64,000 nt of DNA from positions 1-64,000 of the forward strand of contig JACQDB010000077.1 in the NCBI GenBank assembly GCA_016201275.1, given 5' to 3'. The stretch is from Acidobacteriota bacterium (GTDB lineage: Bacteria > Acidobacteriota > Blastocatellia > UBA7656). The position numbers and the translations under genes were made by a program. Position 1 is the first letter of the stretch. Each line of letters begins with the position of its first letter. Positions 1 through 64,000 of this stretch are shown in pieces. The notes below the pieces were generated by a model, which was not told the DNA's origin, made no database searches, and saw nothing but the letters and a program-made list of their open reading frames with translations.

Positions 1-2
1 GG

Positions 3-128
3 TTGTCCTTAAAAGTAAAAGCGAAGGAGTTGGGCAAAACGCTCTATCAAGTTCGCACAGATTTGTTTCGAGACTATCTGCGCGCAGAACTCAGAAATCC
101 GCGAATCCCGGTCTTTCAAGGTGTTTGA
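3..128 (+). CDS. 3' end of an unidentified CDS (partial)
   Basis: An open frame enters from the left edge and ends at a TGA at 126-128, giving about 41 residues with a charged, helix-like composition ending RNPRIPVFQGV. It could be the C-terminus of a gene beginning outside the window. I do not recognise the family, and so short a stretch could be open by chance. It is followed by about 100 bp of unremarkable spacer and then repeat C1. Confidence 0.35.
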   Translation: MSLKVKAKELGKTLYQVRTDLFRDYLRAELRNPRIPVFQGV

Positions 129-234
129 GCGAAAGTCCTGCTTATTAAGCCCTGTCGCATTGGTCAAGAAAGCCCGCCCTCGCTAGACTCGCCGAAAGCG
201 CGGGAGTACACTGAACGCGAGCGTCAAAGAGGTT

Positions 235-399
235 AAGGTTGTGGATGAAATAACCTGCAAAACTTGAGATTTTCCAATGCCTTGTACGGGCGACTCTGCG
301 GTGGTCGCCCCTTCTCGAAATGCTGATCCTTTCCCCGGAGGGGCGACCCTGCGGTGGTCGCCCGTACAGGGTTGCACATTATTTAATCCACAATCCTTA
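235..399. repeat. Element C1, MITE-like inverted-repeat element
   Basis: About 165 bp with imperfect terminal inverted repeats (AAGGTTGTGGATGAAAT at the left, the complement of ATTTAATCCACAATCCTTA at the right). Inside are two copies of a GCGGTGGTCGCCC-type motif, here in direct orientation. Related copies lie near 16585, 21558, 26366 and 62470. It directly abuts element A1. Confidence 0.75.
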
Positions 400-401
400 G
401 T

Positions 402-504
402 TAGAGCGTGTCGCAGCAATGGATTTTCTGTCCAGATATTGTGTGCGATGCTTTGGCTATCCACAACATATGGGCTGTTGCTGGAATTCTGCGACACCCT
501 CTAG
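402..504. repeat. Element A1, ~103 bp MITE-like palindrome
   Basis: The termini TAGAGCGTGTCGCAG and CTGCGACACCCTCTA are inverted repeats matching at 14 of 15 positions. The interior also folds back (an ATATTGTG block against CACAACATAT). It is in the opposite orientation to copies A3 (13013), A4 (23047) and A5 (38342). An open frame from 408 runs through the element into the downstream gene, so an ATG inside the repeat should not be taken as that gene's start. Confidence 0.85.
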
Positions 505-521
505 TTAGAAGGTTTCACTGC

Positions 522-1649
522 ATGAAGAATTTTTTCGCCACGCCTTTATATTTAGGACGACTCTTCGGCATTCCCATACGCGCCCATTACAGTTGGTTGC
601 CGGTCTTTCCGTTTTACGCCTGGGCTATCGCTTCGAGCCTGTTGCCGCGCCAGGCTCCGGGGTTGACGGCCTCGGAATACTGGTTATTGGGTTTCATCAC
701 GACGTTCTTATTATTCCTCTCCGTCCTCTTTCATGAGTTGGCGCATTCGCTGATGGCGCGTGCCGAAGGTTTAGGCACAGGCAGCATCACGCTCTATATT
801 TTTGGTGGCTTGGCATCCCTGGAAGGGCAACCGGCAAATCCCTCGGCGGAATTCAAAATCGCCCTCGTCGGCCCCGCCGCAAATTTTGTCATGGGAACCA
901 TCTTTTTTCTCACCGCGCAATCGTTGTCGAAAGGCGCGGCAGAGCAGGTCTTTCGGCACCTGGGCTTAGTCAACTGGTTTCTGGCGGTGTTCAATATTCT
1001 GCCGGGAATGCCGCTCGATGGAGGCCGCGTCCTGCGCGCCATTGTCTGGCGTTTCAATAAAAACTTTCGCGCCGCTACGCAGATTGCCAACCGCGCCGGT
1101 CTGGTCATAGCCGTGACCCTGGTGGTCTATGGTCTCTACTTTTTCGCCGTCGCCGATAAAGTCATAGGCTTGTCGAGCGTGTCTCTGGGGGTGATGATTG
1201 GCTTGATGCTGGGAACGGCAGAGGGGCGCAATTACGGTTTGTGGCGCGTCAAGCGCGGCACCGTTGAAGACGTGATGAACCGCGATGTGGTGTTGATTTC
1301 GCCGCAAATGAAAGTTGCCGATTTCATAGACAAAGTTTTGCAGAACAACCGCGACACCAGTTTCCCTGTGGCGGAAGATCAACGCCTGCACGGGATGTTG
1401 TTGTTGGAAGATTTAAAAGCGTTGCCGCGTGAAGAGTGGGCGAAGACGCAAGCCAAAGATTGTATGCGCCCAGTGGATAATTCTATGTTCATCAGTGCAA
1501 GGCTAACCGTACCGCAAGCGCAAACGATGCTTGCCAACCATCCAGCCCACCGCGCTGTCGTTATTGATGCCAACGGCTTGATTATCGGTCATGTGAGTTT
1601 GAATGATCTTCGCAAGGCACAAAACGGCAATGCTTCAACGAAAAATTAA
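522..1649 (+). CDS. Site-2-protease-like M50 membrane metalloprotease with CBS pair
   Basis: A 375-residue polytopic membrane protein likely to cut substrates within the membrane. The zinc motif HELAH starts at residue 71 in a hydrophobic segment. The second-site motif NILPGMPLDGG supplies the partner Asp. Roughly residues 250-375 form a tandem CBS pair, normally an adenine-nucleotide-sensing regulatory module. I chose ATG 522 because MKNFFATPLYLGRLFGIPI is the typical family N-terminus; the upstream extension to 408 is repeat A1 read through. The gene stands alone, and no anti-sigma factor or other obvious substrate is adjacent. Family call is secure; the substrate is unknown. Confidence 0.93.
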   Translation: MKNFFATPLYLGRLFGIPIRAHYSWLPVFPFYAWAIASSLLPRQAPGLTASEYWLLGFITTFLLFLSVLFHELAHSLMARAEGLGTGSITLYIFGGLASLEGQPANPSAEFKIALVGPAANFVMGTIFFLTAQSLSKGAAEQVFRHLGLVNWFLAVFNILPGMPLDGGRVLRAIVWRFNKNFRAATQIANRAGLVIAVTLVVYGLYFFAVADKVIGLSSVSLGVMIGLMLGTAEGRNYGLWRVKRGTVEDVMNRDVVLISPQMKVADFIDKVLQNNRDTSFPVAEDQRLHGMLLLEDLKALPREEWAKTQAKDCMRPVDNSMFISARLTVPQAQTMLANHPAHRAVVIDANGLIIGHVSLNDLRKAQNGNASTKN

Positions 1650-1675
1650 GTAGGAAAGACGACGACCTTGGCACG

Positions 1676-2000
1676 ATGCCAGCCACCAATGAGGAAGCGC
1701 GCCAGGTCTTCGATCTGCCGCCCTTGCGGTTGCAAATCACCGAACACCGCACTGAAAGCAAAAGCTGTTCGGGCTGTGCGATGACAACCACCGCGCCTTT
1801 TTCTCTACCTATGTAGCCAAAAGTTTTTTGAAAAACAATCACAAAACCCCTTATTTTTCGGGCTTTTTAATGAATTTTTAAAAGATATACGCAAGCCTAC
1901 TTAGCTGTCAGCACAAGGGAGCAGTATGGCGAAATCTTCAAAGCGCTGAAGGTCTATTTGATGACTGCTCAGTTGCGGTCGCTGACCGCCTCTAAACAAA
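1676..2000 (+). pseudogene. IS66-family transposase relic
   Basis: The frame from 1676 reads RQVFDLPPLRLQITEHR followed by a cysteine pair (CSGC), which resembles the zinc-ribbon region of IS66 TnpC-type transposases. It stops at TAG 1814-1816. Around 1922-1980 the same frame resumes as QYGEIFKALKVYLMTAQL, matching the next conserved IS66 block. The intervening sequence is degraded, and there are no ends or flanking ORFs. It is a heavily decayed fragment with no expected function. Family recognition rests on motif memory, not a search. Confidence 0.7.
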
Positions 2001-2195
2001 TCACACGCATCTGCAACCCGCTATAAGTACCTCAACAAAAATTTTCAGGGATAAAGAATTGCTGTAACCCGTCAATCAATGAGGCGAAAGCATATTGTAA
2101 TACTACAGAACTTTTGTTCAGATACTTACCGTATGTTTTGTGGCGTCGGATATATCGCCGACGCACCGATTAACCACACTTGAAAGGATTACAAT

Positions 2196-2954
2196 ATGAT
2201 GAAGCGAGTTTTCACTTTTTTTCTATTTGCACTGCTGACGTTCGTTCCGGCCTTCGCCCAGGACAAGGCCACGCCTGCTGCACCGGCGGCGGCGTTGCCA
2301 ACCGCCGAGCAGATTGTTGATAAATTTATTCAGGCTACCGGCGGCAAGGCGGCACGCGAAAAACTGACCTCCAGAGTCAGCAAGGGACAGTTCGAGGTTC
2401 CGGCGATGGGCGCTACCGGACCAATAGAAATATATGCCAAGGCTCCTAACAAAACGATCTCTATCGTCACCATCGAAAGCTTTGGCGTGTTTCAACAAGG
2501 GTACGATGGTGCCAACGGTTGGGCAGCAGACCCGCAGAACGGATTGCGTGATATGCAGGGCGCTGAATTGGCCGCCAACAAACGCGAGGCCGATTTTTAC
2601 AACGACATCAAGATGAAAGAATACTATCCCAAGATGACGGTGACGGGAAAAGATCAGGTCGGCGACAAAGCGGTCTATGTCATCGAAGCGCTGCCTGCGG
2701 GAGAGGGCGCACCCGAAAAATTCTACTTCGATACGCAAAGCGGTTTGCTGTTGCGTCTTGATTCAGAGCGCGAGACGCCGCAAGGCAAAATGAAAATTCA
2801 GGCGTACCTTGACGATTATAAAGAAGTGGATGGCGTCAAGCTGCCGTTCACGATTCGTCAGGACTCGGACATCATCAGTTTCACCATTAAAATCTCGGAG
2901 ATCAAACACAACGTCGCTATTGAAGATGCGAAATTCAAAAAGCCCTCTCAATAA
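2196..2954 (+). CDS. Exported LolA-like / outer-membrane lipoprotein-sorting-like protein
   Basis: A 252-residue protein with a clear signal peptide (hydrophobic core residues 5-18, cleavage near AFAQD) and then an Ala/Pro-rich linker. The mature part begins EQIVDKFIQATGGKAA, and continues with alternating beta-strand sequence such as KFYFDTQSGLLLRLD and DYKEVDGVKLPFTI. This pattern is typical of small periplasmic LolA/LppX-fold proteins that are common in Acidobacteriota. A GAAAGGA ribosome site lies at 2181-2187. It is monocistronic, with a likely terminator just downstream (2983-3021). Function beyond lipid or lipoprotein binding by analogy is unknown. Confidence 0.82.
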   Translation: MMKRVFTFFLFALLTFVPAFAQDKATPAAPAAALPTAEQIVDKFIQATGGKAAREKLTSRVSKGQFEVPAMGATGPIEIYAKAPNKTISIVTIESFGVFQQGYDGANGWAADPQNGLRDMQGAELAANKREADFYNDIKMKEYYPKMTVTGKDQVGDKAVYVIEALPAGEGAPEKFYFDTQSGLLLRLDSERETPQGKMKIQAYLDDYKEVDGVKLPFTIRQDSDIISFTIKISEIKHNVAIEDAKFKKPSQ

Positions 2955-2982
2955 CGATGCCGAGGGGGTTGCCGAAACGACC

Positions 2983-3021
2983 AGAAAAACGCTGATGCGA
3001 ATCCCCGCATCGGCGTTTTCT
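2983..3021 (+). terminator. Rho-independent-type terminator
   Basis: AACGCTGATGCG (2988-2999) pairs with CGCATCGGCGTT (3006-3017) around a short loop, with one G-T pair. An A-rich run precedes it and TTTTC follows. It lies about 30 bp after the stop of the LolA-like gene. Confidence 0.65.
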
Positions 3022-3425
3022 GTTGGCGGCAAATTTTCTATCAGGCGCAGCGTGAACTGGCGCGACTCTGGAGGCGCTTTTGATAATGCCGCTTCGCCGC
3101 TTGCAAGCGGGGATGAACAAATCTTCAGAGGAATTGTTTTTGAAAATAGTTTTGTTGGTGGCGTTGTATCGGATTGCCATCGTCGCCGCGAATTTGCGCG
3201 TCGCCGCCTTTGGCACCTCTGTCGTCATCGTCAAGGCGTTTCTCTTCATCGGGCTAGACCGCACTACCCGCGACCGTCTGCACCAATTCTGGCGAGGCAA
3301 AAATTTAGGCGTGAAGATTGCCGCCTTGATTGCCGCTGGCTCCCCCCTGTCGTGTTGGCAAAGGTCGCAGATGGCGCGGTGTGGTTTTTCATTCAGCGCT
3401 TTTTTCAACGCCAGACGCAGACCGT
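3022..3425. other. Spacer with no confidently supported gene
   Basis: Between the terminator and the converging DUF790 gene. A small plus-strand frame starts at ATG 3113 behind GCGGGG and runs to 3481, overlapping the 3' end of the DUF790 gene. Its N-terminal 45 residues are hydrophobic (LFLKIVLLVALYRIAIVAA) and could be a decayed membrane protein. The C-terminal half looks non-coding. I do not call it a gene. Confidence 0.4.
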
Positions 3426-4613
3426 TTAAGACAACACCGACAAAATATCTTTGGCCGTCAAACTGGTTTTGCAGACGATGACCTTCGCCGGAAGATTGAC
3501 AGGGTTTTCGCGGCTGCCGCGCCAGTCTTCCGAAACCACGAGAATAAAATCCTCGAAGCGAGCGCGAGCGAATTCCTGCAAACGCTCGGCTAAATATTTC
3601 GGCGTCCAAAAGCCCAACACTTCCAGAAAAACCTGTCTGCCATCGGCGCGCCGCAAAACGAAATCGGGCGCAAAGGCGCTCTCGCCCAAATCTATCACTT
3701 CGCGGCTCTCTGCTAAACTCCAGTCGCTGGCGGTCTTTGCCCAACTCGCCTGCAATTTTTCCGCCAGCAGATTGTCACTCCTTGGCATGGCAAAGCGATT
3801 CGATTGCAGGCGCGTGGCGGTGGCGGTGATTTCATAAAAGACGCTGCCGCCGAACTTCGACTCAATCTCGGCGCGCATACGCCAGCCTTTGCACAGCAAC
3901 AGCGCCGGTAAAAAGACCGCCATCTGTATGCCATATTTTTGCGAGCGATGAAACAACGCCACCGGCCCGGTTAAACGTATTTCGTAGCCGCTGGCTGCGC
4001 TTCCCGAAATCTGATGCACCAGACGATACGCCTTGATCGCATCAAACAACTGCCGGTAGGAAGCCGCCTCCTGCGCCTCGGTCCACAAACGCATTTCGAC
4101 CGAGCGATAGAGCAAGGCTTGAGCTTGCGCGAGATTGTATTCATTGAGCAGTTCGTCCGCCGCTGGCTCCGCGAAATCTATCAGGCGTTGATTGTCGGGC
4201 AAGTCGGCGTACAGGTTGGCGATTAACTCAAGCGGCGCGCACTGCAAGTCTGTGGCAACTTCGGCGATGACTTGTTGGCGCAAGTTTTCGCTGGCGCTAA
4301 CCGGATGATGCGCTTTGGCTTTGAAGAACAGAGCGCGGCGGATTTCCGCAGGGTCAAGGTCGCGGGACACTTCAAACCGGCATCTATCGGTGAGCAGTTT
4401 AATCAGGCCGCGCAAGATGCGATAATCGGTTCCCGTGCCGATGTAAGCGGCCAGCGCCGCGTCGAGTTCTTCACGGCGACAACCGGTATGCTGGGCGACG
4501 ATGGCAATCAAATCACCGGCGACCTGGCGATAGTTAGCATCCTGCGGCGCAATATATTGCGGCTCAATTTTTTGACCACGCTGTTTGTTGATGGCCAGAT
4601 CCGAGGTGAGCAT
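3426..4613 (-). CDS. DUF790 (Bax1-like) nuclease
   Basis: 395 residues. The N-terminal two thirds is alpha-helical (ELDAALAAYIGTGTDYRIL and RGLIKLLTDRCRFEV are typical DUF790 openings). The C-terminal domain is restriction-endonuclease-like, with APDFVLRRADGRQVFLEVLGFW carrying the Asp and Glu of a PD-(D/E)XK-type site (catalytic Lys not obvious). Archaeal Bax1 of this family is a structure-specific nuclease that binds the XPB helicase, and bacterial members often sit beside an XPB-like helicase gene. None is adjacent here; the upstream neighbour on the same strand is an amidohydrolase 65 bp away. A role in DNA repair is inferred. Confidence 0.85.
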   Translation of the reverse strand: MLTSDLAINKQRGQKIEPQYIAPQDANYRQVAGDLIAIVAQHTGCRREELDAALAAYIGTGTDYRILRGLIKLLTDRCRFEVSRDLDPAEIRRALFFKAKAHHPVSASENLRQQVIAEVATDLQCAPLELIANLYADLPDNQRLIDFAEPAADELLNEYNLAQAQALLYRSVEMRLWTEAQEAASYRQLFDAIKAYRLVHQISGSAASGYEIRLTGPVALFHRSQKYGIQMAVFLPALLLCKGWRMRAEIESKFGGSVFYEITATATRLQSNRFAMPRSDNLLAEKLQASWAKTASDWSLAESREVIDLGESAFAPDFVLRRADGRQVFLEVLGFWTPKYLAERLQEFARARFEDFILVVSEDWRGSRENPVNLPAKVIVCKTSLTAKDILSVLS

Positions 4614-4678
4614 TGGTTAGCCTACCGCATACAATATCAAGTAGTTCATCTGCCGGATAACACAATCTGTGCCGGTGT

Positions 4679-5995
4679 TTATTTCTTCGTCAAGTTGTCT
4701 TTGAAGACCTGTCCGCCCTTCATCACAAAGCCGACGCGCTCAAGCAGCGTCACATCTTTGGTGGGGTCGCCGGTGACAGCGATGAGGTCGGCAAACTTTC
4801 CGGCTTCGATGGAACCGATGCGATCCGACCAACCGAGCAAATCCGCAGCATTGACGGTTGCCGTTTGAATCGCCTGCACCGGCGTCATGCCGAGTTTTAC
4901 ATAGACAGCAAATTCTCTGGCGTTCAAGCCGTGCGGATAAACTGCCGCGTCGGTTCCAAAAGCAATTTTCACGTTGGCCTGAAAAGCGCGCCCGACGTTC
5001 TGGCGCACCAAAGGCATCACCTGAGTGGCTTTATCAACCATGTATTGCGGCACGCCTATGCGTTTGTAATTTTCCATGAACCAGTCGGTCAGATAGAGCG
5101 TCGGCACCAGATAAGTTCCGCGCTCTTTCATCAACCGGATATTTTCATCGTTGATAAAAGAGCCGTGTTCGATGGAGTCTATGCCTGCCAGTATGGCCTG
5201 CTTCATTCCTGCCGCGCCGTGGGCGTGCGCCGCGACTTTGCGATGCAGGCGATGCGCTTCGTCAATGATGGCTTTGATCTCTTCGTCGCTGTATTGACCG
5301 GCCTCCGGTGAATCGCCTTTCGACAACACGCCGCCGGTTGACATGATCTTGATGCAGTCCGCGCCGTACTTGATGTTCTCGCGGGTTTTGGCAATCACTG
5401 CGGGAACGCCATCGGCGATGCCATCGGCGCGATGATGAAATTCAGGAGCCAGCAGACTTTCATCGGCGTGGCCGCCGGTCGGCCCTATGGCAGGCCCCGA
5501 AGCCGAAAGGCGCGGCCCCGGCACATCGCCTGCGTTAATCGCATCGCGCAAGGCAACATCAGAAAAGCCGCTGGCGTGAAGATTGCGAACCGCCGTGAAA
5601 CCGGCTTCCAGAGTCACTTTGGCGTTTCGTGCGCCGATCAACGCCTGTCGCGGAATTGAAAGCATGAAGCTTTGGGCAACGCTGCCCAGATCAAACGTCA
5701 AATGCGTGTGACAATCAATCAAACCGGGCAACACCGTAGCGTTCGACAAATCAATCACCCGCGCACTGGCAGGCGCGTGAGCGCTAACGGTTGCCGCATC
5801 ACCGACCTCTTTGATGCGTTCGCCTTCAATCAGAATCGCTTGATTAGCGAGCATACGCCCACTCTTTACATCAAGCAGTTGTCCGGCTTTGACGAGCGTG
5901 ACCTCTTGTGCCGGTGATTGCGCCATCGTCGAAGTCGTGAACGAAAGCAACAACGCGAAGATAAGCAACAGCGAGAGCCAACGTATAGATTTCAT
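4679..5995 (-). CDS. Secreted imidazolonepropionase-like amidohydrolase
   Basis: 438 residues from ATG 5995, which has GAGGAG about 5 nt upstream; an in-frame start at 6022 lacks a ribosome site. A signal peptide (residues 1-24, ending near TMAQS) predicts export. Metal ligands are visible: GLIDCHTHL (HxH), a Lys in [10 protein letters not shown], His in VAAHAHG, His in SIEHGSF, and Asp in [12 protein letters not shown]. This is the Xaa-Pro dipeptidase/imidazolonepropionase-like branch that hydrolyses peptide or amide bonds with a metal centre. The C-terminus [14 protein letters not shown] is the usual composite-domain signature. The substrate cannot be predicted. Confidence 0.92.
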
Positions 5996-6019
5996 AATTC
6001 TCCTCAAAGTTTGAAATAA

Positions 6020-6200
6020 CACAGAGTGGGGAGACGGGGAGATGGGGAGAATTTGAATATCTCGGATTTTTTGTTATTCAAATTTTTCGCCATCTTGATG
6101 CCATTGGTTTCATGCAAAAACGAGACAAACTTTATTCCCTTTCTCCCCTTCTCCCCGTCTCCCCGTCTCCCTGTTTCCCCTTCTCCCCTTCTCTCTCACG
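6020..6200. repeat. Element H: inverted purine/pyrimidine minisatellite
   Basis: A GGGGAGACGGGGAGATGGGG tract (about 6027-6048) is mirrored by a CTCCCC-rich tract (about 6139-6190: TTCTCCCCTTCTCCCCGTCT and on) across an AT-rich centre of about 90 bp. A shorter pyrimidine remnant occurs at about 20620-20650. It lies between the promoter side of the amidohydrolase gene and the 3' end of the next gene. Confidence 0.65.
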
Positions 6201-6208
6201 TCGTTCAA

Positions 6209-7375
6209 TCAATACTCGACCGTTGTCCACATCGAGCGGTTTTGATTCGAGCGCACGATGGCATCAACGACGCAGTTGGCGCGATAGCCGTCTTCAAAGG
6301 TCGGGAACGTAATCTTGTCGGCATCGCTCGACGGACTGTACCCGGCAGCGATGAATGAATAGATGCTCGACATCAAATTTTTGAAGGCATCAGCCCAGCC
6401 TTCGCCGTGACCGCCCGGCAAATTCACATACCCGCGCACCGCTTCGTCCATCAAACTGGCATCGCGCAGCAGCGTGGCGTTGGCGCGGTCGCGGTAGCCG
6501 AGCCATAATTCATCGGGTCTTTCCTGCACCCATTTGAGCGATGACCGCGAGCCATTGACTTCAACCTGCAAATCGTTTTTGTGACCGGGGCAAACCTGGC
6601 CTACGGAAAATGCGCCCTTCGCGCCGTTGTCGAATTCCACCAACACCGAGCCTAAATCGTCCGAGGTGACCAAAAACTCTTCGTGTTCTTCTTTGCCTTC
6701 GCCGCTGGCAAAGGCTTCACGCGAGCCTTTCGGTTTTTTGCGAACCTGCACCATCGTGGATAAACTCGATAACACGCGAGTGATTTGCAAGCCGCTGATG
6801 AATTGCGCGGTGTCGCACCAATGCGAACCGATGTCGCCCACCGAACTGGTCACGCCGCCTTTGTCGGCTTCCAAGCGCCACGAAAAATCGGTCTCGAATA
6901 ACAGCCAGTCCTGCAAATAGCAGCCGTGTACGAATTGCACTTTGCCGAGTTCGCCTTTGGCCACCAGCGCGTGCGCCTGTTGCACCAGCGCATTGAAGCG
7001 GTAATTAAAGGTCACGGCATTGACCACGCCTTTTCGCTTTGCGGCGTCGCGCATTTCGCGGGCTTCGGCGGCGCTCAAGGCCAGCGGCTTATCACAGATG
7101 ACGTGCTTGCCCGCGTCAATCGCCGCCATCACCACAGGGTAATGCAGATGGTTCGGCGTACATATATGCACGGCGTCAATCGTCGGATCTTCCAACAATT
7201 GTGCATAATTTTCAAACGCCATGCTGATGCCATAGCGTTCGGCTTTCTGTTGCGCCGACGCCAGGTTGGACGTAGCGATGCCGACAAAATCCACGTAGCC
7301 GAGCCGCCGCGCTGCTTCCATGTGAAGCGGCCCGACAAAGCCCGCGCCAATGATTCCTGCACGAATTTTTTTCAT
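6209..7375 (-). CDS. Gfo/Idh/MocA family oxidoreductase
   Basis: 388 residues. An N-terminal Rossmann domain has GIIGAGFVGPLH (residues about 8-19) for NAD(P). The EKP-type motif appears as CDKPLALS with the catalytic Lys. The C-terminal domain has GDIGSHWCDTAQFI, the family's substrate-pocket His/Asp signature. Such enzymes oxidise or epimerise sugars, inositols and related polyols. It is not obviously in an operon, as both sides are repeat-rich spacers. The exact substrate is unknown. Confidence 0.93.
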   Translation of the reverse strand: MKKIRAGIIGAGFVGPLHMEAARRLGYVDFVGIATSNLASAQQKAERYGISMAFENYAQLLEDPTIDAVHICTPNHLHYPVVMAAIDAGKHVICDKPLALSAAEAREMRDAAKRKGVVNAVTFNYRFNALVQQAHALVAKGELGKVQFVHGCYLQDWLLFETDFSWRLEADKGGVTSSVGDIGSHWCDTAQFISGLQITRVLSSLSTMVQVRKKPKGSREAFASGEGKEEHEEFLVTSDDLGSVLVEFDNGAKGAFSVGQVCPGHKNDLQVEVNGSRSSLKWVQERPDELWLGYRDRANATLLRDASLMDEAVRGYVNLPGGHGEGWADAFKNLMSSIYSFIAAGYSPSSDADKITFPTFEDGYRANCVVDAIVRSNQNRSMWTTVEY

Positions 7376-7716
7376 ATCGCCTCGTTAAAAATTTTGTAGT
7401 TGCAATGTCAGAGAACCAGAGCGTGTCGCAGAATTTCGGCAACCGCCCATATGTTGTAGATAGGTAAACCATCACACACAATATCTGGAGGAAGAGTCCT
7501 GCGCCCTGTCCAGGCGCGAAGAAAATCCCGCCGCCACCTTGCTGCGGCTACACCGCAGACTAATTTCTTCTGCGCCTTCGGCGCAAACGAAAATGGTTGA
7601 GTCGTTGCAATGCCAAAGCATTATAGAGGCTCTTTCCCAGTGACAAAAGTTTAACGCCGCGCCGCCGGAAGTCGAAATTTAATTTTGACGCTCTGAGAGT
7701 TGGCGTGAAGGCGCAC
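7376..7716. other. Spacer with degenerate element A2 and no gene
   Basis: Upstream of the oxidoreductase. Beyond A2 (7418-7510) it holds small hairpins (for example CTGCGCC TTCGGCGCA near 7567) and no supported coding sequence. Promoter elements for the flanking genes could not be picked out. Confidence 0.5.
7418..7510. repeat. Element A2 (right end degenerate)
   Basis: Starts AGAGCGTGTCGCAG and keeps the conserved core AACCGCCCATATGTTGTAGA and CACACAATATCTGG. The right terminus has decayed to TCCTGCGCCCTGTCC. It is in the same orientation as A3-A5. Confidence 0.7.
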
Positions 7717-7843
7717 TAGAGCGGTTTTGGTTTGAGATTACGGAAACCTCAAACCCGTTGAGCGAAGGTCTTCAACCTTCGTGCGGTCGAAGACCGCTGC
7801 TCAACGATAGGGGGTTCCGTACTTACATATGAAAACCGCACTA
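7717..7843. repeat. Element B1, ~127 bp MITE-like element
   Basis: Terminal inverted repeats TAGAGCGGTTTT and AAAACCGCACTA. Just inside is a small palindrome around GGTTTGAGATTACGGAAACC. The centre is a GTTGAG...CTCAAC hairpin of the D type with a GGTC/GACC stem. Near-identical to B2 (24637) and inverted relative to B3 (62560). Confidence 0.85.
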
Positions 7844-7915
7844 AATGTTGTATGCCATTGCGATGGACAACGCAATATGTTGATGCTCTGCACGGCAGCA
7901 ACGGGAGAGCCAAAG

Positions 7916-9157
7916 TTATTTTTCGCTGACCAGCGCACGGACACCGGCAAGCAAGCGCTCGACCTCTTCAGCGGTGGTATAGCAAGTGCAACCGGCGCGT
8001 ACCAAGCCTTCAGCGGCAAGCCCCAGGCGTTCGACCACGGTCAGCGCATAAAAATCGCCGTGCGAAGTGAAGACGCCGCGTTTGACCAGAGCTTTGGTCA
8101 CGGCTTCAGAGGGATGATGTTTTACCGTGAAAGCAACCGTCGAAGTGCGCGCTGCATCAGGCGCAGGGCCGTAAACCTTCACGCCTTTGATGGCCGACAA
8201 CCCCTCCCACAACTGCGCCGTCAATTCTTTTTGCCGTGCGTGCATTTCATCATAAACAATTTGCAAGCGTTCGCGGCGCGCTTCTCCCGCAACCAACGAT
8301 GCGAGAAAATCCACCGCCGCCGCTGCTCCGGCGATGGCTTCGTGACTCTGGGTTCCGGTCTCGGCGCGTTCGGGCGAATAATCCGGCGCGGGGCGCAGGC
8401 GGGGGAAATCTATCGCTTCAATTAATTCTTTGCGTCCATACAGAATGCCGAGGTGTGGGCCGTAAAATTTATACGCTGAACAAGCTAGAAAATCGCAGCC
8501 GATTTCCTGCACATCAACCAGTTGGTGCGGCGCGTAATGCACCGCATCAGTGAAACTCAAGGCTCCGGCCTGCCGCGCCATTTGCGAAGCGCGCTTCACC
8601 TCGTTAATCGTGCCGAGCGCATTGGAGGCCGCGCCGATGGCGACGAGCCGGGTTTTTTCATTGAGCAGATTTGCCAGTTCCTGCAAATTCAATTGTCCAC
8701 TTGCGGTGTCGAGTTGCAGTTGGCGAATGGTGACGCCGCGTTCGCGTTCCAAGGCGCGCCACGAATCTATGTTGGCGTGATGATCTAATTCGGTGATGAT
8801 GATTTCATCGCCGACTTTGAATTGCCTGCCCAGAGCGCGCCCCAGATGATAAGTCAACGAAGTCATGTTTTGCCCGAAAGCGATTTCGCTCGATGCAGCG
8901 TTGAGAAATTCAGCAACCGTTTGCCGCGCATTTTCAATGATCTCGTCGGTCTCCTGACTGGTCGGATACGCCCAATGCGTGTTGGCGTTGTGATGATAAA
9001 GATAATCGTTCATTGCTGCGACCACGGCGCGGGGAACTTGCGTGCCGCCCGGCCCGTCAAAGTAAGCCACCGCGTAGCCATTATGGGTGCGTTCCAGCGC
9101 CGGAAAATGTCGGCGTATGACTTCGACAGGGGCGACAGTAGTCAAGGATTCGATCAT
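7916..9157 (-). CDS. Cysteine-desulfurase-like class V aminotransferase
   Basis: 413 residues, a PLP-dependent fold type I enzyme. The PLP lysine is in CSAYKFYGPHLGILYG, the PLP-holding Asp/His are in SFTDAVHYAPH, and DHHANIDSW is the other conserved site. The N-terminal YFDGPGGTQVPRAV matches the VC1184-type branch related to SufS/CsdA. It may supply sulfur or use another small amino substrate. No SufBCD or IscU neighbours are present, so an Fe-S assembly role is not supported by context. GAGGAG lies about 7 nt before ATG 9157. Confidence 0.9.
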   Translation of the reverse strand: MIESLTTVAPVEVIRRHFPALERTHNGYAVAYFDGPGGTQVPRAVVAAMNDYLYHHNANTHWAYPTSQETDEIIENARQTVAEFLNAASSEIAFGQNMTSLTYHLGRALGRQFKVGDEIIITELDHHANIDSWRALERERGVTIRQLQLDTASGQLNLQELANLLNEKTRLVAIGAASNALGTINEVKRASQMARQAGALSFTDAVHYAPHQLVDVQEIGCDFLACSAYKFYGPHLGILYGRKELIEAIDFPRLRPAPDYSPERAETGTQSHEAIAGAAAAVDFLASLVAGEARRERLQIVYDEMHARQKELTAQLWEGLSAIKGVKVYGPAPDAARTSTVAFTVKHHPSEAVTKALVKRGVFTSHGDFYALTVVERLGLAAEGLVRAGCTCYTTAEEVERLLAGVRALVSEK

Positions 9158-9335
9158 GGCATCTCCTCAAAAAAATTCGCTTTGAAAAATGAGAAAGTAA
9201 AGCGGCTATTATATAAGCTTCGCGGCCAAAGTCGAACGCTCGACGGCAGAATTTGGCGAAGCGTCAAGCCTCGCATCGCGTGAAGGCGTGGACTGGATTC
9301 TCTTCATTATAGCGGCTTGCAGATGTGTGCGATTT

Positions 9336-9366
9336 GTTGAGAGGCGGTCACAGACCGCCTCTCAAC
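9336..9366. repeat. Element D1, GTTGAG hairpin
   Basis: GTTGAGAGGCGGTC pairs with GACCGCCTCTCAAC around a 3-nt loop, giving a 14-bp perfect stem. It lies between two minus-strand genes and could act as a transcript-end structure. Confidence 0.75.
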
Positions 9367-9425
9367 AAGGTGTCGTGGTCGCGGGCAAATGAACTTCGCT
9401 ATAGGTCTGAGCGCGCGAGGCGCTT

Positions 9426-9893
9426 TTATAGAGCGTGGGCGTGTTTGAGCAGTCTGGCAATTTTGACATTTGCTTTTGCCGCCGACTGTAGAGCGGTGCA
9501 ACCCTTATGGTTTTTGATCTTCGTATCCGCGCCTCGACTCAACAGCAGACGGACAATTTCCGTGTGGCCTTTCGAGGCCGCTTCCATCAAAGCCGTCCAG
9601 CCATCGTGATCTTGAGCGTTCACCGCCGCGCCGCTATCGAGCAACGCTCTAACCGTTTCGCTATGTCCGGCAAAGCTCGCTTCCATTAAAGGCGTGCGGC
9701 CCTGGTCATCTTTTGCATCTGCCGTTGCGCCTTTTTCAAGCAAGGCTTTGATTGCCGAGGTATGACCAATCAGCGCCGCGCTCATCAACCCGGCGATGGT
9801 GATTTCCGACGCCATTTCGACCTGTTGAAAAGAAGCCTGTACCGCTTCGAGATGCTTTGCGCCGATGACGGAATTGCCGATGACTGAATTCAT
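9426..9893 (-). CDS. Ankyrin-repeat protein
   Basis: 155 residues. After a leader of about 30 residues come three clear ankyrin repeats of 33 residues (DDQGRTPLMEASFAGHSE, DHDGWTALMEAASKGHTE, NHKGCTALQSAAKANVK) plus a degenerate first one. Ankyrin stacks are protein-binding scaffolds. There is no signal peptide, so it is probably cytoplasmic. AAGGAG precedes ATG 9893. The partner is unknown, and the gene is flanked by D-type hairpins on both sides. Confidence 0.9.
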   Translation of the reverse strand: MNSVIGNSVIGAKHLEAVQASFQQVEMASEITIAGLMSAALIGHTSAIKALLEKGATADAKDDQGRTPLMEASFAGHSETVRALLDSGAAVNAQDHDGWTALMEAASKGHTEIVRLLLSRGADTKIKNHKGCTALQSAAKANVKIARLLKHAHAL

Positions 9894-10409
9894 GCTCTCT
9901 GCTCCTTCTGCAAAATCCTGTTATAGCGATTTTCATTTGCCCACGCCCACAACACCTAGTTGAGAGGCGGTCTGTGACCGAAGTGCGGCGGTCACAGACC
10001 GCCTCTCAACTCATCGCATACCTCTGCAACCCGCTATAACCACCTGCCTGTCGCAGGTCTCCATCCGGCTTATGGGTTACGGCTATTCTTCTTGAAGCAA
10101 GAGCAAAGAATCTATGATGGCTATCACGCCTAGCGGTGACCGTAATCACAGGCGCAGAGTCGAGGCTTGAGGGAAAGCACGAACACAGGTGCAGGCGCGT
10201 TAGAGCGGTTTGCAATTTCGTGTACGCAGAACCGCAGAACCTCGCCCAAGCCTGCAAAGCGGCTGTGGGAATCGGTTGCAGCGCTTCTTGCTCGCGCCCC
10301 TTGCGCTTGATTTGTTGGCTAACTCTCTTTACCATTCGCCGCGTATCAGCAAAGGCAAAAAGCCGTTGCGCTTTCTGCCCCTCACGACCAACGGAAAAGA
10401 AAGGTTTTC
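9894..10409. other. Divergent-promoter spacer with hairpin D2 and no gene
   Basis: About 515 bp between the ankyrin gene (minus) and the metalloprotease gene (plus). It contains D2 and, at 10201-10237, a short block TAGAGCGGTTTGCAATTTCG ending near ACCGC that resembles a decayed B terminus. No promoter could be assigned with confidence. Confidence 0.5.
9958..10009. repeat. Element D2, GTTGAG hairpin
   Basis: GTTGAGAGGCGGTCTGTGACCG pairs as an inverted repeat with CGGTCACAGACCGCCTCTCAAC around a loop of about 8 nt. It has the same sequence core as D1, D3 and D4. Confidence 0.8.
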
Positions 10410-12956
10410 ATGAAACGAATCAGCATCGCTTTTGTCGCTATTTTTCTACCGCTGACCATCACCGCCAGCGTGTTCGCGCAGGATAAAACCATCGCCGCAA
10501 AAACCAGCGGCTTGCAAAAACTTGACGGCTACCTGCCGATTTATTGGGACGCCGCAAATGGCAAGATGTTGATGGAAATCTCGCGTTTCAACACCGAGTT
10601 GCTTTATCAAATCTCTCTGCCCACGGGGGTCGGCTCGAACCCTTTGGGTTTGGATAGAGGCCAACTCGGCGGCACCCACGTAGTCTTTTTCGAGCGCCTC
10701 GGGCAAAAGATTTTAATGATCGAGCCGAACTATAATTTTCGTGCGCTCACCAATGATGCTGCCGAACGTCGCGCTGTCGAAGAATCGTTTGCGCGTTCGG
10801 TATTGTGGGGCTTCAAAGTCGAAGCTGCCGAAGGCGACAAAGTTTTAGTTGACGCGACCGCCTTCTTTTTGCGCGATGCCCACGGCGTCATGGAGCGCTT
10901 GCGCCAATCGCGCCAGGGCAATTTTCGCCTGGACGAATCGCGTAGCGCCTTTTACCTGCCGCGCACCAAAGGCTTTCCGAAAAATACCGAAGTCGAAGTG
11001 CTGTTGACCCTGACCACAGATGGCGAGACCGGCGCGATGCTGCGCGGCACAGTGCCGACGCCGCAAGCGGTCTCGGTGCGCGAGCATTTTTCCTTTGTTG
11101 AATTGCCCGACCTCAACTACAAGCCGCGCAAACTTGATCCCCGCGTGGGCGTCAACGGTTTGAACTTTCAAGATTATGCTTCGCCCATCAGCGAGCCGAT
11201 TGATAAGCATTGGATCAGTCGTCATCGCCTCGAAAAGAAAGACCCCAACGCGGCGATGTCCGAGCCGGTCAAACCGATTATTTATTACGTTGACAACGGC
11301 ACTCCGGAACCAATTCGTAGCGCCTTGATCGAAGGCGCATCGTGGTGGAATCAGGCATTTGAAGCCGCCGGTTTTATCAACGGGTTTCAGGTGAAAGTGT
11401 TGCCCGAAGACGCCGACCCTATGGATGCGCGCTACAACATGATTAATTGGGTGCATCGTTCCACACGCGGGTGGTCGTATGGCAGCAGCATTCAAGACCC
11501 GCGCACCGGCGAAATTATCAAAGGCAACGTCACCCTCGGTTCACTGCGCGTGCGCCAGGATTTTCTGCTGGGAGCCGGATTGGTGGCGACCAATCGCAAT
11601 GGCCAGGGCGAAGATTTTGATAGCGGCGGCGAGGAAATTTTCGGCAACCTCTGCGAAGCGGGCTTTGCGCCCGAGGCCGAATACCTGGCCGATACGTCAA
11701 GCGCTGCCGAAGCCATGGCGCTGGCGCGCCTACGTCAACTTTCGGCTCACGAAGTCGGTCACACGCTTGGGCTGGCGCACAACTTTGCGGCCAGCACTTA
11801 CGGGCGCGCTTCGGTGATGGATTATCCAGCGCCTTTGGTGGAAATCAAAAACGGCAAGCTCGATTTGTCGAATGCTTATGCCAGAGGCATCGGCGAGTAT
11901 GATAAATTCGCCATTAAATATGCCTATACGCAATTTCCAACGGGCGCGAATGAAGCCGCCGAGTTGGAAAAATTACTGCGCGACAACGCCGACCATATGC
12001 TCTTTATCAGCGATGCCGATGCACGTCCGGCGGGAGCGGCGCATCCGCTTGCGAGTTTGTGGGACAACGGCGAAGACCCTGTGGCGATGCTGCGCCACGA
12101 AATGAAAGTGCGCGACATCGGCTTGCATAATTTTGGCTTGCAGAACCTTTCCACGGGCGCGCCGCTTTCGACGTTGGAAGCGAAGTTGTTGCCGCTTTAC
12201 CTGCACCATCGTTATCAATTGCAAGCGGCGGTGAAATCCGTAGGCGGCGTTTATTATACCTATGCGGTGAAGACGGTTGACGGCACCAGCCCTCGGCGCG
12301 TCAATGAAGTTGTAGCCGCCGCCAAACAACGCGATGCGCTTGATGCGGTGTTGGCAACTTTGGAGGCGCAAGCGCTGGCGATTCCGCCACGTCTGCTGTC
12401 ATTGATTCCGCCACGCGCCTTCAGTTTCGGCGGCCCCAACACGGAATTATTCGGCAAGCGCACCGCTCCGGTGTTTGATCCCATCGGCGCGGCGACCATT
12501 GCCGCAGACTTCGCGGTGTCCGGTTTGTTACAACCCGAACGCGCCGCTCGCTTGATAGATTTTCATTCACGCGAGGCGACGAACCCTGATTTCAAAGAAG
12601 TCATAGACGCTCTTTTGGCGAAGACCTGGAAAGCCCCTGCACCAAAAGACGGCTATCACGCAGCGATTCAACGCGCCGTGCAAAATCTGGTGGTCCGGCG
12701 TTTGATGGACACTGCCGCCAATGATGACGCCGCCGTACAGGTGCGAGCGACAGCAACGGAAGCGCTGCGTGAATTGAGCGCCCGGTTGAAAGTAGCGGCG
12801 TACCCTGCGCCAACCGAGCGCGCCCACATCCGCGCCACCCGCGATGACATAGAGCGTTTCTTGAATCGTCCCGACGAAACCATGAAAAAGACTGCGCCGT
12901 TGCCAACGCCGCCGGGCGACCCGATTGGTTCACCTGGGCAAAGCCGAAACCATTAA
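10410..12956 (+). CDS. Secreted zinc metalloprotease (DUF5117/DUF4953-type)
   Basis: 848 residues with a signal peptide (residues 1-24, VFAQD cleavage). The catalytic motif [12 protein letters not shown] starts at about residue 447, giving three His ligands in the metzincin-like HExxHxxGxxH arrangement. A Met-turn-like SVMDYPAP follows about 20 residues later. The N-terminal [20 protein letters not shown] and [19 protein letters not shown]-like blocks match the DUF5118/DUF5117 part and the C-terminal half the DUF4953 part of this family. It is of normal length, with AAAGG upstream of ATG 10410. It is probably periplasmic or secreted; its substrate is unknown. Confidence 0.92.
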
Positions 12957-13012
12957 GTCGTCAATCGTAAAAGCCACGCGATGAATGACGAAGTGCATTA
13001 TTCAGCCGTACC

Positions 13013-13114
13013 TAGAGGGTGGCGCAGAATTCCAGAAATCGCCCATATATTGTGGATGGCTATACCCTGACACACAATATATAGACAGAAAATCCATTCC
13101 TGCGCCACGCTCTA
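13013..13114. repeat. Element A3, ~102 bp MITE-like palindrome
   Basis: Termini TAGAGGGTGGCGCAGAATTC and CTGCGCCACGCTCTA are inverted. The inner arms TATATTGTGGATGG and CACACAATATAT also pair, so the whole unit can form one long hairpin. It abuts inverted repeat G. Confidence 0.85.
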
Positions 13115-13131
13115 ATTACTCAGCCAGTGAT

Positions 13132-13327
13132 TGCGGCGGTGCCGCTTTGAGGTAAGGCATAGCCTATCCGTAAGCGGCGTTCCCAATTCTCGCGGCTGCG
13201 CCGCCCTTGGGCTTCTGCCGCCAAGTTTTTCTGAGGCGCAGCCTCCGGTGCGGCAGAGCCGCGAAAAAGTAGTGCCAGCTTACCGGAGAGTGATAGACTC
13301 TCCGCACCTCAAAGCGGCACCGCCGCA
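13132..13327. repeat. Element G: 196-bp unit with perfect 22-bp inverted ends
   Basis: The left end (13132-13153, beginning TGCGGCGGTGCCGC) is the exact inverted complement of the right end (13306-13327, ending GGCACCGCCGCA). The inside is GC-rich with further hairpins such as GGAGAGTGATAGACTCTCC. There is no supported ORF. A single copy was seen in this window. Confidence 0.8.
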
Positions 13328-13490
13328 CAGCGTTCAACTCGCACACTCAGGTTGGGTAGTTACACTCAGCCTTCATCATTCATCGCCTTTTCTTTTCTGC
13401 TTGAAGGGAGCTTGTAACTCCGTGCGCTGCGGCGAACCTTTTATGATAAAATCCCTGCAACCTCAGGTTTGATAATGGAGAGGCGCGGCA

Positions 13491-14077
13491 ATGTCAACAC
13501 AGCCAAAAACGCGATTAACCATAGAAGAGTACCTCGAACTGGATAAAAATTCCGAAGAGAAATTTGAATACTTCGATGGCGAAGTGTTCAATATGAGCGG
13601 CTGCATCCGATTCACTCGCGGTTGGAATTGCGGCTTGCCCAATTGCTGGACGAACAAATTGAAAAACGCGGCTGCACCCTTTTCTCGTCAAACCTGCGTG
13701 TCAAAGTTCCGAAGTTGCCGCCATATCGTTATCCCGATTTATCCGCCTTGTGCGACAAGCCGGAGTTTGAAGAGCCTAGCGGTTTGTTGTGTTTGACCAA
13801 TCCGATGTTGTTAGGTGAAATTCTTTCGCCTTCAACCGAAGCCTTTGATCGCGGCGAAAAGTTCCCGCACTACAAATCCATTCCGAGTTTCCGCGAATAT
13901 CTGTTGCTGGCACCAGGCCGCAAAAACCTCACGCACGATCTGAAACAATCGGAATGCTCATGGCTGCAAACCGAATATGACGTGGGCGCAACCCTGCATC
14001 TGGTCACGCTTGATTGCACCATAAATATAGACGCGCTTTACGACGGCATTAACTTTGAATCCGAAACCAGTTTTTAA
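13491..14077 (+). pseudogene. Uma2-family endonuclease, frameshifted
   Basis: The first frame (13491-about 13600) gives the usual Uma2/DUF820 opening RLTIEEYLELDKNSEEKFEY then FDGEVFNMSG. The homology continues in the next frame from about 13600 as HPIHSRLELRLAQLLDEQ through YPDLSALCDKP, MLLGEILSPSTEAFDRGEKF and SFREYLLL, ending at 14077. A net frame change occurs at about 13598-13605, and a few residues usually present there are missing. The nuclease-like Asp (PDLS) and Glu (GEILSPST) are intact. Either a true pseudogene or a sequencing indel; the short loss argues for real damage. Confidence 0.85.
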
Positions 14078-14436
14078 CTCTGCCTCTTTTTGCTCCAACT
14101 TATTGAGCGGTGGTCTCTGCTCGCACCTTCCGGTGGTCGAGGGCCGCCTTTCAACGCCGCTCATTTTATTCTGCGATTCGGCATTAGAATTTACATTGAT
14201 TTAATGCGCTAATCGCTTCACAACCTTTCAGAAAAGCTCTGCTCACAGCATAAAATAGAACTTTACAGGCGGCGAATTTTCCGGCTGACCGATCAAGCCG
14301 GATTCATCGCCACTTGAAAGTACAGAAACCGAAACGGGATGAGGCAAAACCTGATCATCACACAGATTTTGATTCGTATGCGTGACGGGCTTTCGATACA
14401 ACGCCAGTCGCAGACACAGGTCAGCAAACACACGAT
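14078..14436. other. Spacer, degenerate D-like hairpin, no gene
   Basis: Holds a weak D-type inverted repeat at 14103-14158 (TTGAGCGGTGGTC...GGCCGCCTTTCAA). The rest, leading to the response-regulator start, shows no ORF or clear operator. Confidence 0.45.
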
Positions 14437-15153
14437 ATGGTAGCCAACCCTGAAGACCCACGAGTCCGCAATATCGTCATCGTTGAAGATGACGAGGACA
14501 TTTCGGACACCATCAAATACAACCTCGAACGCGAAGGCTTTCGCGTGCGTACCGCCGCGACCGGCGAACAAGCCTTGAATGTCATCTTTGATCGTCCGCC
14601 CAATTTAATCCTGTTGGATTTGAATCTGCCGCAGATGAGCGGCTTTGAATTGTGCCGCCGACTGCGCGCCGAAGCCACCACGGCGCGTGTGCCGGTGTTA
14701 ATGTTGACGGCGCGCACCGATGAAGCTGATAAAGTGCTGGGCTTGAATCTGGGCGCTGACGATTACATCACCAAGCCCTTCAGTATGCGCGAACTGGTTG
14801 CCCGCGTGCGCGCCGTGCTGCGTCGCACCGAAGGCGCGCAAAGCGAGCCGCAAGGCTTTGACGATGGCGTGTTAAAAATTGACCCGGCGACCTTCATGGT
14901 TCATTGTCACGGCAAAGAAGTGCGCTTGACGCGCAAGGAATTCGCGCTGCTTTCCGAACTGGCGCGCCATCAAGGCCGCGTGATGAGCCGCGAAACCTTA
15001 TTAGATCGCGTCTGGGGCATGATCTATTACGGCGACTCGCGCACCCTTGATGTTCACATACGCCGCCTGCGCCAAAAACTCGGCGACCCCAACCTCATTG
15101 AAACCGTCACTGGCATCGGCTATCGTTTACGCGACGCGAAGAAACAACAATAG
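14437..15153 (+). CDS. PhoB/OmpR-family response regulator
   Basis: 238 residues. The receiver domain (about 10-125) has the acidic pair in IVEDDED, the phosphoacceptor Asp in NLILLDLNLPQMSG, the Thr in LMLTART and the Lys in TKPFSM. A winged-helix OmpR-type DNA-binding domain follows (about 140-235: RLTRKEFALLSEL, DVHIRRLRQKLGD, TVTGIGYRL). It is followed 113 bp later by a PhoR-like kinase and so forms a two-component system. The family resembles PhoB, but no phosphate-transport genes are present, so the stimulus is open. Confidence 0.95.
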   Translation: MVANPEDPRVRNIVIVEDDEDISDTIKYNLEREGFRVRTAATGEQALNVIFDRPPNLILLDLNLPQMSGFELCRRLRAEATTARVPVLMLTARTDEADKVLGLNLGADDYITKPFSMRELVARVRAVLRRTEGAQSEPQGFDDGVLKIDPATFMVHCHGKEVRLTRKEFALLSELARHQGRVMSRETLLDRVWGMIYYGDSRTLDVHIRRLRQKLGDPNLIETVTGIGYRLRDAKKQQ

Positions 15154-15265
15154 TCCGTAGTCTCTAGTCCGTAGTCCCTAGCAATAACTTGAAACCGGCT
15201 CCTGTAGCCACTTTCAAGGCATTGCCGAAAGCTAAGGACGAAGGACTAGGGACTAGGGATGACGC
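15140..15265. repeat. Hairpin cluster between regulator and kinase (element F1)
   Basis: CTTGAAACCGGCT and AGCCACTTTCAAGGC (15187-15222) form an imperfect hairpin like that at 19242. It is flanked by direct TAGTCCGTAGTC copies on the left and the inverted GGACTAGGGACTAGGGA on the right, making a larger palindrome that ends just before the kinase start at 15267. Confidence 0.65.
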
Positions 15266-15266
15266 C

Positions 15267-16577
15267 ATGAACACTCTTGCGAAACGAGTTTGGCCGGTAA
15301 CGATAGGCGCGGTGGCGCTGTTTGCGGTTTATGAAACGGCGAAGACCTTGCTGTTTCCGCGTATGTCGGTCATCGTGTCGCACGTCATCACCACCCTCGT
15401 TGTCGGTTTACTGAGTTTCTTTGTGTCGCGCTATGCTCTGCAACGCTACAACCTCGCCTTAACCAATCTGCAACAACAAACTGAAATGACCGAAGAGACC
15501 AATCGGTTGTTGTCCGGCGTCTTGACGACCATGCGGGAAGGCGTGGTCATCGTCAATTCGCAGATGAATGTAGTGTTGTATAACCAGGCCGCGACACGCC
15601 TTGTCAAATTGCCGTCCGCCGAAGGCTTACAACCGACGGCAAAGCGACTCATTGAAGTGACCCGCGACCCGGCAATTCACAATGCCTTTCGGCAGGCGTT
15701 GGAACAACGCACAGCGGTCGAGATGCGCGTTGAAACCGCCGGGGTTGAAGCGCGGAGTTTTCAATTGGATGTCGCGCCACTCGGCAAACATCTCGCCGTA
15801 GGAGTCTTTTTCGACATCTCGCAACTGGAAAAGTTGGAGCGTGTGCGGCGCGAATTTTTTGCCAACCTGTCGCACGAACTCCGCACTCCGTTGACGGCGA
15901 TTCTCGCCTACACGGAAACGCTGCTCGATGGCGGCATGAAGGACTTGGAAAACAACACGCGCTTTGTCGAAAAACTCTATCAACAGGCCGCCCGTATGCG
16001 CGATTTGCTTTCCGACATTGCCGATTTGTCGGCCATCGAATCGGGCAAAGTGAAACTCTCGCTTGCGCCTGTGCGATTGCGCCACAGCGTCTTCGATTGC
16101 ATCGCCTTGACCGAAGCGCGCCACCGCAAGAACCACTCTGCGTTCATCGTGCTAGTGCCGGATAATCTGTTGGTGCAAGCCGACCGCACCCGGCTCGAAC
16201 AGATTCTTTTCAATTTGATAGACAATGCCGTGAAGTTCAATCACCCCGACGGCACCGTGACGATTCACGCCGAAGAAGTGGGCGAGCGCATTTTGGTAAG
16301 CGTCGAAGACACCGGCATCGGCATAACCCAAACCGATTTGGCGCGAGTGTTCGAGCGCTTGTACCGCGCCGATAAATCGCGGTCGCGCAAAATCGAAGGC
16401 AGTGGGCTGGGACTGGCCATCGTCAAACATCTGGTGCAGGCGCACGGCGGCGAAATCACCGCAACGAGCGAACTCGGACGCGGCTCGCGCTTCTCGTTCA
16501 CTCTGCCCAGAGTTTGCGCGCAAGAGACTAGCGAGCCGGGTATTTTTTCGCTTGCCATAGATGGTGAGAAAAAGTAG
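15267..16577 (+). CDS. PhoR-like sensor histidine kinase
   Basis: 436 residues from ATG 15267; an earlier in-frame ATG at 15189 lies in the hairpin repeat and is unlikely to be used. One or two N-terminal membrane spans (residues about 9-60) are followed by a PAS-like domain (about 80-185), then HisKA with the phosphorylated His in [19 protein letters not shown]. The ATPase domain has an N box [13 protein letters not shown]1 EDTGIGI and G2 [12 protein letters not shown]. It has no large periplasmic sensor, so sensing is probably membrane or cytoplasmic. It partners the response regulator immediately upstream. Confidence 0.94.
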
Positions 16578-16582
16578 TTTGA

Positions 16583-16690
16583 ATGGTGGATGAAATCGCC
16601 AGCAAAACGTGAGTGATTTTCGGATGTCCTGTACAAGCGACCCTGCGGTGGTCGCCTGTACAAGCGATAAAATTGCTCGAAGCCCACAAT
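16583..16690. repeat. Element C2 (partial)
   Basis: Starts with the C-type end GGTGGATGAAAT and contains CTGTACAAGCGACC then CCTGCGGTGGTCGCCTGTAC, forming the family's GTAC-bounded hairpin. The right terminus is not recognisable. Confidence 0.65.
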
Positions 16691-17002
16691 CTCGCAGCAC
16701 CCTTTTCCTCTATTCCGCAATTGCAGAAATCTTTCCGAAGGCAGACAATAAGAGACAGCGAGACCGTCGGCGCAGGGCTTGTCGGTTGCAGGAAACCGCA
16801 CCGGGATTTGGGGTTCAGCGAAGCCGCTGGTCAAAGCGTAAGCAAACCGCTCACCCCCATATCTTGTAGGTGAACGGACAGCGATTCAAAGATATTCTGT
16901 AAAAGTTCGATTCAGCCAACTGACAAGCCAAAGATTCTCTGTTATTTTATCGGCTGAATTATTGAGATATTCATCCCCCACAGATGGAAAGTTGAGGCCA
17001 GC
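16691..17002. other. Spacer, no gene seen
   Basis: About 310 bp before the beta-propeller gene, with AT-rich sequence near 16930-16970 that may include its promoter. I found no coding sequence or structured RNA I could support. Confidence 0.4.
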
Positions 17003-19216
17003 ATGAAATCATCAATCATCCTTGTGCGCCGACTAACGCGGTTCGCGCTAGTCCTCGCTTTATTCATCGCGCCGCTGTCGGGCAAGCCTTCATCCCTGAC
17101 CGCAACGGCGCAAGACCTCGTTCCCACCGGCACCCTCAGCGAATTGAGCTTGGACGATGGCCAAGCCAATTGCGCGGCGGGAACCGGCGCGGCGGCGAAT
17201 GGGCGCGGCTTTGGTTGGGCTAATAAACTGACGCCGACCAGTTACCCCGCGACGTTGCGTTCGATAACCATAGGCTTTAATCGCATATTGATTGGGCAGT
17301 CGGTGGTGCAGGATGCGCTCTATCGCATAGTCGTGTATCTTGACCCGGAAGGCGACGGCCCGGCAGATAATCAGGAACCGGCGGCCACTTTTACTGGGCG
17401 CGTGCGCGGGGCTTTCGATGATCTGATGACCTTCAATCTGATTACTCCGATCACCATCACCTCTGGCAGTTTTGTCGTTGGGGCTATAGATGATTTCGGT
17501 TTTGGGCCGCTGCCTGCGCTGCTTGATATTCCCGGCAAGGCGACCCCGCCTGGCTCGGCCTCCTATGTCTCGTTTAATGCGGGTGGCAATTGGAAAACTC
17601 AAGCGGCGGTCTTTGCCAACACTCCCAATTGTGAATCCAGCACCACCAATCCTCACGCCGTGGGGAGTTGGTTGATACGCGCTGCGGTGGAGAGCAATCC
17701 CGTAGAGTTGCCCACCGTCACTCGCATCAAAGACCCGGCGGCGGTTGAACCTTGGGGCGTTGCCGTCTCAGGTGGCACAGCTTTGGTCACCAACTACGTT
17801 TCTGATAATCTCACCATCATCAATACGCTGGACAACACCTTTCAAAATGTTGCCGTAGGCGATGGCACTGGCGGCGCAGCGGATGGGCCTTATGGGGTGG
17901 TCACCAATGCTAACGAGGATCGGGTTTATGTCACGCTGTTTGGCTCGAACACCATCCCCACCAAAGAGTTTCCAATTGATTATGCCACGGTCGCGGACAA
18001 CGGGCGCGTCGCCGTATTGACCAAGCAAGTGAATGGAACTTTTACGCAAACCAGTTTGATAACGGTCGGCAAAGGGCCGCGCTTCCCGGCGATTACACCA
18101 CCGTCGGCGGGAGCAAAATTGTATGTGCCGTGCGGCGGAGCCAATCGCGTTGATGTCATTAACACGGCGACCAATGCCAAGATTAAAGAGATCGCCGTGG
18201 GCAATGATCCGTCAAGCTGCACCTATGCGGCGGTCAATGGCAAAATCTATGTAACCAATTCCGGCGATGGCACCATCTCGGTGCTGGACATCAAGACCGA
18301 CACTAAAATTAAAGACATCAGCATTCCGGCAACTGCGCCGCCCGCGCCGGGACTGCCGCCTTTGCCGCCTTTGAAAAATCCCGTCAGCGCCGCAATCTCG
18401 TCGCTCAATAATAATCTGTATGTCGCCTACAACGGCGCAAACGATAATCCCAACGGCGCTATTGTCGAGATAGACACCTGCAAAGATATGTTCGTGCGCG
18501 TCGTCACCGACCAGACGACAACCGGAACTGCCGCTGGTGCGGCAGGAGCTTCGGGCATTGCTGCGCCGACCTCTGCTTTGACACGCGACGCGGCGACCGG
18601 CTTGACGCCAAACGCAGGCGGCGGCGGCGGCGGACCGTTCGGCATAGCGGCTGCGAATTTTTTCACCGCCAGTCACTTTGTGGTTTTTACCAATGATGCG
18701 TTGGGCATCGTCGGCGCAATAGATGCCGCCATAGATCAGGTGATGACTGCGCCCGCCATCGTGTTGGCGAATTGTCCGAAACCACGCGGCATCGCGTATC
18801 GCTCCATTACGCCGCCGTGCGGGTCGCGGTTTGGGTGCGCGGAATCTTCCCGCCTCGCTTATGTTGCCTGCGGGCAACCCGATAGCTCTGTGCTGATCAT
18901 CGCGCTGCCATCCATCACCGGAACGCCGCCGACCGTGCCGGTGATTACGTTTGCTGACATCGGCAAGAAGATGACTTTGAGCGGACGTGGCTTTGTGAAT
19001 GGCGCTCGCATAGAAGTGATAGACCCGGTTTCCGGCGTTTGTTTAACCTTCGCGAATCCGCCCAAGGTCAGGAACGAAGGCAAAGAACTGTTCCAGAGGC
19101 CACCGTTCAGCGACGGACGCACCATCAAAGAAGTTATCAAGGGCAATGCGAATGCTTATTTGCGAGTGGTGAATCCTGATGGCTCGACGTTTTTCTTCAT
19201 TCGCCGCATTGTGTGA
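17003..19216 (+). CDS. Secreted YVTN-type beta-propeller protein
   Basis: 737 residues with a signal peptide (about 1-37, ending LTATAQ). Residues about 40-235 form a beta-rich N-terminal domain (RSITIGFNRILIGQSV, FVVGAIDDFGFG). From about 240 to 600 there are repeated propeller blades of the form VTNYVSDNLTIINTLDN and GKIYVTNSGDGTISVLDI, as in YVTN/NHL-like propellers. The C-terminus (about 640-737) resembles an IPT/Ig-like domain (KKMTLSGRGFVNGARIEV). It is probably cell-surface or secreted and ligand-binding rather than catalytic. It is monocistronic, and hairpin F2 follows as a likely terminator. Confidence 0.87.
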   Translation: MKSSIILVRRLTRFALVLALFIAPLSGKPSSLTATAQDLVPTGTLSELSLDDGQANCAAGTGAAANGRGFGWANKLTPTSYPATLRSITIGFNRILIGQSVVQDALYRIVVYLDPEGDGPADNQEPAATFTGRVRGAFDDLMTFNLITPITITSGSFVVGAIDDFGFGPLPALLDIPGKATPPGSASYVSFNAGGNWKTQAAVFANTPNCESSTTNPHAVGSWLIRAAVESNPVELPTVTRIKDPAAVEPWGVAVSGGTALVTNYVSDNLTIINTLDNTFQNVAVGDGTGGAADGPYGVVTNANEDRVYVTLFGSNTIPTKEFPIDYATVADNGRVAVLTKQVNGTFTQTSLITVGKGPRFPAITPPSAGAKLYVPCGGANRVDVINTATNAKIKEIAVGNDPSSCTYAAVNGKIYVTNSGDGTISVLDIKTDTKIKDISIPATAPPAPGLPPLPPLKNPVSAAISSLNNNLYVAYNGANDNPNGAIVEIDTCKDMFVRVVTDQTTTGTAAGAAGASGIAAPTSALTRDAATGLTPNAGGGGGGPFGIAAANFFTASHFVVFTNDALGIVGAIDAAIDQVMTAPAIVLANCPKPRGIAYRSITPPCGSRFGCAESSRLAYVACGQPDSSVLIIALPSITGTPPTVPVITFADIGKKMTLSGRGFVNGARIEVIDPVSGVCLTFANPPKVRNEGKELFQRPPFSDGRTIKEVIKGNANAYLRVVNPDGSTFFFIRRIV

Positions 19217-19241
19217 AATTCAGCCACAGCGCCGTCACACG

Positions 19242-19290
19242 TATGCCTTGAAACTGGCTACTGTAGCCAGTTTCAAGGCATACACTTTTT
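19242..19290 (+). terminator. Hairpin F2, probable terminator
   Basis: TATGCCTTGAAACTGGCT pairs perfectly (18 bp) with AGCCAGTTTCAAGGCATA around CTACTGT-type loop bases, followed by CACTTTTTTT. It sits 25 bp after the propeller gene. The same hairpin core recurs imperfectly at 15187, so it may be a mobile repeat used as a terminator. Confidence 0.7.
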
Positions 19291-19360
19291 TTACCGCGAG
19301 GAGCCGTGCAAATCGGCGCTTGACTTCGGCATCGGGAATCTTGAATTCTGAGGGTGAGCG

Positions 19361-20536
19361 ATGAGCAAACAATTTCACTTTCACATTACGGCGACCGAAG
19401 TCCGACAACGGCTGGATGTTTTTCTGGCCTCGCAACTCGGCAGCTTGAGCCGCATACGCATTGCCAATCTGTTAGCGGCGGGCGCGTGTCTGGTGAATCA
19501 GCAGAGTAAACCCGCCGGTTATCATCTGGCGCTGTGCGATGAGGTAGAGATCACCATAGATGACAGCCTGCCGACAGCGATGCAGGCGGAAAAAATCGCG
19601 CTCGAAATTCTTCACGAAGACGAGCAGATTCTTGTGGTCGTCAAACCGAGCGGAATGCTAGTGCATCCGACGCGCAACGTAAAAAGCGGCACGCTGCTGA
19701 ATGCGTTGGCTTATCATTTGAACCCGTTGCGGATTGCAGATGCTTCGATTGCGGATTACGGATTGCAGAGTGCGGAATCCAGCTCGAATCATTTGCCTGC
19801 ACAGGAAGTGACCGGCGCAAGCGGCGAACCTGAAACCAGGGAATCCGCAATCCGCAATTCGCTATCTGCAATCGAAGCGTCTGCAATCAAAGCGCCAGCG
19901 GTAGTGCGTCCGGGGTTGATTCATCGGCTGGATCGCGCCACTTCAGGGGTGATGGTGATCGCCAAAACGCAAAAAGCGCTGGGCATCATCGGCAGGCATT
20001 TTCAGAAGCGTCTGGTGAAGAAACTCTATCTGGCGATTGTTGAAGGCGAGGTGGCAGCAGAGAGCGGAGCGATCATTGCGCCCATCGGTCTGGATGAAAG
20101 CCTTCGGCCTCCGCGCTGGGTGACGGAAGACGGCAAATATGCAGAGACCCGATTTCGCGTCATCGAGCGTCGCACGCACGCAACGCTGATAGAATTGGAG
20201 CCAGTCACCGGACGCACCAATCAACTGCGAATTCATTGCGCCTACCAGGGGCATCCGATTGTCGGCGATGAAATTTATTTTGCTCCGCCAGTGGCGGTTG
20301 AATCCGACCGCGCCCAACCTGCAACCGACAACGAGCAAGCGCTAACCGTCAACCCAGCCGCTGTGCCAAGCTTCGACCCACAAACGCCGGACACCCGACA
20401 CCGCACGTCGGACGCCATGCGTTTATGTCTGCACGCGGCGCGCTTGGAATTTCATCATCCGCAGGGTGGTCAGTGGATGACTTTTGATTCGCCTATGCCG
20501 CAAGCCATGCAGACCATCTGGCAGCGCTTTGCATAA
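19361..20536 (+). CDS. RluA-family 23S rRNA pseudouridine synthase with in-frame insertions
   Basis: 391 residues, longer than the usual ~310. The N-terminal S4 domain is RLDVFLASQLGSLSRIRIAN. The catalytic Asp is in the RluA signature GLIHRLDRATSGVMVIAKT. Conserved GRTNQLRIHCAYQGHPIVGD follows. Two segments lack homology: about residues 124-180, encoded by a palindromic DNA insertion (19732-19888), and about 308-347, before MRLCLHAARLEFHHP. Both fall at surface-loop positions between conserved blocks. The enzyme isomerises uridines in 23S rRNA (RluD/RluC-like; exact sites not predictable). All catalytic motifs are intact, so it is probably functional. Confidence 0.92.
   Translation: MSKQFHFHITATEVRQRLDVFLASQLGSLSRIRIANLLAAGACLVNQQSKPAGYHLALCDEVEITIDDSLPTAMQAEKIALEILHEDEQILVVVKPSGMLVHPTRNVKSGTLLNALAYHLNPLRIADASIADYGLQSAESSSNHLPAQEVTGASGEPETRESAIRNSLSAIEASAIKAPAVVRPGLIHRLDRATSGVMVIAKTQKALGIIGRHFQKRLVKKLYLAIVEGEVAAESGAIIAPIGLDESLRPPRWVTEDGKYAETRFRVIERRTHATLIELEPVTGRTNQLRIHCAYQGHPIVGDEIYFAPPVAVESDRAQPATDNEQALTVNPAAVPSFDPQTPDTRHRTSDAMRLCLHAARLEFHHPQGGQWMTFDSPMPQAMQTIWQRFA
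19732..19888. repeat. Palindromic element inside the RluA-type gene
   Basis: The left arm 19732-19752 (GATTGCAGATGCTTCGATTG) is the inverted complement of 19868-19888 with one mismatch in 21. Inner arms also pair: GCGGATTACGGATTGC against the complement of GCAATCCGCAATTCGC. The unit is read through in frame, adding about 55 residues. It resembles the common GATTGCGGATTGC-type intergenic palindromes, here inside a gene. Confidence 0.8.
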
Positions 20537-20653
20537 TGATGAACTTCATATGCGGCTATCAAAATGCTGCGGTCATCGTGACACAGAGCGCTTGCCAGAT
20601 TGACGACCAATTCTTCACTCTTTCTCCCTTTCTCCCCTTCACCCCCACGCCTG

Positions 20654-21523
20654 TCATTTCTCGCAGAGCGGGTCATACATATCGGGTCGGCGGTCACGGT
20701 AAAATTGCCAGTGGGTGCGGACTTCGCGGATTTCATCGAGGTTGAGATCGGCGACGATCAACTCATCTTGATCGGCGCTGCCTTTGGCCAGCACGCTGCC
20801 ATCAGGATTGCAGAAATACGACGAGCCGAAAAATTCGCCGATGTTCCAAGGCGCTTCCGTGCCGACGCGGTTGATGGTGCCGACGAAATAGCCGTTGGCT
20901 ACAGCGTGAGCGCGTTGTTCCAAATCCCATAAATAATCGGCGTGGCCTTTGGTGGTTGCCGAGGGGATGAAAACGATCTCCGCGCCGTGCAAACCCAGCG
21001 CCCGTGCCCCTTCAGGGAAATGCCGGTCATAGCAAATGTAAACGCCTATGCGGGCATACTTGGTCTCGAAGGTGGGAAAGCCCAGATTGCCGGGGGTGAA
21101 ATAAAATTTCTCCCAGAACCCCGGCAGGCAATGCGGAATATGGGTCTTGCGATATTTGCCTAGATAGCTGCCATCGGCATCAATGACGGCAGCAGTGTTG
21201 TAATAAACGCCGGTCATCTCTTCTTCATAAATCGGCACGACGATGACCATCTGATGCTGCCGGGCAATCTCACACATCAATTGCGTAGTCGGCCCATCGG
21301 GGATGCGCTCGACCAGTTCATACCAATGCGGATTTTGTTCGGCAGGAAAATAGGGACCGTAAAACAGTTCCTGAAGACAAATGATCTGCACGCCTTGTTG
21401 GGCGGCGTCGGCAATCATGGCGATGTGTTTATCCAGCATCGCCTGTTTGATTTTTGCTATCGGTTGTTCAGCCGTCTCGACGTTACTGGCTTGTATGAGT
21501 CCACATCTGACGATTCGTGACAT
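20654..21523 (-). CDS. Carbon-nitrogen hydrolase (beta-ureidopropionase / N-carbamoylputrescine amidase-like)
   Basis: 289 residues, nitrilase superfamily. The Glu-Lys-Cys triad is visible: Glu in LQELFYGPYF, Lys in KYRKTHIPH, and Cys in VYICYDRHFPEGAR. The sequence HCLPGFWEKFYFTPGN is typical of the carbamoyl-amide branch that releases CO2 and ammonia from N-carbamoyl amines or beta-amino acids. Next upstream on the same strand is an SsnA-like aminohydrolase, which suggests a nitrogen-scavenging pair for purine or pyrimidine breakdown, but element C3 separates them and an operon is uncertain. AAAGGA precedes ATG 21523. Confidence 0.93.
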   Translation of the reverse strand: MSRIVRCGLIQASNVETAEQPIAKIKQAMLDKHIAMIADAAQQGVQIICLQELFYGPYFPAEQNPHWYELVERIPDGPTTQLMCEIARQHQMVIVVPIYEEEMTGVYYNTAAVIDADGSYLGKYRKTHIPHCLPGFWEKFYFTPGNLGFPTFETKYARIGVYICYDRHFPEGARALGLHGAEIVFIPSATTKGHADYLWDLEQRAHAVANGYFVGTINRVGTEAPWNIGEFFGSSYFCNPDGSVLAKGSADQDELIVADLNLDEIREVRTHWQFYRDRRPDMYDPLCEK

Positions 21524-21557
21524 AATTGAATAGTTCCTTTCTCTCGTTCGATATTAA

Positions 21558-21669
21558 AGATGGTGGATGAAATAACCTGCAAGGCTTGAGTGCTTTTCCC
21601 AGGCCTTGTACGGACGACCACCGCAGGGTCGCCCGTACAAGGTTGCACTTGCTTTCATCCACTATCCTA
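21558..21669. repeat. Element C3
   Basis: ATGGTGGATGAAAT at the left and TTTCATCCACTATCCTAA at the right form the inverted ends. The interior hairpin is TTGTACGGACGACC against GGTCGCCCGTACAA. Its right end reaches the stop codon (21667-21669) of the next minus-strand gene. Confidence 0.75.
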
Positions 21670-23004
21670 ACTGCGTTGCAATTTCGCCCAGAGTTTCGCT
21701 GTCGCCCGGCGCGCCTGTTCATAAATCCGTTCTTCATCAAGCCTTGATTGGCGGTTTCGCATGATGAAATCTCCGTTGACCATCACGCTGTCAACGGTAG
21801 CCGAATTCATGCCAAAGACAAAATGCCAAGCGAAGTTTTCCGCATTGATGGGCGTTGGTGTTGGATAATTCAAGACCATTAGATCAGCCGCCGCGCCGGT
21901 ATCCAGCGCACCAAGTTCGACGCCGAAAATTTCCGTAGCCAGGCGTTGATTGTTGGCCAGCGTGCCGAGCCAGTGGTCGGCGCTGAAAGGAGTTTGCGCG
22001 TCGCGGCCTTTGAAAAAAGCGAATTGGGTTTCGGCAAATAAATCCGCGCCGATGCCATCGGTTCCCAACACAACACGCGCACCGAATTGCGGCGTCGGCG
22101 CGTAGCCGACTTGATTGTTCATATTCGAGCGCGGATTGTGCGCCAGCCACACCCCGGCCTCACGCGCCATTTGAAGGTCGCGTGCGTCCAAGTGCGTGCC
22201 GTGCGCGAGAATAGTTTGGCGATGGAGAGCATCGTGTTTTGCCAAACGCTCAAGGAGGCTGAGGCCGTATTGTTGCCGTGCGTCTTCAACGTCGCATAAA
22301 TCTTCGGCGACGTGTATGTGCAGCCCTGCATCATAGTCGCGCATCAAGGCGGCGCAGGCTTCAAGCGCTTCATCCGCCAAGGTGAACGAAGCGTGTGCGC
22401 CAACCAGGCCGCGAAACAGCGACGCTTCAGGCGAGGTCGCGGCGCTTTGGTTAGGCCGGTCAACAGGGGTTGTTGATTTCAGGAAAGCGCGATTCTCTGC
22501 GATGCCTTCCTCACGGAGCCAGCGTCCGCCGCGATCCGTCACTTCATAACACAGGACGCCGCGCACGCCGACTTTTTCAAGCGCCTCGCGGACGATTGAT
22601 AGAGAGCCTTGGATATGCGAAGGCGAAGCGTGATGATCGAATAAACAAGTTGTCCCGCTACGCGCCGCGTCCAGCGCGCCCACCAGCGCGCTCCAATAAA
22701 TCGTCTCTTCATCAAGCGCGGCATCAAGTCGCCACCAGATGAGTTCCAGAATCTCTTTGAAATTATGGGGCGAGCGCGGCGGCGCGGGCATTCCTCGCGC
22801 CAGTGCCGAATACAGATGAGTGTGCGCGCAAACCATACCCGCCATCACAATTTTGCCGCCGAGGTTTAGGACTTCTTCACCATCGCAAGGTGCTAGTTGA
22901 GCGCCGCGTTCGCTGATGCGCCCGTTGCGAATTCGCAGGCTGGTGCGTTCGACAGCCACAGGGTTGAGCGTGATGAGAGTAGCATCTTGTAACAGGTACG
23001 CCAT
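21667..23004 (-). CDS. SsnA-like aminohydrolase (amidohydrolase superfamily)
   Basis: 445 residues, matching the length of SsnA-type putative aminohydrolases. Metal ligands: HxH in MVCAHTHLYSALARGMP, His in LHIHVAED, His in TILAHGTHLD, and Asp in VVLGTDGIGAD. The deaminase-like subtype (cytosine, guanine or triazine deaminases) is expected from the HNPRSNMNNQVGYAP block. SsnA is associated with purine degradation and selenium-dependent hydroxylases in enterics; neither is seen here. Probable cytoplasmic deaminase of a heterocyclic base. GAGGG lies upstream of ATG 23004. Confidence 0.88.
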   Translation of the reverse strand: MAYLLQDATLITLNPVAVERTSLRIRNGRISERGAQLAPCDGEEVLNLGGKIVMAGMVCAHTHLYSALARGMPAPPRSPHNFKEILELIWWRLDAALDEETIYWSALVGALDAARSGTTCLFDHHASPSHIQGSLSIVREALEKVGVRGVLCYEVTDRGGRWLREEGIAENRAFLKSTTPVDRPNQSAATSPEASLFRGLVGAHASFTLADEALEACAALMRDYDAGLHIHVAEDLCDVEDARQQYGLSLLERLAKHDALHRQTILAHGTHLDARDLQMAREAGVWLAHNPRSNMNNQVGYAPTPQFGARVVLGTDGIGADLFAETQFAFFKGRDAQTPFSADHWLGTLANNQRLATEIFGVELGALDTGAAADLMVLNYPTPTPINAENFAWHFVFGMNSATVDSVMVNGDFIMRNRQSRLDEERIYEQARRATAKLWAKLQRS

Positions 23005-23046
23005 AATTTTTCAGCCCTCAGCCAGGCAGCACAAAATACGCTGGGT

Positions 23047-23147
23047 TAGAGCGTGTCGCAGAATTCCAGCAACCGCCCATATCTTGCGGATAGTTAAACT
23101 TCACCTACAATATCTGGACAGAAAATCCATTTATGCGCCACGCTCTA
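23047..23147. repeat. Element A4, ~101 bp MITE-like palindrome
   Basis: Termini TAGAGCGTGTCGCAGAATTC and TGCGCCACGCTCTA. It lies in the spacer between the aminohydrolase and MFS genes, in the same orientation as A3 and A5. Confidence 0.85.
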
Positions 23148-23183
23148 ATTACTACGAAACGGTTTTCTTAGGCGCTGGCGAAT

Positions 23184-24443
23184 TCATGCAACGGTTTGTA
23201 ATTCGGCTTCAGCTTGTTCCTGTAGGCCGCCCAATCGTCGAATCTCCGGCCAGACCAGCGCAATTAACAGCACCACCAGAATCGTGCCGACGCCACCGGC
23301 GGCAACGGCAATCACCGTTCCCAACAAAGAGGCCGCAACGCCCGATTCAAATTCGCCCAACTCGTTTGACGCGCCCAGAAAAACATTATGCACAGCCGCC
23401 ACGCGGCCACGCAGTTCATCCGGGGTTCGCACCATTAAGAGGGTTCCGCGAATGATAACACTGACCTGGTCGAGGCCGCCAAGTAGAGCCAGCATCAACA
23501 ACGACAGCGGCAAAGAAGTTGACAGCCCAAAGACGATGGTGGCCGCGCCGAACCCCGCAACCGCCCATAACAACGCTTGTCCGGCGCGTTGAAACGGCGG
23601 ACGATGAGCAATCAACACCGCTACGATGACCGCACCGATTGAAGGCGCGGCGCGCAACCAGCCCAACCCCGCAGGGCCGACGTGAAGAATGTCTTTGGCA
23701 AAGATGGGCAGAAGCGCGGTGGCCCCGCCCAGCAACACAGCAAACATATCCAAAGTGATGGCGGCCAAAATCACTTTGGTGCGGCGTATGAAAGTGGTGC
23801 CTGCGGCGAGCGAACGCAAAGTGAAAGCGGCACGCGCCGCACGCGGAACGCGCACGCGCAGCGCGAGAATAAGCGTTAAAAAAATTAATCCGGCGACGAC
23901 GTTCAAGGCATAAACCACCGCCGCTTGATGCCTCCAGCCAATGAGCAAACCGCCCAACGCCGGACCGACGATGACCGCCAGTTGCCAAGCGCTGCTGCTC
24001 CAGGTCGCAGCGTTTTGAAACGTCGTCGGCGTGACCGTGTGCGGCAGAAGCGCAGAGATCGCCGGGTTTTGAAAAGCGCGCGCCAGCCCGATGGCAAACA
24101 GGCTCAGATAGATTGCCCACAAAGGGCCTGGGTTGATGGACAACCACGCCAGACTGAGCGCCGCAGCGACCAGCAAGCTTTCGGTAATGGCGATAATTTT
24201 TTTCGGCGGAAATTGATCGGCAACGTGACCCGCCGGAAGCACAAAAAGAAAGATCGGCAAGACTTGAACAAATCCTACAAGACCAAGCGCCAAGGCCGAA
24301 GAGGTGCGCTCGTAGAGTTCCCAACCGATGGCGAGGCCAAGCATCTGTTGCCCTGTGACGCCGATGAATTTGCCGATGACCAGCAAACGAAACTCCCGAA
24401 ACCGCAATGCCGCAAACGCATCATGCTGTTTTTCCGAATCCAT
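23184..24443 (-). CDS. MFS exporter (EntS/MFS_3-like)
   Basis: About 419 residues from ATG 24443 (an in-frame ATG lies three codons earlier), with about 12 predicted membrane helices. The opening ALRFREFRLLVIGKFIGVTG and the loop GHVADQFPPKKIIAI are typical of the enterobactin-exporter-like MFS_3 group. RLARAFQNPAISALLPHTV and RGTLLMVRTPDELRGRVAAV are also characteristic. It is probably a proton-driven exporter of a small metabolite or drug. There are no siderophore genes nearby, so no substrate is proposed. Confidence 0.9.
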   Translation of the reverse strand: MDSEKQHDAFAALRFREFRLLVIGKFIGVTGQQMLGLAIGWELYERTSSALALGLVGFVQVLPIFLFVLPAGHVADQFPPKKIIAITESLLVAAALSLAWLSINPGPLWAIYLSLFAIGLARAFQNPAISALLPHTVTPTTFQNAATWSSSAWQLAVIVGPALGGLLIGWRHQAAVVYALNVVAGLIFLTLILALRVRVPRAARAAFTLRSLAAGTTFIRRTKVILAAITLDMFAVLLGGATALLPIFAKDILHVGPAGLGWLRAAPSIGAVIVAVLIAHRPPFQRAGQALLWAVAGFGAATIVFGLSTSLPLSLLMLALLGGLDQVSVIIRGTLLMVRTPDELRGRVAAVHNVFLGASNELGEFESGVAASLLGTVIAVAAGGVGTILVVLLIALVWPEIRRLGGLQEQAEAELQTVA

Positions 24444-24452
24444 AAGCAGCAT

Positions 24453-24636
24453 TGTAACGCTTCGCGTTGCCTACGGCTATTTGCCTGTTTAAGATGGCGG
24501 ATGAAATAAAGTGAAAGTTCAGAGTTACGCCTTTAGGCGTGAAGCGTCTGCGTCAACTCACGCCCAAGCTCGACACTGTACATTTTTCAGAGGCGAACCA
24601 ATCTTGCTAACCCTACCAACTGCTGTCGGGGATGCT
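24453..24636. other. Spacer upstream of the MFS gene
   Basis: Contains the C-like fragment GATGGCGGATGAAATAAAGTG at about 24492 (left end only) and no ORF. It leads directly into B2 and repeat array E. Confidence 0.4.
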
Positions 24637-24763
24637 TAAAGCGGTTTGGGTTTGAGATTACGGAAACCTCAAACCCGTTAAGCGGCGGTCGAAGACCGGC
24701 GCACGGTCGAAGACCGCTGCTCAACGATAAGGTGTTCCGTACACACATATGAAAACCGCTCTA
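24637..24763. repeat. Element B2, ~127 bp MITE-like element
   Basis: Ends TAAAGCGGTTTGGG and AAAACCGCTCTA. The TTTGAGATTACGGAAACCTC block and CATATG near the right end are identical to B1. The central hairpin GTTAAG...CTCAAC again carries GGTC/GACC stems. Confidence 0.85.
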
Positions 24764-24779
24764 AAGTTCAACCTACGAA

Positions 24780-25105
24780 ACACCGCAAAACTTCAACCAA
24801 TCCCCCCGATGGCAATCGGGGGATAGTTAAAATCCAACCTACAAAACGCGGCCAACGATAAACGAATCCCCCCGATGGCAATCGGGGGATAGTTAAAGTC
24901 CAACCTTGCCTGAGGCTCAAGGCTGGACTTTAACCTTCCCCCAACTGCCGTTGGGGGGATTGCAAAAAATTTTGCTTGCCTGCTCTGGTAGGTTGGATTT
25001 TAACCTTCCCCCAACGGCAGTTGGGGGATTGCAAAAAAGCTTTGCTTGCCTGCTCTGGTAGGTTGGGCTTTAACCCTCCCCGCGATGGCAATCGGGGGGA
25101 TTCAG
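24780..25105. repeat. Element E: array of GGGGG-stem palindromes
   Basis: Five palindromes of the type CCCCCGATGGCAATCGGGGG or CCCCCAACGGCAGTTGGGGG occur at about 24800, 24868, 24938, 25009 and 25080. The first two are followed by ATAGTTAAA(A/G)TCCAACCT. The later ones are in the opposite sense, preceded by GGTTGGATTTTAACCTTC and separated by TTGCTTGCCTGCTCTGGTA. The spacing is about 70 bp. Confidence 0.8.
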
Positions 25106-25297
25106 GCGAATGACCCGACCGCCTCGCCTCTCAGTTCGTAAACTTCTCAGCGGCGCGCCACCTGGAGTGAATCCGCTTTTTACTTTCACCCCTTGGAATG
25201 AGTCAACTACCACTGCCTCTGGCGGTGGCTTCAAGAAAGAGTGAATGCTTGTGAGCAGACCAGGTGAATAAAATTGGCTGAGATTGAATGAAGCTAC
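25106..25297. other. Spacer after array E
   Basis: No ORF or repeat supported; leads to the 3' end of the GT2 gene. Confidence 0.35.
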
Positions 25298-26335
25298 TTA
25301 TGGTTTTTCGAGACGAGTTTTGTGATCGCTGTGCCGTTGGCGCAACCAAGAGAGGAAGGCCATTACTTCGCGCATCAGGCCGCCATTTTCGGAACGGCGA
25401 AATGCCGCCAACCGATTTTGCAGAAAGCCTACGAAAAACCAGAGGCGAGTTTCGCGTTCAAACGCGGTTGATGAATCACCGGTCAAGCGTTCTTTACACC
25501 ACGCCAACGCATCTCGACACGCCTGTTTATAGAGGTGCGCCGGCACATCGAACAAGCGACCGGCGGAACGCTCGAAATCGGCGTCGCGCAGCAACGCATA
25601 AAAATGTCCATGTCCGCGATGCCACTGGCGATGATAGCTTTTGCTGAAGCGCTCGGCCTGCACTGCCGTGGTGACGACCAGTTCGGGAAGATACATCTCC
25701 TGCAATCCGGCGTTCCATAAACGCTGATGCAATTCGTGGTCTTCCATTGAACCGATGCGGTTTTTGACGCGCTGCAAGACGGGCGAAAATAACCCTGTGC
25801 GCTTCAAAGCTTCGCGGCGCAAAGCGAGATTGGCGGCGACCAGCCCAAGCGGATTTTCGGCGTTGATGCGAAAAGCTTGGTCGCCATAATCCTGTAGCGC
25901 CAGCGGCATCCAATGCTGTCGCGTCAACCATTCGGGAAACGCGCCGCACCCTTGCGGCAAGACCTTGCCACCGAGTCCGGCGAGGTCAGGATGTTCAGCG
26001 AAAGCGCGTTTGATGGTCGCCACCCAATTTCGACTGACGCATACATCATCATCAAAAAACGCCAGTATAGGCGCACGCGCCTGGGCGATTGCCGCGTTGC
26101 GCGCAAACGAGACGCCCTGCTGCGGCTCGAATAGATAACGCGCCGGTACAGGGCTTGGTGACAACATCGCTTCGCAGACCTCGCGGGTGCGGTCGGTCGA
26201 ATGATTGTCAACGACGAGGAGTTCGTAACGCACCTGCGGACAATCTTGCGCGAGGATGCTGGCGATAGCCTGCGGCAACAATTCGCAGCGATTGTAGGTG
26301 CAGAGAATCACCGCTATGTCGAACGACTCACTCAT
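25298..26335 (-). CDS. Family 2 glycosyltransferase
   Basis: 345 residues from ATG 26335, which has GGAG about 8 nt upstream; the frame is open to 26464 but that part is repeat C4. The GT-A opening is DIAVILCTYNRCELLPQAI and the metal-binding acidic cluster is FFDDDVCVS. The acceptor-side motif GSMEDHELHQRLWNAG and the C-terminal FSKSYHRQWHRGHGHFY resemble the GT2 proteins at 28774 and 40736, so these are paralogues. It is the last gene of a four-gene minus-strand operon with an ABC polysaccharide exporter. Cytoplasmic or membrane-associated; donor and acceptor sugars unknown. Confidence 0.92.
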   Translation of the reverse strand: MSESFDIAVILCTYNRCELLPQAIASILAQDCPQVRYELLVVDNHSTDRTREVCEAMLSPSPVPARYLFEPQQGVSFARNAAIAQARAPILAFFDDDVCVSRNWVATIKRAFAEHPDLAGLGGKVLPQGCGAFPEWLTRQHWMPLALQDYGDQAFRINAENPLGLVAANLALRREALKRTGLFSPVLQRVKNRIGSMEDHELHQRLWNAGLQEMYLPELVVTTAVQAERFSKSYHRQWHRGHGHFYALLRDADFERSAGRLFDVPAHLYKQACRDALAWCKERLTGDSSTAFERETRLWFFVGFLQNRLAAFRRSENGGLMREVMAFLSWLRQRHSDHKTRLEKP

Positions 26336-26365
26336 GATTGCTCCGTAAGTTTGAGAGCCTTGATC

Positions 26366-26487
26366 ATAAATGTACGGGCGATCCTGCGGTGGTCGCCTCT
26401 CTTTGAAATCTATTGGCTTTGAAGAAGGGGCGACCACCGCAGGATCGCCCGTACAAGGTTGCACTTTATTGCCGCCACAATCCTAAC
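26366..26487. repeat. Element C4
   Basis: TGTACGGGCGATCCTGCGGT at the left and its inverted counterpart ACCGCAGGATCGCCCGTACA at the right, about 32 bp apart, form a near-perfect 27-bp stem. The right side ends GCCACAATCCTAAC. It sits between the ABC ATPase gene and the GT2 gene within the operon and could form a strong mRNA hairpin there. Confidence 0.8.
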
Positions 26488-26548
26488 CGGCGGCCTTCAT
26501 CCGATGACCGACGAGAGGCTTTCTGCTCTTTCACAAAACTCTACGTTG

Positions 26549-27796
26549 CTATGAAACTACATTGCTGACCGCCGGTTCGGCGGCGAGGTGCGACGCCAAC
26601 GACTCGCGTTGATGTCGCCATTGGTGCGGCATATAAAATTTGCCATAGACCAAGCGCCCCGGATCAATGCGTAGCAAGGCGCGTTGATATTGCCAGTCAA
26701 TGTGGCTGCCTTCGGGGGCGGCGCGATGCTTGATCGTTGCGTCCACATAATAGATGCCCGGCAACAAGCCAATTTCGGCGCAACCGAATTCAATCACCCC
26801 CGCGCCGGGTTCTATATCAATCGGGTCGCCGCTGACTTCGGTGGTGAACTGACTAATCAATTCGCGGCTGCCGGAAAAAAAGAGCACCTCGAAGACGCCA
26901 TCCTCGATGCGCTCGTGGGCAAAATATTCCAGGCGTACTTGCAAAGGTTGGCCGGTGTCATAGGCTTCTGTGGGCTTGCCGTTCAGGTCGAAAAGTTGCA
27001 GCCCGGTAATCTCTGCGGCTTTGGTAATCAACAGCCCGTGCAGATCAGGCGGCGAAAAATCTGCCGCCGTGTGCTGATATTGGTTGACCACATCGAACGA
27101 AGAACCGCTGGCGACAATCTCGCCCTGGCGCATCAACAAGGCACGCTTGCACAAACGCTGCACTGCGCCGAGGTCGTGCGAAATAAATACGATAGTGGTT
27201 CCCGACCGTCTGAGGTCTTCGATGCGGCGCAGACATTTGGCTTGAAAGGCCAGATCACCGACCGCCAGCACTTCATCGAGCAACAGTATGTCGGGGTCAA
27301 GGTGCGCCGCTATGGAAAACCCCAGCCGCACATACATACCCGATGAATAGCGTTTGACGGGCAAATCCAGAAACGGTTTGATCTCGGCGAATTCGACGAT
27401 GCTTTCGAGTTTTTTGGCAATCTCGCGGCGGCGCATACCAAGAATCGAGCCGTTCAGATAAATGTTTTCGCGCCCCGTCAATTCAGGGTGAAAGCCGGAA
27501 CCGACTTCGATGAGCGCCGATAAACTGCCGTTGATTTTGATCTCGCCGGTGGTGGGCGAGGTGATGTTCGAGAGCAGTTTTAACACCGTGCTTTTGCCCG
27601 CCCCGTTAGGGCCGATGATACCCAGCGATTCGCCGCGCTCGACTTCAAAGCTGACATCTTTCAGCGCCCAAAATTCTTTCGAGCGTCGCCACAGGCTTTG
27701 CAATTTGCGAACGACTTTGTGGGGCGAAGCGTCGGCGTGATCTTCTTCGCGGATTTTGTACTTTTTCGAGACTCCATCAAATTTCAAATCAAACAT
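26549..27796 (-). CDS. Polysaccharide ABC exporter ATPase (Wzt-like) with substrate-binding C-domain
   Basis: 415 residues. The nucleotide-binding domain (about 1-250) has Walker A GPNGAGKS, the signature YSSGMYVRLGFS, Walker B DILLLDEVLAVGD and the switch His in FISHDLGAV. GSGFHPELTGRENIYLNG is characteristic of teichoic-acid/O-antigen exporters (TagH/Wzt/KpsT type). Residues about 270-415 form an extra beta-rich domain (LQVRLEYFAHERIEDGVFEV, GIYYVDATIKHR) like the Wzt carbohydrate-binding C-domain that selects the finished glycan. It pairs with the permease 21 bp upstream. Confidence 0.94.
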   Translation of the reverse strand: MFDLKFDGVSKKYKIREEDHADASPHKVVRKLQSLWRRSKEFWALKDVSFEVERGESLGIIGPNGAGKSTVLKLLSNITSPTTGEIKINGSLSALIEVGSGFHPELTGRENIYLNGSILGMRRREIAKKLESIVEFAEIKPFLDLPVKRYSSGMYVRLGFSIAAHLDPDILLLDEVLAVGDLAFQAKCLRRIEDLRRSGTTIVFISHDLGAVQRLCKRALLMRQGEIVASGSSFDVVNQYQHTAADFSPPDLHGLLITKAAEITGLQLFDLNGKPTEAYDTGQPLQVRLEYFAHERIEDGVFEVLFFSGSRELISQFTTEVSGDPIDIEPGAGVIEFGCAEIGLLPGIYYVDATIKHRAAPEGSHIDWQYQRALLRIDPGRLVYGKFYMPHQWRHQRESLASHLAAEPAVSNVVS

Positions 27797-27817
27797 GATT
27801 GTTCGGCTCCGCTGGTG

Positions 27818-28705
27818 CTAGATGATGTCCGCCATAGTGGCTTCCATGTGTTTGAAGTAGGTGTAAGAAATAATCAGCAGGGCAAACGAGATGAACGCCG
27901 ATAATCCCAAGGTGTAAAAATCAGGGGCTGCGCCGTTCAACACCGTCTGACGAAAATTTTCGACCAGGCCAACCAGCGGGTTTAACACATACAGCGAACG
28001 CAATCGCGCTGGCACGGCGCTCAACGGATAGATCACCGGCGTGGCGAACATCCACAGTTGCAGGATGAGCGGAACGGCTACGCCGATGTCACGAAAGCGC
28101 ACCTGAGTGGCGGAAAACAGCAGCCCCATAGCAATGGCAAAAGCGGTCAAAATCACCACGATGGGCAAGGCATACAGCGCGTTCCAACTCGGCGGCACGC
28201 GATAATAAATCATCAAGCCCGCCAACACCGTTGAGGCGATCAGAAAATCGAACAAAGCGGCAAAGACATAAGTGATGGGCAGAATCTCTCGCGGAAAATA
28301 GACTTTGGTGACCAGTTGCGTGTGACTGACCAGACCGCTTGTGGCGTTGGCCAACGACGTAGAAAAGTAGGTCCACGGCAACAATGCGGCATAGGCGAAT
28401 AACGCATAGGGCGCGCCATCGCTGGGCATTCTGGCAAACAATGAAAAGATGATGGTGAAGATCAGCATCATGGAAAACGGTTGTAGAATCGCCCACGACA
28501 CGCCCAGCGCCGATTGTTTGTAACGCACCTTGATGCGATGCACCGTCAAGGTATAAAGCAGGTCGCGGTAGTGAAACAGTTTGCTGAGGTTGGCAGGCAA
28601 ATTCAGGCGCGTCAAGGAAGGCGGACGGATTACCGACAGACGACGCGGCGCAACGCTTTCAAAAGTTGAAGCGCGGATTGCCTCCACAGGATTTCGACTA
28701 GCCAT
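27818..28705 (-). CDS. Polysaccharide ABC exporter permease (Wzm/TagG-like)
   Basis: 295 residues from ATG 28705 with AGGGAG upstream; 13 more in-frame codons precede it. Six or so membrane helices are predicted. The N-terminal FHYRDLLYTLTVHRIKVRYKQS and the block VSWAILQPFSMMLIFTIIFS are hallmarks of ABC-2 polysaccharide/polyol-phosphate exporters. The motif NPLVGLVENFRQTVLNG near the C-terminus is also typical. With the ATPase it moves a lipid-linked glycan across the inner membrane. Confidence 0.94.
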   Translation of the reverse strand: MASRNPVEAIRASTFESVAPRRLSVIRPPSLTRLNLPANLSKLFHYRDLLYTLTVHRIKVRYKQSALGVSWAILQPFSMMLIFTIIFSLFARMPSDGAPYALFAYAALLPWTYFSTSLANATSGLVSHTQLVTKVYFPREILPITYVFAALFDFLIASTVLAGLMIYYRVPPSWNALYALPIVVILTAFAIAMGLLFSATQVRFRDIGVAVPLILQLWMFATPVIYPLSAVPARLRSLYVLNPLVGLVENFRQTVLNGAAPDFYTLGLSAFISFALLIISYTYFKHMEATMADII

Positions 28706-28773
28706 ATTTTCGATCTTGCTCCCTGATGTGCGGCAAGGCTTCACGCGCCTTGCCGTTCGTGGTTATTTTTTCT

Positions 28774-29760
28774 TCACACGGACGACATGACTTCCATTTC
28801 ATTCGCCGGTTTGGCGTCAACCGCAGGGCGATAAAAATGCCTGCCATAAAAAAAGCCCGCCACATCCCACAGCGCCAGTTCTCCGGCAAAACCGGCGGCA
28901 GAATTTTTTCTCAAGCACAGCGCCTCCGCGAGTTTTTTGAGCAGGCCGCGCCATGCCGCGCCATACAGATAACGCGGCACGCCGCCCAGTTCGACAATGT
29001 TTGCCGCAGGTTTTTGCTCGCGGCGCAAAAATCCCATAGACACGCCGCGCCAGAAACACCAGCGGCGAAAGTAGCCTCTGGTCAAACGCTGCGGCGGAAT
29101 GTAGTGATAGATAATCAAGTCGGGCCGATACAGACCACGCGCTCCGGCCTTGAGCAAGCGCTCGTACATATCTTCGTCTTCGCCGGCCAGCAAGTGTTTG
29201 TCGGTGCGTCCGAGCGAAGTCAAATACAAGCCGACTTGGTTCAAAAGGCTGCGCCGCAATACCGCATTGCCGCCCATGAGTATGCCGGGGTAGCTGTGGT
29301 CAAAAGGGCGAACCTCGGTGCCGCCATCTATCCAGCCAATCACGCCTACATATTGTTTCGGCAGCCACACCGGACACGGCGCGCCCCAACTCGGATGATA
29401 CGGGCCGCCGATGAAATCCACCTCGGGATTTTGAAAGGCCGCAAAGACGGTGTGGTACCAATTCGCATCTATCGCTTCGTCGTCGTCAATCATGCCAACG
29501 AGGTCGCCGCGAGTTGATCGTATGCCTTTGTTTAAGGCGCAGGAGCGCCCTTGTTGCGCTTCAAACCGATAATGCAGACGACCCGCAAAGCGCGGCATCC
29601 ACGCCTGAACGAGTTGGCGTGTGTGGTCTTTGGAGTTGTTATCTATGACGGTGATGTGAACATTCAAACCCGCCGGAGGGTTGGCCTCAAGCAGGCTTTG
29701 CAAGGTTCTCGGCAATAATTCCTGGCGGTTATATGTGGGAATGAGTACGTCTAATTGCAT
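28774..29760 (-). CDS. Family 2 glycosyltransferase
   Basis: 328 residues. The GT-A core is LDVLIPTYNRQELLPRTLQS with acidic cluster GMIDDDEAID. The second half has AGEDEDMYERLLKAGARGLY, the ED-type catalytic region, then RGYFRRWCFWRGVSMGFLRR, and an ending with GGVPRYLYGAAWRGLLKKL. The latter pattern also occurs in the GT2 at 40736 (YFRRWFYWNGISRALLYEQ; GVPRYMLRTYFGTFVRML). First gene of the exporter operon, and probably acts in chain assembly or termination before export. Confidence 0.92.
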   Translation of the reverse strand: MQLDVLIPTYNRQELLPRTLQSLLEANPPAGLNVHITVIDNNSKDHTRQLVQAWMPRFAGRLHYRFEAQQGRSCALNKGIRSTRGDLVGMIDDDEAIDANWYHTVFAAFQNPEVDFIGGPYHPSWGAPCPVWLPKQYVGVIGWIDGGTEVRPFDHSYPGILMGGNAVLRRSLLNQVGLYLTSLGRTDKHLLAGEDEDMYERLLKAGARGLYRPDLIIYHYIPPQRLTRGYFRRWCFWRGVSMGFLRREQKPAANIVELGGVPRYLYGAAWRGLLKKLAEALCLRKNSAAGFAGELALWDVAGFFYGRHFYRPAVDAKPANEMEVMSSV

Positions 29761-29827
29761 TCTTCAAGCCTGTGATGGCGAATGCCGGTTGGCAACTGCA
29801 CGGCAACTCTGCTTTCGCGGCAAAGCC

Positions 29828-30031
29828 TCAAGCGCCGCCGCCAGGAGCTTGCAAGGGTCGTCGGTTCGCCGGGTCGTCGCCATAATCGTAAACTCGTCCG
29901 CTCATTTGATTGATACTGAAAATGCCGTGAAATCTGCAAAAACATCGCGGTGGAAAGGGCTCAAGAACAAACTCTTCGCAACAAGTTCCGAACATTTCTA
30001 TGTTGACTTCATAATCTAAAGGCAACGCCAT
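29828..30031 (-). CDS. Possible small protein, unrecognised
   Basis: A 67-residue frame beginning MALPLDYEVNIEMFGTCCEE and rich in Cys, Phe and Pro, ending in a DDPANRRPLQAPGG tail. It lies just upstream of the exporter operon in the same direction. There is no strong ribosome site and no family I recognise. It could be a small ORF of the operon or a chance frame. Confidence 0.25.
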   Translation of the reverse strand: MALPLDYEVNIEMFGTCCEEFVLEPFPPRCFCRFHGIFSINQMSGRVYDYGDDPANRRPLQAPGGGA

Positions 30032-30624
30032 AGTTATTATTGATTGTGAGAAGCTAGGCCAGTATAATCCGATTCTCCAAATAAAATCATAAGATGACGA
30101 AGAATGGCAGTATCAGTTCTTTGGGTTTAGAATCAGGTTCTCCTCACCAAGTGCATCAAAACCGCTTGAAGCCCGGCAGCGATGCAATCTCTAGCTCCTG
30201 TAAAAATGTTAGGTTAAAACTCGTTACGGTTTGCCAATCACGCTTGAGCTATGGGTGTGAAGCAAGAGTAGCTTGGACGGCAGTGTGTGTTGGCATTGAT
30301 TAGAGCATGGAGCGAGCGTCTCCGTGTCATAGTGAAGCCCTCGCAGTACCAATATTTTGAATGACAAATAAAGAGTTGTGCTTGAGACGATGCCAACTTT
30401 TGCAGGGTGGCTCGGTAAAGGTCTGTCTGCTCACTTGATGGACGACCTCGCCTTGAGCCTCGCAGAGCGGAAACCGCACAACGCCAATCCTAGCGGCCTT
30501 CTCCTTTCAGCCGCTTGTAATGTGCCGCTTGCCTTGAGGAGAAAAAGGCAAAGGCAATTTCGACCCCAGGTCGGGAATTCATATCGCCCACAGAGGCGAA
30601 TTTTTGTAGGGAGAAAAAGAAAGA
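30032..30624. other. Long leader/spacer upstream of the broken secreted-nuclease gene
   Basis: About 590 bp, AT-richer in places (30050-30090). It contains a GAGGAGAAAAAGG run at 30536 and several short stem-like stretches (for example CCTTGCCTTGAGG). I looked for GEMM and other common riboswitch patterns and saw none. No ORF supported. Confidence 0.35.
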
Positions 30625-32308
30625 ATGAAAAGAGTTTTTAGACAGATAAGTTATACCTTTGTGCTGCTGTCACTGGGTGTGGTATGGCTGGCGCTGCCGC
30701 GTGTAGACGCGCAAACGAGCGCCAGCGAAATCGTTTTATATGCCGCGACGGCAAGCGTCAAGGTAGGCAGTTTCAGCAGCGTCGCCGATAGTTCAGCCGC
30801 TGGCGGCGAGCGCCTCTATAATCCTGATGCCGGAGCCGCCAAGCTTGCCAACGCGCAGGCCAATCCAGCCAGCTATTTTGAGATGACCTTCAACGCCGAA
30901 GCCAACACCGCGTATCGTTTGTGGGTGCGAGCGAAAGCAGACAATAACTCGCCGTACAACGATTCGTTCTTCGTGCAATTTTCCAACCGATGACCGTCAA
31001 TCTGGAAGACTGTGCGGGTTGCGGCTTGTCGGGGTGGGGCTGGCAAGACAACGGCTGGGGCGTCGGGGTGTTGGGGCCGGTGATCTATTTTCAAACCAGC
31101 GGCACCCAGAGCTTGCGCGTGCAGGCCAGAGAAGACGGCTTCTCGATAGATCAAATCGTGTTGTCGCCGCAGACCTATTTGAACAGCGCGCCGGGGGCGG
31201 CGAAAAATGACGCGACGATTTTGGCCAGTACCGTGGGCGGAAGCGCGCCCAACCGCCGCAAGTGAGCGTCACCGCCTCGCCGAGTACGGGAGTGGCGACC
31301 TTGACAAGTTTCTTTACGGCGACGGCGACAGATGCCGATGGCTACATTGCCAGTTACAGTTGGGATTTCGGCGACGGCCAGAGCGCGGCGCAGATGTCGC
31401 CCAGCCATGCGTATGGGACGGCGGGCAGCTACACGGCGCGAGTGACCGTGACCGATAATCAAGGCGCGACCGCCACGGCTTCGACGCTCATCACGGTTAC
31501 CAACCCTGCGCCGCTGCCACCACCCGTGGGCGTGCAACTGCGCGTCGTCAGTTGGAACGCGCAATTCGGCAATGGCACTGATAACGCTTACGATTTGAAT
31601 CGGCAGGCGACGTATCTGGTCAATCAAGCGCCGGACATTGTTGGTATGTATGAAGTGGAACAGAGCGGCTCGAAAAATATGCCGCAGCAGTTGGCCGCAT
31701 TGATGACCCAGAAAACCGGCGTCACCTGGAATTATTACTGGGTGCCCAAGTTTGCCGGTTACACCGAAGGCAATTTTATTTTGACGAAGTGGCCGGTGGT
31801 CAGCACCAGCCATCTGTACCTGAGCTATCAACGCTCGGTGGCGCAGATGTCCGTCAACGTCAACGGCAAAGTAGTGAATTTCTTCACAACTCATCTTGAT
31901 GCCAATTCGTCAACTTATCGCCTTGCCGAGGTCAGCGAGTTGAAGAATTTTTTGGCAGGCTTTGCCGAACCGCGCATCATTGTTGGCGATTTCAATGCCG
32001 GTCCCGATTTGTCGGAGATCACGCAGATGACCGCCAATTACTTCGACTCGTGGAATGAAGCGATGAATGCCAGTACGGCGACCTCGTATCCCGATAATCC
32101 TGTGGTCTGGATGACGCGAACCCGTCGAGGCCGCATTGATTATATCTTCTATTCAAAAGGTGCGAGCAATCTGACGCTCAACAGCGCGGCCATTCCTGAT
32201 CTGCGCGACTTGAGCCGCACGCCTGTCGAGTTGATCGGCACGACCGATGATAAAGGCGTGCGACCTTCGGATCACAACATGGCGGTTGCGACGTTCCAAT
32301 TGCATTGA
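30625..32308 (+). pseudogene. Secreted module-PKD-endonuclease/phosphatase gene, twice frameshifted
   Basis: Three consecutive frames make one ancestral gene. Frame 1 (30625-30993) has a signal peptide (MKRVFRQISYTFVLLSLGVV...) and the first half of the module shared with the proteins at 32492 and 46537. Frame 2 (about 30990-31265) has the second half (TVNLEDCAGCGLSGWGW, EDGFSIDQIVLSP). Frame 3 (31262-32308) has a PKD domain (YSWDFGDGQS) and an endonuclease/exonuclease/phosphatase domain with SWNAQFG, YEVEQSG, GDFNAGPD and SDHNMAVATF. Compared with the paralogous module, about 49 nt are missing near 30979-30986; a second shift lies at about 31235-31250. The catalytic part is intact but would lack a signal peptide if translated alone. 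Confidence 0.85.
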
Positions 32309-32378
32309 GGACTTCGGGCGAGGTGCAGAAGAAGTGCGCTTATTCTGCTCGCGCCGCTACGCTTCCTTGCTACAGAAA

Positions 32379-32427
32379 AGCGCGCCACGCATCAGACCTT
32401 CTAGCTGATGCGTGGCGCGCTTTTTTT
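32379..32427. terminator. Bidirectional Rho-independent terminator
   Basis: AGCGCGCCACGCATCAG (32379-32395) pairs perfectly with CTGATGCGTGGCGCGCT (32405-32421), 17 bp with a 9-nt loop, followed by T7 on the plus strand and preceded by four A residues. It lies between convergent genes ending at 32308 (+) and 32492 (-), so it can serve both. Confidence 0.92.
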
Positions 32428-32491
32428 CATGCTGTGACAGAGGTGCTACGCAACTTCTCGCCTCCTTGACTCGCTAACCATACCCTTTGCC

Positions 32492-35400
32492 TCAAGGCTT
32501 GGCGGCTTTGAAGGTATCAAAGAAAATCGTTCCCGGCGCGCTGGCCTCGGCTCTCCAGGTTCCGGCTTTTATTTCAAAGAGAACAGCAGCCAGAGGCACC
32601 GCCGTGGTATCCCATAATTGACTGGCGCGTTGCACCCAGGTTCCCGGCACGCCGCCGCTGCCCGGCGCGGTCTCGAACACCACATTGCCCGACGCCGCAT
32701 CGTGACGAATCCGCAGAAAGCGATGATTGACCGCATCAAACGGCACTGTCAACAAGTCCATCTTGGTGCCTTTGGCCTTCTTTTGACAGATTAAATTTCC
32801 CGCTTCGACATAGATGCGATAGTAATTGTTGGGGTCCTGACCGATGGTCAGCATGGCGTCAGCGGCGGTCGCCGCGTTGGGCGGCTGCACCAGTTCAACC
32901 GCCGCATACGCGCCCGTAAAGTTGTAACTCAAGGCTGAACGCAGGCCGTTATAGTGCGACCCCGAAGTGTTCTGCTTGAGCGCGCCAATCTCTAAATGCT
33001 GATTTTGATCACTCACCGCAACCCCGCTATCGGTATAACCGCTGAAGAGATTATTGAGTGACCACTTGGTGGTATCGAGCGTGTTGTTATTGAAGTCATC
33101 CACCAGCAAAAGAGTTTCTGCGGGGGTGGACGAGCCATAAGTAAAACCGTTGGTCAAGGTGGCGCTTTGCGAATCGGGATTGGTGACGGTGACATTGACC
33201 GCGCCTGCCGCGTGTGCCGGAGTGGTGGCGGTAATCGTCGTGCTGCCAACTACCGTGACATTGGTTGCCGGGAGGTTGTCAAAATTGACGGTTGCTCCTG
33301 AAACAAAACCCGTGCCGTTGATGGTGACGACAGTGCCGCCAGTGGTGGTGCCGTTGTTCGGCGCGAGACTGTTGATGAGGGGCGCGTTATTGTTCGTGGT
33401 GCTGAAAAATTCCGCCATATTTGCGGCGCTGGCTGAAGCGCCCGGAAACGCGGTCAAGCCCAAGCCTTCGGCAATCAGGCGCAGGGTGTTTTCATGTTGA
33501 TACAAAGTAGTGGATTGAAAATTCTGTTTGGCTTTCGGGCTGATGACCAGCATGGCCACCTGTCCGCCGCCGTGCGCCGTGTCGGTGTTGATGGATTCAT
33601 CGAACAAGATCACCAGCAAGCCATCTTGTTGAAAGACCGGGCTGGCAATCAACGGGTCAAGGTTGGTCTTCAACCAGTTGTCGGCGGTCGTCAATTTGTC
33701 ATTGTCGGTGCACGCAGGGTTGCTCGATGGGCAATCGTGTGCGTTGTCCAATTGATTCGGCTCGATGAACGAAAAGTTCGGCAACTGGAAGTTGGCCAGG
33801 TCGTTGGCGAATTGCGAAAACGGCACCAGATTATTGGTTTGCGCCGGACTGTTCAAGACATCGGATAAATAGGCAAACGGATTGTGCCGCTTGACGTAAG
33901 GATATTGGTCGCCGCCGGTGTAGCCTGTCGCTGGCAAACTCTCGGCATACGATTTCCAGGTTTTGCCCGCCGCGATCAACTGCCGCGTCAGATTATCAAC
34001 CGAGACCGTGCCGGTGAAATTCGAATCATTGGTTATGCCTTGCCCCGTGGTCAAATAGAAATAATTGCCTATGGACGGATGCGTGTCGGCAAAGTAGTTG
34101 GTCGCCAGGCCGTAGCGCGAAGCCAGCGTGTTCAAATAAGGCATGGCCGAATTGCCGATGACGTTCGAATAACTGTGATTCTCTTCGACGACCAGAATGA
34201 CGTGACCGAACGTGGGCAAGGGCGAAGCCGGATTGGTAAAAGTAAAACCGTTGGTCAAGGTGGCGCTTTGCGAATCGGGATTGGTGACGGTGACATTGAC
34301 TGCGCCTGCCGCGTGCGCCGGAGTCGTAGCGGTAATGGAAGTGGCGCTGTTGACCGTCACGCCGGTTGCCGCCACGCCGCCAAAGGTGACGGTTGCGCCG
34401 CCCACGAAATTGCTACCGGCAAGAGTCACCGAGGTGCCTCCGACCGTGCTGCCGGAATTGGGCGTGACGGAACTGAGGGTTGGCGCAGGCGCGGGAGGCG
34501 GCGCAGTGTAGGTGAAGCCATTAGTCAGAGTGGCGCTTTGATTATCAGGATTGGTGACGACTACGTTGACGACACCGGCGGCGTGTGCAGGAGTCGTCGC
34601 GGTTATGGTTGTGCTGTTGGCTACATTGATATTGCTTGCCGCCGTGCCGCCAAATGTGACGCTGGCTCCTGTGCCGAAATTCGTGCCGCTGATGGTGACG
34701 GAGGTGCCGCCAGTGCTGACATCAGAGTTTGGCGAAACGGCGCTCACGGTTGGCGCTGGCGCTGGCGGCGCGCCCGTCTTGGCGAGAATCGTGGTGTCAT
34801 TTTTCAGCGCTCCGGGAGCGCTGTTCAAATAGGTCTGCGGCGACAACAGAATTTGATCTATCGAGAAGCCATCTTCGCGTGGTTGTAGGCGTAGCGTGTG
34901 AGTACCGGCGTTTTGGAAATAGATGAGCGGCCCGAACACCCCGACGCCCCAGCCGTTGTCTTGCCAGCCCCACCCCGACAAGCCGCAGCCGGAGCAATCT
35001 TCCAGATTGACGGTCGTCGCGTTGGTCGTGCCTATGCGATAAGTGGCGGCGTTGGCCGTATCCACGCTGTCGGAAAATTGTACGAAGAACGAATCGTTGT
35101 ACGGCGAGTTGTTATCTGCTTTCGCTCGCACCCACAAACGATACGCGGTGTTGGCTTCGGCGTTGAAGGTCATCTCAAAATAGCTGGTCGGGCTGGCCAG
35201 CGCATTCGCCAGTTTCGGCGCTCCGGCATCGGGATTATAGATGCTTGCGCCGCCCGCTGCCGTGGGGTCTGAGACCACCGAGAAATTACCCACTTTGACC
35301 GCCGCTTCCGCAGCGTACAAGACCACATCGCTCGCCGTTGATGGGGACACAAAAGTAAAACCGTTGGTCAAGGTGGCGCTTTGCGAATCGGGATTGGTGA

Positions 35401-37789
35401 CGGTGACATTGACTGCGCCTGCCGCGTGTGCCGGAGTCGTAGCGGTAATGGAAGTGGCGCTGTTGACCGTCACGCCGGTTGCCGCCACGCCGCCAAAGGT
35501 GACGGTTGCGCCGCCCACGAAATTGCTACCGGCAAGAGTCACCGAAGTGCCTCCGACCGTGCTGCCGGAATTGGGCGTCACCGAACTGAGGGTTGGCGCG
35601 GTCGCAGAAGGCGGCGTGTACGTAAAGCCGCCGGTTAAAGTGACCGTTGGGCCTTGATAATTGGTCACCGCTACGTCCATCGCCCCGGCGCTATGCGAAG
35701 GGGTTCGGGCGGTAATCGTCGTAGGATTGATGACCGTGATAGTAGTGGCCAGCGTGCCGCCGATCTGGACGGTAGCACCGTAATTGAAATCGGTGCCGCT
35801 GAGGGTCACCAGAGTGCCGCCGGTCGTCAAACCGTTGTTCGGCGTAATTGCCGTAATCGTCGGCGGTGGCGGCGGTGCAACATATTGGAAAGAACTGGCT
35901 CGCGTGGCGCTTTGCAAATCGGGATTGGTGACCGTGATATCTACTCGCCCTTCGACGTGAGCGGGGCTTGTGGCAGTGATGGTATAGCCGCTGTTGGCGA
36001 CCACTACATCCATCGCCTGCTCGCCGCCTATGGTGACGGTAGCACCGGGAACGAAGCCCACGCCGCTGATGGTGACCGAGGTGCCGCCGCTAGGCGTGCC
36101 GCTTTCGGGAGAGATCAAATTCACCATAGGCGGCGCGGCAGTCGTAGCGCCTGTGAAGGTGAAGCCACTGCTCAACACGCCGCGTCCGCCATCGCTGTTG
36201 GTGACGATGACATCCGCCGCGCCCACCGCATGAGCCGGTGTAGTCGCAGAGATCGAAGTGCTGCTCAAGACGCTGACGTTGGTGGCCGGAATGCCGTCGA
36301 AACTGACGGTTGCGCCGTTGGTAAAACCTGTGCCGTTGATGGTGACGGCAGTGCCGCCATAGGTGCTGCCGGTGGCCGGTAAAATCGAAGTGACGGTAGG
36401 CGGACTGGCAGGCGGCGTTCCCGCCGCGACGGTGGTGAAACTGATGACCGGACTACTTGCCGTGCGGTTGGCCATGGTTTTGCCAACTACGCGCCAGTAA
36501 TAAGTTGTCCCCGGCGCGAGTCCCGAAACCGTAAAAGTTTCGGCGCTGCCTGGTCCCGGCGCGCCGGTCTGTACATCCGTAGCGATTAACGGTGGTGTGG
36601 CATTGGTGCCGAAATAAATGTCATATTTGTGCGCCCAATAACCGCCTTCCCAAGCCAACGTCAGCGTGGTCGGTTGCGCGTTTGCCGCGTTTGCCGGTGA
36701 CTGGTTGATAGGGGCATCCGGCGGCAAAGGCACGAAGGGTTCCATCTCGATGGCGGAATTCCATTTGCGCTCGAACTCGTTGACGAAGAACTGAAAGAAC
36801 CACGGCTTGGTGGTGAAATAATTATGCTCCTGCTGATAATTCGAGGAAGGCCCGGTCCAGTTTGACGAACCAAAAATGGTCAACCCCTGGCCGTATAACA
36901 GCACCGTCTTTTGATGATTCAATCCCAGATGCTTGCGATCTTTGATCTGCACACCGGCCATATACATTCGATCCACATTCCACGAATGCCACAAGCGCGC
37001 CGGGTCGCGGTACTGATCCGGCTCGGTCATCAAGCGCACCGGCTTGCCGCGATTGACCGCCGCAATCATGGCGTTGCTGAAATCCTGATTGGTGATGCGA
37101 TACATAATCGCGTCAATTTTCTGCGTCTCTTGATTGAGATGATAGACCGTGCGATTGCGAAAATCCTGCGAGCTGTCGGCGCTGGGCGGAAAATTCAACT
37201 CCGGATCAATCGGCGTGGTCGCATAGCTGCGCGTCAGAGGAGCGCTGATGTTGGCATAGTTGCCGTAAGAAACGGTGTCGGTCCACAGGTCATCGTATTT
37301 GGTTTTGAAACTGTTGACCACCGAGGGATCATCGCTGAAATAGATGACTTCATCCTGATAATTGGTATAAGGCGTGTATGGCTCGAACGCGGCGTTGTAG
37401 TTGGCGCTGCTGAATTCAACTTTGTTCTGGGCGGCGAAAATCATCACCTTGTTATGCAGGATGCCAGCGTTTAATTTGTAGCGCATGGGAATGCCTGCCG
37501 CCTGCAATTGATCGAGAATCTGTTGATTGCCTGAATAAATCGGATTGGCGCGGGGGTCAACGATGACGCGCACCTGCACCCCGGCGTTTTTGCGATTGAT
37601 TAATTTAGTCGCGTAAGAGGTGTCTTGCATGAACCAGAAAGCCACGTCAATTTGTTGCGTTTCCGCATCAATCAATTTCCATAAAGGGGTGCGGCAATCT
37701 TCAAATGAATTGTCGCAAAGCCGCTCCTGCGCTTGCGCGCCAAAAACCATAGAGAGAAAAAAACTGAGAAGAAGAAGAAGTTTTACCAT
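32492..37789 (-). CDS. Giant secreted multidomain protein: PLD-like, FN3, seven IPT/TIG, module, phosphoesterase
   Basis: About 1,765 residues from ATG 37789 (signal peptide VKLLLLLSFFLSMVFGAQAQ); the frame is open to an ATG at 37864 but neither start has a clear ribosome site. Numbering from 37864: PLD-like domain 50-375 with HNK at 137-139 and HQK at 317-319, FN3 about 380-478, IPT/TIG 1-4 about 489-840, unnamed carbohydrate-binding-like module about 847-1026, IPT/TIG 5-6 about 1037-1212, PF04185-like phosphoesterase about 1221-1488 (HVILVVEENHSYSNV, ADTHPSIGNYFYL, ILFDES), IPT/TIG 7 about 1495-1577, and a C-terminal lectin-like beta domain (DDFNNNTLDTTKW). The Asp of the canonical HxKxxxxD is absent from both PLD motifs. 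Probably a secreted phosphodiesterase that binds surfaces; substrate unknown. Confidence 0.9.
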   Translation of the reverse strand: MVKLLLLLSFFLSMVFGAQAQERLCDNSFEDCRTPLWKLIDAETQQIDVAFWFMQDTSYATKLINRKNAGVQVRVIVDPRANPIYSGNQQILDQLQAAGIPMRYKLNAGILHNKVMIFAAQNKVEFSSANYNAAFEPYTPYTNYQDEVIYFSDDPSVVNSFKTKYDDLWTDTVSYGNYANISAPLTRSYATTPIDPELNFPPSADSSQDFRNRTVYHLNQETQKIDAIMYRITNQDFSNAMIAAVNRGKPVRLMTEPDQYRDPARLWHSWNVDRMYMAGVQIKDRKHLGLNHQKTVLLYGQGLTIFGSSNWTGPSSNYQQEHNYFTTKPWFFQFFVNEFERKWNSAIEMEPFVPLPPDAPINQSPANAANAQPTTLTLAWEGGYWAHKYDIYFGTNATPPLIATDVQTGAPGPGSAETFTVSGLAPGTTYYWRVVGKTMANRTASSPVISFTTVAAGTPPASPPTVTSILPATGSTYGGTAVTINGTGFTNGATVSFDGIPATNVSVLSSTSISATTPAHAVGAADVIVTNSDGGRGVLSSGFTFTGATTAAPPMVNLISPESGTPSGGTSVTISGVGFVPGATVTIGGEQAMDVVVANSGYTITATSPAHVEGRVDITVTNPDLQSATRASSFQYVAPPPPPTITAITPNNGLTTGGTLVTLSGTDFNYGATVQIGGTLATTITVINPTTITARTPSHSAGAMDVAVTNYQGPTVTLTGGFTYTPPSATAPTLSSVTPNSGSTVGGTSVTLAGSNFVGGATVTFGGVAATGVTVNSATSITATTPAHAAGAVNVTVTNPDSQSATLTNGFTFVSPSTASDVVLYAAEAAVKVGNFSVVSDPTAAGGASIYNPDAGAPKLANALASPTSYFEMTFNAEANTAYRLWVRAKADNNSPYNDSFFVQFSDSVDTANAATYRIGTTNATTVNLEDCSGCGLSGWGWQDNGWGVGVFGPLIYFQNAGTHTLRLQPREDGFSIDQILLSPQTYLNSAPGALKNDTTILAKTGAPPAPAPTVSAVSPNSDVSTGGTSVTISGTNFGTGASVTFGGTAASNINVANSTTITATTPAHAAGVVNVVVTNPDNQSATLTNGFTYTAPPPAPAPTLSSVTPNSGSTVGGTSVTLAGSNFVGGATVTFGGVAATGVTVNSATSITATTPAHAAGAVNVTVTNPDSQSATLTNGFTFTNPASPLPTFGHVILVVEENHSYSNVIGNSAMPYLNTLASRYGLATNYFADTHPSIGNYFYLTTGQGITNDSNFTGTVSVDNLTRQLIAAGKTWKSYAESLPATGYTGGDQYPYVKRHNPFAYLSDVLNSPAQTNNLVPFSQFANDLANFQLPNFSFIEPNQLDNAHDCPSSNPACTDNDKLTTADNWLKTNLDPLIASPVFQQDGLLVILFDESINTDTAHGGGQVAMLVISPKAKQNFQSTTLYQHENTLRLIAEGLGLTAFPGASASAANMAEFFSTTNNNAPLINSLAPNNGTTTGGTVVTINGTGFVSGATVNFDNLPATNVTVVGSTTITATTPAHAAGAVNVTVTNPDSQSATLTNGFTYGSSTPAETLLLVDDFNNNTLDTTKWSLNNLFSGYTDSGVAVSDQNQHLEIGALKQNTSGSHYNGLRSALSYNFTGAYAAVELVQPPNAATAADAMLTIGQDPNNYYRIYVEAGNLICQKKAKGTKMDLLTVPFDAVNHRFLRIRHDAASGNVVFETAPGSGGVPGTWVQRASQLWDTTAVPLAAVLFEIKAGTWRAEASAPGTIFFDTFKAAKP
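34228..34483. repeat. Internal direct repeat (encodes IPT domain 6)
   Basis: This ~255-bp block is nearly identical, base for base, to 35346-35601 (IPT domain 4). The encoded domains are identical over about 85 residues. A third, shorter match lies at 33132-33230 (IPT 7). Confidence 0.85.
34790..35330. repeat. Module-coding segment, inverted copy of 30715-31200
   Basis: The segment encoding the shared module is, on the opposite strand, almost identical to the module part of the broken gene; for example the stretch encoding FEMTFNAEANTAYRLWVRAK differs at very few bases. The two copies are about 4 kb apart in inverted orientation. Confidence 0.8.
35346..35601. repeat. Internal direct repeat (encodes IPT domain 4)
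   Basis: Partner of the block at 34228-34483. Confidence 0.85.
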
Positions 37790-37864
37790 GAAATTTCGGC
37801 CAGGAGATTTCCCTTTTCGGTTTTCAACAACGCCAGAATTAACCCGCATAAATGCTCGCTCCAT

Positions 37865-38341
37865 AGGCAGTAGAGAATCAAAAAATTACTCAAGGGCTGT
37901 TGCGAAAGGTGTGCCGCGCCCTTGAAAAATCGCCCCCTGATATGCCCCGAACCTGTTATTTTGATGTCATAATTTTGCCACTGTTCGGAGTAAGGGGACT
38001 CAAGCTTTCAACACCTCGAATCCTATGAAGCTTGCAAAAGCACAGGGTCAGAGGCCGAACCGTGGGCGATTTTTACGGCAAGATTTCGTATCTACTCAGC
38101 TTGTTTGAAAATTGCCGGTCGCTTAGTTTTTGCGCCGTAGGCGCACAGGAGAGTAGCCCGTGGGAAAGCCACGGGAAGACGCAGGCGGCTTGACGGTCGC
38201 GCTCTGACAGAGCGCCGGAGGCTTGCCGCATCGCCTCTCCTGCACCTTTTCAGGGCGCGCCGCGTTTGCCCAACATGATGCCAGTGCCTGTAGCACTGGC
38301 TAATTTCCTATACCCCTTCGGGGCAAAGACGGCTAGGTAGT
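37865..38341. other. Spacer with several short hairpins, no gene
   Basis: Contains CCGTGGGAAAGCCACGG (about 38160), GCGCTCTGACAGAGCGC (about 38200), GCCAGTGCCTGTAGCACTGGC (about 38279) and CCCCTTCGGGG (about 38314). These look like a chain of small REP-like hairpins. No coding sequence supported. Element A5 follows. Confidence 0.5.
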
Positions 38342-38443
38342 TAGAGGGTGTCGCAGAATTTCAGAAACCGTCTATATGTTGTAGATGATTAAACCATCAC
38401 CCACAATATCTGGACAAAACATCCATTTCTGCGACCCCCTCTA
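38342..38443. repeat. Element A5, ~102 bp MITE-like palindrome
   Basis: Termini TAGAGGGTGTCGCAGAATTT and CTGCGACCCCCTCTA, with the conserved core ATGTTGTAGATG and CACAATATCTGGAC. It lies 35 bp from the 3' end of the glycerophosphotransferase gene. Confidence 0.85.
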
Positions 38444-38477
38444 GTTACAAGATTTCAATCTTTCGGAAACCGAAAAG

Positions 38478-39644
38478 TTATGAAACACGCAAATGAATTT
38501 GGTGAAGCAGTTCCAACTCCATCACTTCGTAAAGCGCTTTGACAGCGCGCACGGTGGCCGTGCCGGGTTGATAAAACAACTCTTGCGCGACGTGTTGGCG
38601 AGCGGACGATTTCTCTCGCGGCGCGGCGAACGCCTGTTCAACGGCGGCAAGGGTTTGCTCGACATTGCGGACGCTGCTGGCCGCCTCGGCCAGCAGCTGC
38701 ACATAGTCTTGATGAATGTTGGTGCGGGCAATCAACTCCGGCATCTCGATGCGAATTACCGGACGGTCTAGCAATAGATACTCGAAACCTACGGAACTGT
38801 GGTCGGTGATTAACACATCCGCTGCCGCCAGGTACGGACAGGCATCGCCGCTTTGTGCCAGATGGCCGCCGTATTTTTCCAGTATCGGTTTGATACGTTC
38901 GCGCCAATTCACCCCGCCAGAGTGTATGAATCGGGTGTCTTGTGAACGGTCATGCAGTTTGACGATGACGGCGTATCCGGCTTGGCACAAGCGCTCGATC
39001 AATTCCAGTCCCAACGCATTGACCGATGAATAAGGCGACCACGTCGGCGCATAAAGAACGGTTTGCCGCGCCGGATCAAAGCCGTATGACTCAAGCAGCG
39101 CCTTACGCGACAGCGAACCATCGAGCAGGCAATCCAGTTTGGGCATACCGATAAGTTGGGCGGCGGGGCTGTCGGCATCAATCGCGCCGCTGCGTAAGTA
39201 ATTATTCAAGCGGCGTTGATTGATGAAAAACAGGCGATGCCATTCGCGCATGGAACGCGCAGGCGTGTCATAAATGTGACCGTATTTTCCGGCGACGCCA
39301 TGAAACATCTGTATGCGCCGCGTGCCGCGTGGCAACTTCACCCACAATTGATCGGCGGTCAAATAGGCATCGAATTTCATGAGCGCGGCGCGTTGCGGCG
39401 TAATCAGGCGCGCCGCTGCACCGGCCTCGCGATAAATCGCGGTGCAGGCTTGCGGCATTTCGCTGGCGGTGAAATAAAACTGCACGCGATGGTCAGCGCG
39501 CATCATTCGATGAAGCGGCGCGACAATGGCGTAATTCATAGCGGTGCGCGAATCCACCAACACCGAGCGGTTTTCAGGGTGGCGATGGCGCTGCCATTTC
39601 GCATCCGTCTGTTGAGCGAATTTCAAAAGCGCGGCAAAACTCAT
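38478..39644 (-). CDS. CDP-glycerol glycerophosphotransferase-like (TagB/TagF family)
   Basis: 388 residues, GT-B-like. Family motifs: QMFHGVAGKYG (catalytic-region His), YAPTWSPYSS, VIVKLHDRS with its conserved His, and ADVLITDHSSVGFEYLLLD. Members transfer glycerol- or ribitol-phosphate from a CDP-linked donor to a glycan or lipid-linked acceptor. The LicC-like nucleotidyltransferase immediately upstream could make the CDP-linked donor. Last gene of the minus arm of the EPS locus. Distant members act on other phospho-alcohols, so the donor is inferred only. Confidence 0.88.
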   Translation of the reverse strand: MSFAALLKFAQQTDAKWQRHRHPENRSVLVDSRTAMNYAIVAPLHRMMRADHRVQFYFTASEMPQACTAIYREAGAAARLITPQRAALMKFDAYLTADQLWVKLPRGTRRIQMFHGVAGKYGHIYDTPARSMREWHRLFFINQRRLNNYLRSGAIDADSPAAQLIGMPKLDCLLDGSLSRKALLESYGFDPARQTVLYAPTWSPYSSVNALGLELIERLCQAGYAVIVKLHDRSQDTRFIHSGGVNWRERIKPILEKYGGHLAQSGDACPYLAAADVLITDHSSVGFEYLLLDRPVIRIEMPELIARTNIHQDYVQLLAEAASSVRNVEQTLAAVEQAFAAPREKSSARQHVAQELFYQPGTATVRAVKALYEVMELELLHQIHLRVS

Positions 39645-39699
39645 GGTCTGGTCTTCACTTCATGCGCGAAGTCCGATGAAAGCGCCTGCCTGCACCGGC

Positions 39700-40488
39700 T
39701 CACGAAAAAAATTCTGCGGCTTGTGCTTGTCGGCTCAGAGGGCGCGGCGCGGTCGTTCGGCTATCAGCAGCGGGAAGCTTTGGCAGAATGTCGCGCACCG
39801 CACGCTGAAAATCTTCGGGAAAATCTATTTCAATCCACGGGTAGCCTTGCGCGTCAACGGCATACAGCGGACGCGCGGCGGCAAACTCGCAGAAGGCTCG
39901 CGGTGCCCAGTCGCGCTGTCCGCCGTTGGTAATCAAGCGCTGCATAATTTCTATCAACAGCGCTGCGCTGTTGGCATTGAATTTTACGATGCCGAGATTT
40001 TCGCCGTCGGCTTCCTGTGGCGGCATGGTTTTGCTGATCTCGATGACGCGCTCGCCGCGAACTTTTACTTTCATCTCTTCGTCGCCAAGCGCTGTGGACA
40101 AAGGATTGCCATAGTCAATCAACAAGGCATCGTGATAAGGCGCAGCCAAGAGATTCGCCAGCAATTGCGGGTGAAACAGCACGTCAGAGTTGAGGACGAC
40201 AAAGCCTTCGGCAAGTGCTTGACGCGCCAGCCACAACGAATAGAGGCTGTTGGTTTGGTCGAAGCGGGAATTTTCCACGAAGCGAATACGCCCGTCGCAA
40301 CTTTGGCGCACACGCTCGGCTTGATAGCCGACGACTACCACGATGTCGGTGATGCCGCAATTTCTCAAGGTGTGAATCTGGCGCTCCAGCAACGTGCCGC
40401 CGCCGATTTCCATCAGGCATTTCGGCGTGTTGCCGGTCGCCCCGTTCAAACGCAAACCTTTTCCGGCAGCCAGAACGATTCCCTTCAT
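39700..40488 (-). CDS. LicC/MobA-like nucleotidyltransferase
   Basis: 262 residues. The nucleotide-binding opening is MKGIVLAAGKGLRL with the signature Lys in TPKCLMEI. The segment ENSRFDQTNSLYSLWLARQA then FVVLNSDVLFHP is close to phosphocholine/phospho-alcohol cytidylyltransferases (LicC type) rather than RmlA. The C-terminal PWIEIDFPEDFQRAV fits the same group. Ribosome site AAGGAG is 8-9 nt before ATG 40488. It probably activates a small phospho-alcohol as its CDP derivative for the transferase downstream. Confidence 0.87.
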   Translation of the reverse strand: MKGIVLAAGKGLRLNGATGNTPKCLMEIGGGTLLERQIHTLRNCGITDIVVVVGYQAERVRQSCDGRIRFVENSRFDQTNSLYSLWLARQALAEGFVVLNSDVLFHPQLLANLLAAPYHDALLIDYGNPLSTALGDEEMKVKVRGERVIEISKTMPPQEADGENLGIVKFNANSAALLIEIMQRLITNGGQRDWAPRAFCEFAAARPLYAVDAQGYPWIEIDFPEDFQRAVRDILPKLPAADSRTTAPRPLSRQAQAAEFFS

Positions 40489-40558
40489 GCGCTGTTGTCT
40501 CCTTCCTCTTGACAGACTCCCGCACTCTTATATCAAGATGCACAAGAGAATAGTCTGA

Positions 40559-40728
40559 GTTGAGAGGCGGTCTCTGACCGCCGGAATGCGCGGTCAAAGA
40601 CCACTTCTGAGTTGAGAGGCGGTCTCTGACCGCCGGAATGCGCGGTCAAAGACCGCTTCTCAACTCATTTGGTTTCGCAGTCGGAATGCGCGGTCAAAGA
40701 CCGCTTCTCAACTCATTTGGTTTCGCAG
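40559..40728. repeat. Element D3: tandem GTTGAG hairpins
   Basis: Two tandem units of about 54 bp each start GTTGAGAGGCGGTCTCTGAC and contain CGCGGTCAAAGACC. A third half unit repeats GGAATGCGCGGTCAAAGACC through CTCAACTCATTTGGTTTCGC. It lies between two same-strand genes of the EPS minus arm. Confidence 0.85.
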
Positions 40729-40735
40729 TTCGGTA

Positions 40736-41746
40736 TTATTGACTTTCTGCGACGTTGGTTTTGGCCGACATCATCCGCGCTTTGCCTTTGCGATCTTTCC
40801 AGCGTTGACGCACGACACCGGCAAAAAACCATAGCTCCAGTTCGCGCTCGAAACGCGCTTCTATATCTTTGCTGGCGTAAGCCTTCAGCATACGCACGAA
40901 GGTGCCGAAATAGGTTCGCAGCATATAACGCGGCACTCCTGCGAGGTGCGGCACGTTGGCAAAATCGAGCGAGGTGTCTTCGGGGGATTCCATATTGATG
41001 CGCGCCTGTTCATAAAGCAGAGCGCGGCTGATGCCGTTCCAGTAAAACCAGCGGCGGAAATAGCGTTTGCTCAAACGCTCTTGCGGAATGATGTGTTGAA
41101 CCACCATCTGCGGCGCATAAAAACCGCGCAAGCCTGCCGCCTTGGCGCGCAAACCCCATTCGCGCACTTCCTGGCCGAGCAGCGTCCCGGCTTTGCGCCC
41201 GACGCGATTATCCCAAAGCCCTGCGCGAGTGAAACAGTCGCGGCGAAACGCCAGATTGACGCCCAGCGGCACATAGCGTTGATTGAATTCCAAAGGCGCT
41301 TCGCCGTGATCCAAAAGCGCTATCACTGACCACGGCCTGCCCGCGTGATTGGGCAACCAGGCAGGGCGCTCGCCGCCCCAGATCGGCAACACCTTGCCGC
41401 CAACGTAATCGCATTGATGTTGAGCGAGCGCCGAGGCTGCCTGATCCAGCCAATCCGGCGCAACCCGCACATCGTCATCCGTGGTCAAAATGATTTCTCC
41501 GTGCGCCGCCAGGATACCGCGATTGAGCGCCGCACAACGCCCCTGCTCTTGTTCAAACAGGTAGTGCAACTTGACTGGAAACCAGGTGGCGATGTCTTCG
41601 ACCACCGCGCGTGTGTCGTCCGTAGAGTTGTTGTCCACGACAATCACTTCCCAATCGCCCTGCGGCGTTAGCATAGCCATATTGCACAGCGTGCCGCGCA
41701 CCTCGTCAGCGCGATTATAGGTTGGAATAATGATCGAAAATTTCAT
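40736..41746 (-). CDS. Family 2 glycosyltransferase
   Basis: 336 residues. GT-A opening KFSIIIPTYNRADEVRGTL, nucleotide-sugar acidic motif LTTDDDVRVAP, and a later LLGQEVREWGLRAKAAG region. Its C-terminal half matches the GT2 at 28774 (see there), so they are paralogues placed in two glycan operons. AGGAG lies 9 nt before ATG 41746. Only 40 bp separates it from the sigma-like gene upstream, suggesting cotranscription. Confidence 0.92.
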   Translation of the reverse strand: MKFSIIIPTYNRADEVRGTLCNMAMLTPQGDWEVIVVDNNSTDDTRAVVEDIATWFPVKLHYLFEQEQGRCAALNRGILAAHGEIILTTDDDVRVAPDWLDQAASALAQHQCDYVGGKVLPIWGGERPAWLPNHAGRPWSVIALLDHGEAPLEFNQRYVPLGVNLAFRRDCFTRAGLWDNRVGRKAGTLLGQEVREWGLRAKAAGLRGFYAPQMVVQHIIPQERLSKRYFRRWFYWNGISRALLYEQARINMESPEDTSLDFANVPHLAGVPRYMLRTYFGTFVRMLKAYASKDIEARFERELELWFFAGVVRQRWKDRKGKARMMSAKTNVAESQ

Positions 41747-41785
41747 CCGTGTGTCTCCTGAAAACTGCTCAGTCTCGTTGGCCCA

Positions 41786-43033
41786 TCAATTGCCGGTCGT
41801 CGTTGCGACACGATATTTCAGCGGCGCGCAATAAAGCGGCGCTACGACGGGAAGCGCAAAGGCTTTCGGTGTTTCCGATTGGCGCGCCGCCTCTTTGTCG
41901 CGTACCACCATCTCGGAGATGCGCTTATCGAGAGCGCTGTTGAGATAGATATATTCATCAACGGTGAGCGTTTGTTGACGAGCGATGTGGTCAAAAATTT
42001 TGCGGTAATGACTGACCAGCGAATCCGATATGTTCATCAAGCGGGCGATGCTGGTTTGCGACGGCGCGGCGGGATTGAAATAACAATGCCAGACCACTTC
42101 GACGAGTTTGCGAAAGCGCTGCGGTTTGTGGCGGACGCTTTGCCGACAACTTTCCATAATGGTATCGGCGACCGCCTCCATGTGAGCAATGATCTCTTTT
42201 TCCAGCATGACCTCTTCGGGCGAGGGTTTGGTGTCGGCAAAATCCAGCTTGACGGGTTCCGACTCGGCGCTTGATTTTTCCAGCGTGTCATCCATAGAGA
42301 CCATCTGCGAATCTTCGATGGCCAGCTTTGACAACACCAATGAACGCATGGTGCGAATATCTGTGGGCGACTTGATGGTGCGGAAAATCTCGATGATGAG
42401 TTGCGTCAATTCGGGATTGGAAATCACCACTTGGGAACTGCTGCCGCGTCCGGCGCGGCGGGTGTCGCGTTTGCGAAAGGCCACTTCTTTCATCATCTCG
42501 TGCAGGTGTTGCGGCGCTTTGACGGGCATATCGGCAGGCCACTCGGCCAACCCGTAAACCTGCAGCGCCATCTTGCCGGTGGGGCGCGACGACGTAGCCG
42601 ATTTGGTCAACGCCGGGCGACTGTAGCAGCGAAACTCTTTTTTGGTCATCAGCAAATTGCTGGTGCGGCGCGCAATGCGATAGGACTCCGGGTGGCGCTC
42701 GCGCAGCAAGCGAGACACCAGATTGGGAACCTCTATGTCATAGAGTTCGTGTTCGACGCGCTCGTGGGTGTAGCCGACATTGATATAAAATTGCCAGCGG
42801 TCTTTCTCCTGCAATTTCAAATAGAGGTCTTGCGTTAAATCACAGCACATCTCTTTCAAACTTTCCCACGACAAATCTCTGGACGCGCCAAGCGAACGCA
42901 CGGCGCTGTGCCGCGACACGATGTGAAAGAGTTTCGACCATAAGGTTTCGGCGTCGCCTCTGCTAATAATATGTATCCAATCGTCGCTGTGATTTCTGAT
43001 CTGTGACTCCCACGGTTTCAGGACTGCAACCAT
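41786..43033 (-). CDS. Sigma-factor-like regulator, unrecognised family
   Basis: 415 residues, soluble. The N-terminal part (about 55-140: LKEMCCDLTQDLYLKLQEKD, VPNLVSRLLRERHPESYRIA) has the spacing of an ECF-type region 2 but no close match I can name. The middle (about 150-300) is charged and low in recognisable motifs. At 325-352, SQTSIARLMNISDSLVSHYR reads as a helix-turn-helix like sigma region 4. Ribosome site AGGAG before ATG 43033. It sits between the ATPase and the GT2 gene of the EPS arm, which suggests control of glycan genes. Function is inference; a non-sigma DNA-binding protein is equally possible. Confidence 0.75.
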   Translation of the reverse strand: MVAVLKPWESQIRNHSDDWIHIISRGDAETLWSKLFHIVSRHSAVRSLGASRDLSWESLKEMCCDLTQDLYLKLQEKDRWQFYINVGYTHERVEHELYDIEVPNLVSRLLRERHPESYRIARRTSNLLMTKKEFRCYSRPALTKSATSSRPTGKMALQVYGLAEWPADMPVKAPQHLHEMMKEVAFRKRDTRRAGRGSSSQVVISNPELTQLIIEIFRTIKSPTDIRTMRSLVLSKLAIEDSQMVSMDDTLEKSSAESEPVKLDFADTKPSPEEVMLEKEIIAHMEAVADTIMESCRQSVRHKPQRFRKLVEVVWHCYFNPAAPSQTSIARLMNISDSLVSHYRKIFDHIARQQTLTVDEYIYLNSALDKRISEMVVRDKEAARQSETPKAFALPVVAPLYCAPLKYRVATTTGN

Positions 43034-43147
43034 AATTCTCTCCTAATTTCTTTGCTGATTTTGGGTTCGTTCTTCGGATTTTGGATTACCGAATGAAATG
43101 CTTGTTGGTGACCTGGCTCTTGTGCCTGCGGTCTGATGTGGCAACCT

Positions 43148-44059
43148 TTATCCCTGTAGCGCTCCGGCAGCACTCACCGTAACGGCTGGTGGAGTTTCCT
43201 CCCACCCCTTGGCTTCCATAGGGTTTTCCCCGTTACTGGTAAAATCGTTTACCGAAATATCCAAGGCTTGAATCACTTCCTGTATGACCTCGGCGGTAAT
43301 CGTGCGATGACCGCCAGCGTAGCCGTACAACAAGGCGTTGTCACAAATATTGTTGATGATGCGCGGAATGCCCAGCGACACCTGGCCGATTAACTCGATG
43401 GCTTCCGGCGCGAACAAATCAACGCGCTCGGCTCCGGCGGTCTTCAAACGGAAACGTATGTACTTATTAATTTCGTGAGTGGCGAGCGGTTCAATCATGC
43501 AGCGCAACGAGACGCGCTGTTTGAGTTGGCGCAATTGCGGTTGATTGAGGGTGTCGCGCAATTCCGGCTGTCCGCACAAAATGACTTGCAACAGTTTCTC
43601 GCTGTTGGTCTCGAAATTGGCCAGCAGACGAATCTCTTCCAAAAGCGCGTTGGACAACCCGTGCGCTTCATCTACGACCAGCACGGTGCGTAAGCCTTTG
43701 GCGTGCCGCACGGCCAGCGTCCGACCAATCGCCGACAACAGATCGGCTTTCGATGACGAACGCGGCAGGCCGAGCTTCAAGCCATCGGTGAACAACTCGA
43801 AAAACTCCGCGACCGTTAAATAGGGATTGAAAATATAGACCGCCAGAATGTCCTGACCGAATTGCTGAATCATCGAACGCAGCGTGGTGGTCTTGCCAGT
43901 GCCGACTTCGCCCAACACCACGACGATACCTTTGCTGTGTTCAATGCCGTATTGCAAATTCGCGGTCACTTCCAGATGACTCTCGGTTTTAAAGATGTAC
44001 TTGGGGTCTGGGGTTAAACCGAAAGGAATCGTTTTCAATTTATAAAAGTCTCTATACAT
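43148..44059 (-). CDS. ExeA/XrtA-locus-type AAA ATPase
   Basis: 303 residues. MYRDFYKLKTIPFGLTPDPK is the typical start of the ExeA/MshM and PEP-CTERM-locus ATPase group. Walker A is GEVGTGKTT (about residues 50-58), Walker B TVLVVDEAHGLS, and the sensor region VSLGIPRIINNICDNALL. The last ~40 residues are a low-complexity tail. In exosortase-A loci this ATPase is a conserved partner of EPS genes. Its exact mechanical role is not established. Next to the pseudokinase (22 bp) and so likely cotranscribed. Confidence 0.92.
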   Translation of the reverse strand: MYRDFYKLKTIPFGLTPDPKYIFKTESHLEVTANLQYGIEHSKGIVVVLGEVGTGKTTTLRSMIQQFGQDILAVYIFNPYLTVAEFFELFTDGLKLGLPRSSSKADLLSAIGRTLAVRHAKGLRTVLVVDEAHGLSNALLEEIRLLANFETNSEKLLQVILCGQPELRDTLNQPQLRQLKQRVSLRCMIEPLATHEINKYIRFRLKTAGAERVDLFAPEAIELIGQVSLGIPRIINNICDNALLYGYAGGHRTITAEVIQEVIQALDISVNDFTSNGENPMEAKGWEETPPAVTVSAAGALQG

Positions 44060-44080
44060 TCCTGTTTACTCCGCTGTGAA

Positions 44081-45901
44081 TTACCAGAAGCGCCAACGAA
44101 AAAAGCCTCGGCGCGGTCGAGCTTTGAGCGCTGGTGCTTTCGACAGGCTCTTTCTGACGTGATGTTTTTTCGTATGCCTCAGATTGCTCTGACGCAACTG
44201 CTCGCGCAGTTTCGCGGTGTCGGGCTTGGCTTTGGGCGGCGCGGAGATCGGCGCTTCAGAGACCGTTGGCGCGGCCTTGTCAGCGGTCTTGGCATCACTG
44301 GAAGCAGCGCCTTCGGCAGCTTGATCGGGCAACTGCACAGGTGCTGATGCCGCCGTTTGCGCTGCCGGAGGTGTAGAAAAAACCGCTTCAGGATTTGCCG
44401 CCGCCGCCGGGGGTGCGTCCTTTGCCGCTGTGAAATAGCCTTTGTAAGCCAGCACCGAAAAAGCCGTGAGCATCGCTACGCCCAACGCCAACAGAGCCAC
44501 AGACAGCCAGGACTGCCCCGGCGCGGCTTCGCCCGTGACCGCCGACAGCGGCGCTTCATCGGCGGCGCGAAACGCTTCTGGTGGAATTGAGCTTGCCGAT
44601 AGCGACAGCGCTTCGTCATTCGCTGCTGTTGGCTGTGCGACCACCGAGGCCGCAACGCATGAATCAAGTGAATCAAGTGAATCAATAGATGAATCAACGC
44701 CCAGCGGCAGCGCTGCCGCGCTCGACAACGAGTCTGTGTCATCCCGGTCGGCGTGGCGCTCATCGGTCAAGCTCGGCTCCTCGTCTGTAGTCTTGAAGAA
44801 CAACGGAGAGGCGGCGCTGTCTCGATTAAAGTCATAGACCAGAAATTCATGGTCTTCGTCAAAGAGCGCCGCCAGTGGCTGACTCTCTTCACCGTCATCG
44901 TGAATCGGCGCAATCGGTGCATCATCGGGCAGCAGATTGATCGCTAATAAATTGCCCTCGCGTATCGCCGCCAATTCGGCTTGCAACGCTGCGGCATTTT
45001 GAAAACGCACTGCCGGATTTTCGGCCATCAATCGGGCAATCACTGCCGCAAGCGCTGCCGGAAGGTCAGGGCGAATCAACTGCACTGCTGGCGCTTTCTG
45101 CAAGGCAATCTTGAGGCACAACTCCGCTTCATCACGCGCCGCGAAAGGCAACATATCGGTCAGTATTTCATAGAGCAGAATGCCCAGACTGTACAAATCG
45201 CTGCGCTCGTCCGGGGCGCTATGATTCAGAAGTTCAGGGCTGCGATAAACCAGCGTACTTTCCTGGGCGCGTTTTTCGTAGAGCCAGGGGCGCAGCGGTT
45301 TGCGGGGAACGCCAAAGTCGGTGAGGGTGATGTTCCCATCGCCATCAAGCCACAAATTTTCCGGTTGTAAATTCAAATGCAGCACCGCAGCCTGATGCGC
45401 GTAGTGCAGGGCATCGGCAATTTGCGAAGCGATGTCGAGAACCTCTTCAACTTCCAGCCAGCCTTGCCGATGCAACCGGCGTTGCAACGATTCGGCATTT
45501 TGCGGATAGTCGCTGACGCAGAAATGCAGGCCCTGCAATTGTTCCGGTTTTCGACTGCTGGCGATGTGCGGGTGCGACAATTTCGCCGCCGCATGAGCGG
45601 TAAGCAGAAAGCCCAACAACTCGCTCGGTTGGTCTGCGCCAGCGGCAGCAAACACCTTGAGCATAACCATTGAATCGTGGTGCTGTAGGTGTTGCTTGGC
45701 CACATAGCGGCGCGTCTGGTTTACGGCATCCAGTGCCTCGATTATCGAGAAACGCGAACCAAGGACTTGCCATTCATCGTGCTGTTGGTCTGCCAATAAA
45801 GATGCATGATGAGCGTGGGGCGATAAGATTTTTTGGGTGCTGCTCAATGTTATTTTCCCTGCAATGCTAGTTCGGCCAGATGCCTTATTTTTCGTTCGCA
45901 C
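44081..45901 (-). CDS. Transmembrane protein-kinase-like protein, predicted pseudokinase
   Basis: 606 residues from a GTG at 45901. Residues about 45-315 are a Hanks-type kinase fold: beta3 Lys in VMLKVF, an APE-equivalent in YRSPELL, and DFG in LTDFGVPRK. The catalytic loop HLNLQPENL replaces the usual HRDxKxxN Asp and Lys with Asn and Gln, and the glycine-rich loop is degenerate (FSIIEALDAVNQTRRY). So catalysis is doubtful. A Ser/Asp-rich linker (SSIDSLDSLDS) precedes one membrane helix (about 478-500, SVALLALGVAMLTAFSV), then an Ala/Pro-rich periplasmic tail. It could serve as a scaffold for the EPS machinery. Confidence 0.88.
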   Translation of the reverse strand: MRTKNKASGRTSIAGKITLSSTQKILSPHAHHASLLADQQHDEWQVLGSRFSIIEALDAVNQTRRYVAKQHLQHHDSMVMLKVFAAAGADQPSELLGFLLTAHAAAKLSHPHIASSRKPEQLQGLHFCVSDYPQNAESLQRRLHRQGWLEVEEVLDIASQIADALHYAHQAAVLHLNLQPENLWLDGDGNITLTDFGVPRKPLRPWLYEKRAQESTLVYRSPELLNHSAPDERSDLYSLGILLYEILTDMLPFAARDEAELCLKIALQKAPAVQLIRPDLPAALAAVIARLMAENPAVRFQNAAALQAELAAIREGNLLAINLLPDDAPIAPIHDDGEESQPLAALFDEDHEFLVYDFNRDSAASPLFFKTTDEEPSLTDERHADRDDTDSLSSAAALPLGVDSSIDSLDSLDSCVAASVVAQPTAANDEALSLSASSIPPEAFRAADEAPLSAVTGEAAPGQSWLSVALLALGVAMLTAFSVLAYKGYFTAAKDAPPAAAANPEAVFSTPPAAQTAASAPVQLPDQAAEGAASSDAKTADKAAPTVSEAPISAPPKAKPDTAKLREQLRQSNLRHTKKHHVRKSLSKAPALKARPRRGFFRWRFW

Positions 45902-46536
45902 TTTCTAGGCAACCTCAATGCCGAACCGCCCAAATGATTGATGACTACATAATGAGATTGGCGCTTCGCATGATTAATGAGGACGATGATGATTGAATAA
46001 AACGAAAGTCACAGAAAATTAAGAAATTTTTTTTGGCGGTTTTCGTCTGCGGCAACGGCATTCACGGATAGCTGTAGGATATGCACACAGCCTAGCGGTA
46101 AGTAAGCATACACTTGGTTTGAAAATGTACAATTGACATACAGAACAAAATCCCAAATCCATTATGGAATCATAATAAGCGCATCAAGAAAGCAGACTGT
46201 TGACTTCACTATAGTCACTGCATAAGATGAAAACGCACTAAGCTACTAGCCTACATCCACCTCACGCGAAAATTGTTTACCTGATGATCACCGCCGTGAT
46301 TTTATGCGGGATTGGTTGGCGTGAGGTGTGGGTAGGAAAAGTTTTCAGCCGGATGCGAATCGGGCTGAAGGTCAAAGCGTTACTTGACCGGTGCCTCTGC
46401 TGGTGGTGGTCTCCACTACGTATTCTATGCCTCTAATTGATTAATCAAAGCCCTTACCAAGTAAGTGTCCTCTACTTATTTTTATGAGGACAGGTGTGTC
46501 TGGGATCAGACCACAAAACATTTTATAAGGACTGTC
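45902..46536. other. Divergent regulatory spacer of the EPS locus
   Basis: About 635 bp between the pseudokinase (minus) and beta-helix (plus) genes. It is AT-rich between about 45940 and 46260, consistent with promoters for both arms. I could not identify -35/-10 pairs or operators with confidence. No repeats of the A-D families occur here. Confidence 0.5.
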
Positions 46537-49011
46537 ATGATGAGTATTCGGTATTGGAAAATCAGTATTGCCCTCTTGCTTTTTATCGGCGGTTTCGCCA
46601 TCCACGCAGCCCCTGCCCAAACCTTGAATGAACCGGAGTTGCCGCGTCTGTTGCTCGACACCACTTATCAAGCGCCCACCGGCAATATCATCAATGTGGC
46701 CGCAGGCGGTAATTTTCAAGCGGCGCTCAATGCTGCAAATCCCGGCGACGTGATCGTGCTGCAGGCCGGAGCCACTTACACAGGCAATTTCACCCTGCCC
46801 TATAAAACCGGCAACGAATGGATTGTCATACGCTCGTCTGCCGAAAACGATTTGCCAGCGGCGAACACTCGCGTGCAGCCAACGCACAGCACGGCCCTGC
46901 CCAAGCTCGTCAGCGCCAATGCCGCAGCCGTCATCGCCACAGCAAACGCGGCGCATCATTATCGCTTCATAGGCATTGAGTTCGGCCTCAAATCCGGCGT
47001 CAATCTCAATTATGGATTGGTGGTTTTCGGCAGCAGCAGCCAGAACACGCTGGCACAGGTTCCGCACGATTTGATTCTCGACCGCTGTTATATACACGGC
47101 AATGCGACGGGCGATGTGTCACGCGGTGTGGCCATGAATTGCGCTCGCGCTGCGGTGATGGATTCTTATATCGCCAACATTCACGGCGTCGGTTTCGATA
47201 CCCAGGCCATCGCCGCCTGGAACGCGCCGGGGCCGCTCAAAATCGTCAATAACTATCTGGAAGGCGCGGGTGAAAATATTATGTTCGGCGGTGCTGACCC
47301 GAAGCTTTACGGTCTGGTGATTTCGGATGTGGAAATCCGCCGCAATCATTTGTCCAAACCCTTATCGTGGAATCCGCGTGACCCCAGCTATGCCGGCATT
47401 CATTGGTCGGTGAAGAATATTTTTGAACTCAAAAACGCCCAGCGCATATTGGTTGAAGGCAATCTGTTCGAGTACAACTGGATGGATGGACAAAACGGCA
47501 CGGCGATTTTATTCACGCCGCGCAATCAAGAAGGTACTGCGCCGTGGAGTACGGTTCAGGATGTCACCTTCACCAATAACATCGTGCGCCACACTGCCGC
47601 CGGGGTCAATTTTTTAGGCACCGATTATAACTTTCCGAGCCAGCGCTTGCAGCGCATCAAGGTGAAAAACAATCTCTTTGTTGACGTAGGCAATCCGAGT
47701 TATGGAACCAACAACGTGTTGTTTTATGTCTTGAATGGCACCACCAATATCACCCTTGATCACAACACCGCTTTTCAATCCGGCAATGTCATCAGCGCCG
47801 ATGGACAAGCGCACACCGGCTTCGTTTATACCAACAACCTGACGCCGCATAATACCTACGGCGTAATCGGTTCGGGCAGCGGCCCCGGCAAAGCATCCCT
47901 CAATGTCTATTTTCCGAATTGCGTGTTTCTCAACAACATCCTGACGGGCGGTTCCGCGTCGGTGTATCCGAAAAATAATTTCTTCCCGTCAACGCTGGAT
48001 GCGGTGGGCTTTGTGGATCGCGCCGCTGAAAATTATCGGCTGGCCATTACCAGTCTGTATCACAATGCCGGAACCGATAGCCAAGACATAGGCGCAGACT
48101 TGGACGCCATCGCAGCGGCTATGAGTATCGCGGCCACGCCGCCACCACCGCCGCTGAATCAACCGCCCGTGGTCACTGCCAACGTGTCGGCGTTGGCGGG
48201 CATTGCGCCGCTGGCGCTGTCGTTCGCTTGCACCGCCAGCGACCCGGATGGCGCGATTGTCTCTTACCTTTGGGATTTCGGCGATGCTCAAACCGCCGCC
48301 ACTGCCGCCGCTTCGCACACCTATCAAAATGCCGGAAACTTCACCGCGCAAATCACCGTTACCGATAACGCCGGAGCGACGGCAAGCGCTTCTGTAACCA
48401 TCAATGTTACAAATCCGGTAGCGCCGCCGCCGCCGCCAACAGCCGATGTGGTGTTGTATGCCGCCGAGAGCGTTGTCAAAGTTGGCAACTGGCAAGTCGT
48501 AGCAGACCCGACCGCCGCCGGAGGCTCACGGTTGCGAAATCCCGATCAGCGCGGCAAGAAGCTCAGTCAGCCGCAAGCCACGCCTAGAGATTATTTTGAA
48601 GTGACCTTCAACGCCCAGGCCGGAGTGCCGTATCGCTTATGGGTGCGCGGCAAAGCGGATAACAATTCGCAGTACAACGATTCGTTCTATGTGCAATTCG
48701 ACGATAGCGTGACGGCAAATGGCGCGTCGGCTTTTCGCATCGGCACTACGGATGCGACGGTTATCAATCTGGAAGAATACTTGAATTACGGATTGAATGG
48801 CTGGGGCTGGCAGGACAATGGCTGGGGCATAAATGTGTTGGGGCCGTTCCTCTATTTTCAAACCAGCGGCACGCACACCTTACGCCTGCAACCGCGAGAA
48901 GACGGCTTCTCTATAGATCAGATCGTGTTGTCGCCGCTGAATTATTTACTGGTAGCGCCGGGCGGCTTGAAAAATGACAATCACATATTGCCGAAAAACA
49001 GCGGTAGGTAA
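46537..49011 (+). CDS. Secreted right-handed beta-helix protein with PKD and module domains
   Basis: 824 residues from ATG 46537 (ATAAGGA at 46524-46530). Signal peptide about 1-27 (FIGGFAIHAAPAQ). Parallel beta-helix about 40-520 with Asn-ladder turns such as DVEIRRNHLS, ILVEGNLFEYNW, VTFTNNIVRHT and ITLDHNTAFQSG, as in pectate-lyase-like folds. One PKD domain at about 550-640 (YLWDFGDAQT). The shared module is at about 650-815 (YRLWVRGKADNN, GWGWQDNGWGINV, DGFSIDQIVLSP). It may bind or cut the exopolysaccharide made by the locus; catalytic residues are not identifiable. Confidence 0.88.
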   Translation: MMSIRYWKISIALLLFIGGFAIHAAPAQTLNEPELPRLLLDTTYQAPTGNIINVAAGGNFQAALNAANPGDVIVLQAGATYTGNFTLPYKTGNEWIVIRSSAENDLPAANTRVQPTHSTALPKLVSANAAAVIATANAAHHYRFIGIEFGLKSGVNLNYGLVVFGSSSQNTLAQVPHDLILDRCYIHGNATGDVSRGVAMNCARAAVMDSYIANIHGVGFDTQAIAAWNAPGPLKIVNNYLEGAGENIMFGGADPKLYGLVISDVEIRRNHLSKPLSWNPRDPSYAGIHWSVKNIFELKNAQRILVEGNLFEYNWMDGQNGTAILFTPRNQEGTAPWSTVQDVTFTNNIVRHTAAGVNFLGTDYNFPSQRLQRIKVKNNLFVDVGNPSYGTNNVLFYVLNGTTNITLDHNTAFQSGNVISADGQAHTGFVYTNNLTPHNTYGVIGSGSGPGKASLNVYFPNCVFLNNILTGGSASVYPKNNFFPSTLDAVGFVDRAAENYRLAITSLYHNAGTDSQDIGADLDAIAAAMSIAATPPPPPLNQPPVVTANVSALAGIAPLALSFACTASDPDGAIVSYLWDFGDAQTAATAAASHTYQNAGNFTAQITVTDNAGATASASVTINVTNPVAPPPPPTADVVLYAAESVVKVGNWQVVADPTAAGGSRLRNPDQRGKKLSQPQATPRDYFEVTFNAQAGVPYRLWVRGKADNNSQYNDSFYVQFDDSVTANGASAFRIGTTDATVINLEEYLNYGLNGWGWQDNGWGINVLGPFLYFQTSGTHTLRLQPREDGFSIDQIVLSPLNYLLVAPGGLKNDNHILPKNSGR

Positions 49012-49069
49012 AAAGCCGCTTTTCGGCTTGTCCGCAGCTTGTGAGGCAAGCGGCAAGAAATAGCATACG

Positions 49070-49122
49070 GTGGAGAAGCGGTCTGTGACCGCCAGTCCAG
49101 CGGTCACAGACCGCTTCTCCAC
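49070..49122. repeat. Element D4, GTGGAG hairpin
   Basis: GTGGAGAAGCGGTCTGTGAC pairs with the inverted right arm ending GACCGCTTCTCCAC. It has the D family stem but GTGGAG in place of GTTGAG at the base. Confidence 0.8.
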
Positions 49123-49208
49123 GGGCATGATGGGCTTATATTTTCTTGCTCTCAAGGATGCCTTCGAGAGCGCTGCTATTTTATTGGCGACGGCTGAATC
49201 AGCGCCGC

Positions 49209-49246
49209 AGGAGGAGCAAGTGTACGCTTGCTCCTCCTACGTTTTT
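49209..49246 (+). terminator. Rho-independent terminator after the beta-helix gene
   Basis: AGGAGGAGCAAG pairs with CTTGCTCCTCCT around a 6-nt loop and is followed by ACGTTTTTA. It is about 200 bp after the stop codon at 49011. Confidence 0.85.
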
Positions 49247-49587
49247 ATTGGCGGATAGGGTTCACGCACAGGCCGATACCTTGGCTCTTCAATGACTTCC
49301 TGCGGCACACCAAGTCAGCAAATTCTTCCTCACCTGTTCTCTACCTTCAGCGAATTTTTTTTGCAAAACCGCAAGCGTTGCGATTATTGAACCAGACGTG
49401 GAAAATAATTTCCCACAAGCGAGATTGACAAAGAAGAACGCTGTAGGTTCTCCAAGTCTCCTTTACAATCCCCGCGACGGTGACGCGCTCATAGCAGGTT
49501 GTAACCCACAGCAATAACTAGATTCGTCAGGTTTATGCAAGCTACTCAGGCTGCCGATGATTGGCGGCACAGGATTCGTGTAGGTTT

Positions 49588-49968
49588 ATGAAATTTATCA
49601 GTACAAAACGCCCCTACTTGCTTTTGCTTCTCTTCATCTTGATAAGCGTTGGCATCATTTTTTCGCTTCGCGCCAAATCCTCGGCCCATCACACCGTGCA
49701 AATCGCTATGGCGAAAAACCATCAACTCACCTATGAACCGCGTGCGACAGAGACCCAAGACCTGCCGCTGCCGCTGCCCGTGACGCACTTCGAGCCGTTG
49801 CTGTTATTTGTGTTGGGAACGCTGCTGCTCTCCATTGTCACCGGCATTAATCTGATTCGCTCACGAAAATCCGGCCTGCGCCTGCATACCGGCACTTCCG
49901 CAAGTCTGGAGTCGCGCCGCAAGTTTGCCACGCGCCATCACCGGGTCAAAAAAAATTCAGCCGCTTAA
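49588..49968 (+). CDS. Small two-helix membrane protein of the EPS operon
   Basis: 126 residues from ATG 49588 (AGG 4 nt upstream). Two hydrophobic helices: about 8-27 (RPYLLLLLFILISVGIIFSL) and about 68-90 (LLLFVLGTLLLSIVTGINLI). A periplasmic loop lies between and a basic C-tail follows. It precedes wzz by 22 bp. No family recognised. The small membrane protein beside the chain-length regulator may be a helper of it, but this is only positional inference. Confidence 0.65.
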   Translation: MKFISTKRPYLLLLLFILISVGIIFSLRAKSSAHHTVQIAMAKNHQLTYEPRATETQDLPLPLPVTHFEPLLLFVLGTLLLSIVTGINLIRSRKSGLRLHTGTSASLESRRKFATRHHRVKKNSAA

Positions 49969-49990
49969 TAGCATCAAGGGGAGGGAAGAT

Positions 49991-51571
49991 ATGAGCAGCT
50001 TGAGACCAAGAAGTTTTTCGGAATACGCGCAGATGTTGTGGCGACGCAAGTCGCTGTTTCTCTTTGTTGCGGGGACAACGCTAGTCGCCGCCTTCTTCAT
50101 CATCAAAAGTCTGCCCAACAACTACGAAGCCCAAGCGACGATTGTCGTGACCGGCAAACAGGACGAGCGTCAAGCGCTGGCCGACCGCGTTGCCGCCGTG
50201 CGCGAACGCCTGAGCAGTCGCGCCTTGTTGGAAGCGGTTGCTCAACGCCACCTGCTGGCGGGCAACGCGCAAGGCGCGGCGCTTGATGTGGCGGTCAATC
50301 GTTTACGCAAAGACACCAAAGTGGAAACCTTCATGCGCGGCGATTTTCCTGAACGCCTGACCTTGACCTATCGCAACCACGATCCGCAATTGGCCAGAGA
50401 TGTGGCGACCGATATGGTTTCGATCTTCGGCAGCATGAACGAAGCGCTTGCCAAACAATTGACCGAACAAAACGACGCCTTGAACGCCGAATTGAATGAA
50501 GTCGAAAATCACCTCAATCAAATCAGCCAGCAACGCAGCGTGCGCCGCAGTTCAGGCGTCAGCCGCCCACGCATAGATATGAATGCCGTGCGCGCCGAAC
50601 GTGCGGCAACCAACTCGACGATTGAAACGCTCAAGGATAAACAGTTTTCGCTGGAACGCGAAATTGCCCAGCAAAAACAGCAGATTGCTGAACAACAGAA
50701 GTTGGTCAAAGCCGCGCCCACCGATGCCCGCGCCAACAGTTCTTACGGTGTGCTGCTGGTTCGCAAAGCCGAACTCGAAGCCCAGATCAAAGATTATGCG
50801 GCGCAATACACCGATAAAAACCCCAAAGTCCTACAGGCGCGCAATCAACTCGAAGAGATCAATCACCAGATTGCTCAACTCAATGTTGAAGCCCAGAACG
50901 GCGGAGCGCTGAACTCTCCCGAAGCCCGCGAGCTTCGCGGTTTGGAACGCGAGTTGTCGCGCCTGGAAACCGAGTTGGCGATTACTCAACGGGCGATGGA
51001 AAGAAAGCAACAAGCGCTCACCAGCCCTCCCTCTGCTGCCGATTCTCTGGTCGCCAGCGCCCCTCTCATCAGCACCCCGGTTAGTCCGTCCGGCGATGCC
51101 GAGTTGCCGTTAGCGGGCAGCGATTACCAACGCTTGAAAGATCGCTATGATTCGCTGTTGCGAAGACAGGAGCGTTTGGAATATGCGCGCACGACCGCCG
51201 CCGGATTTGACCCTGGCCTCTTTCAAATCGTAGATATGCCAGCCTTGCCGGAAATTCCTGCCGGACCGGATCGCTTGAAATTAATGGGGCTGGCGTTAGT
51301 GTTGGCGCTGTTTTTAGGGCTTGTCGCCGTGATCGCTTTTGAAGTTCCCCGACTCTTCTCGATACGCGACGACCGCGACGTGGAGTATTACCTGGGCGCG
51401 CCGGTCATCGTGATGATTCCCGAAAGCGTCTCGCCAGGGCAGTCGGGACAGACGCGACGCTTGCTGGCCATGCGCGTCGTCGGGATGTTGCTGTTGGCGG
51501 CGGTGGTGGTTCCGGCGTTGATTTTCCTGCTCAACAATCTGCGGGTTTTTCAACTGCTGGCCAGTCGCTAG
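49991..51571 (+). CDS. Wzz/GumC-type polysaccharide chain-length determinant
   Basis: 526 residues from ATG 49991 with a strong AGGGGAGGGAAGAT site; a longer open frame back to 49925 overlaps the previous gene. Membrane helices at about 21-40 (SLFLFVAGTTLVAAFFIIKS) and near the C-terminus (about 431-455 and 495-520). The periplasmic part has long coiled coils (ETLKDKQFSLEREIAQQKQQ, QLEEINHQIAQLN). The QERLEYARTTAAGFDPGLFQ and VDMPALPEIPAGPDRLK blocks are Wzz/GumC features. It sets polymer length with Wzy. No cytoplasmic kinase domain is fused; the CpsD-like gene is separate and follows. Confidence 0.93.
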   Translation: MSSLRPRSFSEYAQMLWRRKSLFLFVAGTTLVAAFFIIKSLPNNYEAQATIVVTGKQDERQALADRVAAVRERLSSRALLEAVAQRHLLAGNAQGAALDVAVNRLRKDTKVETFMRGDFPERLTLTYRNHDPQLARDVATDMVSIFGSMNEALAKQLTEQNDALNAELNEVENHLNQISQQRSVRRSSGVSRPRIDMNAVRAERAATNSTIETLKDKQFSLEREIAQQKQQIAEQQKLVKAAPTDARANSSYGVLLVRKAELEAQIKDYAAQYTDKNPKVLQARNQLEEINHQIAQLNVEAQNGGALNSPEARELRGLERELSRLETELAITQRAMERKQQALTSPPSAADSLVASAPLISTPVSPSGDAELPLAGSDYQRLKDRYDSLLRRQERLEYARTTAAGFDPGLFQIVDMPALPEIPAGPDRLKLMGLALVLALFLGLVAVIAFEVPRLFSIRDDRDVEYYLGAPVIVMIPESVSPGQSGQTRRLLAMRVVGMLLLAAVVVPALIFLLNNLRVFQLLASR

Positions 51572-51673
51572 GCGCGCCAATCGGGATGAGCAAAACTCTT
51601 CAAGCCATATTTTATTAAGCCATGCCTGCGGCGGCGCACAGAGGCGTCGGTGCAGAAGCAAGAGGACAAAGGA

Positions 51674-52573
51674 ATGGGAAAAGTTTACGAAGCATTAGAG
51701 CGTGCCGAACGCGAATCGCAAAAACCCAGAGTGGCGGCGCTCCCGCTTTCCAACTCGCGCCAATCGTCGGCAACCGACCGGCGCGACGCGGCGGAGTCCT
51801 TCGATTTCATAGACTATTCGTTGAAGGCGCTGCCCTCCGAAGAGGTGGCGCAACGCCATCAGGAAGCGGCCAGCGCGGCTTTTGCACGGCGTTCGCTGGT
51901 GGAACCGACGCACGAAGCGCAGTTGGATTTGTCGCGCATAGACCCGCATCTGACCATGTTTTTCGACGCCAATCAACGGGCTTCCGCACCGTACAACAAG
52001 CTGGCGATTTCGCTGATTGCCGCAAAAGACGAGCGCCCGTTGAAAAAAATTCTGATCGCTTCGACGCATCGCGCCGAAGGCCGCACCGGCGTGGCGCTCA
52101 ATCTGGCCTGCGCCTTGGCGCGGGACAAACAGAAAGTTCTGGTCATTGATGCAGACCTGCATCGCCCTTCGCTGTTGCGTTTGTTGGGACTGGAAGCCGC
52201 AGCCGGTTTGCCCGAAGTCATACGGCAAAACCTCGCGCCCGGACAAGCCACTGTGCGCGTGTCGCCTTTTAATCTGGAGGTGCTGCCGACCCGCGAACAG
52301 GTGGAAAATCCGACCGAGCTATTCACCGCGCCGCGCTTCCGCGAAGTCTTGACACTGCTGGAAGCCGAATACGATTTCATCCTGTTTGATTCCTCGCCGC
52401 TCTTACAGGTGAATGATGCGAACCTGCTGGTGCGTTTGACCGACGCCACCATCTTTGTCATACGCGCTGGCAAAACCAGTTCGCTGCAACTGGGCAAAGC
52501 TGTCGCTTCGTTGTCCGAAGAACACATCTTCGGCGTGGTCTTGAATCGCGCCGAACCGTGGGCAACCGCCTGA
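51674..52573 (+). CDS. CpsD/BY-kinase-like ParA-fold ATPase, altered P-loop
   Basis: 299 residues from ATG 51674 (AAAGGA just before). The Walker A is STHRAEGRTGVALNLA, with Arg in place of the invariant Lys and Gly for the usual second Thr/Ser. Walker A' VLVIDADLHRPSL and Walker B DFILFDSSPLLQ are standard. The C-terminus ends VLNRAEPWATA with no tyrosine cluster. In related tyrosine kinases this protein acts with Wzz to control polymer assembly. Here kinase activity is doubtful; a regulatory role is more likely. It is preceded by Wzz and followed by the phosphoglycosyltransferase gene. Confidence 0.9.
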   Translation: MGKVYEALERAERESQKPRVAALPLSNSRQSSATDRRDAAESFDFIDYSLKALPSEEVAQRHQEAASAAFARRSLVEPTHEAQLDLSRIDPHLTMFFDANQRASAPYNKLAISLIAAKDERPLKKILIASTHRAEGRTGVALNLACALARDKQKVLVIDADLHRPSLLRLLGLEAAAGLPEVIRQNLAPGQATVRVSPFNLEVLPTREQVENPTELFTAPRFREVLTLLEAEYDFILFDSSPLLQVNDANLLVRLTDATIFVIRAGKTSSLQLGKAVASLSEEHIFGVVLNRAEPWATA

Positions 52574-52658
52574 AGGCTGGAAGGGCAAAGCGTCCGTAGG
52601 CGCGGCATACAGGCTGTCGGAAACGGACTGCTTCGTGGAAGAACAAGTGGGACTGGTG

Positions 52659-54038
<1,380 letters not shown>

Positions 54039-54133
54039 GGCCGGACTTCAACGACGGTTCATCACTTGTCGCCGGTTGCGGCATCGCCAGAGGTCACCGT
54101 AGCGCGGCTGTTTGTATCCGTATCGGAGGAACT

Positions 54134-54886
54134 ATGAAAAACCTGTTGCTGCCAAAATCGCTCAAGCTTGTTTTCCTGCTTTCCCTTATTCTGTTCGCGG
54201 CCTGGTCGTTGGCCTCGCGCACGCTGGCGCAGCAAACCGCCAGCCTCGCGCCAAGCAAAGCCAGCACTGATGAAACCCTCGACCCGTTCTTCAAAAAAGT
54301 CTATCAGGATTTTTACCAGACCTATCGGTTGGGACCCGATGATGAAATCGCTGTACGCATATTAGGGCAGCCCGATTATTCCTTGGAAAAAACCAAAGTC
54401 TCGCCGGTTGGTCGCATCTATCACCCCTTGCTCGGTGATGTCGAAGTCGCCGGTTTGACGGTTGCAAAGCTCACTGAAAAGCTGACCAGCGATTTCAGCC
54501 AGTACATTCTCAATCCGAAAGTCAGCGTCTCGCTGGTCGAAGCCAACAGCGCCAAGATCGGCGTACTCGGCGATGTGACGCATCCCGGCATCGTGGTGAT
54601 GACTCGCCCCATGACCGTGCTGGAAGCCTTGTCGGCGAGCGGCGGAGTGTCGGATTTCGGCAGCAAATCCGATGTCACGGTGCTGCGCCAGAACGGTTAT
54701 GATCGCCCACAAATGCTCAAGGTCAATGTCAAACGCATCATGGAAGGCAAGGCCGACACCGAAGAGAATCTGCGTTTGCAGGCCGGCGATACCATCATCG
54801 TGCATGGCAACACGCGAAAGAAATTCACGCAGATTACTTCGCTGCTTGGCTTCGGACAATTTCTCGCTTTTGTGGCGGGACGTTGA
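54134..54886 (+). CDS. Wza-like polysaccharide export protein
   Basis: 250 residues; GGAGGA 3 nt before ATG 54134. Signal peptide about 1-32 (type I-like; no lipobox Cys seen). The export domain is YRLGPDDEIAVRILGQPDYS and GRIYHPLLGDVEVAGLTVAK, then an SLBB domain (KIGVLGDVTHPGIVVMTRPM, ASGGVSDFGSKSDVTVLR). It is shorter than Wza, and the C-terminal outer-membrane helix is not obvious. It forms the outer-membrane side of the export channel with Wzz in the periplasm. Confidence 0.92.
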   Translation: MKNLLLPKSLKLVFLLSLILFAAWSLASRTLAQQTASLAPSKASTDETLDPFFKKVYQDFYQTYRLGPDDEIAVRILGQPDYSLEKTKVSPVGRIYHPLLGDVEVAGLTVAKLTEKLTSDFSQYILNPKVSVSLVEANSAKIGVLGDVTHPGIVVMTRPMTVLEALSASGGVSDFGSKSDVTVLRQNGYDRPQMLKVNVKRIMEGKADTEENLRLQAGDTIIVHGNTRKKFTQITSLLGFGQFLAFVAGR

Positions 54887-54951
54887 CGCACGGGCTGGCC
54901 TCGGCGCGACCAATTGGCACAGTGATTTTTACTTAGCGAGTGAGATACGGA

Positions 54952-55428
54952 ATGAAAAAAAGGCCACAGATGGAACCCACACCGCTCTCCATATTTGTAC
55001 GCGAGCGCCTCACGGAACTCGGCGTCAGCCAATCGGAATTCTGTCGCTTGACCGGCTTCGATCAAGGGCTGCTCTCCAAAGTACAAAGTTCAATGGTAAC
55101 CAATCTCACCCTGGAAAGCGCCTTGCGCCTGTCCATAGGCTTGTGTGTGTCGCCCAAAAAAGTTTTTGAATTGTTGGGACGCATGGAACTGCACAACCTG
55201 ATTGTCACGGCCTATGCGATTGATATGGGGGATTTGACCCGTTTGAAAGCCGACGACTTGCCGCCCTCGGTGCTGGAAATCTGTCACATGGCAGTGCGCG
55301 CACACCTGCAAGAGCATGACCTTGAAAAAATCAGAAAGGCGCTCTATCCGATGGCTGTCGCGCATCGCCCCAACGATGATCGCAACGCAGGGAAACTCGC
55401 TGCTGCACGAGGTCGAGATGAGTGGTAA
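54952..55428 (+). CDS. XRE-like helix-turn-helix regulator
   Basis: About 158 residues from ATG 54952 (ATG 54940 is in frame). The HTH is in residues about 10-60: PLSIFVRERLTELGVSQSEF then CRLTGFDQGLLSKVQSS, typical of the XRE/Cro fold. The C-terminal part (about 80-158) is helical with unknown ligand. It is inside the EPS operon and overlaps the start of the next gene by 11 nt, so it is probably translationally coupled and could regulate this locus. Target site unknown. Confidence 0.82.
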   Translation: MKKRPQMEPTPLSIFVRERLTELGVSQSEFCRLTGFDQGLLSKVQSSMVTNLTLESALRLSIGLCVSPKKVFELLGRMELHNLIVTAYAIDMGDLTRLKADDLPPSVLEICHMAVRAHLQEHDLEKIRKALYPMAVAHRPNDDRNAGKLAAARGRDEW

Positions 55429-56287
55429 TAAATTGCGCCTGATGATTTTGACGCACGGCAGCCACAAAGCGGCAGCCATTATCGAAGGCATACTGGCATT
55501 GCCGTGCGCTGAAATCGCCGCGATCTTTATCGAAACAGCGACGACGCGCCGCTATCGTCTGTGGGAAAAAATTCGTCGTGCGCTTCGCTACGACGGCCTC
55601 GGCGGCACGTTGAAAAAATATCTCCGCAAGCTGTTGAAATTATCGCGCACCGGCGCGCTCAAAGACGCCAGCCCGTCGCCTGCCAGTCACGAACGCATAC
55701 GCGATCTGGCTGCCGAGTGCGGCATTCCTCTGCACTTCGTCGAGAATTATCACTTGCCGGAAGCCCTCGCCTTGATGCGCCAGGCCGATGCCGATTTAGG
55801 CGTCGTGCTAGGCACTAACATCTTGAAAGAGTCGGTGTTTTCGATTCCGCGACGCGGCTGCATCAACACCCATCAAGGGCTTGCGCCGTATTATCGCGGC
55901 GGCCCGCCGGTCTTCTGGGAATTGTTCAACGACGAAAGCGAAGTCGGCTTGACGGTGCATTTCGTCGCCGCCAAAGTAGATACCGGCGACATCATCGCGC
56001 AAGAGACCATGCCGTTGATTTATGACGCCTCATACGGCCTCGATTACGAATCGTTTCTGGCCGACTATCGCGCCAAACTCTCTGACCGCGCCGCCGTACT
56101 CGTGCCGCAAGCCATACAGATGCTGGCCGAAGGCACCGCGCAATTGCGCCCACAGAATATCGCACTCGGCAAACGCTATCGCCTGCCCATCAAAAAAGAG
56201 AAAGACGAATTGCGCCGCCGCTTGCGCCAGCGTTTGAACCAGAAGAAAGCGGCGACCAATAGAGAAGTGGGGGTGAGCAACGGATGA
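55418..56287 (+). CDS. Sugar N-formyltransferase-like protein
   Basis: 289 residues from ATG 55418, which overlaps the regulator by 11 nt. The N10-formyl-THF transferase signature is INTHQGLAPYYRGGPPVFWE with the catalytic Asn and His, and the partner Asp is in AAKVDTGDIIAQE. It resembles methionyl-tRNA formyltransferase in its N-terminal domain but lacks a recognisable tRNA-binding C-domain. In glycan loci such proteins formylate amino sugars. The substrate here is inferred from context. Confidence 0.86.
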   Translation: MSGNKLRLMILTHGSHKAAAIIEGILALPCAEIAAIFIETATTRRYRLWEKIRRALRYDGLGGTLKKYLRKLLKLSRTGALKDASPSPASHERIRDLAAECGIPLHFVENYHLPEALALMRQADADLGVVLGTNILKESVFSIPRRGCINTHQGLAPYYRGGPPVFWELFNDESEVGLTVHFVAAKVDTGDIIAQETMPLIYDASYGLDYESFLADYRAKLSDRAAVLVPQAIQMLAEGTAQLRPQNIALGKRYRLPIKKEKDELRRRLRQRLNQKKAATNREVGVSNG

Positions 56288-57324
56288 AAAAAGTGGTGCG
56301 TCATCTGCTGCGCGTCAGTGGCGCGTTCGCCCCTTTTCGGCTGGCGAACCGCAACAAAGCGCTCATACTCATGTATCACCGCTTCACGCCTCACGAAGAC
56401 GGCGCGGCAACCTCGGCGCGTGCTTTTGAACAACAGCTAAAATATTTGAAGACCCATTATCAGGTCGTGCCGTTGGCGCAAATCGCTCAACAGCTTTTGC
56501 AAAACAAAAGCCTGCCGCCCAAATTGGCCGCCATCACCATTGACGATGGCTATTATGACGCTTATGAAATCGCCTTCCCTTTGCTGCAACGCTACCAGCT
56601 TCCGGCCACGCTTTTTGTGGTAACCGATTTCATCGAGCGCAAGACTTGGTTGTGGACTGACAAGTTGAAATTCATGACGCCGCGCACCACTGCCCGCTGG
56701 CTGGAATTTTCCCTCAACGATTCGTTGTCGCGCATGGAATTGAGCGATGCGCGTTCCCGTCAACTCGCCGCCGCGCAGATCAACGCCTGGTTGAAAACGC
56801 AGTCAAATCAAGTGAAAGAGCAGGCGATTTTGAAGATAGCTGATTCTCTGGGCGTAAGCTTGCCGGAGGTGCCGCCCGATGAATATCGCCCCTTGAGTTG
56901 GCGCGAAGTTGGCGCAATGGACAAAGGTGGTGTGGCCATTGGTTCGCACACCGTTACTCATCCGATTCTGACGCGCATAGATGAAGAACGCTTGCGCTAT
57001 GAATTGCGCGAATCGAAAACTCAACTTGAAGCGGTGCTGGGTCGTGCGGTGGAATTGTTTTGTTATCCGAATGGCGATTATGACCAGCAGGTGGTGCGCG
57101 AAGTCGAGCGCGCCGGTTATCGTTGTGCGGTCACCACCGATTACGGATTGAATGAAGCCGACATCGCGCCTCTGTGTTTGCGTCGTCTGGCCGCCGAAAA
57201 TGATTTGTCACGTTTCGCCCAAAGCACCAGCGGATTTGAAGCGGCCAAACTGCGCTTGCGTGCCGTGCGACGTTTGCCAACGACGAAAGCGGCGGCTGAC
57301 GGCGCGCAAATTTTGCAAGGATAG
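56284..57324 (+). CDS. Polysaccharide deacetylase (NodB-like, XrtA-locus type)
   Basis: 346 residues; ATG overlaps the preceding stop by 4 nt. The NodB motifs are AITIDDGYYDAYEIAFPLL (catalytic Asp and metal-binding Asp; TIDDG where TFDDG is usual) and GSHTVTHPILTRI (metal-binding His pair), with ELFCYPNGDYD for the later motif. The length and gene order match deacetylases found with exosortase A. It removes acetyl groups from amino sugars or the growing polymer, and may set up the amine used by the formyltransferase. Confidence 0.92.
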   Translation: MKKVVRHLLRVSGAFAPFRLANRNKALILMYHRFTPHEDGAATSARAFEQQLKYLKTHYQVVPLAQIAQQLLQNKSLPPKLAAITIDDGYYDAYEIAFPLLQRYQLPATLFVVTDFIERKTWLWTDKLKFMTPRTTARWLEFSLNDSLSRMELSDARSRQLAAAQINAWLKTQSNQVKEQAILKIADSLGVSLPEVPPDEYRPLSWREVGAMDKGGVAIGSHTVTHPILTRIDEERLRYELRESKTQLEAVLGRAVELFCYPNGDYDQQVVREVERAGYRCAVTTDYGLNEADIAPLCLRRLAAENDLSRFAQSTSGFEAAKLRLRAVRRLPTTKAAADGAQILQG

Positions 57325-57336
57325 AAAGAGAAAGCC

Positions 57337-58806
57337 ATGAGTTCAATCGTCAAGCGAGAAGCCGTTGGCAAGTTATTTCACCGGCGACCACCAAGGGTGC
57401 TGGCCGACGCGGGATCCGGCATTGCCCGGGCGCGCCCTGAAAAAAGCTCCACCTCAATAACCGCTACAGGAAGTTTCAAGCTTGCCTATGTCGGCCTGTT
57501 CCTCTTCACCTTTTTATTGTATGCGCGACCACAGGAAATGTTCCCTGATTTGTTGGGCAATATTCCACTCGTGAAGCTTGTCGCCATCGGCACGTTGCTC
57601 GCCTACCTGGTCACCAAACTGACTCGCGGCGAACGCCTCACCATCTGGCCGCTCGAATTAACGATGGTGGTGGTCATCGCTTTGTTGGGGTTGGCCTTCA
57701 CGCCGATTGCCGCATCGCCACAGGACAGTTTGAAGGTTTTGTTAGACATCTTTCTCAAGGTGGTCATCATTTTCGTGTTGATGATTAATTTGCTCAACCG
57801 CGAAACGCGCTTGCGCGCCCTGCTCAAATTGTCGGTCATCTGCGGCACTGTGCTTGCCGCCTTCGCCATCGTCAGTTTTCTCAAAGGCAACTTTTCGACC
57901 GGCAGAGTCATAGGCATAGTCGAAGGAATGTTCGGCAATCCCAACGATCTGGCGCTCAGTCTGGATTTGCTGTTGCCGTTTGCCATCATTCTGGCGCTGC
58001 TCAATCGCGGATGGCAACGAACGCTGTACTTCCTGTGCGTCGCGGTGTTGACGGTCGGCGTCGTCGTGACGTTTTCACGCGGCGGTTTTCTCGGCTTGCT
58101 TGCCGCCGGTATCGTCTTGTTGTGGAAACTCAGCAAGCGCAATCGCGGGTTAGCGGTGTTGGGATTGATTGTGGCGACGAGCTTTTTTGTGATCGTCATG
58201 CCCAACGGATATTCCAGTCGCCTGACCACCATTTTTTCCATAGACGAAGACCCCACAGGGTCGGCACAAGCGCGGCGTGAATTGCTCAATCGCGGCCTTG
58301 AAGTCGCTTCGAATCACCTGCTGATTGGCGTCGGCATGGGCAATTTTCATATCTACTCGATACGCGAACAGGTGGCGCACAATTCGTATCTGGAGATTGC
58401 CTCCGAACTGGGCTTGGTGGGCTTGATGGCTTACTTGACTTTGCTCTTTGCGCCGTTGCGTTCGCTGCGTCGTCTGGAACGCCTGACGCGCAATCCGCAA
58501 CGCGCCGCGTTGGTGAAAGGCCGCGCCGCGCCGGAATCGCATATCTATTTTTTCAGCGTCGCCCTGCAAGCCGCCTTTGTCGCCTACCTCGTGTGCAGCT
58601 TTTTCGGCTCCGTCGAATACCTCTGGCATCTCTATTATCTGGTCGCTTACAGCATCGCGCTTCGCCAGATTTATGCCGAAAAATCGGGCGTTTTTGCGCT
58701 GTCTGCGGAAACCGAAGAGGCTGACAGCCGCTTCGTAAAACGCCCTCGCGCCACCGGCGTGCTGTGGCAACCGGCGCAACGCGCAAGGCTTGATGGCGTG
58801 GAATGA
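57337..58806 (+). CDS. Wzy/O-antigen-ligase family membrane polymerase
   Basis: 489 residues; about 10-12 membrane helices from residue about 48. The N-terminal 47 residues are cytoplasmic and basic. FPDLLGNIPLVKLVAIGTLL and VEGMFGNPNDLALSLDLLLP match the exosortase-A-associated O-glycosylation ligase/Wzy family. The long loop carries IGVGMGNFHIYSI and the conserved AHNSYLEIASELGLVGLM, whose His-Asn-Ser are the ligase core. It polymerises repeat units or transfers them to an acceptor. 13 bp after the deacetylase and 28 bp before the GT2 gene. Confidence 0.91.
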   Translation: MSSIVKREAVGKLFHRRPPRVLADAGSGIARARPEKSSTSITATGSFKLAYVGLFLFTFLLYARPQEMFPDLLGNIPLVKLVAIGTLLAYLVTKLTRGERLTIWPLELTMVVVIALLGLAFTPIAASPQDSLKVLLDIFLKVVIIFVLMINLLNRETRLRALLKLSVICGTVLAAFAIVSFLKGNFSTGRVIGIVEGMFGNPNDLALSLDLLLPFAIILALLNRGWQRTLYFLCVAVLTVGVVVTFSRGGFLGLLAAGIVLLWKLSKRNRGLAVLGLIVATSFFVIVMPNGYSSRLTTIFSIDEDPTGSAQARRELLNRGLEVASNHLLIGVGMGNFHIYSIREQVAHNSYLEIASELGLVGLMAYLTLLFAPLRSLRRLERLTRNPQRAALVKGRAAPESHIYFFSVALQAAFVAYLVCSFFGSVEYLWHLYYLVAYSIALRQIYAEKSGVFALSAETEEADSRFVKRPRATGVLWQPAQRARLDGVE

Positions 58807-58834
58807 AGCATAGCAGTGAGAGTGAAACAAGCAG

Positions 58835-60040
58835 ATGAACACCGTTGCACTGATACTATTTATTCTGGCGCTGGCTGGTATCGTTTACACCTACATCGGC
58901 TACCCTGTGGTGTTGTATATGTTGAGCCGTTGGTTGGGTCGCCCTGTGCGCGCCGCCGACATCACCCCGAAACTTTCCGTCATCATCGCCGCTTATAACG
59001 AAGCCAAAGACATTGCGCGAAAACTAGACGAAACGCTGGCGCTCGATTATCCCCAAGACAAATTGGAAATCGTCGTCGCCAGCGATTGCTCGACCGATGG
59101 CACCGACGACATCGTGCGCGCTTATGCCCAGCGCGGCGTCATTCTGCATCGTCGTCCGCAACGCTTGGGCAAGACCTCCGCACAAAACCATGCGGTGGGC
59201 GCATCGTCGGGCGAGATACTGATTTTTTCCGACGCCACGACGCATTACGAAGCCGACGCCTTGCGAAAAATTGTCCGCAGTTTCGCCGACCCGCAAGTGG
59301 GCGCAGTCACCGGCAATGTCGTCTATGTTGACCGCAACGCCAGCGATGTAGGTTTGGGAGCGCGCTCGTATTGGGGCTACGAATTTTTTTTGAAGCAATG
59401 CGAAAGTCTCTTGGGTTCACTGCTCGGTGTTTGCGGTTGTTTGTATGCGGTGCGCCGCAGCAGCTACGCGCAGTTGGATGAAGATATGAGCAGCGATTTT
59501 GTCATCGCTTCGGAAATCTACAAACAAGGATTGCGAACCATCTATGACCCGCAGGCGATTTCCAGCGAAGACACCAACCAACGCGGGCGCGAAGAATTTC
59601 GTATGCGCGTTCGCATCATCGAACAGACCATGAGCGCGCTCTATCGCTACCGCGCCTTGCTCAATCCTGTGCGTCATGGGATGTACGCCTTTCAGATGTG
59701 GTCGCACAAAGTGATGCGCTACGTCGTGCCGTTTCTGCTCATCGCAGCTTTTGACGCCAACGCTTTGCTGGTCAGTGCGGGAGCGTTTTTTCAATATCTG
59801 TTTATCGGGCAGATGTTGTTTTATGGCGCGGCGCTGGTCGGCTGGCTTGCGGAAAGGCTCGACATACGACTAGGCAAACTGGCAATTCCCTATTACTTCG
59901 TGCTGGCCAATGCGGCTTCGTTAATTGCCTTTTTGAAATTTGTTGGCGGCCAATCGCACGTCACTTGGGAGCCATTGCGCGAAGGGAAATCCCCCGCCGA
60001 ATCCAGCCCTTATCAAGTGACGATGGAACATGAATCATGA
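58835..60040 (+). CDS. Membrane family 2 glycosyltransferase (processive-type)
   Basis: 401 residues. N-terminal helix about 3-30, then GT-A domain: KLSVIIAAYNEAKDIARKLD, EIVVASDCSTDGTDDIV, ILIFSDATTHYEADALRKIV, and a later AISSEDTNQRGREEFRMRVR corresponding to the acceptor-side ED/RxxRW region (here RMRVRI). C-terminal helices at about 290-375. It resembles hyaluronan/poly-GlcNAc synthase-like enzymes without the full QxxRW. It extends the EPS chain at the inner membrane. Its stop overlaps the next ATG (ATGA). Confidence 0.91.
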   Translation: MNTVALILFILALAGIVYTYIGYPVVLYMLSRWLGRPVRAADITPKLSVIIAAYNEAKDIARKLDETLALDYPQDKLEIVVASDCSTDGTDDIVRAYAQRGVILHRRPQRLGKTSAQNHAVGASSGEILIFSDATTHYEADALRKIVRSFADPQVGAVTGNVVYVDRNASDVGLGARSYWGYEFFLKQCESLLGSLLGVCGCLYAVRRSSYAQLDEDMSSDFVIASEIYKQGLRTIYDPQAISSEDTNQRGREEFRMRVRIIEQTMSALYRYRALLNPVRHGMYAFQMWSHKVMRYVVPFLLIAAFDANALLVSAGAFFQYLFIGQMLFYGAALVGWLAERLDIRLGKLAIPYYFVLANAASLIAFLKFVGGQSHVTWEPLREGKSPAESSPYQVTMEHES

Positions 60041-61302
60041 GCGCATTGTTGTGCGAGGTCGGAGAACACGCTATGCAGAATCATTTGCTGACCATCAGCG
60101 GAGCAGCGGCGCAAGCCATAGACGAAGCGCGTGAACGTCCGCGTGTGCTGCATCTGGTCACCAGTTTCGAAGCGGGTGGAACCGAGCGTCAGTTCGTAGA
60201 ACTTTTGAAACGCCTGGATCGCAATCGCTATGATGTGCGGCTGGCGGCGCTGCGCGTCGAGGGGGCGTTTTATCAAGAGATTGCCGCCGCCTTTCCGCTG
60301 ATTCCGGAATTTCGTCTGACCAGTTTTTATAATCGCAACGCCGCTCGACAACTTGCCCGCTTGCGCGCTTTGATCAAAGGCGAAGGCGTGCAAATCATCC
60401 ACACGCATGGCTTTTATGATTCGTTGTTCGGAGCCGTGGCGGGGCGGCTGGTGGGCATCAAAGTCATCGCCAGCCAGCGCCATCTGCAACTGTCGGAACG
60501 CAAAGTTCACGCTTGGGGAACCCGCGCCATTCATCGGCTGGCGCATCGCCTCATCGTCAATTCTGAAGCGATACGCCAGACCATTCTCAATAGCGGCAGC
60601 GTTGCGGCGGCGGATAAAATTCGCGTCATTCATAACGGCTTGTACGAAGCCGACGACGAAGCTTCCCTCAACGAAAATCTGCAAGCCGCTTCATCACAAG
60701 AGCGCCAACGCCGGGCGCATCGGTCGCTGTGCGAAGAACTGAAACTATCGCCACAGGTGAAACTCATAGGCATGGTGGCGCGGCTGGTTGCCGTCAAAGG
60801 GCATCAATATTTTCTCGAAGCGGCCTCGCAAGTAGCGCGTGAAGATGAGCGCGTTCATTTCGTTTTGATCGGCGAGGGAATGTTGCGAAGCGACATTGAA
60901 CAACAAGCTGCGCGATTGGGCATCGCCGAACGTCTGCACTTGTTGGGCGACCGCAAGGATGCGCGCCGACTGGTCGCCGGGTTCGATGTTTCGGTGCTGA
61001 CCTCTTTAAGCGAAGGCTTGCCCAACACCGTGATGGAAGCGATGAGCGTGGGCGTGCCGGTCATCGCTACCGCTGTCGGCGGCACTAGCGAATTGGTCAA
61101 TGATGGCGAGACGGGCTTCTTAATTCCGCACGCCGATGCCGAAGCGTTGGTCGAACGAATGCTTTTTGTGTTGCGCCACGAATCGGAGAGCCGGGAAATA
61201 GCCGAACGTGGGCGCGCCTTCATCAATAGCCGCTTCAGTATGCGTCGCATGGTTGAAGCGGTCGAAAGGCTTTACGAAGAAATGATGACATCGCCTTTGT
61301 AA
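60037..61302 (+). CDS. Family 4 glycosyltransferase
   Basis: 421 residues; ATG 60037 overlaps the previous stop, although GGAG before ATG 60073 makes that start possible too. GT-B fold: RVLHLVTSFEAGGTERQFVE at the N-terminus, DKIRVIHNGLYEADDEA for the linker, GMVARLVAVKGHQYFLEA, and the catalytic SLSEGLPNTVMEAMSVGVPV with the Glu-rich EX7E region, then VGGTSELVNDGETGFLIPHA. Retaining transfer from an NDP-sugar. Second sugar-transferase step of the operon. Confidence 0.94.
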   Translation: MSALLCEVGEHAMQNHLLTISGAAAQAIDEARERPRVLHLVTSFEAGGTERQFVELLKRLDRNRYDVRLAALRVEGAFYQEIAAAFPLIPEFRLTSFYNRNAARQLARLRALIKGEGVQIIHTHGFYDSLFGAVAGRLVGIKVIASQRHLQLSERKVHAWGTRAIHRLAHRLIVNSEAIRQTILNSGSVAAADKIRVIHNGLYEADDEASLNENLQAASSQERQRRAHRSLCEELKLSPQVKLIGMVARLVAVKGHQYFLEAASQVAREDERVHFVLIGEGMLRSDIEQQAARLGIAERLHLLGDRKDARRLVAGFDVSVLTSLSEGLPNTVMEAMSVGVPVIATAVGGTSELVNDGETGFLIPHADAEALVERMLFVLRHESESREIAERGRAFINSRFSMRRMVEAVERLYEEMMTSPL

Positions 61303-61369
61303 CACGAAAGCAGACGCCGCCTTTGTAAAACGAAAGCGATTGAGGCTTTTGTAAGACCTGAGCAATTGA
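61292..61369 (+). repeat. Three imperfect 26-bp tandem repeats at the GT4-GT4 junction
   Basis: CGCCTTTGTAA begins at 61292 and 61318, and GGCTTTTGTAA begins at 61344, all followed by an (A/C)GAAAGC-like or related block, with an exact period of 26. The first unit includes the stop codon of the upstream gene. No function seen. Confidence 0.7.
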
Positions 61370-62529
61370 TGCAGATGAGCGAGCAAAAGCAAAGCATTCG
61401 CGTAGGCGTCATGGTCGCTTCGCTGGACATACTGGGCGGGCAGGCGATAGCCGCTTTGCGTTTGCTCGAAGGCTTGTCGCACAGTGCGAATATTGCTGCG
61501 GAATTATTGCCCATCAATCCGCGTTTGCCGAAACCGCTGCGCTGGTTGCAACGCATCAAGTACGTTCGCACGCTGGTGACCTTTGCGTATTACGTCATCA
61601 CGTTGCTTGTCAAAGTGCCGCGCTTTGATGTGCTGCACGTTTTTTCAGCATCGAATTTTTCGTTTCTATTAGCGCCCGCTCCGGCTGTGTTGATTGGCAA
61701 GCTGTATGGCAAGCGGGTGATTGTGAATTATCACAGCGGCGAAGCCGAAGCGCATCTGCGAAACTGGCGCAGAACGGCGTTGCCCATCTTGCGGCTTGCC
61801 GACCGTCTCATCGTGCCTTCCGGTTTTCTCGTCGAAGTCTTCGCCCGTTTTGGCCTCAAGGCGCAGGCCATCTACAACACTATTGATTTATCCAAGTTCC
61901 GCTTTCATCGTCATCACCCTTTGCGTCCGGTGATGTTCTCGAATCGCAATTTTGAAAATCATTACAACGTCGCTTGCGCCTTGCGCGCTTTCGCGCTGGT
62001 GCAGCAGCAGTTGCCCGAAGCGCGCTTGATCGTCGCAGGCGATGGCAGCCAGCGCTTAAAGCTGCACGCACTGGCGGCGGAATTGAAATTACGAAACACA
62101 GAATTTATTGGCGCGGTTGCGCCCGAAACGATGGCTGGGCTTTATGACCTTGCAGACATTTATGTGAATTCGTCAGTGGTGGACAATATGCCGCTTTCGA
62201 TTCTCGAAGCCTTTGCTTGCGGGTTGGCGGTAGTGACGACCAACGCCGGAGGCATTCCCTTTGTGGTTGAAAACGGGCGCAACGGGTTGGTGGTCGAAAG
62301 CGGCGATGCTCAAGCGTTGGCCGCTGGCGTTTTGCGATTGCTGGAAAATCAGGACGAAGCCGACCGCTTGATTATGCAGGCGCGCCAGGATTGCCAGCGC
62401 TATACATGGGAAGTCGTCGGCCATCAATGGGTGGCGTTGTACGAAGAGCTTGTGGAAACTTCAGCAGCCTTGTACGGGCGACCCTCTGTGGTCGCCCCTT
62501 ACTCAAAAGGCGATGGCTTGGAAGAATGA
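61369..62529 (+). CDS. Family 4 glycosyltransferase with repeat-derived C-terminus
   Basis: 386 residues from ATG 61369 (a second in-frame ATG lies at 61375). N-terminal RVGVMVASLDILGGQAIAAL, acceptor-domain FSNRNFENHYNVACALRAFA, donor-domain IYVNSSVVDNMPLSILEAFA with the catalytic Glu, then GGIPFVVENGRNGLVVESGD. The last ~18 residues (YGRPSVVAPYSKGDGLEE) are encoded by the left arm of element C5, so the natural end has been replaced or extended by a repeat. Core enzyme is intact. Third GT of the operon. Confidence 0.92.
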   Translation: MQMSEQKQSIRVGVMVASLDILGGQAIAALRLLEGLSHSANIAAELLPINPRLPKPLRWLQRIKYVRTLVTFAYYVITLLVKVPRFDVLHVFSASNFSFLLAPAPAVLIGKLYGKRVIVNYHSGEAEAHLRNWRRTALPILRLADRLIVPSGFLVEVFARFGLKAQAIYNTIDLSKFRFHRHHPLRPVMFSNRNFENHYNVACALRAFALVQQQLPEARLIVAGDGSQRLKLHALAAELKLRNTEFIGAVAPETMAGLYDLADIYVNSSVVDNMPLSILEAFACGLAVVTTNAGGIPFVVENGRNGLVVESGDAQALAAGVLRLLENQDEADRLIMQARQDCQRYTWEVVGHQWVALYEELVETSAALYGRPSVVAPYSKGDGLEE

Positions 62530-62718
62530 GCGGCACTCTCAAAAGCAGCGAGAGGTCACTAGAGCGGTTTGCATATGTATGTACGGAACGCCCTATCGTT
62601 GAGCAGCGGTCTTTGACCGCGCGCCGGTCAGAGACCGCCGCTCAACGAGGTTGATTTTTTCAGTAATCTCAATCGAAAGCCGCTCTAAGAGGCGATCACA
62701 GAGGGTCGCCCGTACAGG
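62470..62718. repeat. Element C5, split by element B3
   Basis: The left arm 62470-62498 (TTGTACGGGCGACCCTCTGT and on) matches, inverted, the right arm 62691-62718 (GGCGATCACAGAGGGTCGCC and on). In this copy the family's CTGCGG is CTCTGT in both arms. B3 lies between the arms at 62560-62687. The left arm overlaps the end of the GT4 gene. Confidence 0.75.
62560..62687. repeat. Element B3, inverted relative to B1/B2
   Basis: Termini TAGAGCGGTTTGCATATGTA and GAAAGCCGCTCTA. The inner GTTGAGCAGCGGTC and GACCGCCGCTCAAC hairpin matches the D-type core. Compared with B1 and B2 its right part has diverged. It sits inside C5. Confidence 0.8.
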
Positions 62719-62826
62719 TCGTTTCAAAGCATCTGGTTTGCTGAAATCATTTTTTGATCGCCTGTGAAAAATGCAACCTGACACACCAGGGTGGCTGGAA
62801 CGAGTAAGCAGCAACGGAAAAAAAGA
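62719..62826. other. Short spacer before the heparinase-like gene
   Basis: No repeat or ORF seen. AACGGAAAAAAAGA immediately before ATG 62827 gives a weak ribosome site. Confidence 0.4.
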
Positions 62827-64000
62827 ATGCAGGTGCGGGTCGAACAAATCAAGAAACTGCGCGGCAGGTCGTGGCGCGAAATCGGCGCACGCGGTAAACA
62901 GGAGATTACCAAGCTCAACGAACGGCTGCTCGGTCACGGCACGGCGGAAATGAGCGATGCGGAATTGCTTCGCGAAATCAATCCGTTCAATCTGCACAAC
63001 GGCGGCGAAGGCATTGGCGCATTAATTTTAGAACGCATACGCACTTCATTATCGCCGGAGCTTGGTGAAGGGAATCTGCCGGTTCTGCTTCCCTCTCTGC
63101 TCTACCGCGAAGAGATTGCTTCGCTGATGTTTCACAGTTTTCCCGCTGCCTATCGCGCTATTCTCAAGAGCGCCAATCAAGCCATCGAAGGGCGCTTTAA
63201 CCTTTTGGGATTCACCGACCTGAGTTTTGGCGAGCCGATTGACTGGCATCTGGAACCGCTTTCCGGCAAACGCACGGGGCTGGAACACTGGAGCCAGATT
63301 GATTATCTGAAGGCCGAAATCGTCGGTGATAAAAAAGTGACGTGGGAATTGAATCGTCACGCCCATTTCGTCACGCTTGGCCAGGCTTATTGGTTGACCG
63401 GCGACGAACGCTTTGCCGAAACTTTCGTGGCGCACGCCTCGTCGTGGATGAATGCCAATCCGCCGAATCGCGGCATCAACTGGGCGAGCAGTCTGGAACT
63501 GGCGTTGCGCGCCATTCACTGGATATGGGCGCTGCATCTGTTCGCTGATTCGCGTCACCTGTCATCGAAATTTGTGACGCGGTTGTTGAAATATCTGGTT
63601 GCACATGGGCGGCACATCGAATCCTATCTGTCGTATTACTTCAGCCCGAACACTCATCTGACGGGCGAAGCCTTGGGGCTATTTTATCTGGGAACGGCGT
63701 TGCCGGAATTGAGTCGCGCCAGGCTGTGGCAACAGACAGGGCGGCAAATCTTGCTTGAACAATTGCCGATTCACCTGCGCCGCGATGGCGTGTATTTCGA
63801 GCAGACGACTTACTATCACCGCTACACCGTGGACTTTTATATACATCTGCTGGCGCTTGCCAAAGCTGCCAATTTCGCTTTGCCGCCGGTGGTTGAAGAA
63901 CGCCTGACGCTGGCTTTCGATTATTTAATGTGGATCACCAGACCCGACGGCACAGCGCCGTTGATTGGTGATGACGATGGCGGTCGCCTGCTGAAATTGA
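62827..64000 (+). CDS. Heparinase II/III-type polysaccharide lyase (5' part, runs off the window)
   Basis: An open frame of about 391 codons from ATG 62827 continues past the end. The N-terminal (alpha/alpha)-toroid of the heparinase II/III family is visible: WELNRHAHFVTLGQAYWLTG, NPPNRGINWASSLELALRAI and YFSPNTHLTGEALGLFYLGT. The catalytic-region block FEQTTYYHRYTVDFYIHLLA carries the Tyr and His expected of these lyases, and IGDDDGGRL near the right edge begins the beta-sandwich part. It cuts uronic-acid or related polysaccharides by beta-elimination. In EPS operons such a lyase can trim or clear the polymer. No signal peptide is seen. Confidence 0.9.
   Translation, partial: MQVRVEQIKKLRGRSWREIGARGKQEITKLNERLLGHGTAEMSDAELLREINPFNLHNGGEGIGALILERIRTSLSPELGEGNLPVLLPSLLYREEIASLMFHSFPAAYRAILKSANQAIEGRFNLLGFTDLSFGEPIDWHLEPLSGKRTGLEHWSQIDYLKAEIVGDKKVTWELNRHAHFVTLGQAYWLTGDERFAETFVAHASSWMNANPPNRGINWASSLELALRAIHWIWALHLFADSRHLSSKFVTRLLKYLVAHGRHIESYLSYYFSPNTHLTGEALGLFYLGTALPELSRARLWQQTGRQILLEQLPIHLRRDGVYFEQTTYYHRYTVDFYIHLLALAKAANFALPPVVEERLTLAFDYLMWITRPDGTAPLIGDDDGGRLLKL

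Follow-up and report, generated by a model that had tools for sequence, protein, structure and literature searches.

Extracellular breakdown of a phosphate-linked surface polymer is known from Bacillus subtilis, where the endo-acting PhoD and the exo-acting GlpQ degrade wall teichoic acid under phosphate starvation (PMC7086022). Gram-negative bacteria can also make polymers of this type, since TagF-like enzymes produce teichoic-acid-like capsules there (PMC5974469). In a window of 64,000 nucleotides from an Acidobacteriota bacterium, we analysed a gene for a large secreted protein that carries two phosphoesterase-type domains and lies beside a gene of the CDP-glycerol-glycerophosphotransferase-like family PF04464. 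Our tentative preference, which falls somewhat short of an even chance, is that it encodes an exported two-site phosphoesterase acting on the adjacent locus's own phosphodiester surface polymer.

The gene is on the minus strand, in one uninterrupted frame of 1,790 codons (32492-37864), and residues are numbered on this frame throughout. The start proposed in the first-pass annotation, at 37789, is Met26 of the frame, which remains open upstream to 37864; from there the gene (32492..37789) encodes the exported protein of 1,765 residues which that annotation had described, beginning with what is, by inspection, a typical signal peptide (MVKLLLLLSFFLSMVFGAQA; residues 26-45, 37730..37789). Inspection by eye revealed neither a sorting nor an anchor signal at the C-terminus, and the NCBIfam match named 'choice-of-anchor Z' stems from the TIG repeats of the protein.

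The signal peptide is followed by a PLD pair, an FN3 domain, TIG1 to TIG4, a carbohydrate-binding-module-like (CBM-like) module, TIG5 and TIG6, the PF04185 domain, TIG7 and a C-terminal module, all on the minus strand. Two PLDc_2 stretches, seven TIG domains (E 2.5e-95) and PF04185 score above the curated Pfam-A cut-offs, which rules out chance domain matches; of the domains originally listed, only FN3 (residues 386-480, 36425..36709) falls below, with a weak match (E 1.2e-4, 22.6 bits for a cut-off of 25), but it is conserved in relatives. The TIG domains were placed at 36155..36400 (TIG1), 35882..36130 (TIG2), 35618..35863 (TIG3), 35351..35596 (TIG4), 34508..34753 (TIG5), 34238..34483 (TIG6) and 33137..33382 (TIG7). 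At the DNA level TIG4 and TIG6 share 98% identity, against just 66% for the corresponding pair in a second genus, which points to a recent duplication or gene conversion within the gene.

Comparison with relatives indicates that the CBM-like module (residues 846-1035, 34760..35329) and the C-terminal module (residues 1585-1790, 32495..33112) are conserved domains. Neither is matched by a Pfam model, and their profiles retrieved from the PDB nothing for the former and nothing credible for the latter, which stays unclassified. What holds of the first reading of module 846-1035 is thus a domain, the term 'carbohydrate-binding' deriving from its appearance alone. We regard this module as a candidate new binding-domain family. 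It is common to three secreted proteins of the window (34760-35329, 30700-31200 and 46465-49011), and is found in many relatives too.

The PLD module (residues 45-378, 36731..37732) matches PLDc_2 with an E-value of 7.3e-31 (107.2 bits for a cut-off of 27). In an alignment of 13 sequences, H137/K139/N155 in the first half and H317/K319/S334/N335 in the second are invariant. The Asp of the HKD motif is replaced in both halves (Ala in the first, Tyr in the second), at a position that varies within the family; GSxN is kept in half 2, and half 1 has SSAN. With the HxK(x)4D(x)6GSxN signature incomplete, membership rests on profile and fold, and the module is a diverged member of the PLD superfamily, not a classical HKD enzyme. 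Structure prediction bears out the fold assigned in the first-pass annotation: the AlphaFold model built with eight sequences has a pLDDT of 71.9 and a pTM of 0.75, and phospholipases D rank best among its Foldseek matches (first 7e0m, E 1.4e-14), with phosphatidylserine synthase also among them.

The sequence profile leads elsewhere. Against the PDB it retrieves the Nuc endonuclease, Zucchini/PLD6 and NucT, so that the nearest sequence relatives are nucleases, and NCBIfam NucT models match below their cut-off. Accordingly, one rival explanation is a nucleic-acid scavenger, in which the PLD module would be an extracellular nuclease and the PF04185 domain a nucleotidase or phosphatase, together gaining phosphate from matrix DNA or RNA. 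The net charge of the PLD module (-5) argues against it, as nucleases of this group have basic grooves (PMC5714352). Overall we consider this scenario rather unlikely, and nevertheless the main competitor; further evidence on it comes from the neighbouring genes and from relatives, below.

The PF04185 phosphoesterase domain (residues 1216-1470, 33455..34219) is matched with an E-value of 7.8e-23 (81.6 bits for a cut-off of 23). Across 16 PF04185 sequences, E1228/N1229, S1264, H1327, H1376 and D1422/E1423 are invariant. The sequence profile matches AcpA (2d1g, E 3.9e-14) and phospholipases C, and this match supports a PF04185 fold; for the expected alkaline-phosphatase-like fold of the domain, a single-sequence AlphaFold model reached a pLDDT of only 39.9. 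The active site of NPC4 comprises E23, N24, T158, H264, D299 and E300 (PMC9837106), and its counterparts here are the Glu-Asn, Ser, His and Asp-Glu positions. The general acid of NPC4 (D76/H79) lies in a segment of 134 residues, the equivalent of N1229-S1264 (PMC9837106). Here N1229 and S1264 are 35 residues apart, and the general-acid segment of NPC4 and AcpA is missing. The aligned relatives also have the short form, which marks a compact PF04185 subfamily, whose chemistry need not equal that of NPC4.

Together, the two domains could be read as a secreted phospholipase pair, PLD-like and PLC- or phosphatase-like, that attacks the lipids of dead cells or competitors. The best fold matches of one domain and the phospholipase C profile matches of the other fit such a role, but the protein carries no recognised lipid-binding module, its linked genes are polysaccharide genes, and the PLD halves resemble nucleases in sequence; we consider it improbable. 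Somewhat more improbable still is a chiefly structural role, as a matrix protein or adhesin that has lost catalysis in one or both enzyme domains: the numerous binding-type repeats and the two HKD motifs devoid of Asp would be accommodated, but the PLD His, Lys and Asn residues and the metal and nucleophile residues of PF04185 would then hardly be expected to be invariant across diverged relatives.

The fusion itself is not peculiar to one assembly. The same 12 modules, in unchanged order, make up a 1,793-aa protein of another genus in the family (genome G009), with 87% identity in the PLD module and 78% in PF04185, so that the domain order put forward in the first-pass annotation goes beyond chance, and an assembly artefact is ruled out. 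In a third genus (G508), two separate secreted proteins are encoded on different contigs: a PLD half of 1,406 aa (PLD-FN3-TIG2-CBM-TIG4-C-module) and a PF04185 half of 804 aa (CBM-PF04185-TIG-C-module). Such domains, joined in one chain in some species and encoded apart in others while keeping their accessory modules (the Rosetta stone situation), point to a shared pathway. The split and fused genomes also form a natural pair ready for experimental comparison. In further relatives PLD and FN3 are constant, the rest being variable (BACON, Big_7, DUF1349, CBM-like, TIG). One of them (L053:7032-11729) has a purple-acid-phosphatase-type metallophosphoesterase in the place of PF04185, and in another acidobacterium an S1/P1 nuclease is fused to a PF04185 phosphoesterase (L025:1321-3153). 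This recurrent pairing of a diesterase with a monoesterase supports a two-step logic. The PLD head was present in 4 of 396 sampled genomes of the phylum, a scan of genome contigs returned seven loci, all in Acidobacteria bins, and a search of plasmids as carriers gave no match.

The fused gene is flanked on its PLD side by the PF04464 gene (38478..39644, minus strand) and on its PF04185 side by a convergent gene for a secreted CBM-PKD-EEP (PF03372) protein (30625..32308, plus strand). The frame of the latter shifts twice, at about 30985 and 31245, and is uninterrupted in three other genomes (G009, at L050:12059-13834, G482 and G508), which suggests either a degraded copy in the window or draft-sequence errors. 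The EEP superfamily includes DNases, and S1/P1 is a nuclease. For the nucleic-acid scavenger, the adjoining EEP protein would be a DNase-I-like partner and the S1/P1-PF04185 fusion a further indication; with the nuclease-like PLD head, they keep nucleic acid among the plausible substrates.

Beyond PF04464 come a MobA-like nucleotidyltransferase gene (39700..40488) and a GT2 glycosyltransferase gene (40736..41746), both on the minus strand, and ABC exporter genes belong to the same locus. The surroundings form an XrtA/PEP-CTERM-type exopolysaccharide locus, in agreement with the glycan setting noted at the outset. The PF04464 cluster also contains, at 41786-43033 (minus strand), a gene for a 415-aa protein, collinear in G009 with 64% identity, for which Pfam and NCBIfam searches gave no match.

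G009 is collinear with the window on both flanks of the fused gene. In G508, PF04464, the nucleotidyltransferase and GT2 are still found next to the PLD gene, and the convergent gene for the secreted EEP protein next to the one for the detached PF04185 half. Counting the window genome, PF04464 is found near a PLD gene in five genomes, of which two belong to other families: G482, where it is divergent to the PLD gene at a contig end, and G269, where the PLD is about 33% identical. It is single-copy in the window genome, G009, G508 and G269. The PLD head and this PF04464 subfamily occur in the same 4 of the 396 phylum genomes; among 162 genomes of the class, all five PF04464 carriers have the PLD head, which seven genomes carry. 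Hypergeometric probabilities are about 1e-9 (phylum) and 2e-8 (class), values that ignore phylogeny. Inside the family, three genomes have both genes and four have neither. The association is not strict: both genes are present but unlinked in G348 and on separate short contigs in G483, while G478 and G484 have a PLD gene and no PF04464 match at threshold, and G482 has extra PLD copies with no PF04464 nearby. PLD genes lacking a PF04464 neighbour (G348, G478, the extra G482 copies) imply that the polymer cannot be the exclusive substrate across all members.

The substrates first listed (surface glycan, lipid, DNA) can thereby be narrowed. Given the PF04464 linkage, the polymer of the locus itself is the leading candidate, with extracellular DNA as its main rival; a nucleic-acid scavenger would leave both linkage and co-occurrence unexplained. 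Coupling to a polymer locus could also suit a phosphotransferase, the PLD module then serving to transfer or ligate polymer as it is assembled and not to degrade it, given that some enzymes of the PLD fold, phosphatidylserine synthase among them, are transferases. Direct evidence for this role is lacking, however, and a free secreted enzyme with a phosphatase-like partner domain looks hydrolytic, so that we hold it to be very improbable.

In the two-site phosphoesterase that we tentatively prefer, the two Nuc/NucT-like halves of the PLD module would build one site, cutting phosphodiester bonds via a phosphohistidine intermediate. The PF04185 domain, with its AcpA- or phospholipase C-type site and a putative Ser nucleophile, would next strip the exposed phosphomonoesters. 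The TIG domains may space the other modules apart; retention in the extracellular matrix may be the role of the CBM-like and C-terminal modules. The substrate would be a phosphodiester surface polymer from the adjacent PF04464, nucleotidyltransferase, GT2 and ABC exporter locus, which would be trimmed or have its phosphate recycled. In favour of this model we count the two enzyme domains well above their Pfam cut-offs and their invariant active-site residues, the module order kept in a second genus, the split homologues of G508, the linkage and co-occurrence with PF04464, and the recurrent pairing of diesterase and monoesterase; against it, the missing Asp of both HKD motifs, the PF04185 domain lacking the NPC4/AcpA general-acid segment, the PLD genes with no PF04464 nearby, and the nucleases as nearest PLD sequences in the PDB.

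A more specific proposal, which we regard as possible but less probable than the general one, is an extracellular enzyme dedicated to remodelling a teichoic-acid-like phosphodiester polymer in soil Acidobacteriota, diesterase and phosphatase being carried on one chain beside the polymerase, and the PLD family being an undescribed, polymer-specific one. Gene linkage rather than annotation is the source of this hypothesis on what the secreted PLD family and the compact PF04185 domain act on. It also suggests the synthesis and remodelling of phosphate-linked surface polymers by some Acidobacteriota, which would matter for phosphorus cycling in soil and for the biology of the matrix.

Every part of the protein comes from known families; the combination is new. 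The literature searched contained nothing direct on this architecture or on PLD-type teichoicases, and neither the conserved fusion nor the association of these PLD genes with PF04464 was found there, in keeping with the first-pass statement that no described protein with this order is known; the sole other copy found is that of the related genus. Among PLDc_2 (PF13091) enzymes, Nuc, NucT, Zucchini/PLD6 and the Serratia PLD 7e0m share the two HxK...N halves, and both the fold and the profile match them, but here both HKD Asp residues are replaced, and a single chain carries the two halves together with a long stretch of extracellular repeats. The PF04185 domain has the EN...S...H...DE active-site set in common with AcpA (2d1g), NPC4 and bacterial phospholipases C; in contrast to AcpA and NPC4, where about 130 residues separate the equivalents of N1229 and S1264, it has 35, and it is fused to a PLD module. 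With the Gram-negative teichoic-acid-like capsule loci (PMC5974469), this locus shares a PF04464-type gene, a nucleotidyltransferase, glycosyltransferases and ABC export, whereas its XrtA/PEP-CTERM-type exopolysaccharide region and a secreted phosphoesterase of this architecture set it apart. Finally, the proposed role would resemble that of the GlpQ and PhoD teichoicases (PMC7086022), namely extracellular breakdown of a phosphodiester polymer for turnover or phosphate. The fused protein has no Pfam match to a GDPD or PhoD domain, and the enzyme families are unrelated, so that the likeness to the Gram-positive teichoicases would be one of function only.
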